Shown piece by piece: positions 1 to 64,000 of a DNA stretch of 64,000 nt. Origin of the DNA: Nonomuraea indica (GTDB lineage: Bacteria > Actinomycetota > Actinomycetes > Streptosporangiales > Streptosporangiaceae). Location: positions 124,001 to 188,000 of the forward strand of contig NZ_PJOK01000049.1 of the NCBI RefSeq assembly GCF_002850745.1. The letters are read 5' to 3'. The translations under genes were made by a program, and so were the position numbers. Positions within the stretch are counted from its first letter, which is position 1, and each line of letters opens with the position of its first letter. The notes beneath the pieces were generated by a model. The model did no database searches and was not told where the DNA came from. It was given only the letters and a program-made list of their open reading frames with translations.

Positions 1-288
1 GATCTTGGCGCGCTCGGCGACCAGGGTCTCGCCCAGCGCCTTGACCTCGGCGCTCTTGGCCCGGCTCTGCGCCAGGCGGGCGACGTGGATCTCGGCGATG
101 CCCCCCTGATGGATCGTGCGCAGCCAGGTGCGGTCCTGGCCGGACAGGTTGGCGGCCGCCGCGGCGGGCGCGTTGGCGGGCGCGCCGTCGGTGGCGGCGG
201 TGTCGGTGGTGGCTCCCCCGCAGCCCGCGGCAGCGGTGACGGCGAGGGTGGCGAGAAGCAGGCTCAGGTGCGAACGGCGCATCGACAT
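1..288 (-). CDS. DUF4142 family lipoprotein (3' part cut by window edge)
   Basis: The visible 96 residues begin MSMRRSHLSLLLATLAV, a secretion signal ending at a Cys in AAGCGG that suits lipidation. An Ala/Thr-rich linker follows, then QDRTWLRTIHQGGIAEIHVA, the start of a DUF4142 four-helix (ferritin-like) domain. These are exported proteins of unclear function. The gene runs off the left edge, so only the N-terminus is present. Two in-frame ATGs lie at 288 and 282. A GGGGA element upstream is 4 nt from the first and 10 nt from the second, so the start is ambiguous by two codons. It is divergent from the terpene operon and shares its intergenic region. Confidence 0.85.
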   Translation of the reverse strand, partial: MSMRRSHLSLLLATLAVTAAAGCGGATTDTAATDGAPANAPAAAAANLSGQDRTWLRTIHQGGIAEIHVARLAQSRAKSAEVKALGETLVAERAKI

Positions 289-375
289 GGAATCCCCACT
301 TGTTTCGAGCACTCAGCGTATGGCCACAAGTAGACACCTTTCGGATGCGCAGAGTAATCGAGCTACGCAAGGGGG

Positions 376-405
376 TTTACACAATGTGTATCCAAACAAT
401 AACGT
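376..405 (+). promoter_or_regulatory. candidate promoter/operator of the geosmin-encapsulin operon
   Basis: A perfect 13-bp palindrome, TACACAATGTGTA, lies at 378-390. It overlaps a -35-like TTTACA (376-381), followed 18 bp later by a -10-like TAACGT (400-405). The first gene starts at 443. The palindrome is seen directly; its use as an operator is inference. Confidence 0.4.
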
Positions 406-442
406 CGCGTAGCGAAACCGTTGCCGGAAGGGGCGCCAGGTC

Positions 443-1492
443 ATGGCATTGAGCTTCACGCGCAATCTGGTCGGGCCGCGCATCGACGAGCGCCTGCTCG
501 GCTTCCTCGACTCCTGGCGTGCCCCCGTCTCCGACCCCGACGTCGTGGCGGCGTACGAGCTGCTGACCGACTTCATCATGAGCGGCGGCAAGCGCATCCG
601 CCCGCAGCTGTGTTACTGGGGGTGGTGCGGGGCCGGCGGCGACGACTGCGAGGAGATCATCAGCGCGGCGGCGGCCCTGGAGCTGTGCCACGCCGGGCTG
701 CTCATCCACGACGACATCATGGACGGCAGCGACCTGCGGCGCGGCCACGCGACCGTGCACCGCCGGCTCGCCGCGCTGCACCAGGGGCCGGGCTCCGACA
801 CCTTCGGCCAGGCGGCCGGCATCCTGCTCGGCACGCTCAGCCTGGCCTGGGCCGACGCGCTGCTGTCGTCGTGCGGGGTCGAGCCCGCCCGGCTGCGCGT
901 GGCGCACCACCTGTTCGACGCCATGCGCAGCGAGGTGATCAGCGGCCAGTACCTCGACATGCTCGCCCAGCTCCGGGCCGGCGTGTCGGTGCAGCAGGCG
1001 CTCACGGTGATCCGCTACAAGACGGCCAAGTACACCGTCGAGCGGCCGCTGCAGATCGGCGGCGCGCTGGCCGGGGCGCCGCCGGAGCTGCTCGACGCCT
1101 ACTCCCGCGTCGGCCTGCCGCTCGGCGAGGCGTTCCAGCTGCGCGACGACGTGCTCGGCACGTTCGGCTCGTCGGCCGAGACCGGCAAGTCGGCCCTCGA
1201 CGACCTGCGCGACGGCAAGCACACCGTGCTGTTCGCGCACGCCGTGCAGCGGGCCACGCCCGCGCAGCGCACCTACCTGCGCACCTGGCACGGCCATCCC
1301 GAGCTGACCGAGGAGCGGGCGGACGACCTGCGCGCGATCCTCGTCGAGACGGGCGCGCTGGCCGAGGTCGAGGAGATGATCGCCGAGCGGGTCCGCGAGG
1401 CGGAGGCCGCCATCGCAGCCGCGCCGATCGAAGCCGCGGTGCGCGAGACCCTGACCGTGCTGGCCGGCGAGCTGGCCCACCGCGACCGCTGA
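443..1492 (+). CDS. polyprenyl (probably farnesyl-type) diphosphate synthase
   Basis: A 349-residue trans-isoprenyl diphosphate synthase that condenses isopentenyl diphosphate with allylic diphosphates. The first aspartate-rich motif is DDIMD (residues 90-94). The second is DDVLGTFG (235-242), a DDxxG form in place of DDxxD. SGGKRIRP (about 47-54) is the usual substrate-binding motif. The ATG at 443 has GGAAGGGG 9 nt upstream. Chain length cannot be read reliably from the sequence, but the operon ends with geosmin synthase, which uses farnesyl diphosphate, so an FPP-supplying role fits. There is no long disordered N-terminal extension of the kind described for some Family 2 encapsulin cargos. 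A 71-bp gap separates it from the first shell gene. Confidence 0.95.
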
Positions 1493-1563
1493 GCGGCCAC
1501 CTCGGCCCCTTTGGAACGTTCCACCCTTTCATGTCCCCTATGGAGAACGGCGGCACACCGACC

Positions 1564-2967
<1,404 letters not shown>

Positions 2968-2989
2968 CGGTGCCGGTCCGGCCGAGAGG

Positions 2990-6932
<3,943 letters not shown>

Positions 6933-7815
6933 GCCCGTGTCACCGCCCATCGGCCTCACCCCCATCTCCCTCGCGCGGGGGTTGCCGCCGGACAGCCAGC
7001 ACCCCTGCCTCGGACGGAGGGTGATCGCCTTCGCGGGACGATGACCCGGAACCAGATTATCTGAAATGTCTTTTCGTTAGTGATATGCCGGATAAAGACG
7101 TGGTATCAGGCAGTGGTACCAGGCATCCGCAGGTCAACGCACGGAACGCCCGGCGGGACCGAGGAGGACCTCGATCCCGGCCGGGCGCCGTAGGCCGTAC
7201 GGACTGTCCTGACCGACCGTCGTGACCCAGGGGTCGCGGCCCGAGCCTGGACTCGGTGCCGGTGCCGCCATCGTCATCACCGCGCCCGTCGTGCTCGTCG
7301 CCGCGGACGGCCTGGGGCCGCCGCACTCACGTTGGCGGTGATGTCCGCCGGTCCGGGCCGGGCGCCCCTTGCGGGCCGCCATCTCACGCCCGCGCCCTCC
7401 GGCGGTCATGTCGTCATCCCGCACCGGGGCGACGGCTCCTTCTCCGGTGTTCACGTCTGAACGCCGGTCGCCCGTCGCCGTCACCCTGCCGGGTCGCGGT
7501 CTCGACTCCTGGGAGCGCCGGTCATCGCCGGTCTCGGGCTCGTCCTCGTACGGATGCGGCAGGGGTCCTGATGGATGTGCACGGTCCACCGGTCCGGCCT
7601 GCCCGGTCCGCCGCGGGCACCGCCGCCATCACGCGGGTGCCGCGGTCGTCCGGGTGCCGTCTGTTCCGTACCGCTCCGCGCTCGGCGAGCACGGGCACCG
7701 GTCCGGCCGGGGCCGTCCGCACGGGGCACCACGGTCACCTGACCGCGTCATGTGCTGCGCGGATGGACGTACGGGAGGCACGCGCCTCCCCTGGCCGTCC
7801 GGGTCTGCCGGTCGT
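6933..7815. other. about 880 bp without a supportable gene
   Basis: Open frames exist on both strands, but their translations are Arg/Gly/Pro/Thr-rich, lack family motifs and have no convincing ribosome sites. The part near 7050-7110 is notably AT-richer than its surroundings and probably contains the STAS gene promoter. A short direct repeat lies at 7101-7126. I see nothing else. Confidence 0.5.
7101..7126. repeat. 13-bp tandem direct repeat, operator-like
   Basis: Two adjacent 13-mers, TGGTATCAGGCAG and TGGTACCAGGCAT, differ at two positions. The pair also contains an imperfect dyad (TGGTATCA facing TGGTACCA). It lies about 170 bp upstream of the STAS start, in AT-richer DNA. A regulator-binding role is possible but unproven. 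Confidence 0.45.
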
Positions 7816-8355
7816 TCAGCAGGGGTCGGCGCAGACGATGCCCTGCGTGGCCAGACCGGAGGCGGCCTGGTTGTTCAGCGCGGAGACGTCGACCTTCGAC
7901 AGCTTGTCCACGTTGAGGACGTGGATGTTCTTGACCGAGTTGTTGGCCACGCCGTTCAGCAGGCTCGCGCCGCTGAGCGCCGACCACTGGCCGCCGATCT
8001 GGTTGCCGGTGTTGACCGCGCCGGAGGAGGCGACGGGGGTCACCACGCAGTGGGTGGTGGTGATGGCCGACTTGGCCTCGCACCAGGTCGCGCTGATGGA
8101 GCTGGTGGCGACGGGCGCGGCGACGGCGGGCTTGGCGACGACGCAGTTGGTCGTGGCGACGACCGGCTTGGCGACGCAGTGGGTCGTGCTGATGACCGGC
8201 TTGACAGCGCACACGTCGGTGGTGACGGCGGGCTTGGCGACGCAGTCGGACGTCCTCTTGACCGGGGCGGGGTTCGCGTCGGCAGAGGCGGCAGTGGCCG
8301 AGATACCGAACGCGAAGCCGGCGATGGCTGCACCGACGAGAATGCGACGCATCAT
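7816..8355 (-). CDS. secreted protein with Cys-containing degenerate repeats
   Basis: 179 residues. The start at 8355 (ATG ATG) has AAAGGAG 7 nt upstream. The signal peptide MMRRILVGAAIAGFAFG ends near TAASADA. The mature N-terminal part has degenerate repeats of about 11-14 residues built on (T/S)TxCVAKPV, for example TTHCVAKPVVATTNCVVAKP, giving about eight cysteines. The C-terminal 60 residues (VNTGNQIGGQWSALSG, then VKNIHVLNVDKLSKVDVSALNN) resemble the whole mature part of the small paralogue at 10042-10281. The family is not one I can name; a cell-surface or aerial-hypha coat role is a guess from export and gene neighbourhood. Confidence 0.8.
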   Translation of the reverse strand: MMRRILVGAAIAGFAFGISATAASADANPAPVKRTSDCVAKPAVTTDVCAVKPVISTTHCVAKPVVATTNCVVAKPAVAAPVATSSISATWCEAKSAITTTHCVVTPVASSGAVNTGNQIGGQWSALSGASLLNGVANNSVKNIHVLNVDKLSKVDVSALNNQAASGLATQGIVCADPC

Positions 8356-8463
8356 TTCACTTCTCCTTTGTTGGGGATTCAGCGCGGGAGGGGTTTGCGC
8401 TTCATCTGGATCGCTCTCACAGGTCTGCGAGGGCCGAATAAAGATCCCGCGCCCCGGCCGGTC

Positions 8464-8520
8464 GCCGCAACCGAAATTCGCTAAGTCGGAGTCAAATGCG
8501 GGCCTCAATTGCTTGGCACT
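8464..8520 (-). promoter_or_regulatory. conserved upstream element, copy 1
   Basis: Blocks GCCGCAAC (8464-8471), GGAGTCAA (8488-8495), GCCTCAATTGCTTGGCACT (8502-8520) recur in the same order and at the same spacing upstream of the paralogous gene at 10281. The element lies 109-165 bp upstream of the start at 8355. On the transcribed strand it contains TTGACTCC, which could be a -35. Shared promoter, operator or leader sequence are all possible. Confidence 0.5.
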
Positions 8521-8733
8521 TGATGATGCGTTGTCCGGATATGTCCCGCATACTCCAGACTTGGCAGGTGGGTATCGACGGCTATTTTTCAGCATATCGC
8601 CATATGCGCTACCGGCCTGATCAAAGGGCGTTTTATCCCCATACGGCGGGAGGAATACTCCCGACGGGGCCCTCATACCGCACCGGCGGGGAGGCGCGAG
8701 ACGGAATACGAGCACGGGAACGCCGAATATGCC

Positions 8734-9725
8734 ATGGACCGAATACGGACGCTTCTCCTTAAGGCGGTGACAAGCGGATCCTGCCTCATGCTGATCAACG
8801 TGAATGGCCTCCCGGCACGCGCCGCGAATGCCCACCGGCCGCCGGACCCCGCCCGCCCGGCCACGGCCACCCCGCCGGCCTCCGCACCCGTACCGGAGGG
8901 ACGCCCGAAGCGGCACGGCGGGCAGGGGGACGGCGAAGGACCTGCCGGCCGGCCCCATCGGGGACCGTCCGGCGCGCGCTCGCACGGCGGACGCGCGCAC
9001 GGCAGACGCGCACAGGACAGGCGCGCACAGGCCGGACGTGCGACCGGCGGGCGCTCGCAGGACGGGCGCGCGGAGGACCGACGCGCGGAGGACCGACGCG
9101 CGGAGGACGGGCGCGTACAGGACGGGCGCGCGGAGGACGGGCGCGTACAGGACGGGCGCGCGGAGGACGGCGGGCGACGGCGTGGGGAGGCGTCGAGAGC
9201 CACGGGCGCGGGCACGCGAGGGGCCGCCGGGAGCGGGAAGGGCGCCATCGTGGAGGCCGGGAAGGGCGAGGCCACGGGTCAGCCGGTCGTCCGGGGGAAA
9301 GGGCCCGGAGCGGTGGCGGCGCGGGCCGCGCTCGGCATGCTGGGGGTCCCGTACTCGTGGGGTGGCGGCGGGCCGGAGGGCCCGGGTTACGGGATCGGGC
9401 GGGGCAGGAGCACGAAGGGCTTCGACTGCTCGGGCCTCACCGAGTACGCGTGGGCCGGCGCTGGGGTGCCCGTCGGCTCGACCACGTACGAGCAGTGGCG
9501 GTCGGGCGGCCACGTGTCCAGGGAACAGTGCGGCCGGGTGACCTGGTGTTCTACGACAGCAAGCCGAAGCGGCCGGGACCGGAGCACGTGGCCCTGGCCG
9601 TCGACGGGGAGCGGGTCGTGGCGGCGCCGTCCACCGGGGAGGTCGTCCGCGTCGCCCCGCTGGAGCGACCGGATCTTCTGGGCGTGGTCCGCCCGGTGAC
9701 ACCTGCCGAGGGCACGGCCCGGTAG
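8734..9725 (+). pseudogene. secreted NlpC/P60 hydrolase with Arg-rich repeats, broken by a single-base frameshift
   Basis: The frame starts MDRIRTLLLKAV with a signal peptide ending near RAANA. A long Arg/Asp/Gly-rich region contains a 15-bp repeat array. An NlpC/P60 domain follows: ALGMLGVPYSWGGGG, then GFDCSGLTEYAW with the catalytic Cys. Just after SREQ (near 9528) the reading frame is lost. Reading one base shifted continues the domain perfectly as LRPGDLVFYDSKPKRPG and PEHVALAVDGERV with the catalytic His, ending at 9725. One missing base (CTG reduced to TG) explains it. Without it the gene would encode a peptidoglycan endopeptidase of about 330 residues. It may be a true mutation or a sequencing error in high-GC DNA. 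No strong ribosome site is visible before the ATG at 8734. Confidence 0.75.
9061..9170 (+). repeat. 15-bp in-frame repeat array in the NlpC/P60 gene
   Basis: Seven adjacent 15-bp units of the form GACGGGCGCGCGGAG (variants GACCGACGCGCGGAG and GACGGGCGCGTACAG) plus a partial unit encode a DGRAE / DRRAE / DGRVQ pentapeptide series. Looser copies extend upstream to about 8985. The product is a highly charged linker between signal peptide and catalytic domain. Confidence 0.8.
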
Positions 9726-10041
9726 GACGGACCGGCGGCAGGGACCCGCGTGGCACGGACTGGTGGTGGGGACCTGCGTGGCACGGTCCGTCGGCGGGAA
9801 CCGGTGGCCCGGCTCGGTGGTGGGAACCGGTGGCCCGGGACGTCACGCCGGAGCGGTGGCGTCCCGGGCCGCGCGCATCAGGCCCGGAGACCGGGCCGAA
9901 CCGTGGCCTCGCGAGAATCCACGGTCGTCACGATGTGCGTCACGGGGCTCTGGACCGCGAAGGAGATGGCGTCCGGTGACCGGCCGGCTCGTGACCGGCG
10001 GGCCCCCGGAGGAGACTTCGCGCCCGCGCCCCCGGTGGTGG
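9726..10041. repeat. intergenic region with imperfect GC-rich repeats, no gene
   Basis: Between 9730 and 9840 there are paired copies of GGGACCYGCGTGGCACGG and of GGGAACCGGTGGCCCGG, giving a loose array with a period of about 30 bp. The rest of the 316-bp gap holds no supportable gene. Confidence 0.4.
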
Positions 10042-10281
10042 TCAGCCGTTGTTCAGGGCGCTGACGTTGAGCTCGGAGGCCCGGGTGACGTTGAGCACGT
10101 ACACGTCGTGCACCGAGTCGTTGAGGACGTTGTTCAGGGCGGTCAGGTTGTCGAGCGCGCTGAACTGGCTGAGCACGCTGTTGCCGCTGTTGAACGGCGC
10201 GGAGTCGGCGGAGGCGGCGGTGGCCGAGAAGCCGAACGCGGCGCCCGCGATTGCAGCACCGACGAGAATACGACGGATCAT
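10042..10281 (-). CDS. small secreted protein, paralogue of the 7816-8355 product
   Basis: 79 residues. Signal peptide MIRRILVGAAIAGAAFGFS ends near TAASADS, and the mature part is only about 50 residues (FNSGNSVLSQFSALDNLTAL, then VHDVYVLNVTRASELNVSAL). It is Asn/Leu/Val-rich with no cysteine. The signal is nearly identical to that of the larger paralogue and the mature part matches that protein's C-terminus. GGAGG lies 9 nt before the ATG. Small exported Asn/Val-rich proteins coat the surface of sporulating actinomycetes (chaplins, rodlins), but I do not see diagnostic motifs of either family, so the role is open. Confidence 0.8.
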   Translation of the reverse strand: MIRRILVGAAIAGAAFGFSATAASADSAPFNSGNSVLSQFSALDNLTALNNVLNDSVHDVYVLNVTRASELNVSALNNG

Positions 10282-10382
10282 GTTTGTTTTCCTCCGTTGA
10301 TCGGCGCACAATGGGCGGCGCCATAGTCGATTGCGCAGGGCTGTAAGGTGCCGCCAATAACAATCCCCAACGGCATGCGTGC

Positions 10383-10439
10383 GCCGCAACCCAAGAAAGC
10401 CTCGCCGGAGTCAAGGAGCCGCCTCGATTTCTTGGCACT
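10383..10439 (-). promoter_or_regulatory. conserved upstream element, copy 2
   Basis: GCCGCAAC (10383-10390), GGAGTCAA (10407-10414) and GCCTCGATTTCTTGGCACT (10421-10439) match the blocks of copy 1 with identical internal spacing. This copy lies 102-158 bp upstream of the start at 10281. Outside the blocks the two regions are poorly alike, which suggests constraint. The remaining gap (10282-10640) holds no gene I can support. Confidence 0.5.
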
Positions 10440-10640
10440 CTGTTTCGTCCGGCACCGAACTCCCGCCATATACAGAATGCGGCGGCGAGGCGGCTGCATT
10501 GTTTGGCGATGATCACCCTAAACTTGGCCGCCGCCTTCGGCTGGACGCCTCCGGCGAAAACATCGGTCCGCGTATCACCCTGGCCGGGACGCCGGGCGCC
10601 GGAAAGCGTCAAGACGCGCGCCGCTTTTCCGAGCCGGAGG

Positions 10641-11099
10641 TCACGCCTGGCCGGGCGCCGTCTCGGCGAGCCGGGCCAGCGCCCCCGACAGCCGCTGCAG
10701 GGCGGCCAGGGACTCGCGGGCGCCGTCCTCGCCGAGCTCCGCGACGAGCCGTTCGGCGAACGCCCGGTGCCCTGGCACGATCCTGGCGATGGCCGCACGC
10801 CCGGCCTCCGTGGGCACGAGGAGCTTGGCGCGGCGGTGGGCGGGGTTGGGCCGGTATTCGGCCAGCTCCTTCTCGACCAGCAGGTCGGCGACCCGTTGCA
10901 CGCCCTGGCGGGTCATGCCCATGGCGCGGGCGATCCCCGCCACGGGCAGCGGCTCGCGCAGCACCGCCCCGAGCACCTGCCACCAGGCCGCCGTCAGCCC
11001 GGCCGGACCGGCCAGTCGCTCCGACACCTCCAGGAACTGGCCGTTCAGCCGGAAGACGGTCAGCGCGCTGGCCGAGAGCAGGTCAGCCGGCTCGCTCAT
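10641..11099 (-). CDS. MarR family transcriptional regulator
   Basis: 152 residues with a MarR winged helix: LTAAWWQVLGAVLREPLPVA, GIARAMGMTRQGVQRVADLL (recognition helix), wing residues RPNPAHRRAKLLVPTEAG. It is the second gene of a two-gene operon; its ATG at 11099 overlaps the stop of the DJ-1 gene (ATGA). Two matching dyads at the operon promoter (11723-11755) are the obvious candidate binding sites, so the protein probably represses its own operon. The inducer is unknown. Confidence 0.9.
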   Translation of the reverse strand: MSEPADLLSASALTVFRLNGQFLEVSERLAGPAGLTAAWWQVLGAVLREPLPVAGIARAMGMTRQGVQRVADLLVEKELAEYRPNPAHRRAKLLVPTEAGRAAIARIVPGHRAFAERLVAELGEDGARESLAALQRLSGALARLAETAPGQA

Positions 11100-11722
11100 G
11101 CCGTCATCAGCACCTCGTACGCCGAGGCGTCGCTCCTCGCGAACAGCCGGAACCAGGCGTCGAGGACGTCGGGCCGATAGACGTCGAGGCGGCCCAGGAT
11201 CTCGCGGGCGAAGGCCACCGGCTCCGTGGGCCCGGCGGTGATCAGGTCGCCGTCGGTCACCGCGTCGGCCTCGCGGAAGCGCTTGGCCCCCGCATAGCCC
11301 TCCTGCGCCTCCAGATACTGCACCACGGCGCTGGTGTGGTCGCGGTCGTCGAGCAGCCCCTGACGGGCCAGTCCCGCGGTGGCGCCGCAGATCGCGGCGA
11401 CCGGGACGCCCGCGTCGAGGAACGTGCGGGCGGCACGGGCGAACGGCGCGAGCGAGTCGCCCGCGTCCCACAGGTCGGCGCCGGTCAGGATGAGCAGCGC
11501 GCTGTCCTCGGGCGCCAGCTCGTCGAGCGTGATGTCGGGGACGACGCGCACCCCGCCCATGGTGGTGATCGGCTCGGCGGTCAGGGCGACCGTGACGATC
11601 TCGTAGTGGCCGGGCTCGCGGTGGAAGCGGTCGCTGCGCAGGTGGGCGATCGCGTGCCCGCTCTCCCAGTCGGCCAGGGTGTCGTAGACGGCGAGGTGGA
11701 CGGGCTTCTTCGTCGTGGTCAT
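11096..11722 (-). CDS. DJ-1/PfpI family protein (class I glutamine amidotransferase-like)
   Basis: 208 residues with an alpha/beta fold and the nucleophile elbow AAICGATAGLARQG, in which the Cys is the expected reactive residue. ALLILTGADLW and the N-terminal VHLAVYDTLADWESG fit the DJ-1/PfpI superfamily (glyoxalase, chaperone or amidase-like members; exact activity cannot be read). The ATG at 11722 has no Shine-Dalgarno; the likely -10 (AAGATA) ends 5 nt before it, so the mRNA may be leaderless. First gene of the MarR operon. Confidence 0.88.
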   Translation of the reverse strand: MTTTKKPVHLAVYDTLADWESGHAIAHLRSDRFHREPGHYEIVTVALTAEPITTMGGVRVVPDITLDELAPEDSALLILTGADLWDAGDSLAPFARAARTFLDAGVPVAAICGATAGLARQGLLDDRDHTSAVVQYLEAQEGYAGAKRFREADAVTDGDLITAGPTEPVAFAREILGRLDVYRPDVLDAWFRLFARSDASAYEVLMTA

Positions 11723-11758
11723 GACAGTATCTTGTCATTAAGACAGCATGTTGTCAAG
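11721..11758 (-). promoter_or_regulatory. promoter with tandem MarR-type operators
   Basis: Two dyads of form GACA-N6-TGTC lie at 11723-11736 and 11742-11755 on the transcribed strand (GACAAGATACTGTC and GACAACATGCTGTC), 19 bp centre to centre. They cover TTGACA (-35, 11757-11752) and the -10 region of the DJ-1/MarR operon. The divergent gene at 11783 is close enough to be affected too. Confidence 0.65.
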
Positions 11759-11782
11759 TGTGGAACGTGCGAGGATAGGTCC

Positions 11783-13126
11783 ATGGCAGAGATCGTCGGC
11801 GGGGGGCAGCCGGTCAACGACGCGGAGCGGCGGGTGATCGCATACCTCCGCGACCACGCGCCCGCCGACTGGCTGCTGCTGCACAACGTCGAGGTGCCCC
11901 GCGGCCACGACGTGTTCGAGGTGGACCTGCTCGTGCTGACCGGCCACTCCCTGGTGGTCATCGACGTCAAGGGCACGCGCGGCCGCATCGAGGTCTCGGG
12001 CGCGCGGTGGTTCCCGCCCCGCCGCGAGGCGTTCGGCTCCCCCGTGACCAAGCTGCGCGGCACCGCCAAGGCGCTGAAGGGCCTGCTGGTGTCGAGGGCG
12101 ACCCAGCTCGAACGGGTGTACGTCGACAACCTCGTCGTGCTGACCTCCCCCGACGCCGAGCTGATCGACCCGGCCGGGCGCGACAGGCCCAACGTCACCG
12201 ACCTGTCCCGCCTGGTGGCCACGCTGAGCGACGCCTCACGCATCAGGCGCGGCTGCAGCCCCGACATCAGCCCGTACCTCACCAAGATCCTCGACGCGCT
12301 CAACCAGACCGTGCGGCGCAGCACCGCCCCGCCCCGCTTCGGCAACTGGGAGGTCGAGGAGCAGCTCGGCGGCGACGCCCGGGTGACCGAATACCGCGCC
12401 TTCAACGCGACCCTGCCCGGCAGCGAGACCGTGCTGCTGCGCGTCTACCAGGCCGACCCGCTGGCCGACGAGGAGTCGCGGGCCGCCGAGCGGCAGCGCA
12501 TCGCCAACGCCTACCAGACGCTGGCCCGCATCCCGCCGCATCCGTGCCTGGTGCGCTCGCGCGACTTCTTCGCCATCGACGACGAGAGCCGGTTCGTGCT
12601 CGTGCTCGACGACGTGCACGGCGAGGCGCTCCACCTCAGCCTGGGCAAGGGCGCGCGCCTCGGCGTGATCCAGGACCTGCTGCGCGGCCTGGCCCACGCC
12701 CACGCCCACGGCGTCGTCCACCGCGCGCTGACCCCGGCTTGCGTGCTGGTGACCGACGACGGGCACGCGGTGCTGACGGGGTTCGACTACGCCAAGCCGG
12801 GGCCGCGCAACTTCACGGTGGCCCACGAGCTGAGCAACGTGCTCGACGCCCACTACGTGGCGCCCGAGTGCCACGAGCGGCCCGACCGGATGACCGCCGC
12901 CTCCGACGTCTACGCGGCAGGGGTGATCGCCTACCAGCTCCTCACCGGCGAGCTGCCGGCCAGTGCCGACGCCCACGGCCCCGACGTGCCCGACGTGGTG
13001 CGCGGGATGCTCGACCACTCGCCGGCCAAGCGGCCGACCGCGGCCGAGGCGCTCGACGCGCTGCAGGGCATCCCCCAGCAGTCGCGCCTCAGGCGGCTGG
13101 TCCGCCGCATCGTGTCGGGATCCTGA
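11783..13126 (+). CDS. NERD-domain protein fused to a protein-kinase-like (pseudokinase) domain
   Basis: 447 residues. Residues about 15-130 form a NERD (nuclease-related) domain: VFEVDLLVLTGHSLVVIDVKG carries the Asp and the D/E-x-K of the PD-(D/E)xK-like core. The C-terminal 260 residues are kinase-shaped (APECHERPD, ASDVYAAGVIAYQLLTGELP), but every catalytic landmark is altered: the strand Lys is Arg (LLRVY), HRDLKPxN reads HRALTPACVL, and DFG reads GFD. It is probably an inactive scaffold or sensor. The longer anti-phage kinase PglW shares NERD plus kinase, but no BREX/Pgl genes are near. Start ATG at 11783 with GAGG about 8 nt upstream; divergent from the MarR operon. Confidence 0.9.
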   Translation: MAEIVGGGQPVNDAERRVIAYLRDHAPADWLLLHNVEVPRGHDVFEVDLLVLTGHSLVVIDVKGTRGRIEVSGARWFPPRREAFGSPVTKLRGTAKALKGLLVSRATQLERVYVDNLVVLTSPDAELIDPAGRDRPNVTDLSRLVATLSDASRIRRGCSPDISPYLTKILDALNQTVRRSTAPPRFGNWEVEEQLGGDARVTEYRAFNATLPGSETVLLRVYQADPLADEESRAAERQRIANAYQTLARIPPHPCLVRSRDFFAIDDESRFVLVLDDVHGEALHLSLGKGARLGVIQDLLRGLAHAHAHGVVHRALTPACVLVTDDGHAVLTGFDYAKPGPRNFTVAHELSNVLDAHYVAPECHERPDRMTAASDVYAAGVIAYQLLTGELPASADAHGPDVPDVVRGMLDHSPAKRPTAAEALDALQGIPQQSRLRRLVRRIVSGS

Positions 13127-13154
13127 CGCGCGTCCGGTCGTGACGCGGGGCGCT

Positions 13155-13205
13155 GCCGGTGATCGTGTCCTGCCGGTGATCGTGTCCTGCCGGTGATCGT
13201 GTCCT
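13155..13205. repeat. three perfect tandem copies of a 17-bp unit
   Basis: GCCGGTGATCGTGTCCT is repeated three times head to tail, followed by a decayed copy. It fills the gap between the convergent kinase-like and SARP genes. Confidence 0.9.
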
Positions 13206-13250
13206 GCCAGTGACGCGCGTCCGGCCGGTGAGGCGGGGCCGCCCGATCGG

Positions 13251-15941
13251 CTACGCCGGGATCTCGCGGCGCAGCGCGCCGGCGTGCTGCAGGTAGTCGA
13301 GCGCCAGACCGGTACGGCCGGCCGTGCGGTGCAGCTCGCCCAGCATCTGGGTGGTGGACGCCTCGCCGCTGCGGTCGCCCAGCTCGCGGAAGACGACCAG
13401 TGACCGTTCCAGGCGCACCGAGGCCCCGGCCAGCTCGCCGCGCGCCACCTGCAGCCCGGCCAGGCTCTGCAGGGCGTAGGCGCCGCAGTGCCGGTCGCCG
13501 AGCGACTCGAAGATGTCCAGCGCGTGCCGGTGGAACCCCATGGCCTGGTGGAGCTGGCCCATCTGCAGGCAGACGCAGCCCTCGCGGTGCGCGTCGCCGA
13601 GCTCCTGGGCCAGCCGCATCGCCTGCCGGAGCGAGGCGTCGGCCTGGGCGTAGTCGCCGGCCTTGAGGCAGACGCGCCCGATGGCCTGCCGGGCGAACGC
13701 CTCGCCCTGGGTGTCGCCCGCGGTGAGGAACATGGCGAGGGCGCGCTTGAAATGGCCGAGCGACTGCTGGTGCCTGCCCCGGAACTGGCTGACCGCGCCG
13801 AGCCCGCAGATGGAGGTGGCCTCGGCGCGCGGGTCGCCGAGGTCGTGGAAGAGCCGGCGAGCCCGGGTGAAGCCCTCCACCGCGTCGTCGTACCGGTCCT
13901 GGTAGAGCGCCACCTGGGCGAGGCCGCGCAGCATGGCGGCCTCGCCGTACGTGTCGCCGGCGGCGCGGGCGGCGTCCAGCGCGACGGTGTGGGTGCGCTT
14001 CCAGGTGTCGAGCAGGCAGTGCAGGTCGAGGTACGGGACCATGGCGGCGGCCAGGCCCCAGGCCGACTCGGCCAGGCCGGCCCCCGCGGCGACGCCGACG
14101 GCGCCGACCAGCGAGTCGTGTTCGGCCTCGAACCAGCCGAGCGGGTCCGAGGTCAGGCGGTCCAGCGTCTGCTCGGGCAACCGCCAGCGCGGCGTGCGGG
14201 GGGCGGTGAGGCTGAAGACGGTGGTGGGCAGTCTGCCCATGGCGTGCTCGGTGGTCGCGGTCCAGGCGGCCAGCACCCGGGCGAGCCCGGCGCGGTCGGG
14301 GCCGCGTGCGAGGGCGTGCCGGCGGATCAGGTCGGGCACCCGGTAGCGCGGCTGTCCGACGGGGTCGGTGCCGACCAGCTCCAGCAGGTTGACGTCCACC
14401 AGGAGGTCGGTCACGTCGTCGGCACGGTGGCGGTCGAGCGCTGCGTCCACCACCCAGCCGGGCTGGGCGAGCGTCCCGAACTGGCCGAACGTGCCGAGCG
14501 TGCGGGCGGCCTCGTCGGTCAGGTGCCGGTAGCTGCGGTCGAGGCTGTCGCGAACCTCGGTGAGCTCGCTGAGCCGGTCGTCCTCCAGCCGCTGCCTCAG
14601 CACGGCGAGGGACCACCCGGGCCGCCCGGCCAGCCGCGCGCCGGCGCTGCGGACGGCCAGCGGCAGCCGTCCGCACGCCTCGACGATGGCCTCGGCGTCC
14701 TCCCGCTCGCGGGCCACCCGGTCGGCGCCGGCGATCCTGGCGAACAGCAGCATCGCGTCGTCCCCGGTCAGCTCGCCGAGGTGGACGTGCACGGCGCCCG
14801 GAAGCTGGGTGATGCGGCGACGGCTGGTGACGATGGCGGCGCTGTCGTTGCCGGGTAACAGCGGGCGCACCTGCGCCGCGTCCAGCGCGTCGTCCAGCAG
14901 GACGAGCATGGGCCGCTCGGCCAGCAGCGACCGGTACAACGCCGAGCGTTCGCGCAGCGTGGGCGGCGGCGTCTCGGCGCCGAGCGCCCGGAGCGCCTCC
15001 GCGAGGACGTCGCCCGGCTCCCGCCCGTCGAGGTCGAGGTAGAGCTGCCCGGCGGGGAAGCGGTCACGCAGGGCGTGCCCGGCGTGTACGGCCAGCGCCG
15101 ACTTGCCGGCTCCCGGCGGACCGGAGATGACCGCGATCTGGAACGGCTCGGCCAGCACGGCGAGGTCGTCGTCCCGGCCGGTGAAGTCGGGCAGGTCGGG
15201 CGGCAGCTGCCGGGGGGCGGCGGGCGGCGGCGCCTCGTCGGCGAGGATGGCCTCGTACGTGGCGCGCAGCTCCGCCCCGGGCTCCACGCCCAGCTCGTCG
15301 ACGAGCTGTTCCCTGATCGTGGCGTAGGCCCGCAGCGCCTCCGCCTTCCGCCCGCCACGGTGCAGGGCGCACATGAGCCGGCCCCACAGGTCCTCGCGGT
15401 AGGGGTGCTCGGTCAGCAGGCCGCGCAGGTCGGTGACGGCGCCCGCGTGGTCGCCGCGGTCCATCCGCTGGTTGATCACCTCCTCGGCGGCCCGGAGGCG
15501 TACCTCGTGGAGGGGTTCGAGGCGGCGGTCCCAGAGGGGGCTGCCGGGCAGGTCGGCCAGCGGGGAGCCCCGCCACAGGGCCAGCGCCTCGGCGAAGTGG
15601 GCCCGTCCGACCAGTTCCTCGAAGACGTGCAGGTCGAGCGCGCCCTCGGGGACGTCGATCGCGTAGCCGGAGCCGTCGCCCCGCAGCAGACCGCCGGCGG
15701 GCTCGCCGGCGCCGCCGAGGTCGGACCTGAGCGAGCTGACGTAGGTGCGCACGTTGGCCTGGGCCGAGCGGGGCGGGCGCTCCGGCCAGAGCACCTCGAC
15801 GAGTTGGTCGGCGCCGACCACCCGGCCCGCGTCCAGCAGCAACGTGGCCAGCAACAGGCGGGGTTTCCTGCCGGAGATCCGGACGGGCTGGCCCGATAAC
15901 CGGACTTCCAGCGGCCCGAGCACATGAAAAGTGACCGTCAT
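13251..15941 (-). CDS. AfsR/SARP-type transcriptional regulator with NB-ARC and TPR domains
   Basis: 896 residues. Residues 1-95 are an OmpR-like winged helix (VLGPLEVRLSGQPVRISGRK, PRLLLATLLLDAGRVV), about 100-245 the bacterial transcriptional activation domain ending GVEPGAELRATYEAIL, then an NB-ARC ATPase with Walker A GPPGAGKSAL, LVLLDDALD (Walker B) and GRLPLAVRSAGARL, and C-terminal TPR-like helices. Such proteins activate secondary metabolism or morphological genes. Start 15941 is chosen because AAAGGAG lies 11 nt upstream and the DNA-binding domain starts at once; an ATG further upstream at 16010 would cross this ribosome site. Divergent from the cell-wall hydrolase operon, which is therefore a candidate target. 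Confidence 0.93.
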   Translation of the reverse strand: MTVTFHVLGPLEVRLSGQPVRISGRKPRLLLATLLLDAGRVVGADQLVEVLWPERPPRSAQANVRTYVSSLRSDLGGAGEPAGGLLRGDGSGYAIDVPEGALDLHVFEELVGRAHFAEALALWRGSPLADLPGSPLWDRRLEPLHEVRLRAAEEVINQRMDRGDHAGAVTDLRGLLTEHPYREDLWGRLMCALHRGGRKAEALRAYATIREQLVDELGVEPGAELRATYEAILADEAPPPAAPRQLPPDLPDFTGRDDDLAVLAEPFQIAVISGPPGAGKSALAVHAGHALRDRFPAGQLYLDLDGREPGDVLAEALRALGAETPPPTLRERSALYRSLLAERPMLVLLDDALDAAQVRPLLPGNDSAAIVTSRRRITQLPGAVHVHLGELTGDDAMLLFARIAGADRVAREREDAEAIVEACGRLPLAVRSAGARLAGRPGWSLAVLRQRLEDDRLSELTEVRDSLDRSYRHLTDEAARTLGTFGQFGTLAQPGWVVDAALDRHRADDVTDLLVDVNLLELVGTDPVGQPRYRVPDLIRRHALARGPDRAGLARVLAAWTATTEHAMGRLPTTVFSLTAPRTPRWRLPEQTLDRLTSDPLGWFEAEHDSLVGAVGVAAGAGLAESAWGLAAAMVPYLDLHCLLDTWKRTHTVALDAARAAGDTYGEAAMLRGLAQVALYQDRYDDAVEGFTRARRLFHDLGDPRAEATSICGLGAVSQFRGRHQQSLGHFKRALAMFLTAGDTQGEAFARQAIGRVCLKAGDYAQADASLRQAMRLAQELGDAHREGCVCLQMGQLHQAMGFHRHALDIFESLGDRHCGAYALQSLAGLQVARGELAGASVRLERSLVVFRELGDRSGEASTTQMLGELHRTAGRTGLALDYLQHAGALRREIPA

Positions 15942-16054
15942 GACCGCATCTGCTCCTTTTGGAGGCGTGACAGCTCTTTGTATCGGGTCTGGACGTTTCT
16001 TGTGCGCCATATGCAGACCCTTGTCTCAGAGATCCCACGGGAAAGGATCACCAC

Positions 16055-17062
16055 ATGAAGCTCAACGGAGCACTTGTCGCCGGTTGCACACTGTTATTCG
16101 GCCTGGCCACGGCCACGGTCACGGCGACGGCGGCGGCAGCGAACCTCGCGCCGGCCCCCCCCTCCAGCCCCACCGCGAGCCCGGCCCCCACGGCCACCGC
16201 GACGGCGACCCCGACCCCCACGGGCACGGAGTCCCCCGCCCAACTGCTGGCCGCGCCGAACTTCCAGCTTCCGTTCCCCTGTGGCCAGACCTGGAACGGC
16301 AACAACAGCGCCAGCAGCGCGCACAAGGCGTACGAGATCGACTTCAACCGGGGCAGCACGGCCGGCGCCGACCTCGGCGACGCGGTCGTCGCCGCCGCCG
16401 CGGGCACCGTCGGCATCTCCGCCCACCAGGGCAGCGCCAACGGCTTCGGCAACCTCGTGACGATCAACCACGGTGGCGGCTACATCACCTACTACGCCCA
16501 CCTGAACGCCCGCACGGTCTCCGCCGGCCAGACGGTCGCGCAGGGCCAGAAGATCGGCACGGTCGGCAAGACGAGCAGGCCGGGCAACAACATCTCCCCG
16601 CACCTGCACTTCGAGGTGCGCAAGGGCACCGGCTACCCCTCCAACATCCAGCGCGCGGTCTTCGACGGCAAGGCGTTCGCCTACCCCATCGCGAACGTGA
16701 CCTCGAAGAACAAGTGCTCCGGCGGCGCCCCCGCCAACCCGCACACCCCCGAGAAGGTCTGCGGCTCCGGCTACCAGGTGGTCGACTCGCAGGCGCTCGG
16801 CACCGAAGGCCGCGTCTACCTGCTCTACAACGGCGCCACCGGCTACAACTGCGTGACCACCCTGAAGACCACGTCCCTCGGCGCGCAGACCGCGACCGCC
16901 GCCTTCCTGGAGGCGCAGGGCAGCGCCCGTAAGACGGACTCCGGCAACTTCACCTACTATGCCGGGCCCGTCACCGCCAAGGCCCCCGGCAAGTGCGTGA
17001 AGTGGGGCGGCAAGGCCGGCTCCGCCACCTACACCAGCCCCTTCGAGCATTGCGGATCATGA
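16055..17062 (+). CDS. secreted M23 family metallopeptidase with SapA-like C-terminal domain
   Basis: 335 residues. Signal peptide (MKLNGALVAGCTLLFGLATA), a Pro/Thr/Ala linker, then a LytM/M23 domain (about 75-210) with the zinc residues: HKAYEIDF (His and Asp) and HLHFE. It should cleave peptidoglycan cross-bridges outside the cell. From about residue 228 a Cys-containing domain follows (NPHTPEKVCGSGYQVVDSQA ... CVKWGGKAG ... SPFEHCGS) that resembles spore-associated protein A of Streptomyces. The same domain ends the next gene. GGAAAGG lies upstream of the ATG at 16055. Stop overlaps the next start (ATGA). Confidence 0.93.
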   Translation: MKLNGALVAGCTLLFGLATATVTATAAAANLAPAPPSSPTASPAPTATATATPTPTGTESPAQLLAAPNFQLPFPCGQTWNGNNSASSAHKAYEIDFNRGSTAGADLGDAVVAAAAGTVGISAHQGSANGFGNLVTINHGGGYITYYAHLNARTVSAGQTVAQGQKIGTVGKTSRPGNNISPHLHFEVRKGTGYPSNIQRAVFDGKAFAYPIANVTSKNKCSGGAPANPHTPEKVCGSGYQVVDSQALGTEGRVYLLYNGATGYNCVTTLKTTSLGAQTATAAFLEAQGSARKTDSGNFTYYAGPVTAKAPGKCVKWGGKAGSATYTSPFEHCGS

Positions 17063-18507
17063 AACTCAGAACCCTCGCACTCGCCGGGCTGATCGCCGTG
17101 TCCGGCCAGCAGGTGGCGTACGCCGCCACCGTCTCCCCCTCCCCCTCCCCCTCCCCCTCCCGCTCCTCGGCGTCCACCGCGGCCCCGCTGGCTGAGGCCT
17201 TCACCAAGGCCGCCGCGAGCTACGAGGTGCCGCACGACCTGCTGGTCGCCCTGGGCTACGCCGAGACCCACCTCGACGGCCACGGCGGCGAGCCCAGCGC
17301 GAGCGGCGGCTACGGGGTCATGCACCTGGTCAGCAACCCCAGGACGAAGACCCTCGAGGAGGCCGCCAAGCTCACCTCGCGGCCCGTCGCCGAGCTGAAG
17401 TCCGACGACGCGGCCAACGTGCTGGGCGGCGCCGCGGTGCTGCGCGCCCGCGCCGACGCGCTCGGGCTGGACGCGGCCGCGCGCAAGGACCCGGGCAAGT
17501 GGTACGGCGCCGTCGCCGCGTACGGCAACGCCGCCGACGAGAGCACGGCCAAGCTCTACGCCGACGCGGTCTACGAGGCGCTCGCCGCGGGCGTCAGCGC
17601 GGCAGGCGTCCGGACCGCCCCGCGGGCGGTGGAACCGGAGCTCGGCGACTACGCCGACGCCGAGCCCCGCACGCTCGCCGCGGCCACCGACTATCCGGGC
17701 GCGCTCTGGAAGGCGGCGCACAGCACCAACTACGCCGTGTCCAACCGCCCCACCAGCGACAAGATCGACCGGATCGTCATCCACGTGACGCAGGGCTCGT
17801 ACGCCGGCGCGATCTCGTGGTTCCAGACCGGTCCGCGGGCCAACCCGACCTCCGCGCACTACGTGATCCGCTCCTCCGACGGCCAGATCACGCAGATGGT
17901 GCGCGAGAAGAACCGCGCCTTCCACGCGGGCAACTGGAACCGGCGCTCGGTCGGCATCGAGCACGAGGGTTACGTGGACAACGCCTCGTGGTTCACCGAC
18001 CAGATGTACCGCGCCTCGGCCGCGCTCACGCGCAGCATCGCCGACAGGTACGGCATCCCGAAGGACCGCACCCACATCGTGGGCCACCACGGGGTGCCCG
18101 GCGCGGACCACACCGACCCGGGTCCGCACTGGAACTGGACCAAGTACATGGGCTACGTGACGGGTGGGTCGGGCACTCCCACCAACCCGCACACGCCCGA
18201 GAAGGTCTGCGGTTCCGGTTACAAGGTCGTCGACTCGCAGGCACTGGGCACGGCCGGCACGGCGTACCTGCTGTACAACACCTCCACCGGCTACAACTGC
18301 GTGGCCACGCTGAAGAAGACCTCGCTCGGCAAGGCCAGCGCGGCCAGCGCCTTCCTGGAGCCCCAGGGGTCGAGCCGGAAGACCGACTCCGGCAACTTCA
18401 CCTACTACGCGGGCCCCGTCACGGCCAAGGCTCCCGGCAAGTGCGTGAAGTGGGGCGGCTCGGTCGGCTCCGCCACGTACACGAGCCCGTTCGAGCACTG
18501 CGGCTGA
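17059..18507 (+). CDS. secreted N-acetylmuramoyl-L-alanine amidase with SapA-like C-terminal domain
   Basis: 482 residues. Signal peptide ending near QVAYAA, an SP-repeat linker, a helical lysozyme/SLT-like domain (about 45-190: DLLVALGYAETHLDGHGG), an Amidase_2 domain (about 225-370) with IVIHVTQGS, AFHAGNWN and HTDPGPHWNW supplying zinc and catalytic residues, and a SapA-like domain (about 376-482) nearly identical to that of the preceding peptidase. It should cut the glycan-peptide amide bond; the SLT-like part lacks an obvious complete catalytic set and may only bind. Translationally coupled to the M23 gene. Confidence 0.93.
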   Translation: MKLRTLALAGLIAVSGQQVAYAATVSPSPSPSPSRSSASTAAPLAEAFTKAAASYEVPHDLLVALGYAETHLDGHGGEPSASGGYGVMHLVSNPRTKTLEEAAKLTSRPVAELKSDDAANVLGGAAVLRARADALGLDAAARKDPGKWYGAVAAYGNAADESTAKLYADAVYEALAAGVSAAGVRTAPRAVEPELGDYADAEPRTLAAATDYPGALWKAAHSTNYAVSNRPTSDKIDRIVIHVTQGSYAGAISWFQTGPRANPTSAHYVIRSSDGQITQMVREKNRAFHAGNWNRRSVGIEHEGYVDNASWFTDQMYRASAALTRSIADRYGIPKDRTHIVGHHGVPGADHTDPGPHWNWTKYMGYVTGGSGTPTNPHTPEKVCGSGYKVVDSQALGTAGTAYLLYNTSTGYNCVATLKKTSLGKASAASAFLEPQGSSRKTDSGNFTYYAGPVTAKAPGKCVKWGGSVGSATYTSPFEHCG

Positions 18508-18522
18508 TCATCTGACCGCCCG

Positions 18523-18572
18523 AGACGGCCCTGGCGAGCGCCGCCGACATCCGCGGCGCGCCAGGGCCGTCT
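18523..18572 (+). terminator. hairpin after the hydrolase operon
   Basis: A 14-bp perfect stem, AGACGGCCCTGGCG (18523-18536) pairing with 18559-18572. No T tract follows. It lies 16 bp after the amidase stop. Confidence 0.6.
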
Positions 18573-18610
18573 GACGCGCTCGCGCGAAGACGGCGACGCG
18601 CGGCCCGGCG

Positions 18611-18715
18611 CAGCGCTCGCGCAGGCCCGCACAGCGCTCACGGACTCCCGCACAGCGCTCACGGACTCCCGCACAGCGCTCGCGGAGTCCCGCACAGCGC
18701 TCGCGGAGTCCGGCA
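18611..18715. repeat. five tandem copies of a 21-bp unit directly upstream of the DUF2293 gene
   Basis: Units begin CAGCGCTC and follow CAGCGCTCRCGGASTCCCGCA, at 18611, 18632, 18653, 18674 and 18695. The first is more diverged. The array ends 11 bp before the GTG at 18727, so it occupies the promoter and leader position of that gene. Confidence 0.92.
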
Positions 18716-18726
18716 CACTGGAGCGG

Positions 18727-19773
18727 GTGAGCAAGCCGAACCTGGCGCGCAGGGTCGCGGACGCGGCCGAGATCGCGCTGGCCAACCGCAAGTACGTGAC
18801 GTTCATCGACGTGGTGACCGGGCTGCGGTGGCTGCACTCGCGCCACGTCGACACCTGGCGGCAGGGCCGGGCCGCCACCCTGGCCGAGCTGGCGGCGGTC
18901 GACGACGACCGCCTGCTGCAGGCGGCCGCGCTGCTGCGCGACTGGGCCGAGGCCAGGGGGCTGCGGCGGGTGGAGACGCCCTACGTGTCGGGCAGCCGCG
19001 ACCGGCGCGAGCTGCGTTTCACCGCGACGGCGCACCCGCAGGACGGGTTCCGCACGCACTGGCTCTCCCCCGGGCTGAGCGAGGCGCGGGCGCGGCAGCT
19101 CACCGAACGCCAGAGCAAGGCGCCGGACCTGTTCGTGGTGGCGCCGCTGGAGCCGTGGACGTGCGCGTCGTGCGCCGACACCGGACCGTACCTGATCATG
19201 GAGGAGGATCGGCCGCACTGCCTGACCTGCGCCGACATGGACCATCTGGTGTTCCTGCCGTCGGGTGACGCGGCGCTGAGCCGGCGGGCCAAGCAGGAGA
19301 GCGGCCTCGCGGCCGTGGTCGTCCGCTACAACCGGCGGCGCAAGGTCTACCAGCGGCAGGGCCTGCTGGTGGAGGGCCGCGCGCTGGAGGCGGCCGAGGA
19401 GCGCTGCCTCGCCGACGAGGAGGTCCGCCTGCGCCGCCGCGAACGGGACCGGGAGCGCCGGGCGGAGCAGGACGTGGAGTACCAGGAGCGGATGGCGGCC
19501 GAGATCGCCCGCCTCTTCCCCCGCTGCCCGGCCGAACGGGCCGGCGAGATCGCGGCGCACGCCGCCCTGCGCGGCAGCGGCCGGGTCGGCCGGACGGCCG
19601 CGGCCAGGGCGCTCGACGCGAACGCGATCACCCTGGCCGTGGTCGCCTCGATCCGCCACCTGGACACCGACTACGACCGTCTGCTGATGGCCGGCGTCCC
19701 CCGCATGGAGGCCCGCGACCGCATCAGGGAGACGATCGACCGCAAGCTGGCCGAGTTCCGAGGAGAGACATGA
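18727..19773 (+). CDS. DUF2293 domain protein
   Basis: 348 residues. The C-terminal 90 residues (IARLFPRCPAERAGEIAAHA, then DRLLMAGVPRMEARDRIRET) fit DUF2293. Mid-protein there is CASCADTGPYLIMEEDRPHC with CLTC, a probable C4 zinc ribbon, followed by a strongly charged Arg/Glu helix. Function unknown; a nucleic-acid-related role is suggested by the zinc ribbon and basic helix only. GTG start with GGAG close upstream. The next gene overlaps by four bases. Confidence 0.88.
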   Translation: MSKPNLARRVADAAEIALANRKYVTFIDVVTGLRWLHSRHVDTWRQGRAATLAELAAVDDDRLLQAAALLRDWAEARGLRRVETPYVSGSRDRRELRFTATAHPQDGFRTHWLSPGLSEARARQLTERQSKAPDLFVVAPLEPWTCASCADTGPYLIMEEDRPHCLTCADMDHLVFLPSGDAALSRRAKQESGLAAVVVRYNRRRKVYQRQGLLVEGRALEAAEERCLADEEVRLRRRERDRERRAEQDVEYQERMAAEIARLFPRCPAERAGEIAAHAALRGSGRVGRTAAARALDANAITLAVVASIRHLDTDYDRLLMAGVPRMEARDRIRETIDRKLAEFRGET

Positions 19774-20144
19774 CCGACTGGCACCAGGTGCGTGAGGCGC
19801 TGCGGGAGTTCGCGGTGGGACTGCCCGAGGCCCACGAGGACCACCCGTGGGGCGACACCGTCGTCAAGGTCGGCAAGAAGGTGTTCGTCTTCCTCGGCGT
19901 GGACGAGCCGACCGAGAAGTGGGACCCGTCGTTCAGCGTGAAGCTGCTGTCGGAGGCCCACGGCCACGCGCTCACCGTCGAGGGGGCGGCGCCGACCGGC
20001 TACGGACTGGGCCGCGCCGGATGGGTCACCGTGCCGCTGCTGGCCGAGCTGCCGCCGACCGAGGTGCTGCTCGACTGGGTGGAGGAGAGCTACCGCGCGA
20101 TCGCTCCCAAGCGGGCGGTCAGGCTGCTCGACGAACGCGGCTAG
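19770..20144 (+). CDS. MmcQ/YjbR family protein
   Basis: 124 residues with the small alpha/beta YjbR fold: LPEAHEDHPWGDTVVKVGKK near the N-terminus and GRAGWVTVPLL, LLDWVEESYRAIAPKRAVRL at the end. The family is annotated as DNA-binding by structure, with no firm function. Start overlaps the DUF2293 stop (ATGA), so the two form an operon. It ends three bases before the convergent serine hydrolase gene. Confidence 0.9.
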   Translation: MTDWHQVREALREFAVGLPEAHEDHPWGDTVVKVGKKVFVFLGVDEPTEKWDPSFSVKLLSEAHGHALTVEGAAPTGYGLGRAGWVTVPLLAELPPTEVLLDWVEESYRAIAPKRAVRLLDERG

Positions 20145-20147
20145 CGC

Positions 20148-21356
20148 TCACTCGGTGAACGCGGCCAGCGTCACGCCGAGCGTGCGCTGGTTCTGGCCCT
20201 GGGCCTTGGAGTCGGTGGAGTTGACCGCGTAGACGAGGGTGCGGCTCAGGTCCCGGGTGGCGCCGACGCCGGCTGAGAAGCCGTACCTGGCGCCCGTCTT
20301 GCCGTAGCCGACGACGCCGTTCGGCAGGACCATCCGCGACATGCCCGAGGTGTACGTCGCGGGCTTGTCGCTGCCGTACGTCTTGACCGGCGGAACGGTG
20401 AACATGGGCTCCAGCTGGGCCGGAGGCACGACCTTGCCGGAGAACAGCGCCCTGACGAACTTCTCCAGATCGGCGGTGGTCGAGACGAGGTCGCCGGAGG
20501 CCCAGGTCGAGGTGGAGCTCATCTCGGTCATGTCCACCACCTGGGCGTCGCCGTACCGGAAGGCGTCGCGGAAGCCCTCGGGCACCACCTGGTAGCCGCG
20601 GTTGTGCCGGCCGCGGACGCGGACCGAGTCGCCGGCCAGGTAGCTGTCGCGCATGCCGACGGGCCGCAGGATCCTGGTCGTCACCTCGTGCTCGTACGTC
20701 CGGCCGGTGACCTTCTCGATGAGCAGGCCGGCGACGAAGGTGTTGATGTTCACGTAGTGCTGGCGCGTGCCGGGGGCGAACTCGATCGGGTTGCGTACGG
20801 CCAGGGCGACGTACTCGTGCGGTGTCCACGTCCGGAAGCGGGTGTCGTAGACCGACTTCAGGTCGCCGGGCACGTCGGGCGAGGGCAGGCCGCTGGTGTG
20901 GTTGAGCAGCCGGCCGACCGCGATGTCCGGGTAGTCGCCGGGCAGCAGCCCCGGCAGGCGGCTCTGGACGGTGTCGTCGAGCGAGAGCCGGCCCTCGGCG
21001 ACGAGCTGGAGCACGACCGCCGTGGTGAACATCTTGGTGACGCTGCCCGCCCGGAACCTGGCGCCCTCGCGGGCCGGCTTCCGGGTGCGCAGGTCGGTCA
21101 CGCCGGCGACGCCGCGCCAGGAGCCCCGCGAGCCGCCCACGCGCACCTCGGCCGCCGTGGCGTCGGCGGCGGGCAGGTCGGCGATGCTCCGCTCCAGCGC
21201 CGCCGCGTTCACCGGCGGCAGCTCGGCGGTGACGGGACGGGCCATCGTGTGGGTCATGGCGTACGCCGGTGTCGCGGCGAGGGCGGGGCCCGCCGCGGCG
21301 GTGCCGGCGAGGGCGGCCAGTGCGAGGCCGGCGGCCAGGGTGCGAGCACGCTTCAT
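20148..21356 (-). CDS. secreted serine hydrolase (beta-lactamase/D-Ala-D-Ala carboxypeptidase family)
   Basis: 402 residues. Signal peptide MKRARTLAAGLALAALAGTA ending near ALAATP. The class C penicillin-recognising fold carries SVTK (nucleophile Ser and Lys), HYVN (the YxN motif) and YGKTG (the KTG motif). Exported, so it probably trims peptidoglycan stem peptides or hydrolyses an ester or amide. An essential transpeptidase is unlikely because there is no membrane anchor or extra domain. Monocistronic. Confidence 0.93.
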   Translation of the reverse strand: MKRARTLAAGLALAALAGTAAAGPALAATPAYAMTHTMARPVTAELPPVNAAALERSIADLPAADATAAEVRVGGSRGSWRGVAGVTDLRTRKPAREGARFRAGSVTKMFTTAVVLQLVAEGRLSLDDTVQSRLPGLLPGDYPDIAVGRLLNHTSGLPSPDVPGDLKSVYDTRFRTWTPHEYVALAVRNPIEFAPGTRQHYVNINTFVAGLLIEKVTGRTYEHEVTTRILRPVGMRDSYLAGDSVRVRGRHNRGYQVVPEGFRDAFRYGDAQVVDMTEMSSTSTWASGDLVSTTADLEKFVRALFSGKVVPPAQLEPMFTVPPVKTYGSDKPATYTSGMSRMVLPNGVVGYGKTGARYGFSAGVGATRDLSRTLVYAVNSTDSKAQGQNQRTLGVTLAAFTE

Positions 21357-21419
21357 GGTGGATCTCCAGGAAGAGGTGGGTTTCCGGTGATGTCCTCATC
21401 CTGTCGATCACGCTCCTCG

Positions 21420-21447
21420 GGCGGATCGCCGTCGCAGGCGATCCGCC
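21420..21447 (-). terminator. hairpin downstream of kynureninase
   Basis: Perfect 11-bp stem GGCGGATCGCC / GGCGATCCGCC with a 6-nt loop, 32 bp after the kynU stop on the minus strand. Confidence 0.65.
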
Positions 21448-21478
21448 GGCTCACTCTCGCGAGGGATCACTCCCTCGG

Positions 21479-22675
21479 TCAGGTGACCGGCAGCCGGTGG
21501 GCGTACCTCTCGTCGCGCCACAGCTCCTTGTCCAGCACCTCGGTCAGCGTCGCGGCGGCGTCCCAGACGTCCACGTAGCGCGTGTAGAGCGGCGCGAAGC
21601 CGAAGCGGAGGATGTCGGGCGCCCGGAAGTCGCCGTGCACGCCGCGATCGATCAGCGCCCGCATCACCGGGTAGCCGTCGGGGTGACGCAGGCTCACCTG
21701 GCTGCCGCGCCGCTCGGGGTCGGCGGGCGTGGCCGACTCGAGCCGGCCGCCGACCAGGTCGAGGAAGAGCGAGGTCAGCGCCACGCTCTTGGCCCGCACC
21801 TCGGCCATCGGCACGCGTTCCCAGATGTCCAGCGCCGCGTCGAGGGCCGCCGACGACAGCACGTGCGGGCTGCCCACGGTGAACCGCCTGATCCCCTCGG
21901 CCGGCCGGTAGTCCCGCTCGAAGGCGAACGGCTCGGCGTGCCCGTGCCAGCCGGACAGCACGTTCTCGGCGTCGGCCAGGTGGCGCGGGTTGACGTACAG
22001 GAAGGCCGGCGAGCCGGGACCGCCGTTCACGTACTTGTACGTGCATCCGACCGCGAAGTCGGCCCCGGAGACGTCCACCTCCATCGCGCCCACGCTGTGG
22101 CACAGGTCCCAGACGATCAGCGCGCCGGCCGCGTGCGCCCGCGCGGTCACCCCAGGCACGTCCTGCCGCGCGCCGGTGCGGTAGTCGACCTCCGACAGCA
22201 GCACCACCGCCGCGTCGTCGAAGCGCCCCTCGGCCAGGTCGCGGACCTCGTAGCCGCCCAGGAACGCGGCGAGCCCCTGCACGATGTAGTGGTCGGTGGG
22301 GAAGTTCGCCGCGTCGGAGACGATCACGCGGCGCTCCGGGCGCAGCCGCAGGGCCGCCGACACCGCCTGGTGGATCACGATGGAGGTGGTGTTGCCCACC
22401 ACGACCTGTCCCGGGCCGGCGCCGATGAGCGGGGCCAGCCGGTCGCCCAGGGTCAGCGGCTGGGCGAACCAGCCGTCGTGGTTCCAGCCGCCGACGAGCC
22501 GCTGCCCCCACTCCTCCTCGACCGTGCGCCGCACCCGCTCGGCCGTGCGGCGGGGCAGCGCGCCGAGCGAGTTGCCCACGAGGTAGACGACCCCCTCGGG
22601 CAGCGCGAACTCGTCCCTGAACTCCCGCAGCGGATCCGCTGCGTCCAGCGCCAGGCAGTGGTCCCGATCCGGCAT
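21479..22675 (-). CDS. kynU: kynureninase
   Basis: 398 residues; a PLP-dependent aminotransferase-fold enzyme that splits kynurenine or 3-hydroxykynurenine to an anthranilate and alanine. Seen: YLVGNSLGALPRRT near the N-terminus, VVGNTTSIVIHQAV (phosphate site), DLCHSVGAMEVDV (PLP Asp) and CTYKYVNGGPGSPAF, whose Lys binds PLP. The ATG at 22675 has AAAGGAG 7 nt upstream. No tryptophan dioxygenase or formamidase is in the window, so the pathway is incomplete here. Upstream on the same strand is a 2-keto-4-pentenoate hydratase, separated by a 30-bp repeat array. Confidence 0.94.
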   Translation of the reverse strand: MPDRDHCLALDAADPLREFRDEFALPEGVVYLVGNSLGALPRRTAERVRRTVEEEWGQRLVGGWNHDGWFAQPLTLGDRLAPLIGAGPGQVVVGNTTSIVIHQAVSAALRLRPERRVIVSDAANFPTDHYIVQGLAAFLGGYEVRDLAEGRFDDAAVVLLSEVDYRTGARQDVPGVTARAHAAGALIVWDLCHSVGAMEVDVSGADFAVGCTYKYVNGGPGSPAFLYVNPRHLADAENVLSGWHGHAEPFAFERDYRPAEGIRRFTVGSPHVLSSAALDAALDIWERVPMAEVRAKSVALTSLFLDLVGGRLESATPADPERRGSQVSLRHPDGYPVMRALIDRGVHGDFRAPDILRFGFAPLYTRYVDVWDAAATLTEVLDKELWRDERYAHRLPVT

Positions 22676-22700
22676 CCGGCGACTCCTTTCCATCCGTCAG

Positions 22701-22820
22701 CTTCCCGTTCGTCGGCTCCGCGCTCGTCGGCTTCCCGTTCGTCGGCTCCGCGCTCGTCGGCTTCCCGTTCGTCGGCTCCGCGCTCGTCGGCTTCCCGTTC
22801 GTCGGCTCTGCGTTCGTCGG
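22701..22820. repeat. four tandem copies of a 30-bp unit between kynU and the hydratase gene
   Basis: Unit CTTCCCGTTCGTCGG followed by CTCCGCGCTCGTCGG, at 22701, 22731, 22761 and 22791; the last has two changes. Each unit is itself two 15-bp halves sharing GTTCGTCGG/GCTCGTCGG. It fills almost the whole intergenic space, ending four bases from the hydratase stop. Confidence 0.93.
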
Positions 22821-22824
22821 CCGA

Positions 22825-23622
22825 TCACGCGGAGAAGACCGCGCGCACCGACCCCAGTCCCTCGATGCGCGCCTCGAACACGTCGCCCGGCTCCACCGGC
22901 ACCAGCGGCCCGAGCGCGCCGGTCAGCACCACCTCGCCCGCCCGCAGCGGCCACTCGCCGCGGCCCAGTGCCGTCGCCAGCCAGACGGCGGCGTTGAGCG
23001 GATGCTCCATGCACGCCGCGCCGGTCCCCGCCGAGACCTCCCGCTCGCCGCGGGTCATCGTCATCGCGGCCCGCCGCAGGTCCAGCCCCGCCAGGGGGAC
23101 GGGCGTGCCGCCGAGCACGAACGCCCCGCCCGAGGCGTTGTCGGCGATCGTGTCGACCAGCGAGATGTCCCAGTCGGCGACGCGCGAGTCGGCGATCTCG
23201 ATCGCGGGCAGCGCGAAGTCCACCGCCCGGATCACCTCCGCCACCGTGAACGGCCCGCCCACCAGATCCCGGCCGAGCACCAGCGCGATCTCCGCCTCGG
23301 CGCGCGGCTGCAGGAACCGCTCCACCGGCACGGGCAGCCCGTCGAGGAAGGCCATGTCGGCGAAGAGCGTGCCGTGGTCCGGCTCGCCGACGCCGAGCTG
23401 CCGCTGCACCAGCGGGTTCGTGACGCCGATCTTCCGGCCGACCGGCCTGCGCCCCTCCTCCAGAGCCCGCCGCACGTTGATCTCCTGGACGGCGTACGCG
23501 TCGCTCGCCGTGCCGATCAGGTCGCGGACCGGGGGGCACGGCTTGCCGGAGCGGGCCGCCTCGGCGAGCCGGTCGGCCGCCTGGCCGCGCGTGTCGACCG
23601 CTTCGGACCATTCGTCATACAT
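22825..23622 (-). CDS. 2-keto-4-pentenoate hydratase (MhpD/fumarylacetoacetase-like)
   Basis: 265 residues. VGRKIGVTNPLVQRQLGVGE, LQPRAEAEIALVLGRDLVG and LPAIEIADSRVADW contain the metal-binding Glu/Glu/Asp set of the family that hydrates 2-oxopent-4-enoate to 4-hydroxy-2-oxopentanoate in aromatic meta-cleavage pathways. Some relatives are decarboxylases, which cannot be excluded. ATG at 23622 with GGAG 8 nt upstream. With kynureninase it suggests tryptophan or aminobenzoate breakdown; no ring-cleavage dioxygenase is seen here. Confidence 0.88.
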   Translation of the reverse strand: MYDEWSEAVDTRGQAADRLAEAARSGKPCPPVRDLIGTASDAYAVQEINVRRALEEGRRPVGRKIGVTNPLVQRQLGVGEPDHGTLFADMAFLDGLPVPVERFLQPRAEAEIALVLGRDLVGGPFTVAEVIRAVDFALPAIEIADSRVADWDISLVDTIADNASGGAFVLGGTPVPLAGLDLRRAAMTMTRGEREVSAGTGAACMEHPLNAAVWLATALGRGEWPLRAGEVVLTGALGPLVPVEPGDVFEARIEGLGSVRAVFSA

Positions 23623-23723
23623 GCGGACCGCTCCTCACCCTGGCTCCCAATCCCCTCATGTCCGGGTATAGAACGACAAGGGGCTGAGGACAACCGTGCA
23701 TCCGGCCCGTCATCCTGGACACC

Positions 23724-24431
23724 ATGCAGCAGCGCATCGATCACGTGACCGCCCACGACGGCTCCTTCGACGTCCACCTGTGGCTTCCCGACGGCGGCAG
23801 CGGGCCCGGCATCCTGCTGATCCAGGAAATCTACGGCGTCGGGCCGTACATCGAGAAGGTGGCCCGGGACCTGGCGGCGCGGGGCTACGTCGTGGCCGCA
23901 CCCGATCTGTTCTGGCGGCTGCGCCCGCACTGGGTGGGCGAGCACACCCCGGAGGGCACCGCCGCCGCGATCGACCTGGCCGCCGGCTTCGACCTGCCCC
24001 AGGGCGTCGCCGACTGCGCGCTCACCCTGGCCCACCTCGGGAAGCTGCCCGAGGTGACGGGCGGGCTGGGGGTGCTCGGGTTCTGCCTGGGCGGCTCGGT
24101 GGCGTACATGCTGGCCACCCAGGCGCGGCCGGCCGCCGTGCTGTCCTTCTACGGCTCCGCCGTGCCGGAGGCGACGGGGCTGATGGAGCGCATCGACTCG
24201 CCGCTCCTGCTGGTCTTCGGCGGCAGCGATCCGTACATCTCGCGCGACCGGGTGGCCGCCGTGGAGAGCGCGGCGGCGGGCCGGGCGAACGTGCGGACGC
24301 ACGTGGAGGAGGAGGCGGGGCACGCGTTCCACAACAGCGAGTCGCCGATGTTCCACCAGCCGGAGCCGGCGGCGCGGGCGTGGGAGGCGGCCACGGCGTT
24401 CCTGGACGAGCACCTGCCCGCCCGCCCCTGA
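23724..24431 (+). CDS. dienelactone hydrolase family protein
   Basis: 235 residues of alpha/beta-hydrolase fold with the DLH triad: Cys in LGFCLGGSVAY, Asp in GGSDPYISRD and His in EEAGHAFHN; QEIYGV carries the family's conserved Glu. DLHs open dienelactones to maleylacetate in chloroaromatic breakdown, but many actinobacterial members act on other esters. It is divergent from the 2-keto-4-pentenoate hydratase gene (101 bp), which fits an aromatic-catabolism island but does not prove it. Confidence 0.9.
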   Translation: MQQRIDHVTAHDGSFDVHLWLPDGGSGPGILLIQEIYGVGPYIEKVARDLAARGYVVAAPDLFWRLRPHWVGEHTPEGTAAAIDLAAGFDLPQGVADCALTLAHLGKLPEVTGGLGVLGFCLGGSVAYMLATQARPAAVLSFYGSAVPEATGLMERIDSPLLLVFGGSDPYISRDRVAAVESAAAGRANVRTHVEEEAGHAFHNSESPMFHQPEPAARAWEAATAFLDEHLPARP

Positions 24432-24499
24432 CAGCGGTGCGGAGGCCCTATCCGTAAGGCCACCTTTCCGTACCATCGGGACGCCGCCATCATGGGCCG

Positions 24500-25042
24500 G
24501 TGACGCGAACCTGGGAGCTATGGGGAAATGTCATCATCGCAGGGGTTCTCGCTCTTCCGCCGGCCGCGGCGGTGGCGTTCCTGCTCGCCCGCCACCGTGC
24601 CCGCGCCGGGCATCCCGCGCCCGCCCGCACGGCGCTGGCCGACGTCGGCGTCGTGGCCGGCACGCTGCCGTGGGTCTGGATGATCCTCACCCCGTCGAGC
24701 GGCCCGACCGGCGTCAGCCTCGTGCCGTTCACCGACCTCGCCACACTCGCCCACGAGCCGTGGCAGACCGTGTCGGTGCAGGTGGGCGGCAACCTGCTGG
24801 TGTTCGCGGCGCTCGGCGCGCTGCTGCCGGTGCGCAGCGCGCGCCTCGCCTCCCTCGCCCGGGTGGCGGCCGTGGCCTGCCTCGCCTCCGTCACGGTGGA
24901 GACCCTCCAGTACGCACTGCGGCTCGGCCGGCACTCCTCGGTCGACGACGTGCTGGTGAACACGCTGGGCGGGGTGCTGGCCGCGCTGGTTACCCACCGC
25001 TGGTGGGCCCGCCGGATACCGGCCCGACCTGTTCCGCATTAA
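24500..25042 (+). CDS. VanZ family membrane protein
   Basis: 180 residues with four to five hydrophobic segments and the VanZ pattern PFTDL ... VGGNLLVFAALGALLP ... SVTVETLQYALRLGRHSSVD, ending VNTLGGVLAALVTH. VanZ homologues include a teicoplanin-resistance determinant, but most are of unknown function; resistance should not be assumed. GTG start. The ATG nine bases earlier is out of frame. Confidence 0.85.
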   Translation: MTRTWELWGNVIIAGVLALPPAAAVAFLLARHRARAGHPAPARTALADVGVVAGTLPWVWMILTPSSGPTGVSLVPFTDLATLAHEPWQTVSVQVGGNLLVFAALGALLPVRSARLASLARVAAVACLASVTVETLQYALRLGRHSSVDDVLVNTLGGVLAALVTHRWWARRIPARPVPH

Positions 25043-25193
25043 CGGTCGGGCGAAACCGGGTTTTGTTCACCACATGGGCACGATCCGCTCAAACAAAGCT
25101 CGGGACCAACCTCCGTATCTGTGCGATCGTGGACAAGAGGGGGCAAGTTCTCTGGAGACGCCAAACCCGGTTGGTGACAGAGGGTGGTCAAAC

Positions 25194-25946
25194 GTGTCTG
25201 AATCCCCGGTTCCCCACGATCTTCCGATCTATCGACGCATCGCCGACGGCCTCCGCGCCCGGATCCTCTCCGGCGAACTGCGCGACGGGGACCGGTTGCC
25301 CGGCGAGAACGCGTTGATGGCCGACTACTCGATCGCCCGCGCCACGGCCAGACAGGCACTCGCGGTCCTCATCAACGAGGGCCTCGCCGTGCCCAAACGC
25401 GGCTCCGGCGTCTACGTCCGGCTGTTCAAGCCGATCCGCAGGCACGGTTCCCGCCGGCTGTCCCGGGAGCAGTGGGGCGAGGGCAACGCCATCTGGGACG
25501 CCGACGCCCGCGGCCGCCCCTTCTCCGTGGACGAGGTCGAGGTCGTACGGGAGCGGGCCTCGGACGAGGTGGCACGCGTGCTCGACGGCGCCGAGGTGTG
25601 GGTGCGGCGACGCCGCTACTCGGTCGACGGGCGGCCGGTGCAGCTCGCCACGTCCTTCTTCCCCGCCGAGCTGGTCGAGAACAGCGCCATCACGGCATCC
25701 GACACCGGCCCCGGCGGGGTCTACGCCCGGCTGTCCGATCTCGGCGCGGCCCCCGCGCACTTCACCGAGGAGGTGCGCGCCAGGATGCCCGGCCCGCGGG
25801 AGAGCGACCTGCTCGGCCTGCCCGGCGGCACCCCGGTCATCGTGATCGCCCGCACCGCCTACACCGCCGGCGGCAGGCCCGTCGAGTACAACGAGATGGT
25901 GCTCGACTCCGCCGCGTACGTCCTGCAATACGACTTCGACGCGTAG
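25194..25946 (+). CDS. GntR family transcriptional regulator, HutC/UTRA type
   Basis: 250 residues. The N-terminal winged helix reads IYRRIADGLRARILSGELRD, LPGENALMADYSIARATARQ and GLAVPKRGSGVYV. The C-terminal UTRA ligand domain ends GRPVEYNEMVLDSAAYVLQY. GTG at 25194 is preceded by GAGGGTGG; an upstream in-frame start at 25074 would add a non-conserved segment. A small protein gene follows about 120 bp later. Ligand unknown. Confidence 0.92.
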   Translation: MSESPVPHDLPIYRRIADGLRARILSGELRDGDRLPGENALMADYSIARATARQALAVLINEGLAVPKRGSGVYVRLFKPIRRHGSRRLSREQWGEGNAIWDADARGRPFSVDEVEVVRERASDEVARVLDGAEVWVRRRRYSVDGRPVQLATSFFPAELVENSAITASDTGPGGVYARLSDLGAAPAHFTEEVRARMPGPRESDLLGLPGGTPVIVIARTAYTAGGRPVEYNEMVLDSAAYVLQYDFDA

Positions 25947-26065
25947 GTCAAGGTGTTGTCAAGCGATAGGTTGACCTGTCCTCCGAGATCCTAGACATCT
26001 CTAGAGATGTGCCGCACCCTGCAAGGGAGACGGCACCTCACCTGGGGCCCCGGAAGGATGAGCAG

Positions 26066-26326
26066 ATGTCCTTTGACCGGCACCTCGCCGACATCGCCCG
26101 GGAGTTTCCCCAGTGGACCATCTGGCGCAGCGACGCGGGCCGCTGGTGGGCGACACGCCACCATCCGCTCAGCGACGCGCAGCGCGACGCCGGATGCGCG
26201 ATGACCATCGATGCCGACGACCCCGCCGCGCTGCGCGAGCAACTCCGGGACCAGGAGGACAGGACCGACGACCACGACTGCGGGGCCGGTGAGAGCGAGG
26301 GGTGCACCGGCCCCGTCTCGCCCTAG
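26066..26326 (+). CDS. small conserved-looking protein, unknown function
   Basis: 86 residues beginning MSFDRHLADIAREFPQWTIW; Trp-rich centre (RSDAGRWWATRHHP) and an acidic tail. GGAAGGA lies 7 nt before the ATG at 26066. Short proteins of this Trp/Arg type commonly follow GntR or XRE regulators in actinomycetes; that is recollection rather than proof. A start at 26009 is possible but has no ribosome site. Confidence 0.68.
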   Translation: MSFDRHLADIAREFPQWTIWRSDAGRWWATRHHPLSDAQRDAGCAMTIDADDPAALREQLRDQEDRTDDHDCGAGESEGCTGPVSP

Positions 26327-26470
26327 CCCGCCTCGCCCCAGCCCGCCCGGCCGCCGCCCCCACCCACCCCGGCCGGACGGCACGGCGGGCGCGCACGAGC
26401 AGCCCGGTGCCGGGTCCAGCGTCTCGGCGGCCCCGGCACCGGGCCCCCACGAGGACGGGGCCACGGACGC

Positions 26471-26505
26471 GGAAGCCTCCGACCCGATCGGGGGCGGAGG
26501 CTTCC
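26471..26505. terminator. bidirectional hairpin between convergent genes
   Basis: GGAAGCCTCCG (26471-26481) pairs with CGGAGGCTTCC (26495-26505), and the loop contains a further CCCGATCGGG palindrome. It lies between genes ending at 26326 (+) and 26607 (-). No T tract. Confidence 0.6.
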
Positions 26506-26606
26506 GCTCGACCACCACGCACCGCCGACCCGCATGCACCCCCGGACCAGCAGGTACCGTCCGACCAGCAGGCACCGCCCGCGCCGGGCACTCGCGGCCG
26601 GTGCCG

Positions 26607-27710
26607 TTACTTGCGCACCTCCGACAGTCGGCCGATGTTGACGTCGGTGTCGTCGGAGACCTCGCGGCGCGCCGGCGCTGTCACGGGCTCGTGCTCGTCC
26701 GCGACGATGATCCGCACGTCGTCGTCAGGCGTGGGCTCACCGGCCTCCCGGGGCTCCCCCGCTTCGCCCGCCGCCAGGGCACGCGCCTCCTGGACGCTCC
26801 CGGGCGCCTGTCCCTGGGCCGCCTGGGTGGGCGCCGCCTGCGGCCGCGTCGCGCCCTCCGGGCCGGCGATCTCCCGCGGCGGGACGGCCGACTCCACCAC
26901 CAGCGGCCCGGCCGCCTTCTCGGCGTGCATCAGGTCGCCCAGCACCGAGCCGATCTCGGCCAGCCGGCGCACGACCTCGCTGTGCGTGTTGCTCAGGTAC
27001 TCGACGCGCCGGCCGGCGTGCTCGTCGAGCGCGGCCACCCGCTCCCGGGCCGCCGTGAGCGTCGTCTCCGCCTCGTGGCGGGCCGCCGCCACGGTCTGCG
27101 CCGCCTCCGCGTTCGCGGCCTCGCGGAGCCGTTCGGACTCCTGCTGGGCCACCGTCACGAGGCGCTCGGCCTCCGCGCTCGCCCCGCGCAGCGTGTCCTC
27201 GGCCTCCTGGCGGGCGCTGCCCAGCTTCTCGTCGGCGTCGGCGCCCGCCTGCGCCAGCATCCGCTCCGCCGCCGCGGTCGCCTCGTTCACCCGCCGCTCG
27301 GCCTCCGTCTGCGCCGAGCTGAGGAGGTTGTCGGCCGTCTCGCGGGCGGACGTCAGCACCCGGTCGGCCTCCGACCTGGCGGCGTCACGCACGCTGGCCG
27401 CCTCGGCCTCGGCCTCCTCCCGCTTGGCCGCCGCCTCCTCCTCGCCCAGTTTGAGTATCTGCGCCAGCCTGGGGCTGAGGTCCTCGTAGCTCTGCGGTCC
27501 CTCGACCATGCGCCGCCTGGCCTCCGCCAGCTCCAGGCGACCCTGCTCCGCCTGTTCGATCGCCCGAGCCAGCCGCTCCTCCAGATCCCGGATCTGGTTG
27601 CGGGTGCGCATCATGTAGTCGTGGACCTGGCGGCGGTTGTAGCCGCGCATGACGACCTCGAAGGTGTCCTCTTGCATCAGGTCGGGGAAGCTCTCGTGCT
27701 GGTTTGTCAT
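26607..27710 (-). CDS. DivIVA-domain coiled-coil protein
   Basis: 367 residues. Residues 10-45 (LMQEDTFEVVMRGYNRRQVH) match the DivIVA/GpsB N-terminal dimer that senses curved membrane. About 230 residues of Ala/Glu/Arg-rich coiled coil follow with a regular heptad look (EAERLVTVAQQESERL). The tail is acidic and Pro-rich. Such proteins organise polar growth in actinomycetes, as with Scy/FilP-like scaffolds and DivIVA itself. The canonical essential divIVA normally lies next to ftsZ/ylm genes, absent here, so this is an accessory paralogue. ATG at 27710 with AGGTATCCCC upstream. Confidence 0.88.
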   Translation of the reverse strand: MTNQHESFPDLMQEDTFEVVMRGYNRRQVHDYMMRTRNQIRDLEERLARAIEQAEQGRLELAEARRRMVEGPQSYEDLSPRLAQILKLGEEEAAAKREEAEAEAASVRDAARSEADRVLTSARETADNLLSSAQTEAERRVNEATAAAERMLAQAGADADEKLGSARQEAEDTLRGASAEAERLVTVAQQESERLREAANAEAAQTVAAARHEAETTLTAARERVAALDEHAGRRVEYLSNTHSEVVRRLAEIGSVLGDLMHAEKAAGPLVVESAVPPREIAGPEGATRPQAAPTQAAQGQAPGSVQEARALAAGEAGEPREAGEPTPDDDVRIIVADEHEPVTAPARREVSDDTDVNIGRLSEVRK

Positions 27711-27856
27711 GGGGATACCTAAAGATTCGCGTGAGGCGGGGGAAAACTGCGGGTTGTGAGGGTCTGGCAACGAGACGTCAGGAAACGACTTTCCTGCCAT
27801 CTGCCCACGTCCGCAACCCGAACGCCAGACCTGGGGCGGGAATTACGATGTGACGG

Positions 27857-28381
27857 GTGTACATCGCAGCATTGGACGGCGGGGCGTCCCCGGACATCCA
27901 TCCCGAGGCGTACATCGCGCCCGGCGCCGTCGTGGTCGGCAACGTGCAGGTGGGCCGCGCGTCGAGCATCTGGTACGGCTCCGTTCTCCGGGGTGACGAC
28001 GAGCGGATCGAGATCGACGAGGAGTGCAACGTACAGGATCTGTGCTGCCTGCACGCCGACCCCGGCGAGCCGGCGATCCTGGAGTCCCGCGTGAGCCTGG
28101 GCCACAAGGCCATGGTGCACGGGGCTCACATCGAGCGCGGCGCGCTGATCGGCATCGGCGCGATCGTGCTCGGCGGCGCCCGCGTCGGAGCGGGCACCCT
28201 GGTCGCGGCCGGAGCCCTGGTCGGCCCCGGCAAGACGATCCCGGCCGGGGTGCTCGTGGCCGGGGTCCCTGGCAGGATCGTGCGCGAGCTCACCGACGAC
28301 GATCGCGCCTCCTTCGCCCGCACACCCGACACCTACATGGCCAAGGCACTCCGGCACCGCCAGGCGACACCGCTTTCGTGA
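27857..28381 (+). CDS. gamma-class carbonic anhydrase family protein
   Basis: 174 residues of left-handed beta-helix hexapeptide repeats (IHPEAYIAPGAVVVGNVQVG, VLGGARVGAGTLVAAGALVG). LGHKAMVHGAH supplies the histidines expected at the metal site. Family members bind Zn or Fe and either hydrate CO2 or have unclear roles. GTG start at 27857 without an evident ribosome site, so the mRNA may be leaderless. Confidence 0.9.
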   Translation: MYIAALDGGASPDIHPEAYIAPGAVVVGNVQVGRASSIWYGSVLRGDDERIEIDEECNVQDLCCLHADPGEPAILESRVSLGHKAMVHGAHIERGALIGIGAIVLGGARVGAGTLVAAGALVGPGKTIPAGVLVAGVPGRIVRELTDDDRASFARTPDTYMAKALRHRQATPLS

Positions 28382-28446
28382 CGCCACGCGGCGGCCCCCT
28401 CGACATGCCGACCTTTTGTCACCATAACGGAGGATCTGCCGGGTAG

Positions 28447-30462
28447 ATGCTCGCCGCCGCTCCACAGGCGGCAAGTACGATGGCCGCCGTGCCCCCGTGG
28501 GATGCGTTCACCGCCACCGAAGCGGAGGTCCGCGCGCTGGTCGCGGACCCGCGCTGGGAGCGGCTTCCCGTGCCCGCGCGGGCCGAGGTGATCGCGTCCA
28601 GGACCCTGGTGACGCCCGACGGCGACCGCTGGCTCTTCGGCGCGCACGCGCGCTGGCACCTGCACGACCCGGCCGACGGCCGCTGGCACCTGGCCCCACC
28701 GCCCCGAGGCGCCCACGTGCGCCGGGCCGGGCACGCCGCCGCGGTGCTGCCCGCCCGGGTCATCCCCCGGGGTCCCGACTTCGCCGCCGAGCCGGGCTCG
28801 ACGCAGGCGTTCGTCGGTCCCGACGTGCCCGCCCACGTAACCGAGCAGATCCGCGTGCTGGTGCGCGCCGCCGGCCGCAGGTCCGAGCTGGACTTCCCGC
28901 TGACCGCCTTCGACGAGATCCTCGCCGGCGACGTGCCGAGCACGGTCGCCGCCGTCTGGGGGACCGTCATGTGGTGCGCGTACGCGCCCGCGTTCGACGG
29001 CAACGAGCGGCTGCTCACCGTCTTCGGCGAGTACCTGCGCCGCCCGTTGCCCGGCGACGAGTGGGTGCGCTGGGTGCCGGCCCCACCGCTGCTCGACCTC
29101 GTCCGGCTCGTCGCCGAACGGATGCGCGCCGGCCGGCACCGTGAGGCGCTGCGACTGACGGCCGTGATGGCCGACACGGCCCAGATCCTGCTGGCCGACG
29201 CCCGGTTCAGGCCCCGCGCCCTGGCGCTGCTCACGATGGTCGAGCCCGCGCTCAACCGGCCCGGCCTGGACGAGCCGGCCGCCCGGCGCGACGACGAGTC
29301 GCTACGGCGGGCGTGGCTGGAACGCTGCCCGCCAAGGCTGGGACGCGCCCTCCTGGTGGAGACCGACCCCCGGGCGCACTTCTGCCACACGGTCTACGAC
29401 CTGGTGGAGGCGCTGTCGTTCACCCCGGACCCGGCGCGGGCCGCGGCGACGCTGCTCGCGGACCTGTCCGACTCCAAGGGGCTGCTGCCGGGGATGCTCG
29501 ACCACCGGCTCAGGCACGCCTACGACGAACTGTCCCGCGCGGGGCTCACCGGCACCTCGGCCGCCGAGGCCACCCAGCCCGACGGCTTTCCCGTCCTCGG
29601 CCCCGCCCAGCCGCTCCCCCCGCCGCACCGCCCCACCGCCGGTCCGACCGGCCCGTCCCACCCCCCAGGCCACGCCCAGCCGACCGGCGGGACAGCGTCC
29701 GCCGGTCCGGGCATCCCCGCCACCGGCCACTTCACGGGTCCGGCCGCCTCGGGTGCCGGGCATCCCTCAGGCGCCTGGTGGGACGGGCGGGCGGGAGACC
29801 CCACCGGAGCGGGCGGCGGCACCGCTACGGGCCGTCCCGCGGTCTCCGGCCCGACAGGCGGTCCCGGCGGCGTCCGGCACCCGGCCCGTGAGTCCCGCGC
29901 CGGTGAGCGCGCGCCCGGCGCCGGTGCGGGGCCGGGGCATCCCAGGACCGGAACCGGCATGCCTGCGGCCGGGACGCCCAGAACCCCGATGCCCGGAACC
30001 GGCATGCCCGGAACCGGGACCCACGGGACCCCGATGCCCGGAACCGGCATGCCCGGAACCGGGACCCACGGGACCGACGGGACGCCGGTGCCTGGGACCC
30101 CGATGCCTGGCAGCCCGGTGCCTGGCAGCCCGGTACCTGGGACTCCGGGGCCTGGGGGTGCCGTACCGGGTGGGGTGGGGCGGGTAGGGGGGTTCAAGAC
30201 GCGGTGGGGCGTCAGCGCGGTGCCGGCGGCGGCCAGGAAGGCGCGGGAGGCCCTGTCGCGGATGCCGCACCGGCCCGTCGTGTCGGGGTTCGAGATCGAG
30301 CCGCCCGACCGGGCGAGCGCGGCGGCGGTGCTGGGGGCCGCGTACGCCGCCGGACTGGCGTGGCGCGGCGTGAGTGGGGCGCGGGTGCCGGATCGCGGGT
30401 TCGCGGGGCAGTCGGCGCTCGTGCTGCGGATCGTCCACGAACGCGACGACATCCACCCCTAA
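28447..30462 (+). CDS. large protein with Pro/Gly/Thr repeat linker, function unknown
   Basis: 671 residues in three parts. About 1-370 is a mostly helical, Trp- and Arg-containing domain (PPWDAFTATEAEVRALVADP at the start). About 370-580 is low-complexity Pro/Gly/Thr/Ser with repeats of PMPGTGMPGTGTHGT. The last 80 residues fold again (SGFEIEPPDRASAAAVLGAA). No signal peptide or membrane segment is visible. I do not recognise the family. GGAGG lies 12 nt before the ATG at 28447; a GTG at 28489 (PPWDAF) is an alternative start. Confidence 0.75.
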   Translation: MLAAAPQAASTMAAVPPWDAFTATEAEVRALVADPRWERLPVPARAEVIASRTLVTPDGDRWLFGAHARWHLHDPADGRWHLAPPPRGAHVRRAGHAAAVLPARVIPRGPDFAAEPGSTQAFVGPDVPAHVTEQIRVLVRAAGRRSELDFPLTAFDEILAGDVPSTVAAVWGTVMWCAYAPAFDGNERLLTVFGEYLRRPLPGDEWVRWVPAPPLLDLVRLVAERMRAGRHREALRLTAVMADTAQILLADARFRPRALALLTMVEPALNRPGLDEPAARRDDESLRRAWLERCPPRLGRALLVETDPRAHFCHTVYDLVEALSFTPDPARAAATLLADLSDSKGLLPGMLDHRLRHAYDELSRAGLTGTSAAEATQPDGFPVLGPAQPLPPPHRPTAGPTGPSHPPGHAQPTGGTASAGPGIPATGHFTGPAASGAGHPSGAWWDGRAGDPTGAGGGTATGRPAVSGPTGGPGGVRHPARESRAGERAPGAGAGPGHPRTGTGMPAAGTPRTPMPGTGMPGTGTHGTPMPGTGMPGTGTHGTDGTPVPGTPMPGSPVPGSPVPGTPGPGGAVPGGVGRVGGFKTRWGVSAVPAAARKAREALSRMPHRPVVSGFEIEPPDRASAAAVLGAAYAAGLAWRGVSGARVPDRGFAGQSALVLRIVHERDDIHP

Positions 30463-30676
30463 ACCACTAACACCGCTATTTCCCCCTTACCTCGCCCATA
30501 TCCCCTTATCACTCTAGACAGCAGACAATTCGCTGAATTGTGATCTCTGCTTCGGGAAATGATCCCGGTGGGGCCAGGGTGACGCCGAAAGGAATGACTC
30601 CGATGGGCCATGTCGCCGAAGAGGCCTCCGCCGTAACCTCGTAGAGGGTGTGGGCTGCGGAAGGAAGGACGACGCG

Positions 30677-30832
30677 GTGGGGCACGACGACCTGGACTCT
30701 CGGGTCCACGACCGTGTCGCGTTGGACGAGATTGCGCTCTACGCCGAGGTGCTTACCGCTGTCGCTATCAGCGAGCGGCGGCTGACCTTGGACGAGCTCG
30801 ACGACGCGCTCGGATTGCGGACTTCGGCCTGA
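30677..30832 (+). CDS. small acidic protein, conserved-looking
   Basis: 51 residues, VGHDDLDSRVHDRVALDEIA then LYAEVLTAVAISERRLTLDE; predicted helical with a DD/DE-rich start. GTG at 30677 preceded by GGAAGGAAGGAC with good spacing. It is followed at once by a strong hairpin, supporting a real transcription unit. Function unknown; I recall similar short ORFs in other actinomycetes. Confidence 0.6.
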   Translation: MGHDDLDSRVHDRVALDEIALYAEVLTAVAISERRLTLDELDDALGLRTSA

Positions 30833-30848
30833 AAAAGATCAACACATT

Positions 30849-30879
30849 CGGTCCCGGACTCCTGAGGAGTCCGGGACCG
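30849..30879 (+). terminator. strong hairpin after the 51-residue ORF
   Basis: Perfect 14-bp stem CGGTCCCGGACTCC / GGAGTCCGGGACCG with a 3-nt loop, 16 bp after the stop. No long T tract. Confidence 0.75.
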
Positions 30880-31010
30880 CGTTGGGGCATGGCTGACTTC
30901 ATCCCAGATGACTAGTCATTCAAGCGATCTTTCTGCTGGCGGATTCGTCCCCGGCAGCTCTTTGACGCCATCGAGACGCCGCATGAACTCCGGATCACCG
31001 CAGGAGCGCG

Positions 31011-31292
31011 TCAGGAACGGACGAGTCGTGCGATCGCGGCCGAGGCCTCCTTGACCTTCGCGTCCGCCTCGGGTCCGCCGTTGTTGATCGCGTCCGCGAC
31101 GCAGTGCGAGATGTGCTCCTCCAGCAGCCCCAGGGCCACCGCCTGCAGGGCGCGCGTCGCCGCGGACACCTGGGTGAGGATGTCGATGCAGTAGGCGTCC
31201 TCGTCGACCATGCGCTGCAGGCCCCTGATCTGGCCCTCGACCCGCCTGAGCCTCGTCAGGTACGCCTGCTTCTCCGCGGTGTAGCCATGCAT
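31011..31292 (-). CDS. csoR: CsoR family metal-sensing repressor
   Basis: 93 residues, all helical (YLTRLRRVEGQIRGLQRMVD). The copper-binding Cys-His-Cys set is present: Cys in AYCIDILTQVS, His in LEEHISHC and the following Cys. CsoR proteins leave DNA on binding Cu(I). No copper ATPase or chaperone gene is adjacent, so its target is unclear. ATG at 31292 has GGAGG only 1 nt upstream, unusually close. A dyad lies just upstream (31301-31319). Confidence 0.92.
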   Translation of the reverse strand: MHGYTAEKQAYLTRLRRVEGQIRGLQRMVDEDAYCIDILTQVSAATRALQAVALGLLEEHISHCVADAINNGGPEADAKVKEASAAIARLVRS

Positions 31293-31300
31293 GCCTCCAC

Positions 31301-31319
31301 GATACCCGGATCCCGTATC
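31301..31319 (-). promoter_or_regulatory. candidate CsoR operator
   Basis: GATACCCGGATCCCGTATC, an inverted repeat (GATAC ... GTATC around GGATCC), lies 9-27 bp before the csoR start. G-tract dyads are typical of CsoR sites. Autoregulation is inferred. Confidence 0.5.
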
Positions 31320-31322
31320 GTG

Positions 31323-32393
31323 TCAGCGAAGCTCGGAGATCAGCTTCTCCCACTGCGGGGCGACCTCGTCCGCGGCGTGCCGGACGGCGGTCTCCAGCGC
31401 GCCGGCGGCCAGCGAGCGCCGCCTGCGCTCGTCGTCGATCAGCGCGAGGAGCGCCGCGGCCAGCAGCTCCAGGTCCGCGGCGGCGGCCTCGGGCACCAGC
31501 ACCCCGTTGTAGCCCGTCGCCACGAACTCCGCCGGCCCCCTGGCCCCCTCGAACGCCACCACCGGCACCCCGCACCCCATGGCCTCCAGCACGGTCATGC
31601 CCAGGTCGCCGCTGCGCGAGGTGTTGGCCACGATCGACGCCTTGGCGAACTCCCCCGCCAGGTCGGGCGTGGTGCCCATGAAGTAGACGTGGTTGTGCAG
31701 GTCGAGGTCGCGGACCAGCTCGCGCAGCCGCCGCTCCTCGGGGCCGCCGCCGTAGAGCCTCAGCCGCCAGTCGGGCCGTTTGTCGGCCACCGTGGCGAAC
31801 GCCCTGATCAGCCGGTCGTACGCCTTGACGGGCACCCACCTGCCGCCGGCGGCGACGATGCGGTTGTCCATCCGGGAGCGCGGCCACGGCCCGCTCGGCA
31901 GCGCGTCGGGCACGGTGCGCACGGCCGGCCCGCCGTCCAGCAGCCCCGTCCACTCGGCCTCGGTGCTCTCGGTGGCGGTGACGACCGCGTCGAGCCGGGG
32001 ATAGTACCTTCTCACCGGCGCGGGCACCGAGGGGCGGCTCCACTCGCGGGCCAGCTTGAGCACCTCGCGCGGCGCGTGCCTGGCCGCCTGGACGCCCAGG
32101 GACGGCCTGGTCGTGATCAGCACGTCCGACCTGATCCCGCGCAGCAGCCGCCACAGCGCGACCTCGGTGCGCACCTGGCCGCGCGGCAGCAGGTGGCGCA
32201 CGCCGGGCCTGACGTCGATCACCGAACGCATGGTGACCCCGGGCGCCACGGGGAAGAACGGCTTGTCCCGGTGCCGCCTGATGCTGATCACCTCGACGTC
32301 GTGCCGTTCGGCGAGGGCCCCGGCCAGGTTGAGCGTGGAGCGGACGTCGCCGCGCATGCCGTACGCGGAGGAGAGCATCAGGCTGATCCTCAC
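31323..32393 (-). CDS. GT4-family glycosyltransferase
   Basis: 356 residues of GT-B fold. The C-terminal nucleotide-sugar half shows IVAAGGRWVPVKAYDRLIRA, LRLYGGGPEERRLRELV, VYFMGTTPDL and the EX7E region GDLGMTVLEAMGCGVPVVAF. It probably adds a sugar to a wall polymer or lipid carrier; acceptor unknown. GTG at 32393 overlaps the upstream stop (GTGA), and GAGG precedes it. Second gene of a two-gene operon. Confidence 0.9.
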   Translation of the reverse strand: MRISLMLSSAYGMRGDVRSTLNLAGALAERHDVEVISIRRHRDKPFFPVAPGVTMRSVIDVRPGVRHLLPRGQVRTEVALWRLLRGIRSDVLITTRPSLGVQAARHAPREVLKLAREWSRPSVPAPVRRYYPRLDAVVTATESTEAEWTGLLDGGPAVRTVPDALPSGPWPRSRMDNRIVAAGGRWVPVKAYDRLIRAFATVADKRPDWRLRLYGGGPEERRLRELVRDLDLHNHVYFMGTTPDLAGEFAKASIVANTSRSGDLGMTVLEAMGCGVPVVAFEGARGPAEFVATGYNGVLVPEAAAADLELLAAALLALIDDERRRRSLAAGALETAVRHAADEVAPQWEKLISELR

Positions 32394-33187
32394 CCGCCCA
32401 CCTCGATGCGCAGCTCGTCGTCGGCGGTGTAGCAGGGCCGGATGGGCACGCCGTCGATCCGGGCCGACGGGTAGTGCAGGCGCCGGCGTTTGCCGTCGAC
32501 GTCGTCGAGCCGCGAGCCGAGCTTGAGCGGCCGGGTCACGCCCTCCACCTCCAGCGAGGGCTCCCACGTGCCGGACCCGCCGGGATCGGCGGCGAGCACG
32601 TCCACCAGCGAGAACGCCGCGTGGAAGCGCACCCCCTGCACGGTGGCCGAGGCGCGCAGCACGGAGCCGTCGGACTGCCTGCGCTGCAGCGACAGCCGGG
32701 CCTCGTGGCGCACGTCGTCGTCGGCCAGCCCGGTGAAGGCCAGCAGCCCCGTCACCTCGAAGCGGCCCTCCCGGAACCAGATCGCGCGCACCTCGGCGAC
32801 CGGCTCGGCGTCGGAGATCTTCAGGGCGAGGTAGCCGTTGCGCGTGCGGTAGGAGCGGTAGGCCATGGTCCGCTTGCACAGCGCGTACGCGTCGAGATGG
32901 TCGAGCGAGAAGCCCGGGTCGATGCTGTGCAGCCGGGTGCGCTTGCCGTCGCGGCGCAGGTAGGTGTCCCAGCGCCCGGCGGTGAGTTTCAGGGGCGCGA
33001 GCGAGACGGCCACGCTGGCCTCCCCCGTCCGGGCTCCCGGTGTGCCGAGCAGCACGTCACGTTCGACCCCCGTGGTCCGGTGTCTGAGCACGAGCTCGGT
33101 GCCGTCCCCCAACGGCTCTTCCATGGCGAGTCTCAGGGAGAGCACGTCGGCTAGCGTGACTTCCGCGTCTGTGACGACGACGCGCAT
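32390..33187 (-). CDS. protein of unknown function coupled to a glycosyltransferase
   Basis: 265 residues, mostly beta-strand by composition, no signal peptide or membrane segment. Features include WDTYLRRDGKRTRLHSID and a repeated RRRLHYPSARIDG. Overlap with the GT4 gene suggests a shared task in polysaccharide or teichoic-acid-like polymer synthesis. I do not recognise a catalytic motif. Confidence 0.7.
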   Translation of the reverse strand: MRVVVTDAEVTLADVLSLRLAMEEPLGDGTELVLRHRTTGVERDVLLGTPGARTGEASVAVSLAPLKLTAGRWDTYLRRDGKRTRLHSIDPGFSLDHLDAYALCKRTMAYRSYRTRNGYLALKISDAEPVAEVRAIWFREGRFEVTGLLAFTGLADDDVRHEARLSLQRRQSDGSVLRASATVQGVRFHAAFSLVDVLAADPGGSGTWEPSLEVEGVTRPLKLGSRLDDVDGKRRRLHYPSARIDGVPIRPCYTADDELRIEVGG

Positions 33188-33290
33188 CGCGAGCCCCCTC
33201 CCCGTCGAATGAAGCCATGCGTCGTTGAGGTTACCGTGATTTTCCCGTTATGTGGATGGCGGATTTTCTCCGCATCCGCCTCCTGACATG

Positions 33291-33324
33291 CGGAACTCCT
33301 CCACAGGAGCTGTGGAGGAGTCCG
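33291..33324 (-). terminator. hairpin downstream of the Fe-S reductase gene
   Basis: ACTCCTCCACA pairs with TGTGGAGGAGT (33295-33321); the stem extends further with one bulged base. It lies 12 bp after the stop of the minus-strand gene. A second small hairpin (GGCGGAT / ATCCGCC) is at 33258-33280. Confidence 0.6.
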
Positions 33325-33335
33325 ACTTTCGCGGG

Positions 33336-35438
33336 TCAGGAAGGGGTCTTGACCGATTTGATCAACAGCTGGGCCACGTCCACGACCTCAAGGGATTCCT
33401 TGGCCTCGCCACTGTTCTTCTTCTCGTTGATGGCGTCGCCGAGCATCACCATGCAGAACGGGCAGGCGGTCGAGACGGTGTCGGGATCGGTGGTCAGCGC
33501 CTCGTCCACCCGCTCGGTGTTGATGCGCTTGCCGATGCGCTCCTCCATCCACATGCGCGCGCCGCCCGCGCCGCAGCAGAAGCCGCGGTCCTTGTGGCGG
33601 TGCATCTCCTGGGTCTGCACGCCCGGCACCTTGGACATGATGTCGCGCGGCTGGGAGTAGACCTTGTTGTGGCGGCCGAGGAAGCACGGGTCGTGATACG
33701 TGATCTTCTCCTCGATCGGCGTGATCGGCGTCAGCCTGCCCTCGTCCACCAGCTTGGCGAGCAGCTGCGTGTGGTGCACGACCTCGTACGTGCCGCCGAG
33801 CTGCGGATACTCGTTGGCCAGCGTGTTGAAGCAGTGGGGGCAGGTGGCGACGATCTTCTTGACGCCGGCCTCGTTCAGGGTCTCGATGTTCTGCTGGGCC
33901 AGCATGTTGAAGAGGTACTCCATGCCCAGGCGGCGCGCCGGGTCACCGCTGCACGCCTCCATCGGGCCGAGCACGGCGAACTTCACGCCGGCGATGTGCA
34001 GCAGCTCGGCGACGGCCCTGGTCGTCTTCTTGGCCCGGTCCTCCAGGGCTCCGGCGCAGCCGACCCAGAAGAGGTATTCGGCGTCCTCGGGCATCTTGTC
34101 CTCGACGACCTCGACCTCGAAGTCCAGCTCGGCGATCCAGTCGGCCCGCTTCATCTCGGACATGCCCCACGGGTTGCCCTTGTTCTCCAGGTTCTTCACC
34201 ATCACTCCCGCCTCGGACGGGAACGACGACTCGACCATGACCTGGTAGCGGCGCATGTCGAGGATGTGGTCGATGTGCTCGATGTCCACCGGGCACTGCT
34301 CGACGCAGGCGCCGCAGTTGGTGCACGACCACAGGACGTCCGGGTGGATGACTCCGTCCTCGCCGACGAGCGGCTTCTCCAGCAGCGCCAGCACGTCGGT
34401 GTCGGCGTGTTCCGTGGACGCGCCGGCCAGCAGGTACGGGGCCACCTTGAAGGCGTGGTCACGCTGGTCGAGGATGAGCATCTTGGGCGACAGGGGCTTG
34501 TCGGTGTTCCACGCCGGGCACTGCGACTGGCAGCGGCCGCACTCGGTGCAGGAGTAGAAGTCGAGGAAGCCCTTCCACGTCGTGTCGCCGATCTTGCCGC
34601 GGCCCAGCCGTTCGGGGTCGAGGTCCTCGTCCTCGAAGTCGACCGGCTTGCCGTCCACGCGCAGCTCCGGCGCGGCGCCCAGGGCGTCGGGGCGGCGCGA
34701 GAAGAGCACGTTCAGCGGCGCGGTGAAGATGTGCAGGTGCTTGGAGTTCACCACGATGACCAGGAACACCAGCATGAAGCCGATGTGCAGGAGCAGCGCG
34801 ATCTGCTCCAGCAGGTGGCTGGCCGGGAGGACGTCGCCGAGGGCGATCGAGACGAAGGCGCCCGAACTGTAGGGCAGGTTGCCGTTGGCGGCCGCCGCGC
34901 CGCGCGCCAGGAAGAGCGTCCAGATGATGTTGAAGATCATGAACAGCACGAGCCAGGCGCCGCCCAGGTGGGAGCCGGAGAAGCGAGACCTGCGGCCCAG
35001 CGTCTTCGGCGAGTTCCTGACCCGGATGACGGCGAACGCCACCAGGCCGAGGAGACAGGCGACCGCGATGAAGTCCTGCAGGAAGCCCAGCACCGCCCAC
35101 TGGCCGATGAGCGGGATGTGGAAGTCCGGCCGGCCGGTGATCGCCCCCTGGATGATCGCGCCGTACGCCTCGATGTAGACGGTCAGCAGGATGAAGAAGG
35201 CCCACATGACGAAGAAGTGGGCCACGCCGGACGGCGTCCACTTGAGCAGCTTCTTCTGGCCGAACACCTCGACGAGCTGCGCCTTGGCCTCGTCGGCCGC
35301 GTGCGCCCTGGCGTACTCGACCCGCTCGGGGGCGGGTGGGCCGACGGTGGCCAGCTTGTACAGGAACATCGTCCGACGGCCGGCCGCGGCCACCGCCAGG
35401 ACGGTCATGATGAGTCCGATGATGGCTACCCAGAGCAC
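33336..35438 (-). CDS. membrane-bound Fe-S heterodisulfide reductase-like protein
   Basis: 700 residues. Five or so transmembrane helices come first (LWVAIIGLIMTVLAVAAAG; VAHFFVMWAFFILLTVYI), resembling NarI-type haem b domains. Then two 4Fe-4S motifs, CTECGRCQSQCP and CTNCGACVEQCPVD, and two CCG domains (VATCPHCFNTLANEYPQ; GFCCGAGGARMWMEE). This HdrD/GlpC-like layout is common in actinobacteria and is thought to pass electrons between quinol and an unknown partner. I prefer the GTG at 35438, which has GGGAGG 5 nt upstream; a GTG at 35450 lacks one. Confidence 0.92.
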   Translation of the reverse strand: MLWVAIIGLIMTVLAVAAAGRRTMFLYKLATVGPPAPERVEYARAHAADEAKAQLVEVFGQKKLLKWTPSGVAHFFVMWAFFILLTVYIEAYGAIIQGAITGRPDFHIPLIGQWAVLGFLQDFIAVACLLGLVAFAVIRVRNSPKTLGRRSRFSGSHLGGAWLVLFMIFNIIWTLFLARGAAAANGNLPYSSGAFVSIALGDVLPASHLLEQIALLLHIGFMLVFLVIVVNSKHLHIFTAPLNVLFSRRPDALGAAPELRVDGKPVDFEDEDLDPERLGRGKIGDTTWKGFLDFYSCTECGRCQSQCPAWNTDKPLSPKMLILDQRDHAFKVAPYLLAGASTEHADTDVLALLEKPLVGEDGVIHPDVLWSCTNCGACVEQCPVDIEHIDHILDMRRYQVMVESSFPSEAGVMVKNLENKGNPWGMSEMKRADWIAELDFEVEVVEDKMPEDAEYLFWVGCAGALEDRAKKTTRAVAELLHIAGVKFAVLGPMEACSGDPARRLGMEYLFNMLAQQNIETLNEAGVKKIVATCPHCFNTLANEYPQLGGTYEVVHHTQLLAKLVDEGRLTPITPIEEKITYHDPCFLGRHNKVYSQPRDIMSKVPGVQTQEMHRHKDRGFCCGAGGARMWMEERIGKRINTERVDEALTTDPDTVSTACPFCMVMLGDAINEKKNSGEAKESLEVVDVAQLLIKSVKTPS

Positions 35439-35585
35439 GGGCCCTCCCACAGACGACGTTGGCTGCCAGCGTACGGACGCCGGTCATCCACGCAATGACC
35501 AGGTCACCCCAGAATCCTACCCACGAGTAACATTCTGGGGTAATGCGACCCACCCTACGGGCCGCCGACCCTCCGGAACAGTGCT

Positions 35586-36167
35586 CTACCCCGTGAAGTA
35601 GCGCTGGATCGTCGGGGCCAGCAGCTCGACGAGCTCCTCCGGGTCGGCGCTGGCCATCGGCTCCAGCCTGAGCACGTAGCGGGCCATCACCACGCCGAAC
35701 ATCTGGGCGAACGCCGCCTCGATGCGCAGGTGCGGCACGTCCAGCGTATGGCTCACCCGCAGCAGCAGCGCGTTGGAGACGAACTCGCGGAACATCGCGG
35801 CCGCCTGCTCGTGCGTCATCGCCGAGCGGATGAGCGCGAGCATCGGCTCGCGCGTCTCGGGCGCGGCGGTGACGCTCAGGATCAGCCGGACCAGCCGCTC
35901 CCCGACCTGCTCGCGCGGACCGTCGAGCACCGTCGGCACGACCACCTCGGGACTGAGCGGCAGCTGCAGCGCCGCCGCGAACATGCCCTCCTTCGTCGCG
36001 AAGTAGTGGTGCACGAGGGCCGGGTCCACCTGCGCCTCCCGCGCGATGCCGCGCACCGTGGCCTTGTCGAAGCCCTTCTCGGCGAACACCCGCCGGGCCG
36101 CCGCCAGGATCTCGCCACGCGTGTCGGCCGAACCGGGCCTGCGGCCCGGCCGCCGCCGGGTCGTCAC
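35586..36167 (-). CDS. TetR family transcriptional regulator
   Basis: 193 residues. N-terminal helix-turn-helix: TRGEILAAARRVFAEKGFDK then VRGIAREAQVDPALVHHYFA. The C-terminal half matches a TetR_C domain found in several actinobacterial regulators. GTG at 36167 overlaps the upstream methyltransferase stop (GTGA). Third gene of a three-gene operon with every junction overlapping. Confidence 0.92.
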   Translation of the reverse strand: MTTRRRPGRRPGSADTRGEILAAARRVFAEKGFDKATVRGIAREAQVDPALVHHYFATKEGMFAAALQLPLSPEVVVPTVLDGPREQVGERLVRLILSVTAAPETREPMLALIRSAMTHEQAAAMFREFVSNALLLRVSHTLDVPHLRIEAAFAQMFGVVMARYVLRLEPMASADPEELVELLAPTIQRYFTG

Positions 36168-36940
36168 CGGCCCACCGCCAGGTAGACGCGCATCGGCACC
36201 GACACCACCCCGCCGGGGAACGTCCTGCGCAGCTCCGCGCGCCGCCGCTCCACCAGCGCGTCGGCCGCCTGCGGCGGCAGCTCGGCCATGTAGGAGTGGG
36301 AGCGCATGCCGAGCAGGAACTCCTCGATGCCGGCCAGCCGGGTCCACGGGATCCAGCGCTCGGCCACCACCTCGAACGCCTCGGCGATGGGCGGCACCGA
36401 CCACTCCTCCAGCGCCTGCCCCCAGTAGGCCGGGCACTCCTCGGCCAGCAGCGCCTCGTGGGCGGCCAGCCACTCGGCCTGCCGGGCGTCGGTGAGGTTC
36501 CAGCAGCCGGCGATGGCGCCGCCGGGACGCAGCACCCGCCTCGCCTCGGCGATCGAGGCCACCGGGTCGAGCCAGTGCCAGGACTGCGCGTACGTCACCA
36601 GGTCGGCCACGCCGTCGGCCAGCGGCAGCGCGTTGCCGTCGGCCCGCACCGCGGCGGAGGCCGTCGTGCCGCCCTCCTCTCCGGAGCGGGACACCAGGCG
36701 GGTCAGCATCTCCGCACTCGGGTCCACCGCGACCACCCGCGACCCGCGGGCCCGCAGGGCGCGCGTCAGGATGCCCGTGCCGGCGCCCACGTCGACCGTC
36801 GTCGCCCCGGCCAGGTCCACCCCCGACACCTCCGCCAGCGCGGCGAACAGCTCGTCGGGGTAGGACGGCCGCCCCGCGTCGTAGGCGTCGGCGACCCCGT
36901 CGAACACCCGGGCCAGCTCGCGCATCGGCCCCACGCTCAT
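36164..36940 (-). CDS. SAM-dependent methyltransferase (class I)
   Basis: 258 residues. Motif I is [16 protein letters not shown], followed by [11 protein letters not shown] (motif II Asp) and [15 protein letters not shown] (post-I/III). Opening [20 protein letters not shown] is typical of this family. Substrate unknown. ATG at 36940 overlaps the stop of the isomerase-like gene; a second ATG five codons later is possible. Confidence 0.9.
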
Positions 36941-37746
36941 GCGGAGGCCGCCAGGTGCAGCCGGGCGAACGCGAGCGCCTCGGCCAGGTCGTCGATCCGC
37001 TCGGAGCGGCTGGCCGCCTTGCGTGTGTTGATCTCCAGCACGACCAGACCCGTGTAGCCCGAGCCGGCCAGCCGTTCGAGGATCTGCGCGCACGGCTGGT
37101 TGCCCCGGCCGGGCACGAGGTGCTCGTCCTTGTTGGTCACGCCGAGACCGTCGGCCAGGTGCAGGTGGGCCAGCCGGTCACCGAGCTTGGTCGCCATCTC
37201 CATCGCGTCGGAGCCGGACACGGCGGTGTGCGACAGGTCGAGGGTGACCTGCGGGAAGTCGTAGTCGATGGGATTCCAGTCGGGAGAGTAGGGCACCACG
37301 TCGTTGTTCCTCGCCCGCAGCGGGAACATGTTCTCCACCGCGAACGTGACGTCGGTCTCCTCGCGCATGCGGGCGAGGCCGGTCTCGAAGTCGCGCGCGT
37401 AGTCGCGCTGCCAACGGAACGGCGGGTGCACCACCACCGTCGAGGCGCCGAGCCGTTCGGCCGCCTTGCGCGCCCTGACCAGCTTGGCCCACGGGTCGCG
37501 GCCCCACACGCGCTGGGTGACCAGCAGGCACGGCGCGTGGATGGCGAGCACGGGCACCTGGTAGTGGTCCGACAACCGTTCGATCACGTCGATGTCCTGG
37601 CTCACCGGATCGGCGCCGACCATGATCTCGACACCGTCGTAGCCCAGGCGGGCGGCCAGTTCGAACGCGTCGGGGGTGCGTTCGGGGTATACCGAGGCGG
37701 TGGACAATGCGATCTTCGCATTGGGCACGCGGATGACATCAGCCAC
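36937..37746 (-). CDS. sugar phosphate isomerase/epimerase-like TIM barrel
   Basis: 269 residues of the xylose-isomerase-like (AP endonuclease 2) fold: [65 protein letters not shown] and VLEINTR supply the usual metal-ligand Glu/Asp/His. Substrate cannot be told. GTG start at 37746; first gene of the operon with a methyltransferase and TetR regulator. Confidence 0.88.
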
Positions 37747-37801
37747 GTTGCCAGCCTAAGCCGGTGACACGGTTCTGGCGCGCGACCCCTACGGTTGGGT
37801 C

Positions 37802-38500
37802 ATGCCCCGGATCGCCAAAGGCGCCGTCCCGAGTCCCAACATCTGGAACACGCCGCAGGTCTACGAGCTGGAGAACCGCGCCGTGGACCCGGACGGCGCG
37901 GCCGACGCCGCCATGCGGGCGCTGCGGTCGTGGGCCGGCGGCACGGTGCTCGACATCGGCTGCGGCACCGGCTACCACCTGCCCGCCTTCGCGGCCGAGG
38001 CGGCCAGGGTGATCGGCGTGGAGCCGCACGGCGACCTGGTTGCGCTGGCCCGCCGCCGCTGCGCCGACCTGGCCGGCGTCGAGGTGCACGCCGCCGCCGC
38101 CCAGGACCTGCCGCTGCCCGACGCCTCGGTGGACGTGGCGGTCGCGCGCTGGGCGTACTTCTTCGGCCCCGGCTGCGAGCCCGGCCTGCGCGAGCTGTCG
38201 CGGGTGGTGCGGCGGGGCGGCGCGGCCTTCGTCATCGACCTGGACGCGAGCCGTGGAGCGTTCGGCCGGTGGTTCTCCCGCACGGTGCCCGGCTACTCCG
38301 TCCGCGAGGTGGAGGCCTTCTGGGACCGGCACGGCTGGCAGCGGCAGCCGCTCGACCTGCGGATGGTGTTCGAGCGGCGCGCCGACCTGGAGGCGGTGCT
38401 GCGCATCGAGTTCGCGCCGAAGGTGGCCGAGCAGGCGATCGCCGAGACGCCCGGACTGGAGCTGGCCTATCCGAACGTGCTGCGCTGGCGGCACTTCTAG
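37802..38500 (+). CDS. SAM-dependent methyltransferase
   Basis: 232 residues. Motif I VLDIGCGTGYHLPAFA, then VIGVEPHGDLV and LSRVVRRGGAAFVIDLD. A different subfamily from the neighbour at 36164. It opens PRIAKGAVPSPNIWNTPQVY, a pattern I recall from actinobacterial methyltransferases of unknown substrate. Divergent from the isomerase operon (55 bp). Confidence 0.9.
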   Translation: MPRIAKGAVPSPNIWNTPQVYELENRAVDPDGAADAAMRALRSWAGGTVLDIGCGTGYHLPAFAAEAARVIGVEPHGDLVALARRRCADLAGVEVHAAAAQDLPLPDASVDVAVARWAYFFGPGCEPGLRELSRVVRRGGAAFVIDLDASRGAFGRWFSRTVPGYSVREVEAFWDRHGWQRQPLDLRMVFERRADLEAVLRIEFAPKVAEQAIAETPGLELAYPNVLRWRHF

Positions 38501-38503
38501 GGC

Positions 38504-38535
38504 TTGACCTTGACGCCGGTGTCAATGTTTACGGT
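38504..38535 (+). promoter_or_regulatory. MerR-type promoter with long spacer and dyad
   Basis: -35 TTGACC (38504-38509) and -10 TACGGT (38530-38535) are 20 bp apart. Between them sits a dyad TTGAC-GCCGGT-GTCAA (38510-38525). Over-long spacers with a central dyad are the hallmark of MerR-activated promoters. The -10 ends 6 nt before the ATG, so the transcript may be leaderless. Confidence 0.65.
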
Positions 38536-38541
38536 GGTGGC

Positions 38542-38916
38542 ATGCGCATCGGAGAGCTGGCCGGGCGTACGGGAGTGAGCACCCGTTCGCTCCGCTACTA
38601 CGAGCAGCACGGCCTGCTCACCGCCCGGCGCGGGGCCAACGGCTACCGCGAGTACACCGAGGACGACATCCGGCTGGTGGCCGAGATCCGCTCGCTGCTG
38701 TCGGTCGGCTTCACGCTGGAGGACACCCGGCCGTTCGTCGACTGCCTGCGCGCCGGGCACGGCTCGGGCGGCGCCTGCGGCGACTCCGTCGCCGTCTACC
38801 GGCGCAAGCTGGCCGAGATCGACGACGAGATCCGCGTCTTGCTCGCCCGCCGCGCCGAGGTGGCGGCCCAGCTCGGCGAGTCGTGCGCCGGCTGCTTCTT
38901 CAAGGGAGAACGATGA
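38542..38916 (+). CDS. MerR family regulator with C-terminal cysteines
   Basis: 124 residues. MRIGELAGRTGVSTRSLRYY is the classic MerR winged helix, followed by YTEDDIRLVAEIRSLLSVGF and a dimer helix. Cysteines lie at FVDCLRAGHGSGGACGD and at the end, SCAGCFFKGER. A CxxC tail could bind metal or sense thiol redox state. It is translationally coupled (ATGA) to a thioredoxin gene, which supports a redox role. The dyad promoter just upstream fits autoregulation. Confidence 0.92.
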   Translation: MRIGELAGRTGVSTRSLRYYEQHGLLTARRGANGYREYTEDDIRLVAEIRSLLSVGFTLEDTRPFVDCLRAGHGSGGACGDSVAVYRRKLAEIDDEIRVLLARRAEVAAQLGESCAGCFFKGER

Positions 38917-39218
38917 TCACGCTGACCGCGGACAACTTCGACGAGCAGGTGCTGCAGAGCGACAGGCCGGTGCTCGTGGACTTCTGGGCCGAGTGGTGCC
39001 CGCCCTGCCGGATGGTCGCTCCGGTGCTGGCGGAGATCGAGGCCGAGCACGGCCTGACCGTGGGCAAGCTCAACACCGACGAGAACCCCACGATCATGGC
39101 CCGCTACGGCGTGCTGAGCCTGCCGACGCTGCTGCTGTTCGCGGACGGCGAGCCCGTCAGGCAGGTCGTCGGCGCCCGCCCCAAGCGCATGCTCGTCTCG
39201 GACCTCGGCCTGGCCTGA
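38913..39218 (+). CDS. thioredoxin
   Basis: 101 residues: FDEQVLQSDRPVLVDFWAEW then CPPC active site, KLNTDENPTIMARYGVLSLP with the cis-Pro, and TLLLFADGEPVRQVVGA. The active site is CPPC rather than the usual CGPC, which should make it a different redox potential from standard thioredoxin. No thioredoxin reductase is adjacent. GGGAG precedes the ATG. Co-transcribed with MerR. Confidence 0.93.
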   Translation: MITLTADNFDEQVLQSDRPVLVDFWAEWCPPCRMVAPVLAEIEAEHGLTVGKLNTDENPTIMARYGVLSLPTLLLFADGEPVRQVVGARPKRMLVSDLGLA

Positions 39219-39275
39219 CCCGGCGCGCGCCGTCGGCGCCGCGGATTGTCGGCGCGGACCGCTAGCCTGCTCCGC

Positions 39276-40682
39276 ATGGCCAAGACAGCCCCGAAGCCCG
39301 GATACCGCTGCGCCGAGTGCGGCTGGCGCACCACCAAGTGGGTGGGCAGGTGCGGCGAGTGCCAGGCGTGGGGCACCGTCGACGAGGAGGGCGCCCGCGC
39401 CGGCGTCAACGTCGTCCAGGCGGGCGCCACCACGGCCCCGGCGATGCCGATCGGCCAGGTCAAGGCCGAGGTGGCCGCCGCGCGCAGCACCGGCGTGGCC
39501 GAGCTCGACCGGGTGCTCGGCGGCGGCCTGGTCCCCGGCGCCGTCATCCTGCTGGCGGGCGAGCCGGGCATCGGCAAGTCCACGCTGCTGCTGGAGGCCG
39601 CGGCGCGCATGGCCGAGGGCGAGACCGTCCTCTACGTCACGGGCGAGGAGTCGGCCGCACAGGTGCGGCTGCGCGCCGACCGCATCGGCGCGATCCGCGA
39701 CCGCCTCTACCTCGCCGCCGAGACCGAGCTGTCGGCGCTGGTCACCCACGTCGAGAAGGTGCAGCCCCGGCTGCTCGTCGTCGACTCGGTGCAGACCATC
39801 GGCTCCGCGCAGGCCACCGGCGTGCCCGGCGGCGTCACCCAGGTGCGCGAGGTCGCCGCCAACCTCGTGCGGCTGGCCAAGGAGCGCAACATGGCGACGG
39901 TGCTCGTCGGCCACGTCACCAAGGAGGGCTCCATCGCGGGGCCGCGCACGCTGGAGCACCTCGTCGACGTGGTGCTCAACTTCGAGGGCGACCGGCACTC
40001 CCGGCTGCGCATGGTCCGCGCGATCAAGAACCGCTACGGCCCGACCGACGAGGTCGGCTGCTTCGACCTGCACGAGCGGGGCATCGAGGGCATCACCGAC
40101 CCGAGCGGGCTGTTCGTCTCGCGGCGCAGCAGCCCGGTGCCCGGCACCTGCGTGACGGTGACCGTCGAGGGCACCCGCCCCCTGCCCGCCGAGGTGCAGG
40201 CGCTGGTGGCGCGCACGGAGGCGCAGCAGCCCCGGCGCACCTCCTCGGGGCTCGACACCTATCGGGTGCAGATGATCCTGGCCGTCCTGGAGCGCCGGCT
40301 CAACGCGAAGCTCGGCGGCTGCGACGTGTTCACCGCGACCGTGGGCGGCATCAAGCTGGCCGACCCGGCCGTCGACCTGTCGGTGATGCTCGCCGTGGCC
40401 AGCGCCGCCGGCGACAAGCCGCTCCCGGCGGGGCTGGTGGCGCTCGGCGAGGTGGGCCTGGCGGGCGAGCTGCGCCCGGTCAAGGACGTCCGCCGGCGGC
40501 TGAGCGAGGCCGCGCGGCTCGGGTTCCGGCGCGGGCTGGTGCCCGCGGGCTCCCTCGACGAGGGCGGCGGCAAGCGCAACGGTCAGCGGTCCCTGGTGCG
40601 GGTGGGGCCGGTGGCGTTCGCCCCGGGATTCGAGGTGGTGGAGGCGGAGAACGTCTGGGACGCTCTCACACACGTCACATAG
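39276..40682 (+). CDS. radA: DNA repair protein RadA
   Basis: 468 residues. N-terminal C4 zinc finger CAECGWRTTKWVGRCGEC, RecA-like ATPase with Walker A GEPGIGKST, LLVVDSVQTI (Walker B), the RadA-specific KNRYGPTDEVG motif, and a C-terminal Lon-protease-like domain (VFTATVGGIKLADPAVDLSV). RadA remodels recombination intermediates. The ATG at 39276 has no ribosome site; TAGCCT lies 7 nt upstream, consistent with a leaderless mRNA. Next to disA, the usual actinobacterial order. Confidence 0.96.
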   Translation: MAKTAPKPGYRCAECGWRTTKWVGRCGECQAWGTVDEEGARAGVNVVQAGATTAPAMPIGQVKAEVAAARSTGVAELDRVLGGGLVPGAVILLAGEPGIGKSTLLLEAAARMAEGETVLYVTGEESAAQVRLRADRIGAIRDRLYLAAETELSALVTHVEKVQPRLLVVDSVQTIGSAQATGVPGGVTQVREVAANLVRLAKERNMATVLVGHVTKEGSIAGPRTLEHLVDVVLNFEGDRHSRLRMVRAIKNRYGPTDEVGCFDLHERGIEGITDPSGLFVSRRSSPVPGTCVTVTVEGTRPLPAEVQALVARTEAQQPRRTSSGLDTYRVQMILAVLERRLNAKLGGCDVFTATVGGIKLADPAVDLSVMLAVASAAGDKPLPAGLVALGEVGLAGELRPVKDVRRRLSEAARLGFRRGLVPAGSLDEGGGKRNGQRSLVRVGPVAFAPGFEVVEAENVWDALTHVT

Positions 40683-40721
40683 CGCCGCTAAGCTGGGCGT
40701 GACGAACGACACGGGGGTCTG

Positions 40722-41798
40722 GTGCCAAACGACAGGAGTCTGGACGACCGCCGTCGCGAAGCCCTGGCCGCGGTGGCTCCGGGCACGCCGCTGCGCGACG
40801 GTCTGGAGCGGATCCTGCGCGGGCAGACCGGCGGCCTGATCGTGCTCGGCTACAACAGCCTCGTCGAGCAGGTGTGCAGCGGCGGGTTCGAGCTCGACGT
40901 CGAGTTCTCGGCGACCCGGCTGCGCGAGCTGGCCAAGATGGACGGCGCGATCGTGGTGAGCAACGATCACAAGATCGTGCGGGCCGCCGTGCACCTCGTC
41001 CCCGACCCCGGCATCCCGACCGACGAGTCGGGCACCCGCCACCGCACCGCCCAGCGCGTCGCCCGGCAGACCGGCCTGCCGATCATCGCGATCAGCAAGT
41101 CGATGCGGATCATCGCCCTCTACCTCGACGGCATCCGCTACGTCCTGGAGGAGTCGGCGGCCATCCTGTCCAAGGCCAACCAGGCCCTGGCGACGCTGGA
41201 GCGCTACAAGCACCGCCTCGACGAGGTGTCCGGCACGCTGTCGGCGCTGGAGATCGAGGACCTGGTGACGGTCCGTGACGTCGCGGCCGTCGCCCAGCGC
41301 CTGGAGATGGTCCGGCGCATCTCCGACGAGATCAAGGGCTACGTGGTCGAGCTCGGCACCGACGGGCGGCTGCTGTCGCTCCAGCTCGACGAGTTGGTGG
41401 CGGGCGTCGACTCCGAGCGCGAGCTGGTCGTGCGCGACTACCTCCCGGCCTCGCCGGCCCGGCGCGCCCGCCGCCTGTCCGACGCCATGCACGAGCTCGA
41501 CCGGCTCTCGGGCAGCGAGCTGCTCGACCTGTCGGCCGTCGCCCACGTCCTCGGTCACGACGACGAGATCGACGGCGCGGTGAGCCCGCGCGGCTTCCGC
41601 CTCCTGGCCAAGGTGCCGCGCCTGCCGGCCACCGTCGTCGACCGTCTGGTCAACCACTTCGGCAGCCTGCAGAAGCTCCTGGCGGCCAGCATCGACGACC
41701 TGCAGTCCGTGGGCGGCGTCGGCGAGTCGCGCGCCCGCAGCGTCCGCGAGGGCCTGTCACGCCTCGCCGAGTCCTCGATCCTCGAACGCTACGTCTGA
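40722..41798 (+). CDS. disA: DNA integrity scanning diadenylate cyclase DisA
   Basis: 358 residues. N-terminal DAC domain with MDGAIVVS (DGA) and [10 protein letters not shown] (RHR), the two active-site motifs that make c-di-AMP from two ATP. A helical linker and a C-terminal helix-hairpin-helix DNA-binding domain follow ([20 protein letters not shown]). GTG start with a GGGGGT element upstream. RadA is known to inhibit DisA in Bacillus, and the neighbouring arrangement is conserved. c-di-AMP made here is the ligand of the riboswitch at 61022-61177. Confidence 0.97.
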
Positions 41799-41821
41799 CC
41801 GGCAGGCTCGTCCCGGCGTCG

Positions 41822-42508
41822 TCAGCGCAGGTGGAAGACGCCCTTGTGGCTCTTGAGCTTGCCCATGCGCGCCACGGCCACGTACGTGCCGGGCAGGGCG
41901 GTGGGGCGGTCGGAGCGGCAGTCGGCGGTGGAGCGGCGCCGGTCCCAGTCGACCGAGCGCACGAACGGCACGCCCCGCTGCAGCTCGCGCACCTCGGCGC
42001 CGGACCCGCTCACGCAGTCGGAGGTGGACCAGATCCGGTCCTCCCCCGAGGTGATGCGGACCTCCACGGCCCGCGGCCCCACGTCGGCCCGGCACATCAC
42101 CGGCCCGGTGTTGACCAGCGTCACCAGGAAGTTCGGCCAGGCGCCCGCCGCGTACACCTCCTGCTTGCCCTGCAGGCTGAGCACCAGCTCGGCCTCGTCG
42201 CACGGCTCCCCCGGGCGTTTCTGCCTGGCGGCGGGGGCGGTGGTCCTGGGGGTGGGGTTCGGCGTGGGCGTGGGGCTCGCCGTGCCGAGGGCGAGGGTGC
42301 GCAGTCCCGCGAGAAGGGGATCCGCGGCCGGGGTGGCGCTCGCCGAGGAGTCGGCGCTGGAGGAGCGCTGCGGCCCGTCGCCCCCGCTGGAGCAGGCCCA
42401 TGCCACGACGGCCACGACCACCAGCACGGCGATGAGCACGCTCATGCGCCGCCGCCAGTAGACGTCGCCACCCCCGTCGCCGCCGTCACGCATCGTATCC
42501 GGATCCAT
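41822..42508 (-). CDS. membrane-anchored protein with extracytoplasmic domain, unknown function
   Basis: 228 residues. A short charged N-terminus, one membrane segment (MSVLIAVLVVVAVVAWA), then a Ser/Ala/Pro linker and a beta-type outer domain with four cysteines (EPCDEAELVLSLQGK, PVMCRADVG, TSDCVSG, TADCRSD) that could pair. No enzyme motif. Convergent with disA (23 bp between stops). Start ATG at 42508 has no ribosome site; ATG at 42493 is an alternative. Confidence 0.75.
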   Translation of the reverse strand: MDPDTMRDGGDGGGDVYWRRRMSVLIAVLVVVAVVAWACSSGGDGPQRSSSADSSASATPAADPLLAGLRTLALGTASPTPTPNPTPRTTAPAARQKRPGEPCDEAELVLSLQGKQEVYAAGAWPNFLVTLVNTGPVMCRADVGPRAVEVRITSGEDRIWSTSDCVSGSGAEVRELQRGVPFVRSVDWDRRRSTADCRSDRPTALPGTYVAVARMGKLKSHKGVFHLR

Positions 42509-42587
42509 ACGCACAGCATGGTGACGGAGTGGCTGCTTGACGTGGACGACACGCCGTCTCTTGCCATCTCGCAATACGCTGGGGCGC

Positions 42588-43463
42588 GTGGTTGAGCCGA
42601 ACCTCCTACACGTCCCCGTTCTGGAGTGGTACGACGCCAACGCCCGGGATCTCCCGTGGCGTGCCGCCAGCGCGACGCCGTGGGGCGTGCTGGTGAGCGA
42701 GATCATGCTTCAGCAGACCCCGGTCGTGCGGGTGCTGCCGGTCTGGCGCGAGTGGATGGAACGGTGGCCCACGCCCAAGGCGCTGGCCGCCGAACCGCCG
42801 GGCGAGGCGGTGCGGCACTGGGGGCGGCTCGGCTACCCGCGCCGGGCGCTGCGGCTGCACGCCTGCGCCCGGGCCATCACCGAGGAGCACGCCGGCGAGG
42901 TGCCGTCCGACCACGCGACGCTGCTGGCGCTGCCGGGCGTCGGCGAGTACACCGCCGCCGCGGTGGCCAGCTTCGCCTACGGCGGGCGGCACGCGGTGCT
43001 CGACACGAACGTGCGCAGGGTCCTCGCCCGCGCCGTACGGGCCGAGGAGTACCCGCCGCAGGCCACCTCCGCGGCCGAGCGGCGGCTGGCGGAGGCGTTG
43101 CTGCCGGAGCTGGGCGCGGCCCGCTGGGGCGTGGCGGTGATGGAGTTGGGCGCCCTGGTGTGCACGGCCCGCTCGCCCCGGTGCGCCGACTGCCCGATCG
43201 CGCACACCTGCGCGTGGCGGCTGGCCGGCAAGCCGCCGCACGCGGGCCCGGCGCGCAAGGGCCAGACGTACGCCGGCACCGACCGGCAGTGCCGGGGCCG
43301 TCTGCTCGCCGTGCTGCGGGCGGCGCACGGCCCGGTGCCCAAGGAGGCGCTCGACGTGGTGTGGGACGACGCGGTGCAACGCGAGCGGGCCCTGGACGGT
43401 CTGGTCGCCGACGGCCTGGCCGAGCACCTGCCCGACGGGACCTTCCGGCTGCCTCACGGCTGA
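42588..43463 (+). CDS. mutY: adenine DNA glycosylase MutY
   Basis: 291 residues. EIMLQQTPVVRVLPVWREWM, helix-hairpin-helix LPGVGEYTAAAVASFAYG, catalytic Asp in AVLDTNVRRV and the 4Fe-4S loop CTARSPRCADCPIAHTC. It removes A mispaired with 8-oxoG. The chain ends soon after the cluster domain with a short winged-helix-like tail; the C-terminal NUDIX-type 8-oxoG domain of many MutYs is missing, as in other actinobacteria. GTG at 42588, with TACGCT 7 nt upstream and no ribosome site, so probably leaderless. Confidence 0.95.
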   Translation: MVEPNLLHVPVLEWYDANARDLPWRAASATPWGVLVSEIMLQQTPVVRVLPVWREWMERWPTPKALAAEPPGEAVRHWGRLGYPRRALRLHACARAITEEHAGEVPSDHATLLALPGVGEYTAAAVASFAYGGRHAVLDTNVRRVLARAVRAEEYPPQATSAAERRLAEALLPELGAARWGVAVMELGALVCTARSPRCADCPIAHTCAWRLAGKPPHAGPARKGQTYAGTDRQCRGRLLAVLRAAHGPVPKEALDVVWDDAVQRERALDGLVADGLAEHLPDGTFRLPHG

Positions 43464-43473
43464 CGGCAGGCCC

Positions 43474-43503
43474 ATTCGCAACAGGAATATCACTCTTGCG
43501 AAT
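43474..43503. promoter_or_regulatory. perfect 8-bp dyad between mutY and the histidine kinase gene
   Basis: ATTCGCAA (43474-43481) and TTGCGAAT (43496-43503) are inverted repeats with 14 bp between. It begins 10 bp after the mutY stop and 118 bp before the kinase start. It could be an operator or a weak terminator. Confidence 0.4.
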
Positions 43504-43620
43504 AAAGGGTGCTAGTCCCCAAACTTCGCGAAACACCCACAACTCGGCCGGTAGAGTCACGGGAGCGGAAGGCTGTTCGCCTGCCCGCTGTGCCCCTGAT
43601 GACGATAATGAGGCGCTGGT

Positions 43621-47955
<4,335 letters not shown>

Positions 47956-48014
47956 CACCGGGCGACCTGTCTCCCGCCCAGCAAGCCGCCCATCCACCGC
48001 CCGAGGAGTAGCAC

Positions 48015-50372
48015 GTGCACGAGCCCGAACAACGCCCCGACAAGGGCGCCGGCCTCGGGCGGCTGGCCGCCACCGTGGAGCGGCTGCGCCGCGAGGTGCG
48101 CGAGGCGCACGCCGCCGCCGACGGCCGGGCCCTGATCGAGCTGGCCAAGGGCATCCTGGTGGAGCGGCTGCGGTGCAACCCCGCTGAGGCGGCCCGCCAG
48201 CTCTCCGCGCTCGCCGAGCAGGCCCAGCTCTCCCAGCTCGAACTCGCCGCCGACATCGTCAACCAGGCGGCCCAGGACCAGCTGACCGAGGTCGCCAGCC
48301 ACTTCGTGGTCGCCGCCGTCGAGCCCGGCGCGCCGGCGGGCGAGCCCGCCGAGCAGGCCGACCCCTCCCTCGCCGTACGGCTGCGCACCGCCGAGAGCGG
48401 CGTCCTGGCCGCGCGCGACACCCAGGCGGTCAGCGAGTCGCTGCTGCAGCACGCGCTCGCCCCGCTGGGCGCGTCGGTGGTCGCCGTGTGGGCCGCCGGC
48501 ACGGACGGCTCGCTCACCCTGGCCGGCTCGGCTGGGTTCGCCTCGGGGCAGGCGATGCGCTGGCGGTACGTGCCGCCGGGGGTCGCCACACCCGCCCGGC
48601 ATGCTCTGGTGGACCGGTCGGCGGTGTGGTTCGAGGACCTGTCGGAGGTGGGCCTGCCGTCGATCGGCCACCAGCCCGGCGACCGGGCCGGCCGGGTCAC
48701 CGTGCCCGCCGGCACCGGGGGGCGCATCCTGGGCGTCCTGGAGATCGGCTGGCCGCATCCCCTGTCGCCGCAGCCACCGGCGATCCGCCGGCAGGTGGAG
48801 GCGCTGGCGGAGCTGGTGGCCCACACGCTGGAGTCGCATCCGGTGATCGCGCCGCAGCCGCCCGACACCGAGCTGGTGGACCTGGCCAACGGCCTGCACG
48901 ACCCCGCGCTCATCCTGCGCCCGCACCTGACCGACGAGGGCGAGCTGGCCGACTTCCGCATCCAGCACCTCAACACCGACTTCGTCGACTTCGCCGGTCG
49001 CCCCCGCAGCGCGGTCAGCGGCGCGCTGATGCTGGAGGCGTATCCGATGGCCGCCGGCGAGGGCGGGCTGTACGAGAAGATCGAGCACGTGCACGCCACC
49101 GGCGAGCCGTTCCGGGCCGAACGGATGCCGCTGATGGCGCTGATCGACCAGGTGCCGCTGACCGCCGTCGCCGACGTCAGCATCAGCCGGCACGGCGAGA
49201 GCGTGCTGCTGATCTGGCGCGTCCTGGACGAGGCGGCCCGGGTGGCCGGCCTGCTCCAGCACGCCCAGCGCCTGGGCCGGATCGGCGGCTTCGAGGAGAA
49301 CGTCGTCACCGGCGAGATCACCTGGAACGCCCAGCTCTACACCCTGCTGGGCCTGCCGCCCACTGCCAGCCCCATCTCCCTGCAGCTGCTGCCGCAGCAC
49401 GCCCACCCGGACGACGGGGTGGCCATCCGCAGGTTCCTGCGCACGCTGCTGCACCACCGTCTGCCCGCGTCCACGGCCTTCCGGATGCAGCGCACCGACG
49501 GGGTCTCCCGGCACATCCGCGTGGTCGCCGAGCCGGTGCTGGACGCCCACGGCGCGCTGCGCAGCATCCGGGGCGCGTACCAGGACATCTCCGCACAGCA
49601 CTGGACAGAGGTGGCGCTGGCCGCAACCCGCGACCAGCTCGCCCACTCCGAGCAGCAGGCCGCGGAGCGCAACCGTCTCGCGCTGCAGCTCCAGCACGCC
49701 ATCATGCCGCCCACGCACGGCCCGATCGAGGCGTTCGACCTGAAGATCGCCGTACGGTACCGGCCGGCCGAGGAGGAGCACCTCGTCGGCGGCGACTGGT
49801 ACGACTGCGTGATCCTGCCGTCCAAGCAGGTGCTGCTGTCGGTCGGCGACGTGGCCGGCCACGGCATCGACGCGGCCACCGGCATGGTCATCCTGCGCAA
49901 CGCGCTGCGCGGCCTGGCCGCCACCGGGGCGGGCCCGGCGCAGCTGCTGACCTGGCTCAACCTGGTCGCCCACCACCTGACCGAGCAGGTCACCGCCACG
50001 GCCATCTGCGCGCTGTTCGACCCGGAGACCCGGACGCTGCGCTGGGCCAGGGCCGGCCACTTCCCGCCGATCATGGTCCGCGCGGACGAGGCCCGGGAGC
50101 TGCCGATGATCGACGGCGTGCTCCTCGGCGCCCTGTCCGAGGCGCACTACGAGGAGGGCAGCCTCCGGCTGGAGAAGGAGGACGTCCTGCTCATGTACAC
50201 CGACGGCCTGATCGAGCGCAAGGACCGCAGCCTGGAGCAGTCGCAGCGGCAGCTCCTCAGCGTGGCCACGGCCGCCGTGCCGTCCCTCGAACAGCGGCTC
50301 GACCACCTGCTCACCTACAGCAAGTCCGACACCGACGACGACACCTGCGTCATCGGCATCCAGCTCCGCTGA
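48015..50372 (+). CDS. ANTAR-GAF-PAS-PP2C (SpoIIE-type) serine phosphatase
   Basis: 785 residues. Residues about 15-80 look like an ANTAR RNA-binding domain (LIELAKGILVERLRCNPAEA). A GAF domain (about 125-285) and two PAS-like domains (about 300-400 and 410-530) follow, then a PP2C/SpoIIE phosphatase (560-785) with GGDWYD, SVGDVAGHGIDAA, WARAGHFPPIMV and LLMYTDGLIERKD. Such phosphatases dephosphorylate STAS anti-anti-sigma factors to release a sigma factor. GTG with GAGGAG 6 nt upstream. It likely forms one unit with the HAMP kinase. A STAS protein with a phosphorylatable Ser lies at 6507 but is far away. Confidence 0.93.
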   Translation: MHEPEQRPDKGAGLGRLAATVERLRREVREAHAAADGRALIELAKGILVERLRCNPAEAARQLSALAEQAQLSQLELAADIVNQAAQDQLTEVASHFVVAAVEPGAPAGEPAEQADPSLAVRLRTAESGVLAARDTQAVSESLLQHALAPLGASVVAVWAAGTDGSLTLAGSAGFASGQAMRWRYVPPGVATPARHALVDRSAVWFEDLSEVGLPSIGHQPGDRAGRVTVPAGTGGRILGVLEIGWPHPLSPQPPAIRRQVEALAELVAHTLESHPVIAPQPPDTELVDLANGLHDPALILRPHLTDEGELADFRIQHLNTDFVDFAGRPRSAVSGALMLEAYPMAAGEGGLYEKIEHVHATGEPFRAERMPLMALIDQVPLTAVADVSISRHGESVLLIWRVLDEAARVAGLLQHAQRLGRIGGFEENVVTGEITWNAQLYTLLGLPPTASPISLQLLPQHAHPDDGVAIRRFLRTLLHHRLPASTAFRMQRTDGVSRHIRVVAEPVLDAHGALRSIRGAYQDISAQHWTEVALAATRDQLAHSEQQAAERNRLALQLQHAIMPPTHGPIEAFDLKIAVRYRPAEEEHLVGGDWYDCVILPSKQVLLSVGDVAGHGIDAATGMVILRNALRGLAATGAGPAQLLTWLNLVAHHLTEQVTATAICALFDPETRTLRWARAGHFPPIMVRADEARELPMIDGVLLGALSEAHYEEGSLRLEKEDVLLMYTDGLIERKDRSLEQSQRQLLSVATAAVPSLEQRLDHLLTYSKSDTDDDTCVIGIQLR

Positions 50373-50378
50373 CCGGCG

Positions 50379-50759
50379 TCAGGCGATCCACGGCGGCACG
50401 CCGTAGTCGCCGTCGCCGTCGGCGGCCAGCGCCCTGGCTCCGGCCGGCGCGGTGACGACGGCGGCGTAGCCCTCGTCCGGGTCCGCCAGCACGCGCCGGA
50501 CGGTCCTGGCCGGCATCACCACGGTGTCGCCGGCCGTGACCTGGTACGTCTCGCCGCCCAGCTCGACCGTGGCCGACCCGGTCAGCCAGGTCCACACCTG
50601 CTCGGCGTCGAAGTCGTGCGCCGGTCCCTCGGCGCCCGGCCTGGCGTCCACCCGCCACAGCGACCGGGACGCGCCGCCCTGGGTGGGCGAGGCGAACGTG
50701 GTCATCACCCCGTTCGCCGTCTCCGACCTGCGCGCCTCGGTGCCACGAATGACAGTCAT
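50379..50759 (-). CDS. cupin domain protein
   Basis: 126 residues of a single small beta-barrel: SLWRVDARPGAEGPAHDFDA, EQVWTWLTGSATVELGGETY, VTAGDTVVMPARTVRRVLAD. Metal-binding His/Glu are partly kept (HDFDAEQVW). Function unknown. GGGAG precedes the ATG. Divergent from a MarR gene, with a long dyad between them, so it is the probable MarR target. Convergent with the phosphatase gene (6 bp). Confidence 0.87.
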   Translation of the reverse strand: MTVIRGTEARRSETANGVMTTFASPTQGGASRSLWRVDARPGAEGPAHDFDAEQVWTWLTGSATVELGGETYQVTAGDTVVMPARTVRRVLADPDEGYAAVVTAPAGARALAADGDGDYGVPPWIA

Positions 50760-50774
50760 GTGCTTCTCCCGCTA

Positions 50775-50820
50775 CGATAGACAACAACGTTGTCCATATA
50801 GTTAACCAGGTTGTCTATCG
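50775..50820. promoter_or_regulatory. MarR operator region between cupin and MarR genes
   Basis: CGATAGACAAC (50775-50785) and GTTGTCTATCG (50810-50820) form an 11-bp perfect inverted repeat. Inside are two similar sites, GACAACAACGTTGTC (50780-50794) and GTTAACCAGGTTGTC (50801-50815), 21 bp apart, i.e. on the same helix face. Autoregulation and control of the cupin gene are inferred. Confidence 0.6.
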
Positions 50821-51287
50821 TGTCAAGCGACTCCCCCGGTTTCGAGCTGCCGCTCCTGCTCCTCCTGGGCTTCCGGGTGCTCATCGACGAGCTGCACGCC
50901 GAGCTGGCCCGCCAGGGCCATCCCGAGCTGCGGCCCATGCACGGCTTCGTCATGCAGGCCATCGGCCGCGGCACGACAGCCGTCGAGCTGGGCCGCACGC
51001 TCGGCGTCTCCAAGCAGGCGGCCGGCAAGACCATCGAGACCCTGGAACGGGCCGGCTACGTCGAACGCGCCGTGGACCCGGCCGACACCCGGCGCAAGCT
51101 CGTCCGGCTGACCCCGCGCGGCCTCGACGCCCTGCGCCTGTCGGCCCACGGCTTCGACGTGCTCCGCCGCCGCTGGGCCGACGAGCTCGGCGAGGAGCGT
51201 CTGCTGGCGCTGGAGGCCGACCTGCGCAAGGTCACCCCGCCCGACCTCTTCCGCCTCGACACGCCCGGCTGGTTCGGCAGCCTGTGA
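50820..51287 (+). CDS. MarR family transcriptional regulator
   Basis: 155 residues. RPMHGFVMQAIGRGTTAVEL, GRTLGVSKQAAGKTIETLER (recognition helix) and DPADTRRKLVRLTPRGLD (wing). It is not closely similar to the MarR at 10641. I chose GTG at 50820; a TTG at 50811 is possible, but either way the operator reaches the start codon, which implies a very short leader. Confidence 0.9.
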   Translation: MSSDSPGFELPLLLLLGFRVLIDELHAELARQGHPELRPMHGFVMQAIGRGTTAVELGRTLGVSKQAAGKTIETLERAGYVERAVDPADTRRKLVRLTPRGLDALRLSAHGFDVLRRRWADELGEERLLALEADLRKVTPPDLFRLDTPGWFGSL

Positions 51288-51300
51288 CGGGGCGAACGGG

Positions 51301-52239
51301 TCAGGCGGCGAGCTGCAGACCCAGGCCGGTGAGGTTGGTGCGCGCCCAGTCGAGCTCCTGCGCCAGCACCGACACCAGCGCCCCGGGCCCCTTGGCCCGC
51401 CCCGGAACGACCAGGTTGTGCGTCTCCACCTCGATGTGGGCGTTGCCGCTCACCGCTCCCGACAGCATGGCCGTGAGCGTGTCGTGCAGCACCGCGCCCG
51501 TGCTGGGCGTCTCACCGGTGTGGTTGTGCACGTGGCCCAGCTTGACCACCGGCGCCCCGGCCGCGGCGAGCCCGCGCAGGGCCTCACCCGCCTCCTCGGA
51601 GCCGCACGCGAGGTGGCAGGCGTCCAGGCAGACGCCGAGATGCTCGGAGTCGATCCCGCAGACCCGCTCCAGCGCCTGCTCCGTGGTCTCCAGGACGCAC
51701 CCGGGCCACGGTTCGAACCCGACACGGATCGTCTTGCCCGTCACGCTGTAGATGCCGCGCAGCTCACGTGCCAGGCGCTCCAGGCGGCGGGTGGCGATGG
51801 CGTGCAGGTCGGCCGGCCAGTCACGCCGCCAGCCGATCGGGATGGTCGAGATGCTGCCGAACCGCACGTCCTCCGGCAGCAGGAACGCCAGAATCTTGGC
51901 CAGCGCCATCGTGTAGCGGTAGCGCTCGGGCTTGGCCCAGTCGGGTCCCGGCACCTCCTGGTTGCGGCCGCCGGTGCCGTTGAGGCTGACGACCTCCAGG
52001 CCGCGCTCCTCCAGCGAGCGGCGCAGCCGTACGAGCTCGATCCGGTCGGCCGTGAGGTGGTCGGCCACGGCGGGCGACAGCCAGAGACCGATGCCCATCC
52101 GCTCGACCCCGAGCCGCTTGCGCACCGGCACCGCGTAGCGGGTCAGGTGCGCGATCAGGTTCTCCAGGTCCTCGGCTGGGTGTACGCCCGCGTTGTAGGC
52201 GAGGTGAACGAGCGTTCCGTCGTCGTGACGCAGGCGCAT
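51301..52239 (-). CDS. TIM-barrel protein resembling EboE / sugar phosphate isomerase
   Basis: 312 residues, xylose-isomerase-like barrel. MRLRHDDGTLVHLAYNAGVH and the region VGFEPWPGCVLETTEQ, GVCLDACHLACG, VVKLGHVHNH and HIEVETHNLV resemble EboE, a protein of the 'ebo' metabolite-traffic cluster of cyanobacteria, algae and some bacteria. None of the other ebo genes is present. Metal-ligand Glu/Asp/His residues are in place. ATG at 52239 with GGAGG 6 nt upstream. Convergent with the MarR gene. Confidence 0.75.
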   Translation of the reverse strand: MRLRHDDGTLVHLAYNAGVHPAEDLENLIAHLTRYAVPVRKRLGVERMGIGLWLSPAVADHLTADRIELVRLRRSLEERGLEVVSLNGTGGRNQEVPGPDWAKPERYRYTMALAKILAFLLPEDVRFGSISTIPIGWRRDWPADLHAIATRRLERLARELRGIYSVTGKTIRVGFEPWPGCVLETTEQALERVCGIDSEHLGVCLDACHLACGSEEAGEALRGLAAAGAPVVKLGHVHNHTGETPSTGAVLHDTLTAMLSGAVSGNAHIEVETHNLVVPGRAKGPGALVSVLAQELDWARTNLTGLGLQLAA

Positions 52240-52762
52240 CGGTTTCCTCCACGGCTTGAGCTTGTCGCGTCCCAGCGGCCCGTCTCGGGATCGCGCGGGA
52301 CCTGTCGAGCTTGCCCGATCGGGGCGAAGCAACGCGTCCGCCCTGGGTTGACTGCCGCATACTCCCCAGGGAGCAGCCTCATCCCAGACAAGCGATCTTG
52401 TGGCCTATTTGGGACAGGCTTGGCAGCGCTCTACGCAGTGTAGTACTACCCGGCGTCGCAAATCACCTTCCCGTCCAACAATTCGGCAACACTGCCTCTC
52501 TCCGTGACCGACTGGACACGGAGCGCAGGATCACGATCAGGTCACGATAGCGGTCGTGGTTCGGCAAGGTTCGGCATGCGGCGCCACCGCTCGGCAAGCC
52601 CTCCAGCGGGCCGGCTGGAGCGGTCGGGCACCGGCCCGCCCCTCGTACGCGACCGGCTCGCGGACGCCACCCGGCGCTGTCGTCGCGGCCAGCAAGGCGG
52701 TGCGCCCGGCCAGACCGACCCCGGCCAGGTGAAGCACCCACCCCACGCCAGAGGGAAAGCGA
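52240..52762. other. about 520 bp without a supportable gene
   Basis: Upstream region of the EboE-like gene. Translations of the open frames lack any family features. The AT-richer part around 52380-52510 could hold the promoter. I see no RNA gene. Confidence 0.5.
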
Positions 52763-52794
52763 AAACCCCCGGGTGAATGATCACCCGGGGGTTT
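52763..52794 (-). terminator. rho-independent terminator of clpC
   Basis: AAACCCCCGGGTGA (52763-52776) pairs perfectly with TCACCCGGGGGTTT (52781-52794), loop of 4. On the minus strand the stem is followed by TTTTCGC. It lies 18 bp after the clpC stop. Confidence 0.87.
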
Positions 52795-52812
52795 CGGACG
52801 AACCTGCGGCCG

Positions 52813-55317
<2,505 letters not shown>

Positions 55318-56296
55318 CTCGTCGCTCCTCACAGAGCGGTCAGTCAGGCCGGTTAATCCGGTCCCGTCATCCCGCATGCTAGCCCTGGCTCGGCGAACCG
55401 TGCCCACTGCCGCTGACACGCTCTATAGCAGAGACGTTCCCCGAGAGCAGGGCGTTCACCCTCTATCCAACTACCGTTCGGGCGTGACGTGTTCCCGATA
55501 CGCCGCAAGCGAACGATGTTTAGGGGATCTCGGGGAAGTGGTCGCAAATCACCACTTCGGCGCGGGCAGATCAACACGGATCGCCTTCGGACGCTTGAGC
55601 GAGCAAACCCAGGGCGGCCCTCGCTCGTACATCGGAGATGTCGCGTCCGTAACCCATACGTTCTCATCCTACGTGCCGGACCCAAATCCCCGCCAATCCG
55701 ATCGAGATAAGGCCCGGAACGCTGCCGGCGGCAGGTCGCCTGCGCGGGCACCCGGGGGTCTCTCGCCTCGCACGGCCCTGGTCTCACGGGTGCGCGCCCA
55801 TGCCGTCCAGGGTTCACCGCGGGAGCCGTCGTGGGTGGCGGGTGGCCTTCGCTGGAGCAGCCTTGTGGGCGCTGAGGGAGTGACGCGCGAGATTCCCGTC
55901 GGTTTCGCGTGAGCGCGCCGGGGAATCGGGCAGTGCCGCGTGGGTGGAACGCCAACGGCCGGTGACGAGTCCGTACGAGCCCCACCTTCCGTTCCGGGTG
56001 GCCTTCGGCGGACGTCCCGAGCCGGCGGGAGGGGGAGCGTACGGGAGCGGGGAAGAGAGTGGCGCCGCGCAGAACGGCGGTGCCCTGGAAGGGTCGCCCG
56101 CCGACGTCGACTCGCCTGGAACGGGACAGACCGAAGAAACGTCTTTTGTGGAGCGCCGGAGCAAAAGAGCTTGCGCCTACGGCATTCGGGGACGGGAAGG
56201 AGAACGACGGGAGGCCCAAAACCCGCAAAAGACGGGCAGTTGAAGATCGTTCACCGATCGACTGTCCAGCATTCGGGACGGTCCCTGAAAATGATC
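55318..56296. other. about 980 bp between lsr2 and clpC without a supportable gene
   Basis: Long frames exist on both strands (for example 55353-56228 minus), but they are Arg/Pro/Gly/Ser-rich, cross clpC's ribosome site or lack any ribosome site, and match nothing I know. The clpC promoter and leader must lie here. A ClgR-like site is at 55501-55514. Confidence 0.5.
55501..55514 (-). promoter_or_regulatory. possible ClgR site upstream of clpC
   Basis: Minus strand GTTCGCTTGCGGCG fits the ClgR core CGC-N5-GCG preceded by TT, with mismatches in the outer positions. ClgR activates clp genes in actinobacteria. It lies 184 bp upstream of the start. Confidence 0.3.
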
Positions 56297-56345
56297 ATGC
56301 GCTTATGGCGTTCGCCGGGGTCCGAGGCGAGCGGCATAAGCGCAT
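56297..56345 (-). terminator. hairpin terminator downstream of lsr2
   Basis: ATGCGCTTATG (56297-56307) pairs with CATAAGCGCAT (56335-56345). Inside, GCGTTCGCC pairs imperfectly with GGCGAGCG, lengthening the stem. On the minus strand it is followed by GATCATTTTC. It starts 21 bp after the lsr2 stop. Confidence 0.72.
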
Positions 56346-56365
56346 GGTCAGCGCGAGCGGCCGGT

Positions 56366-56698
56366 TCAGTGAGCCGCTTCGTACTTCTCGACGACGGTGG
56401 AGGCGATACGGCCCCGCTCGCTCACGGGCAGGCCGTGAGCCTTGGCCCACTGACGGATCTCCGAGCTCTTCTCGCGGCTCATCGCACGCTGCCCGCCACG
56501 CCCCTTCTTCCGCGCGGACACGGCGCCGGCCCGGCGGGCGTGCTGCACGAAAGGCGAGAGGGCGTCCCTGAGCTTCTTGGCGTTAAGGTCGCTGAGGTCA
56601 ATCTCATAGGAGGCGCCGTCAATAGCGAAGCTGACCGTCTCATTGGCCTCGCCACCATCGAGGTCATCGATGAGAATCTCCTGGATCTGCTTGGCCAT
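56366..56698 (-). CDS. lsr2: Lsr2 nucleoid-associated xenogeneic silencer
   Basis: 110 residues. MAKQIQEILIDDLDGGEANE is the N-terminal oligomer segment, YEIDLSDLNAKKLRDALSPF the dimer part, and IRQWAKAHGLPVSERGRIAS the C-terminal domain whose RGR hook binds the minor groove of AT-rich DNA. Lsr2 silences horizontally acquired and specialised-metabolite genes. AAAGGA lies 8 nt before the ATG at 56698. Filamentous actinomycetes often have a second paralogue elsewhere. Confidence 0.96.
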   Translation of the reverse strand: MAKQIQEILIDDLDGGEANETVSFAIDGASYEIDLSDLNAKKLRDALSPFVQHARRAGAVSARKKGRGGQRAMSREKSSEIRQWAKAHGLPVSERGRIASTVVEKYEAAH

Positions 56699-56812
56699 CT
56701 ACGCAATCCTTTCCCGGAGCATTGTTCATTCGCTGGCCCAAACATATACCCGGAAAGGCGCGGAGACAATTCAGCGGTACGGAGATTCCCCTGACTCGCT
56801 GATCAGTCGCCC

Positions 56813-56950
56813 CTACTCGGCCTGATCCCGGTGGTTTGGACGCCGCCAGGACCCCTCGGCGCGCAGCAACTTCACCGCGCCAAAGATGAAGGCTCCCCCG
56901 ACGACCGCCGGCGGGATGAGCGCTGACAATACCTCTGTTACGGCTTGCAT
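56813..56950 (-). CDS. very small single-pass membrane protein
   Basis: 45 residues: MQAVTEVLSALIPPAVVGGA continuing FIFGAVKLLRAEGSW, then RRPNHRDQAE. One hydrophobic helix and a positively charged C-terminus. GGAGG and GAGG sit just before the ATG at 56950. It lies 114 bp upstream of lsr2 on the same strand. I recall small membrane ORFs near lsr2 in relatives, but cannot name a family. Confidence 0.68.
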   Translation of the reverse strand: MQAVTEVLSALIPPAVVGGAFIFGAVKLLRAEGSWRRPNHRDQAE

Positions 56951-57212
56951 TCGTCCTCGCCTCCACAGCGGACGGGGTTTGGCCGGGCCGCCCTTAAAGC
57001 CCACGCGGTGCGGCAGAGCATGAGCAGCCCTCATGCAGCACTAGGCGACAACCGCCTGCACCCGACGATAGCGGCAGCCCGAGCGGCTACGCGCGCCAGG
57101 GACGCCACATCGACGACCCAGATGCCCCATAGCCTAATGCCAGTCTCTCCAGGCTCCTTACCGGATCAAGCGAAAATTTTGCGGAAAGGAGCCCCGGCAG
57201 CATCCCCGCCGG

Positions 57213-57695
57213 TCAACGAAGATCTTTGACGACCAGCGTTCCGGCAAGCCTGTCATGGGGCCCACGCTGCAGCGGCTTGTCGATCAAGATGAGCATCCCG
57301 ACCGCGAAGGCGAAGATTCCGGCCAGCACATTGACGCCCGGAATGCCCATCAGCATGGCAGGTCCCGGATACACAAGCGAGCGTTTCAGCAGAGCCGACC
57401 GCGGAACGTCGTCCGGCACGACGCGAATCTTCATGATCGCCTTGCCGAACGTGCGCCCGTCCCGGGAAACGGCGTACCAGTCGTAGCCGGCATAACCCAG
57501 CCCCGCGAGCAGCCAGGCGAACATGCCCGGCAACCGGCCGTGGAAGACGTCCAGGACCCCTACAGTCCGGAAGACCCCCCACAGCGTGATGAACAGAATG
57601 TAATAGAAGACTCCGAAGACCAGGCCCTCAATGAGCCGCGCGGCAAGCCGTTCCCACCATTCCGCGGGCACCGCGCCCGCCGGCGTCCCGGCCAT
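57213..57695 (-). CDS. RDD family membrane protein (short paralogue)
   Basis: 160 residues. WWERLAARLIEGLVFGVFYY has the RDD-type Arg and a position-shifted acidic residue (LIEG in place of IID), followed by three hydrophobic segments (LWGVFRTVGVL; MFAWLLAGLGYAGYDW; GIFAFAVGMLILI) and the family end DRLAGTLVVKDLR. Some RDD proteins are Na+/H+ exchangers, but most are uncharacterised. It lacks the Gln-rich N-terminus of the adjacent paralogue. Same strand, 110 bp downstream of it, with a terminator between. Confidence 0.86.
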   Translation of the reverse strand: MAGTPAGAVPAEWWERLAARLIEGLVFGVFYYILFITLWGVFRTVGVLDVFHGRLPGMFAWLLAGLGYAGYDWYAVSRDGRTFGKAIMKIRVVPDDVPRSALLKRSLVYPGPAMLMGIPGVNVLAGIFAFAVGMLILIDKPLQRGPHDRLAGTLVVKDLR

Positions 57696-57759
57696 AACCT
57701 CACCCCGCCCATCGGCGTACCCGGCAGTCTCCCATTTTGGTACGGCCCCGGTACACAAA

Positions 57760-57788
57760 ACAGAGGCCGGCCAGCAGCCGACCTCTGT
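57760..57788 (-). terminator. rho-independent terminator after the repeat-rich RDD gene
   Basis: ACAGAGGCCGGC pairs with GCCGACCTCTGT (one mismatch), loop of 5; on the minus strand the stem is followed by TTTTGTG. It lies 17 bp after the stop at 57806. Confidence 0.82.
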
Positions 57789-57805
57789 CCGGTGCCCCGG
57801 AGGGC

Positions 57806-60112
57806 TTACTTGACCTTCACCACCACCGTTCCGCCGGCCTTGTCGGCGAAGGTCTGCTGCAGCGGCTTGTCCCAGAGCTGGGAGGCGCCGTTGAGGGCCA
57901 CGACCAGCCAGGCGAGCAACGTCGCGAGGAAGGTGACGGGCAGCGCGGCCAGGAGGTAACCGCCCCACGTCACACCGGCCCGCTTGAGCGCCACGTCGGT
58001 GGCCAGGCCACCGTCCAGCATCGGCCCGCCGACAGGGACGATCTTGATGCCCATGACCATCTTGCCGACGGTCTGCCCCTTGGCCTTCGTCATGAAGAAC
58101 TCGTAGGCGATGTAGATGGCCGTGAGCACCAGCGCCACCAGGATCCCGACGAGGAAGACACTCATGCCGGACGTGGGCCCGCTGTCGTAGTTGTAGGTGG
58201 CGACCAAGAGACCCGTGAAGATCGCTGTCACCACGAAGGTCACCACGCCGAAGATGACGCCGTCGATGATGCGCGCCACCAGCCGCTGCCACCACTCGGC
58301 CAGCGGCGCGGGAGCGCCGGGAGGCTGCACGCCCACCGGCTTCCCGTACGCCTGGCCGTAGGCGGGCTGCCCGTAACCCTGCTGCCCGTACTGGCCCGGC
58401 TGGCCGTAGCCGGGCTGCCCGTAGCCCTGCTGGGGCTGCTGCCCGTACTGGGGCTGCTGGCCGTACTGCTGACCCGACGGGTCCTGCTGACCGTAACCGG
58501 GCTGGCCGTACTGCTGACCGGACGGGTCCTGCTGACCGTAGCCCGGCTGGCCGTACTGCTGACCCGACGGGTCCTGCTGACCGTAGCCCGGCTGGCCGTA
58601 CTGCTGACCCGACGGGTCCTGCTGACCGTAGCCCGGCTGGCCGTACTGCTGACCCGACGGGTCCTGCTGACCGTAGCCCGGCTGGCCGTACTGCTGACCC
58701 GACGGGTCCTGCTGACCGTAGCCCGGCTGGCCGTACTGCTGACCCGACGGGTCCTGCTGACCGTAGCCCGGCTGGCCGTACTGCTGACCCGACGGGTCCT
58801 GCTGACCGTAGCCCGGCTGGCCGTACTGCTGACCCGACGGGTCCTGCTGACCGTAGCCCGGCTGGCCGTACTGCTGACCCGACGGGTCCTGCTGACCGTA
58901 GCCCGGCTGGCCGTACTGCTGACCCGACGGGTCCTGCTGACCGTAGCCCGGCTGGCCGTACTGCTGACCCGACGGGTCCTGCTGACCGTAGCCCGGCTGG
59001 CCGTACTGCTGACCCGACGGGTCCTGCTGACCGTAGCCCGGCTGGCCGTACTGCTGACCCGACGGGTCCTGCTGACCGTAGCCCGGCTGGCCGTACTGCT
59101 GACCCGACGGGTCCTGCTGACCGTAGCCCGGCTGGCCGTACTGCTGACCCGACGGGTCCTGCTGACCGTAGCCCGGCTGGCCGTACTGCTGACCCGACGG
59201 GTCCTGCTGACCGTAGCCCGGCTGGCCGTACTGCTGACCCGACGGGTCCTGCTGACCGTAGCCCGGCTGGCCGTACTGCTGACCCGACGGGTCCTGCTGA
59301 CCGTAGCCCGGCTGGCCGTACTGCTGACCCGACGGGTCCTGCTGACCGTAGCCCGGCTGGCCGTACTGCTGACCCGACGGGTCCTGCTGACCGTAGCCCG
59401 GCTGGCCGTACTGCTGACCCGAAGGCGGCTGCTGGCCGTAACCGGGCTGCCCGTACTGCTGGCCCGAAGGCGGCTGCTGGCCGTAGCCGGGCTGGCCCTG
59501 CTGGCCGCCGTAGCTCGGCTGGCCGTAGTCGGGCTGCGAACCGGGCTGCTGACCGTACTGGGGCTGCTGGCCGTAGCCGGGCTGGCCGTACTGCTGGCCG
59601 GAGGACGGCTGCCCGTACTGCTGGCCGGAGGGGTCCTGCTGGCCGTAGCCCGGCTGGGACTGCGCCTGCTGGCCGTAGCCGGGCTGACCGTACTGCTGAC
59701 CGGGCTGACCGTAGTCGGGTTGGCCGTAGCCGGGCTGCGAACCGGGCTGCTGACCATACTGCGACTGCTGGCCGTAGCCCTGCTGGCCGTAGCCCTGCTG
59801 CCCGTACTGCTGGCCGGAGGGGTCCTGCTGGCCGTAGCCGGGCTGCGGCTGGCCCTGCTGGCCGTAGCCGGGCTGACCGTACTGCTGGCCGGGCTGACCG
59901 TACTGGGGCTGCGCCTGGCCGTAGCCGGGCTGGGACTGAGCCTGCTGACCGTAGCCGGGCTGGGCGTAGTCGTCGGCCCGGTAGCCCACGATCGTCGCGT
60001 CGGGGTCGGGCTCGCCGTGGGAGCGGTTGGGGTTGTGCTGTCCGTAGGGAGGAGACCCGGGAGCGTGCTCGCCGGAATCGTCCTGTGGATACGGCGGCTG
60101 TCCGGTGCTCAC
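57806..60112 (-). CDS. RDD family membrane protein with long prion-like Q/G/Y/P repeat domain
   Basis: 768 residues. About the first 600 are low-complexity Gln/Gly/Tyr/Pro. Of these, 21 tandem copies of a 15-residue unit ([15 protein letters not shown] register) come from a 45-bp DNA repeat. The last 150 residues are an RDD domain: [20 protein letters not shown] with the R-x-x-D signature, several transmembrane segments, and [20 protein letters not shown]. The N-terminus has acidic and Pro-rich stretches ([16 protein letters not shown]). RDD proteins with Gln/Pro-rich cytosolic N-termini are common in actinobacteria, but this repeat array is extreme. GTG at 60112 with GAGG 7 nt upstream. Confidence 0.9.
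58471..59415 (-). repeat. 21 tandem copies of a 45-bp coding repeat
   Basis: The unit as read on the plus strand begins GACCCGACGGGTCCTGCTGA and ends GGCCGTACTGCT; 945 bp make exactly 21 units, and most units are identical base for base. Two diverged units and looser relatives continue to about 59960. Length equals 15 codons, so copy-number change never breaks the frame. Confidence 0.95.
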
Positions 60113-60197
60113 CGTGTCACCTCGCTTCGCGTGCGCATGTGGCACGTGTCAGGACACATGCCTGTGCCGCCCAACGTATCGACATAGGTATCAACAA

Positions 60198-60767
60198 TCA
60201 CCTTTCCAGTCGGTCAAGGTCTGTGTCACCCGATGTCAGATGGAGCAGCATGCGGGTGTTGCCCAGGGTGTTCGGCTTGACGTGTTCGAGATCGAGGAAC
60301 TCGGCCACGCCCTCGTCGTACGAGGCCAGCAGCTCGGCGTAGACCTCGGGTGAGACGGGGGTGCCCTGAATGGGACGGAACCCGTGCCTGGCGAAGAAGT
60401 CGACCTCGAAAGTCAGGCAGAAAACCCGCCTGAGCCCCAGATCCCTCGCCGTGCGAATCAACGCGGAGACGATCCGGTGCCCGATCCCCAGCCCCCGGGA
60501 CGCGGGGTCCACGGCGACCGTGCGGATCTCGGCCAGATCCTCCCAGAGAACGTGCAGCGCGCCACATCCGACGACTTGCCCGCCCCGCTCGGCCACCCAG
60601 AACTCCTGGATGTCCTCGTACAGCGTGACGGTGGCCTTCTCCAGCAGGCGTTGGCCCGCACCGGCGTAGGTGTCGACCAGGCGCCTGATCGTCCTGACAT
60701 CGGACGTGCGGGCACGCCGCACCACGACCTCGGTGTCAGGGACTGTCACTGCGGCGACCTGCTCCAT
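60198..60767 (-). CDS. argA: amino-acid N-acetyltransferase (N-acetylglutamate synthase, short actinobacterial type)
   Basis: 189 residues of GNAT fold: VVVRRARTSDVRTIRRLVDT, LLEKATVTLYEDIQEFWVAE, GCGALHVLWEDLAEIRTVAV, the acetyl-CoA loop RGLGIGHRIV and FFARHGFRPI. It resembles the stand-alone acetyltransferase that makes N-acetylglutamate for arginine synthesis in mycobacteria and streptomycetes, without the kinase-like domain of classical ArgA. ATG at 60767. No other arg genes are nearby. Confidence 0.92.
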   Translation of the reverse strand: MEQVAAVTVPDTEVVVRRARTSDVRTIRRLVDTYAGAGQRLLEKATVTLYEDIQEFWVAERGGQVVGCGALHVLWEDLAEIRTVAVDPASRGLGIGHRIVSALIRTARDLGLRRVFCLTFEVDFFARHGFRPIQGTPVSPEVYAELLASYDEGVAEFLDLEHVKPNTLGNTRMLLHLTSGDTDLDRLER

Positions 60768-60975
60768 GGGTTACCAGCGTACAGATCCCATTACGGCTCC
60801 TACCAAAATCCCACCTGTCCCGCTCCATCCGGCATATCGCTCTGGCGTACACCACGGAGACCACCTGCGACCCAAGCAGGGGCAAACAGGGCGTAAAGTC
60901 GCCCGTGAGCGACGGGACAGGACACCACCTTGTGACTCTTCAGTGGCTGAACCTCTACAGAGTTGGCAGTTCTGG

Positions 60976-61004
60976 TTGAGCACCAACCCAACGTGCACTA
61001 GTGT
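60976..61004 (+). promoter_or_regulatory. promoter of the riboswitch-hydrolase unit
   Basis: -35 TTGAGC (60976-60981), 17-bp spacer, -10 TAGTGT (60999-61004). Transcription would start near 61011, just before the riboswitch. Confidence 0.65.
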
Positions 61005-61021
61005 CCAGCGACGATGTCACC

Positions 61022-61177
61022 CGCGCGTCCCGCGTGGAGACGCGCCCAATCCCCGGTGCGGGGAACCGGGGACCCGCCGACGGCGCCCGTGCGCCGTCCG
61101 GGGTGAGTCCGAGCTCCGGCTCGGTAGGGCTGCTCCGGCCCGAACCCGTCAGCTAACCCGGTAGGCGTCGATGAGAG
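61022..61177 (+). promoter_or_regulatory. c-di-AMP riboswitch (ydaO-yuaA class)
   Basis: Conserved blocks in order: GGGGAACCGGGGACCC (61060-61075), GGGGTGAGTCC (61100-61110), GGTAGGGCTGCTC, CCCGAACCCGTCAGCTAACC (61140-61159) and GGTAGGCG. These match the ydaO class that binds c-di-AMP. An outer stem pairs GCGTCCCGCGTGGAGACGCG-type sequences and a variable P arm (GACGGCGCCC/GTGCGCCGTC) lies at about 61077-61098. In actinobacteria these RNAs often precede cell-wall hydrolases and normally turn expression off when c-di-AMP is high. The hydrolase ribosome site starts within a few bases of the end, so control could be at transcription or translation. Confidence 0.92.
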
Positions 61178-61187
61178 GAGCCGATTG

Positions 61188-62231
61188 GTGAAGCGTACGC
61201 GCGGTCGCGAGAGGACCTCAGCGGGCACACACGCCCGCCCTCCGCAACAGACCGGCCCGCGCCGTCTCGCCCTTCTCGGCACCGCCCTCGTCGCCGCCAC
61301 CGCTCTGTTCGCCGGCGCCACCCCTGCCGCGGCCGACCCCGAGCCGTCCCTGAACTCGCTCGCCAAGCAGGTCGAGCAGATGCACGTGGACATCGAGAAG
61401 CTGGCCGAGCAGTACAACGCCCAGCGGGAGAAGCTCAAGTCCGCCAAGAAGACGGCCGAGGCCGCCAGGAAGACGCTGGCCGCCAGCGAGGCCGACCTGG
61501 CGGCCAAGCGCGCCAAGGCCGCCCAGATGGTCGAGAGCCAGTACATCTCCGGCACCATGGGGCGGGCCCTGCCCTTCATCAGCTCCAGCGACCCCGAGCG
61601 GTTCCTCGACCACGCCGCCACCTCGTACGCGCTGGCCCAGCAGCAGAGCGAGCAGCTCAAGCAGGTCCTCGACGCCATGGAGTCGGCCAGGCGGGCCAGG
61701 GACGAGGCCGGTGCCCGCATGGCGGAGGTCAGCAAGCTCGTCGCCGACCTCGGCGCCAAGCGCGACAAGATCGTGACGATGGTCGCCAAGGTCGAGAGCA
61801 ACCTCTACCGGCGCGCGGTCGGCGAGGCCGGCCGGCCGGGCACCAGGGCCACGCGGGTCAGCCTGCCCGTGATCGGCTCCGGCAAGGCCGCCGAGGCCGC
61901 CCGCTGGGCGCTCACGCAGCAGCTCAAGCCGTACGTCTGGGGCGCGGAGGGCCCGAGCTCCTACGACTGCTCGGGCCTGGTCATGGCGGCCTACCAGCGG
62001 GTCGGCATCTCGCTGCCGCACTACACCGGCAGCCAGTGGACCTCCGGCCGGCACATCTCCAAGGAGGAGCTGCGCGCCGGCGACCTGGTGTTCTTCTACA
62101 ACGACCTGCACCACGTCGGCATCTACATCGGCGGCGGGCTGATGGTCCACGCGCCGCGCACGGGTGACGTGGTGCGCGTGGCCTCGATCGCCCGGCGCCC
62201 GTACGCGGGAGCCGTCCGCATCGCCGACTGA
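61188..62231 (+). CDS. secreted NlpC/P60 endopeptidase with coiled-coil domain
   Basis: 347 residues. Signal peptide with a long charged n-region, hydrophobic LALLGTALVAATALFAGA, cleavage near AAADP. About 55-205 is an antiparallel coiled coil (LNSLAKQVEQMHVDIEKLAE), as in RipA-type proteins. The NlpC/P60 domain (about 228-347) has YDCSGLVMAAYQ (Cys), HHVGIYIGGG (His) and HAPRTGDVV. It should cut D-Glu-mDAP bonds in peptidoglycan during growth or division. GTG at 61188 with GAGGAG 7 nt upstream; a TTG directly before it is less likely. Under the c-di-AMP riboswitch. Confidence 0.95.
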   Translation: MKRTRGRERTSAGTHARPPQQTGPRRLALLGTALVAATALFAGATPAAADPEPSLNSLAKQVEQMHVDIEKLAEQYNAQREKLKSAKKTAEAARKTLAASEADLAAKRAKAAQMVESQYISGTMGRALPFISSSDPERFLDHAATSYALAQQQSEQLKQVLDAMESARRARDEAGARMAEVSKLVADLGAKRDKIVTMVAKVESNLYRRAVGEAGRPGTRATRVSLPVIGSGKAAEAARWALTQQLKPYVWGAEGPSSYDCSGLVMAAYQRVGISLPHYTGSQWTSGRHISKEELRAGDLVFFYNDLHHVGIYIGGGLMVHAPRTGDVVRVASIARRPYAGAVRIAD

Positions 62232-62245
62232 GCACCGCCCGGTGG

Positions 62246-62273
62246 GGCGGGACACCGGGCTGGGTGTCCCGCC
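62246..62273. terminator. bidirectional terminator between NlpC/P60 and lysS
   Basis: Perfect 11-bp stem GGCGGGACACC / GGTGTCCCGCC, loop of 6, between convergent genes ending at 62231 and 62282. No T tract on either side. Confidence 0.75.
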
Positions 62274-62281
62274 GCCCGCGC

Positions 62282-63763
62282 TCAGTGGGCCGGCTTGACC
62301 AGCGGGAAGAGGATGGTCTCCCGGATGTTCCGGCCGGTGAAGGCCATGATCATCCGGTCGATGCCGGCGCCCATGCCGCCGGTCGGGGGCATGGCGTACT
62401 CGAGGGCCTGCAGGAAGTCCTCGTCGAGCTGCATGGCCTCGGGGTCGCCGCCGGCGGCCAGCAGCGACTGCTCGACCAGGCGGCGACGCTGCTCGATCGG
62501 ATCGTTGAGCTCGGAGTAGGCGGTGCCCAGCTCGGTGCCGAACCCGATCAGGTCCCACTTCTCGGTGAGCAGCGGGTCGTCGCGGTGGGTGCGGGCCAGC
62601 GGCGAGGTCTCCAGCGGGTAGTCCATCACGAACGTGGGCTGGACGAGCGTGTGCTCCACCAGCTCCTCGAACAGCTCCTGGACGACCTTGCCCTGCCCCC
62701 ACTTGGGGTCCCAGTGGACGTCGTGCTTGTCGGCGAGCGCGCGCACCCGCTCCAGCGGGGTGCCGGTGGTGATCTCCTCGCCGACCGCGTCGGAGACGAG
62801 GGTGTAGAGGGGCACCCGGGGCCACCGCTCCAGGCCGAGGTCGACCTCGGTGTCACCGTGCCTGACCACGGTGGTGCCGAGCGCGGCGACCACGGCCTTC
62901 TGGTACATCCGCTGCGTCAGGTCGGCCATGTCGTGGTAGTCGAGGTAGGTGCCGTAGGCCTCGAGCATGGTGAACTCGGGGTTGTGCGTCGAGTCGGCGC
63001 CCTCGTTGCGGAAGTTGCGGTTGATCTCGAAGACCTTCTCGATGCCGCCGACGACCAGCCGCTTGAGGTAGAGCTCGATCGCGATGCGAAGGTAGAGCTC
63101 CATGTCGTAGGCGTTGATGTGGGTCCGGAACGGCCGGGCCGCCGCGCCGCCGTGGATCGGCTGGAGCATCGGCGTCTCGACCTCGAGGTAGCCCTCCTCG
63201 TGCCAGAAGTCGCGTACGGCGCGCACGGTGGCGCTGCGCACGCGGGCCATCTGCCGGGCCTCGTCGTTGACGATGAGGTCGACGTAGCGCTGCCGGACGC
63301 GGGCCTCGGGGTCGGTGAGGCCGATGTGCTTCTCCGGCAGGGGACGCAGGCACTTGGCGGTGAGCTCCCAGCGGTCGGCCAGGATGGACAGCTCGCCGCG
63401 GCGCGATGTGATCACCTCGCCGACCACGCCCACGTGGTCGCCCAGGTCGATGTCGCGCTTCCAGGCGGCGAGAGACTCCTCGCCCACCTTGTCGAGCGAG
63501 ATCATGACCTGGAGGTCGCCGCTGCCGTCGCGCAGCGTGGCGAAGCAGAGTTTGCCGCCCACCCGGTTGAGCATCACGCGGCCCGCGACCGCGACCGTGA
63601 CGCCGGTGGCGGTGTCGGGCTCCAGGCCCTGGTGGCGCTCCCGGACCTCGGCGTTGGTCGCGGTGCGCGGGAAGTTGACCGGGTAAGGATCGACGCCCTC
63701 GCTGCGAAGGCGGTCGAGCTTCTCCCTCCGGATTCGCATCTGCTCGGGAAGTTCGTCGCTCAC
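62282..63763 (-). CDS. lysS: lysine--tRNA ligase, class II
   Basis: 493 residues. OB-fold anticodon domain (VTVAVAGRVMLNRVGGKLCF), then class II motifs: motif 1 YLEVETPMLQPIHGGAAARP, motif 2 EKVFEINRNFRNEGADSTHN with PEFTMLEAY, and motif 3 PPTGGMGAGIDRMIMAFTG. Full family length. GTG start at 63763; TACGCT lies 8 nt upstream and there is no clear ribosome site, so the mRNA may be nearly leaderless. lysS near lsr2 and clpC is a usual actinobacterial neighbourhood. Confidence 0.97.
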   Translation of the reverse strand: MSDELPEQMRIRREKLDRLRSEGVDPYPVNFPRTATNAEVRERHQGLEPDTATGVTVAVAGRVMLNRVGGKLCFATLRDGSGDLQVMISLDKVGEESLAAWKRDIDLGDHVGVVGEVITSRRGELSILADRWELTAKCLRPLPEKHIGLTDPEARVRQRYVDLIVNDEARQMARVRSATVRAVRDFWHEEGYLEVETPMLQPIHGGAAARPFRTHINAYDMELYLRIAIELYLKRLVVGGIEKVFEINRNFRNEGADSTHNPEFTMLEAYGTYLDYHDMADLTQRMYQKAVVAALGTTVVRHGDTEVDLGLERWPRVPLYTLVSDAVGEEITTGTPLERVRALADKHDVHWDPKWGQGKVVQELFEELVEHTLVQPTFVMDYPLETSPLARTHRDDPLLTEKWDLIGFGTELGTAYSELNDPIEQRRRLVEQSLLAAGGDPEAMQLDEDFLQALEYAMPPTGGMGAGIDRMIMAFTGRNIRETILFPLVKPAH

Positions 63764-63922
63764 ACCATCAAAGCGTAGGGGATATGGCGAACTGCAAGGG
63801 CTCGTCGGGCCACTGAAGGAGCGCTGAAGGGGCGCTGCAAGACCTCTCGCGTACCCATGACTCAGGGACTCCTGGGGGGGACCGGCAGGGTGCCGGCCCG
63901 GTGGAGAGTCGGAGGAGAGATC

Positions 63923-64000
63923 ATGATGAAGAAGATCGCGACCGGTCTGCTGGCCGTCGCGGCCACCACCGCGATGGCCCTGGCGCTGCCGTCCGCCGCC
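63923..64000 (+). CDS. start of a secreted protein (cut by window edge)
   Basis: 26 residues: MMKKIATGLLAVAATTAMAL continuing ALPSAA, a clear signal peptide. GGAGGAGA lies just upstream of two consecutive ATGs at 63923 and 63926. Nothing can be said of the mature protein. Confidence 0.75.
   Translation, partial: MMKKIATGLLAVAATTAMALALPSAA

Follow-up and report, generated by a model that had tools for sequence, protein, structure and literature searches.

A SapA-like domain shared by two wall hydrolases of one operon and by receptor kinases in Nonomuraea indica: a candidate envelope-binding module

Gene organization of the hydrolase locus

The window analysed here comprises 64,000 nucleotides of Nonomuraea indica (contig NZ_PJOK01000049.1, positions 124,001 to 188,000), and contains two overlapping plus-strand genes that encode a secreted M23 peptidase followed by a secreted enzyme with an SLT-like region and an Amidase_2 domain (Table 1). 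As read from the sequence, both enzymes start with a Sec-type signal peptide, and a wall anchor was seen on neither. The stop codon of the M23 gene and the ATG of the amidase gene share the tetranucleotide ATGA, through which the two genes are likely to be translationally coupled; an ATGA or ATGATG overlap was also found in several relatives.

The scores of the catalytic domains, 88.8 bits for Peptidase_M23 (Pfam cut-off, 28.7) and 118.1 bits for Amidase_2 (cut-off, 26), placed them in these two families, the latter being that of N-acetylmuramoyl-L-alanine amidases. The metal-site residues of the M23 domain (D and the YAH / HLH positions) were invariant in 64 of 64 relatives, and the zinc-ligand His/His/Asp of the Amidase_2 domain, plus Glu, were kept in all 47 relatives compared. 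The N-terminal region of the second enzyme reached 12.8 bits against the SLT model, whose cut-off is 21.3, a score that denotes likeness and not membership; it had no match among PDB sequences, and the catalytic-type Glu of its YAET motif was invariant (46/46 relatives). The term amidase, used for this enzyme in a preliminary description of the locus, was therefore correct with regard to the Amidase_2 domain but incomplete, because the SLT-like region is also present. Control of the operon by a riboswitch, as for other wall hydrolases, was rejected (no Rfam match at E ≤ 0.1 within 15700-18800).

Table 1. Coordinates and supporting data of the features at the hydrolase locus and of one related domain copy elsewhere in the genome.
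Feature	Position	Strand	Basis
AfsR-like regulator (SARP/STAND): DNA-binding + BTAD + NB-ARC + TPR	13251..15941	-	Pfam BTAD E 1.6e-34, NB-ARC E 2e-8, TPR
Divergent intergenic region	15942..16054	.	aligned block TTTGTAtCgGgTCTGGACG, conserved in 8 relatives
M23 peptidase with C-terminal SapA-like domain	16055..17062	+	335-aa ORF, Sec-type signal peptide
Peptidase_M23 domain	16343..16627	+	residues 97-191, Pfam E 2.7e-25
SapA-like domain copy 1	16736..17059	+	residues 228-335, 4 invariant Cys, all-beta model pLDDT 96.9
ATGA overlap, M23 stop / amidase ATG	17059..17062	+	sequence
SLT-like + Amidase_2 + SapA-like protein	17059..18507	+	482-aa ORF, secreted
SLT/lysozyme-like region (tentative)	17197..17529	+	residues 47-157, Pfam SLT E 0.087, below cut-off
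Amidase_2 domain	17758..18126	+	residues 234-356, Pfam E 4.4e-34
SapA-like domain copy 2	18184..18504	+	residues 376-482, 84% identical to copy 1
SapA-like copy of the genome's own pseudokinase	G000:C2:244712-245029		

Sequence of the SapA-like domain and its relation to SapA

The last 107-108 residues of the two enzymes were 84% identical at the protein level (82% at the DNA level) and had all four cysteines in common, which bore out the preliminary view that nearly the same domain ends both the M23 peptidase and the amidase of one overlapping operon; the length of 105 residues given there should be read as about 107. A whole-genome search found ten copies with E-values of 1e-70 to 1e-5, which excludes a chance likeness of the two. 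All ten copies shared the four cysteines, with eleven positions invariant altogether, and the cysteines may form disulfides. Identity to copy 1 ranged widely, from 31 to 84%, so that the enzyme, kinase and free-standing clades described below may not all have the same ligand. An artefact of a mis-called frame was ruled out, as both fusions are kept in dozens of genomes, and a phage origin of the lysis genes was likewise rejected, the domain being without a match in 50,697 phage records and giving a PHROG match at chance level only.

At E ≤ 1, none of the ten copies matched a Pfam family, including LysM, SH3b, PG_binding and PASTA; NCBIfam held no model of the domain, and a sequence search of the PDB returned chance matches, none of them convincing. 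On the other hand, comparison with four Streptomyces entries named 'spore-associated protein' (RefSeq/PLSDB) by hhalign gave a probability of 99.7% (E 4.2e-27, 37% identity, 103 columns). The plasmid-borne entries of this name were 37-39% identical by tblastn, and the profile built from a diverse alignment of the domain matched one 'spore-associated protein' with 91 bits. Thus, the proposed relation to SapA held on profile-profile comparison, where membership in the SapA family rests on the database name of these homologues, with which, and not with SCO0409 itself, the comparison was made. The homology covered the mature domain and the cysteine pattern, while the small, free-standing secreted form of SapA is not that of copies 1 and 2, which are C-terminal domains of 335- and 482-residue enzymes. 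Recent transfer of Streptomyces SapA to the enzymes and kinases was also rejected, since the enzyme, kinase, TM-stalk and most free-standing domains fell in separate groups of the tree.

SapA is SCO0409 of S. coelicolor, a protein described as produced in aerial hyphae and present on the outside of spores (PMC7042404) and assigned to the hydrophobic cover genes, a set with higher expression in sporulating mycelium (PMC3610822); of the family, such a location and expression are known for SCO0409 alone. In the open literature searched, SapA was described solely as a protein of the spore surface or one under developmental regulation, with its molecular function not stated.

The two copies of one locus resembled each other more closely than copies taken from separate loci did (0.84 vs 0.77; 0 of 20,000 permutations), and the M23 and amidase copies were not separated in the tree, where 15 label changes were needed; this tree was built on few columns and contains many weak forks. 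These results suggest gene conversion, which is a simple account of the within-locus likeness, or selection for one shared ligand. Functionally, the likeness may mean that both enzymes have to keep one target.

Distribution and domain context

The ten copies of this genome, called from the genome search and from loci fetched individually, comprised two M23 fusions, one SLT-Amidase_2 fusion, two Ser/Thr kinase-TM-stalk fusions and five free-standing secreted proteins. Fusions were not called from length alone, as several long open frames proved to be upstream read-through. M23 and SLT-Amidase_2 fusions dominated among close relatives (77 named loci in the public genome set, together with further genomes), and M23 fusions extended to Pseudonocardiaceae, Hamadaea, Promicromonospora and Luteipulveratus; the domain was also found in Nocardia. 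In a sample of the class, it occurred in 85 of 297 genomes and 23 of 105 genera, and in a sample of the phylum, in 11 of 246. In nearly every copy examined, whether attached to M23, SLT-Amidase_2, kinase-TM-stalk or TM-stalk partners or free-standing, the domain was C-terminal and extracytoplasmic.

The preliminary description had suggested that the domain directs enzymes to the spore or hyphal wall. Spore-specific targeting is weakened, since the domain is also present in Nocardia and, as M23 fusions, in Promicromonospora and Luteipulveratus, three genera that are not known to form spores.

Several other arrangements were observed. The copies examined in one family of the class sample (f18) were free-standing, and at two loci (L187 and L190) three free-standing SapA-like genes stood in tandem. 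In another family of the class sample (f17; L141, L143, L145-L147, L149 and L151), membrane-anchored proteins without a known catalytic domain consisted of a cytoplasmic Pro-rich part, a TM segment, a stalk and the SapA-like domain. A free-standing SapA-like protein on a Kitasatospora fiedleri plasmid (L018, 5953-6315) is annotated 'serine/threonine protein kinase', probably by transfer of the name from a kinase-SapA fusion.

Receptor kinases and pseudokinases with a SapA-like ectodomain

Pfam confirmed a Pkinase domain in 5 of 5 long fusions tested, and in nearly all of the 33 kinase fusions a TM segment and a stalk of 85-318 residues rich in Pro, Ser, Thr and Ala separated the kinase from the SapA-like domain. 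Two classes were distinguished. The active class had the motifs VAVK, HRD-F/L-KP and VIDFG, and in the pseudokinase class HRDxKP was replaced by H-x-G/S-LTP (HRGLTP/HGGLTP) and DFG was absent. The latter class (L154, L163, L170, L197-L208 and L210, some as tandem pairs) was kept across the genus, and both classes are represented once in this genome (L155, active; L154, pseudokinase).

The order of kinase, TM segment and extracytoplasmic C-terminal module is that of PknB-type PASTA kinases, although here the PASTA repeats are replaced by one beta domain unrelated to them, carried on a long Pro/Thr stalk, and a pseudokinase class exists; separate PASTA proteins are also encoded in this genome. 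The ectodomain of PknB binds lipid II (PMC6428115), and by analogy the kinases with a SapA-like ectodomain may sense a wall ligand. The fusions would represent a class of sensor domain for actinobacterial Ser/Thr kinases beyond PASTA. The receptor pseudokinases form a conserved family among them, and the domain itself is a family of Pfam size that has been without a model so far.

Predicted structure

The AlphaFold2 model of the domain, based on 88 aligned domains, consisted of one short helix and eight strands (pLDDT 96.9, pTM 0.90). When this model was searched against the PDB with Foldseek, nothing was found below E 0.001. The best match was marginal, namely CBM56 (5t7a; E 4.6e-3, probability 1.0, TM 0.49/0.54, 10-13% identity), followed by unrelated beta-sandwiches, and CBM56 had no sequence match to the SapA-like domain; the likeness is a lead towards glycan binding and not a family assignment. 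The viral structure library contained no significant match to the domain model. In the model of the M23-SapA protein the domains were confident and the linker was not (pLDDT <50 at 152-156; pTM 0.56), which agrees with a flexible connection between the two domains, as one would expect of a tethered module.

Possible function of the SapA-like domain

A C-terminal extracytoplasmic domain joined by a flexible linker to an intact wall hydrolase is the usual layout of a targeting module. LysM, SH3b and PG_binding_1 are terminal non-catalytic modules placed in this way on peptidoglycan hydrolases, from which the SapA-like domain differs in having no sequence match to any wall-binding domain of Pfam. 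The role in targeting wall enzymes that had been proposed for it is consistent with this layout, but incomplete, because the ectodomains of the kinases and pseudokinases broaden the function to recognition or sensing of a wall ligand. Since the copies are C-terminal and extracytoplasmic, and their partners are wall enzymes or kinases in need of an external ligand, the best common reading, to which we give a probability of roughly 0.6, is that the SapA-like domain is an extracytoplasmic module with a ligand in the actinobacterial envelope, wall glycan or peptidoglycan being the most likely candidate. We infer both ligand binding and the kind of ligand from sequence context, and neither fusion to wall enzymes nor position as a kinase ectodomain is enough to identify the ligand.

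The module would be portable, disulfide-stabilised and all-beta, and would work outside the membrane. The two copies of the operon would hold the M23 endopeptidase and the SLT-like/amidase enzyme at one common wall target, where bonds of the stem peptide and on the glycan side could be cut together. On its Pro/Thr-rich stalk, the same module may act as the sensory part of the transmembrane Ser/Thr kinases and pseudokinases, and the free-standing SapA proteins, which are homologous, secreted and share the four cysteines but form a separate tree group, may be the unfused binding module. A module shared by wall hydrolases, receptor kinases and receptor pseudokinases gives SapA a testable job, namely what the domain binds.

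The strongest rival is that the two enzymes are exported as bacteriolytic weapons or scavengers, that the domain aims them at foreign walls (those of other bacteria, or fungal beta-1,3-glucan), and that the AfsR/SARP regulator turns on their genes at the same time as antibiotic production. The secretion of both enzymes with no wall anchor seen is in line with this, as are the divergent SARP gene at 23 of 27 operons, given that SARP regulators mostly control secondary metabolism (PMC10936776), and the nearest fold, CBM56, which is found on a beta-1,3-glucanase (PMC9609564). However, the fold match is weak, and the domain is also the ectodomain of the host's own kinases and pseudokinases and occurs as free SapA-type proteins, so that a ligand in the host's own envelope is more likely; we regard action on other organisms as unlikely.

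A second alternative is a structural, protein-protein module, which would form a surface coat together with the free-standing SapA-like proteins and recruit the enzymes and kinases to this protein layer, not to a wall polymer. The location of SapA (SCO0409) on the spore outer surface (PMC7042404), its place among the hydrophobic cover genes, whose expression rises in sporulating mycelium (PMC3610822), and the five free-standing copies of this genome are compatible with a coat. The enzyme, kinase and free-standing domains, however, lie largely in separate clades, which does not favour one homotypic interface, and lineages not known to form spores also have M23 fusions and free-standing copies; this alternative thus appears quite unlikely. 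That the domain is a disulfide-bonded C-terminal cap without a ligand, stabilising secreted proteins or restraining the enzyme until cleaved, agrees with the four invariant cysteines, the compact predicted fold and the (nearly) constant C-terminal position, but is very improbable, because a cap is not expected at the end of a kinase stalk of 100-300 residues or as a free-standing protein, and the M23-SapA model (pTM 0.56) gave no sign of fixed docking.

The upstream AfsR-like regulator

With its DNA-binding and BTAD domains, followed by NB-ARC and TPR, the regulator encoded upstream of the operon belongs to the SARP/AfsR group. The tandem pair of M23-SapA and SLT-amidase-SapA genes was found at 27 loci bearing a name and is conserved in Streptosporangiaceae, and at 23 of these 27 a divergent AfsR-like homologue lay directly upstream. 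The conserved block of the intergenic region (Table 1) is a candidate site for the regulator. The same region contains TGTATCG-N4-TGGACGT, two heptamers at the 11-bp spacing that is typical of SARP sites, and a sigma-70 promoter scan gave nothing useful. Based on this arrangement, the AfsR-like neighbour may control transcription of the hydrolase operon.

AfsR is a STAND activator that is phosphorylated by Ser/Thr kinases, and phosphorylation alone is no trigger (PMC10936776). If the domain binds a wall ligand, a closed circuit could be imagined, in which the SapA hydrolases remodel the wall, the ligand that they bind is also perceived by the SapA kinases and the related pseudokinases, and the signal is passed on to the AfsR-like STAND regulator, which in turn controls the operon; we consider this extension improbable.

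Other features of the window

A c-di-AMP (ydaO) riboswitch (61033-61182, plus strand, 76.6 bits) lies just upstream of an ORF for an NlpC/P60-type secreted protein (61185-62231), which may be a second wall hydrolase under different control. A match to Rfam Sernc350, a Saccharopolyspora sRNA, covered the full 513-position model at 1611-2096 on the minus strand with 94 bits, and is unusually long for an sRNA.

Follow-up and report, generated by a model that had tools for sequence, protein, structure and literature searches.

What does a bacterial membrane protein gain from a tail of several hundred residues dominated by glutamine, glycine, proline, and tyrosine, and how did part of that tail come to be encoded by nearly identical repeats? 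This question is raised by a gene of Nonomuraea indica within a 64,000-nucleotide stretch of DNA that was analyzed here as a whole ("the window"). As a preferred reading, to which we give about an even chance, we propose that the tail works as a multivalent chain of aromatic stickers and gathers membrane proteins into clusters on the inner face of the membrane, with a threonine motif as a handle, and that it was recently lengthened in frame.

Gene, product, and predicted topology

The gene lies at positions 57806-60112 on the minus strand, where an earlier note on this DNA had placed it, and its 768-aa product consists of a 605-aa tail followed by an RDD domain. The frame ends at 57806, and the likely start codon is a GTG at 60112, with a GAGGTGACAC stretch just before it. 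The same note had called the product an RDD membrane protein, and Pfam agreed, matching RDD (PF06271) to the C-terminal part (residues 616-769 of a 779-aa frame that includes codons before the start) at E 2.4e-18 and 67.2 bits vs a cut-off of 24.1. NCBIfam returned no family at E 0.01 for this protein or for the second RDD protein encoded directly downstream. Within the domain, R9, D12, D143, and D152 were invariant in 21/21 aligned domains. The features discussed below are as follows:

57806..60112, minus strand: RDD-family membrane protein with a long N-terminal low-complexity tail, 768 aa (open reading frame and Pfam)
58298..60112, minus strand: low-complexity tail, 605 aa (composition)
58521..59422, minus strand: tandem array of 45-bp units, exact over 902 bp, with 20 copies of the 15-aa unit (Tandem Repeats Finder and sequence inspection)
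60083..60112, minus strand: conserved N-terminus, 10 residues (V and GQPPY invariant in 74/74 proteins)
59978..60007, minus strand: threonine motif, 10 residues, family form DP[DE]xT[IVM][VIM] (in 74/74 compared proteins)
57806..58297, minus strand: RDD membrane domain including the stop codon (Pfam and AlphaFold2 model with four long helices)
57213..57695, minus strand: further RDD gene, next one downstream, lacking a tail of this type (Pfam and locus comparison)
56366..56698, minus strand: lsr2, conserved neighbor (Pfam; matched in 79/80 named loci)
60198..60767, minus strand: GNAT amino-acid N-acetyltransferase, conserved upstream neighbor (matched in 77/80 named loci)
61185..62231, plus strand: NlpC/P60 cell-wall hydrolase, diverging conserved neighbor (Pfam; matched in 77/80 named loci)

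An AlphaFold2 model of the RDD domain (pLDDT 84.9) contains four long helices and two short strands, and hydropathy analysis finds three segments, the last one long. Counts of K+R over D+E are 2/2 before TM1, 0/1 between TM1 and TM2, and 6/3 after TM2, a charge pattern that under the positive-inside rule would place the N-terminal side, and with it the tail, in the cytoplasm. A long antisense frame (57737-60187, 816 aa) was set aside, as it is open because the GC-rich repeat unit lacks stops in several frames. Elsewhere in the window, a separate tandem repeat with a period of 276 bp (6.0 copies, 81% matches) spans 43855-45515.

A 45-bp array within the tail

Tandem Repeats Finder reported a period of 45, 25.4 copies, and 95% matches over 58456-59596, with exact 45-bp periodicity extending over 902 bp (58521-59422; 20.04 units). 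The earlier note had counted 21 identical repeats in perfect periodicity over 945 bp: the near-identical array was found, but it holds 20 copies of the 15-aa unit, 19 of them the same in DNA and one off at 3 of 45 bases, and the exact stretch is shorter than the note had claimed. In 73 orthologues with a comparable composition, exact tandem stretches peaked at 243 bp, and the median of the longest one per gene was 35 bp (values under the reporting limit set to 0); the window's array exceeds what such a composition gives.

We consider it highly improbable that the copy number was inflated or created by the assembler. The genome is a draft in 58 contigs, and 4 of 80 named relatives break within the tail, two at contig ends (L013, L062) and two at N gaps (L043, L070). 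The window's array, however, sits within a 308,653-bp contig, the reading frame is preserved across it, and the unit copies that flank it on both sides are degenerate, with 4 and 9 differing bases at one end and 3 and 8 at the other. Short-read assemblers, moreover, tend to collapse or shorten repeat arrays more often than they inflate them. The RDD gene L147, from another family, is likewise broken in the tail region, by N's. Since assemblies end or gap inside the tail, longer arrays in other species may have been lost from draft genomes.

The earlier note had also proposed a recent expansion, a view strengthened by the closest relative examined (L087), whose RDD domain is 80% identical to the window's. 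There, the array unit occurs twice in tandem and once apart, at 5–6 of 45 bases from the window's unit, and exact tandem stretches stay below the reporting limit, so that the expansion most likely postdates the split between the two. In-frame slippage or unequal recombination could then have taken one 45-bp unit to about 20 copies, roughly doubling both the length of the tail and its number of tyrosines (78 vs an orthologue median of 36) with its character unchanged. Phase variation via repeat number was ruled out, because a 45-bp unit preserves the frame.

Orthologues and conserved gene order

Using collections with one genome per species, the RDD domain query found a match in 54/54 genomes of the genus Nonomuraea, the window's included. 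The earlier note had named orthologues lacking any such domain as a finding that would refute it; in fact, a tail was present in 73/73 compared orthologues, with a length of 212–370 aa (median 289) vs 605 in the window's protein, a twofold outlier because of the array. Likewise, open frames in the 12 genus genomes of ≤5 contigs measured 459–536 aa vs 780 in the window, both figures including codons before the start. The tail is an old feature of the protein, and only some 300 extra residues in it are new.

The 74 proteins compared here comprise 72 named loci, L087, and the window's protein. Left out were two loci at contig ends (L013, L062), two with N gaps (L043, L070), a paralogue with 47 codons before the domain (L084), and three loci (L077, L081, L083) that carry the tail and threonine motif but did not match the start pattern used; of the 30 loci from the genus search, only L087 entered the set.

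Gene order around the tail-bearing gene is kept across the 80 named loci: GNAT, NlpC/P60, and ClpC were each matched in 77, Lsr2 in 79, and the second RDD gene in 68. L084, a paralogue located at another site of its genome, accounts for the single locus without Lsr2; GNAT was absent there and at the two contig ends (L013, L062), and the second RDD gene was absent there and from 11 loci that belong to other genera. We read the protein as vertically inherited within Nonomuraea and related genera of Streptosporangiaceae.

A class-wide search gave a match in 26/148 genomes at E 1e-15. Among the ten same-family or same-genus genomes listed besides the window's, four (G090, G124, G152, G163) had no match at this threshold, and the tail of G174 was Pro/Gly-rich and, by eye, without the threonine motif, so this type of tail is not universal in the family. 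RDD proteins listed from outside the family had mostly short or Pro/Gly-rich N-terminal parts. Two loci from one genus in another family of the class (L145, L147, the latter with N's) encode RDD proteins with YGQ-rich tails, in whose displayed parts no threonine motif was seen by eye. The second RDD gene of Nonomuraea, also by eye, carries no Pro/Tyr/Gly-rich N-terminal tail; that of several loci in genera outside Nonomuraea (L050, L051, L058, L077, and others) is Pro/Tyr/Gly-rich N-terminally as well.

Regular tyrosines in a loosely conserved tail

The window's tail is composed of 31% Q, 25% G, 14.5% P, and 13% Y, with Q+N+G+Y+S reaching 75.7%, in agreement with the Q/G/Y/P domain described in the earlier note. 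It carries 2 Thr and only 3 K/R at a net charge of -30, and 96% of its tyrosines have a glycine directly after them. Features of prion-like domains and aromatic stickers are therefore present, namely a Q/N/G/Y/S-rich, repetitive sequence with regularly spaced aromatics, and the condensate idea raised by the earlier note is plausible and gains support from the comparison with orthologues.

Across the compared proteins, tyrosine made up 12.6% of the tail with an SD of 0.64, vs 1.95 expected in random draws. Relative to such draws, Gln, Pro, Ala, and Ser spread wider, and Gly and Asp slightly narrower. Tyrosine number tracked tail length (r = 0.95, window excluded). Spacing was regular as well: in five proteins, the coefficient of variation (CV) of tyrosine spacing was 0.39–0.59 vs shuffle means of 0.88–0.91, falling below all 500 shuffles in four of the five, the window's included, and in the fifth (L071; 0.59) just over the lowest shuffle (0.55). 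Tyrosines occur mostly in xYGQ, mainly every 5–10 residues, and among 2682 tyrosines the context was GYGQ for 38% and QYGQ for 20%. Position-wise conservation of Tyr, Gln, and Gly was 0.916, 0.907, and 0.895, respectively, or 0.970, 0.932, and 0.929 with protein-guided alignment (ten pairs). Since tyrosine is barely more conserved than glutamine or glycine, its regularity is one of density and spacing more than of single positions, and its low spread is partly due to shared ancestry and regular spacing.

The tail also shows signs of purifying selection at the level of codons. Protein-guided dN/dS in 11 close pairs was 0.08–0.39 for the tail and 0.31–0.93 for the RDD domain, and smaller in the tail in 10/11 pairs, although the tail value is biased low because repeat units may align to non-orthologous copies, and tail dS exceeds RDD dS. 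When the DNA of 14 pairs was aligned blind to frame, substitutions in the tail favored third codon positions (270/317/726 at positions 1/2/3), with 202/128/268 in the RDD domain. Every tail gap was a multiple of 3 in 13 of these 14 pairs; in the remaining one, the window and L087, 2 of 14 gaps were not, one of them spanning 827 bases and including most of the array. Both sets of pairs are the closest by RDD DNA identity and share species, and are therefore not independent.

An alternative is that the tail serves as an entropic spacer or brush, for which only hydrophilicity, lack of structure, and absence of lysine matter, and that replication slippage in repetitive, GC-rich DNA let the array drift neutrally in length. 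The length variation among orthologues fits this alternative, as do the 4–18 gaps per pair among the 14 close pairs, the absence of lysine from 68/74 tails, and the fact that the array adds nothing new in kind. However, tyrosine content and spacing are far steadier than the content of proline (6–20% across tails) or alanine (2–11%), and the xYGQ context is preserved. Aromatics are, moreover, unneeded for a brush, yet tryptophan is frequent beside tyrosine in a DUF3352 tail of the same kind (L187). We regard a brush as possible but rather unlikely.

An invariant threonine motif near the N-terminus

Within this otherwise loose tail sequence, two short segments stand out. The first V and GQPPY were invariant in 74/74 proteins, one of which has an extra Pro ahead of GQPPY, and the motif DP[DE]xT[IVM][VIM] was likewise found in 74/74. 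A relaxed scan detected the motif in 77/80 named loci, the misses being two truncated contigs and one paralogue. In the window's genome, DP[DE]xT[IVM]V occurs at two places, the RDD gene and a frame that by eye looks unrelated.

This constancy raises the possibility that the tail is chiefly a docking platform, in which the phosphorylated threonine motif recruits an FHA protein and the repeats provide reach and avidity for a folded partner, not self-association. Such docking would fit the presence of the motif in every compared protein, the scarcity of threonine in the window's tail, the 7 FHA matches in the genome, and a related motif that opens the DUF3352 protein (see below). Against it, no phosphorylation data were found for the motif, no usable phosphorylation consensus was found in excerpts of two phosphoproteome papers (PMC4389566, PMC4322841), and docking alone does not explain the constant tyrosine density. 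We therefore consider docking as the chief role unlikely, and a kinase or FHA role of the motif is a guess by analogy.

Other membrane proteins with YGQ tails

A DNA pattern for YGQ-xx-YGQ occurred at 42 places genome-wide, all in four genes, vs 0 for a reversed-pattern control. The RDD gene holds 31 of these places, and the remainder fall in genes for DUF4190, DUF3352, and DUF2510 proteins. All four encode predicted membrane proteins with unrelated anchors. In the DUF3352 and DUF2510 proteins, the one TM helix detected has basic residues ahead of it, pointing to cytoplasmic tails; the topology of the DUF4190 protein is ambiguous. A protein search with six array units found the RDD gene alone in the genome, and a DNA search found four further genes and one 40-base match on contig 14. 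YGQ/FGQ-rich tails with predicted TM segments were observed in L152, L153, L154, and L155 (DUF3352, DUF4190, DUF2510, and no Pfam family); in the last, the TM segments lie at the N-terminus and the YGQ tail, which is looser, at the C-terminus.

By eye, 12/21 DUF3352 homologues, the one from the window's genome included, carry [DN]P[DQS][RQ]T near the start, followed in 10 of the 12 by [YH]R at +3/+4. The Sphaerisporangium RDD motif, DPEVTVVHR, has the same spacing. The motif is absent from one close homologue and from eight distant ones, of which one is truncated by the end of its locus. A pattern with the DUF3352 spacing matched one place in the genome (the DUF3352 gene) vs three for the reversed control, and because of this is not significant alone. 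Among L186-L198, most DUF3352 proteins have the N-terminal [DN]P[DQS][RQ]T, often then YR, similar to the RDD protein's motif. The DUF3352 tail in which tryptophan accompanies tyrosine (L187) comes from another Nonomuraea.

A candidate clustering mechanism

Under the sticker reading, a disordered cytoplasmic tail on an RDD anchor would behave as a multivalent chain of aromatic stickers, and these tails would hold copies of the RDD protein together in clusters at the inner membrane face, which further membrane proteins with tails of this kind might join. Close to the N-terminus, the invariant threonine motif would serve as a regulated handle, either a Ser/Thr-kinase target or a docking site. 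The net charge of the window's tail may, through repulsion, oppose such clustering, and since there are so few K/R at this charge, Arg-Tyr contacts are unavailable; both the charge and the scarcity of arginine count against strong cohesion.

The gene offers a test of the "stickers and spacers" idea in bacteria: its tyrosine density stays constant as length drifts among some 70 species, and in one strain the chain has doubled through near-identical units. Through this natural doubling, the effect of repeat number on clustering at the membrane can be tested directly. YGQ tails on unrelated membrane proteins of one genome, two of which have similar threonine motifs, also point to a possible assembly on the cytoplasmic membrane face in actinobacteria, which we did not find described in the literature searched.

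Comparison with known systems

The closest parallel for the tail is the YG domain of PEX13, which, as described in the relevant passages of PMC9795577, forms hydrogels dependent on its tyrosines, varies in sequence between species, and needs a number of tyrosines, not exact places, for function. PEX13 resembles the window's protein in having an unstructured Tyr/Gly-rich N-terminal tail on a membrane protein, and differs in being eukaryotic, lining an import conduit, and having another anchor; no homology is claimed. The bacterial tail, in contrast to that of PEX13, is Gln-rich and acidic. By analogy, it would cohere through its tyrosines as the YG domain does. For the threonine motif, a precedent is Rv1747, an ABC transporter of M. 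tuberculosis whose condensation is, in the portions of PMC11326607 and PMC9312465 that concern it, controlled by Ser/Thr phosphorylation. Like the RDD protein as we read it, Rv1747 is an actinobacterial membrane protein with a disordered cytoplasmic part, and clustering of the RDD protein may similarly switch at the threonine. However, Rv1747 carries two FHA domains with a disordered linker between them, whereas Pfam detects no FHA domain in the tail-bearing RDD protein.

Other RDD proteins offer partial likenesses. The mycobacterial proline-rich antigen Pra (MAP_1025, annotated as "RDD family protein") is an actinobacterial RDD membrane protein that we liken to the window's by description, being called proline-rich; the relevant part of PMC6313528 gives a size of 25 kDa and an antibody epitope, HPGGQQP, at residues 28-34. 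SppI of B. subtilis, which inhibits the SppA protease, and a Halobacillus RDD antiporter, which exchanges Na+ (Li+, K+) for H+, have the RDD membrane domain in common with the window's protein, and no tail of the YGQ kind is mentioned in the passages of PMC7568657 devoted to them.

With regard to structure, the solved fold most like both RDD models, among those compared, is that of the PEX2/PEX10/PEX12 membrane domains (PDB 7t92). The human RDD protein FAM8A1, for its part, sits in the HRD1 ligase complex. For the tail-bearing protein, the best three Foldseek matches in the PDB were the three chains of 7t92 (E 0.017–0.24); for the second RDD gene (57213-57695; pLDDT 80.4), the same three chains came first (E 0.055–0.88). 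VIA-align against 7t92 gave Z 10.9 over 138 residues at 3.6 Å (next 4.6) and Z 10.1 over 127 residues at 3.4 Å (next 4.5), respectively, on a scale where helical bundles can score Z about 13 without kinship, so that a match at Z 10–11 may reflect only a common helical arrangement. A sequence search of the PDB yielded three weak antibody rows and no relative, there is no sequence match to PEX2/PEX10/PEX12, Pfam finds no RING finger in the RDD protein, and the term RDD is absent from the main text of PMC9279156 and PMC13015374.

A bolder reading would combine these likenesses: the RDD domain as a bacterial relative of the PEX2/PEX10/PEX12 fold bearing a PEX13-like YG tail, with several YGQ proteins sharing one phase at the inner face, the threonine motif as its switch, and tail length set by in-frame repeat number. 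We consider this very unlikely. If true, it would be a bacterial counterpart of both halves of peroxisomal import, i.e., a cohesive YG meshwork on a Pex-like membrane domain, and the RDD/PEX fold match, should it hold, would bear on the origin of the peroxisomal channel.
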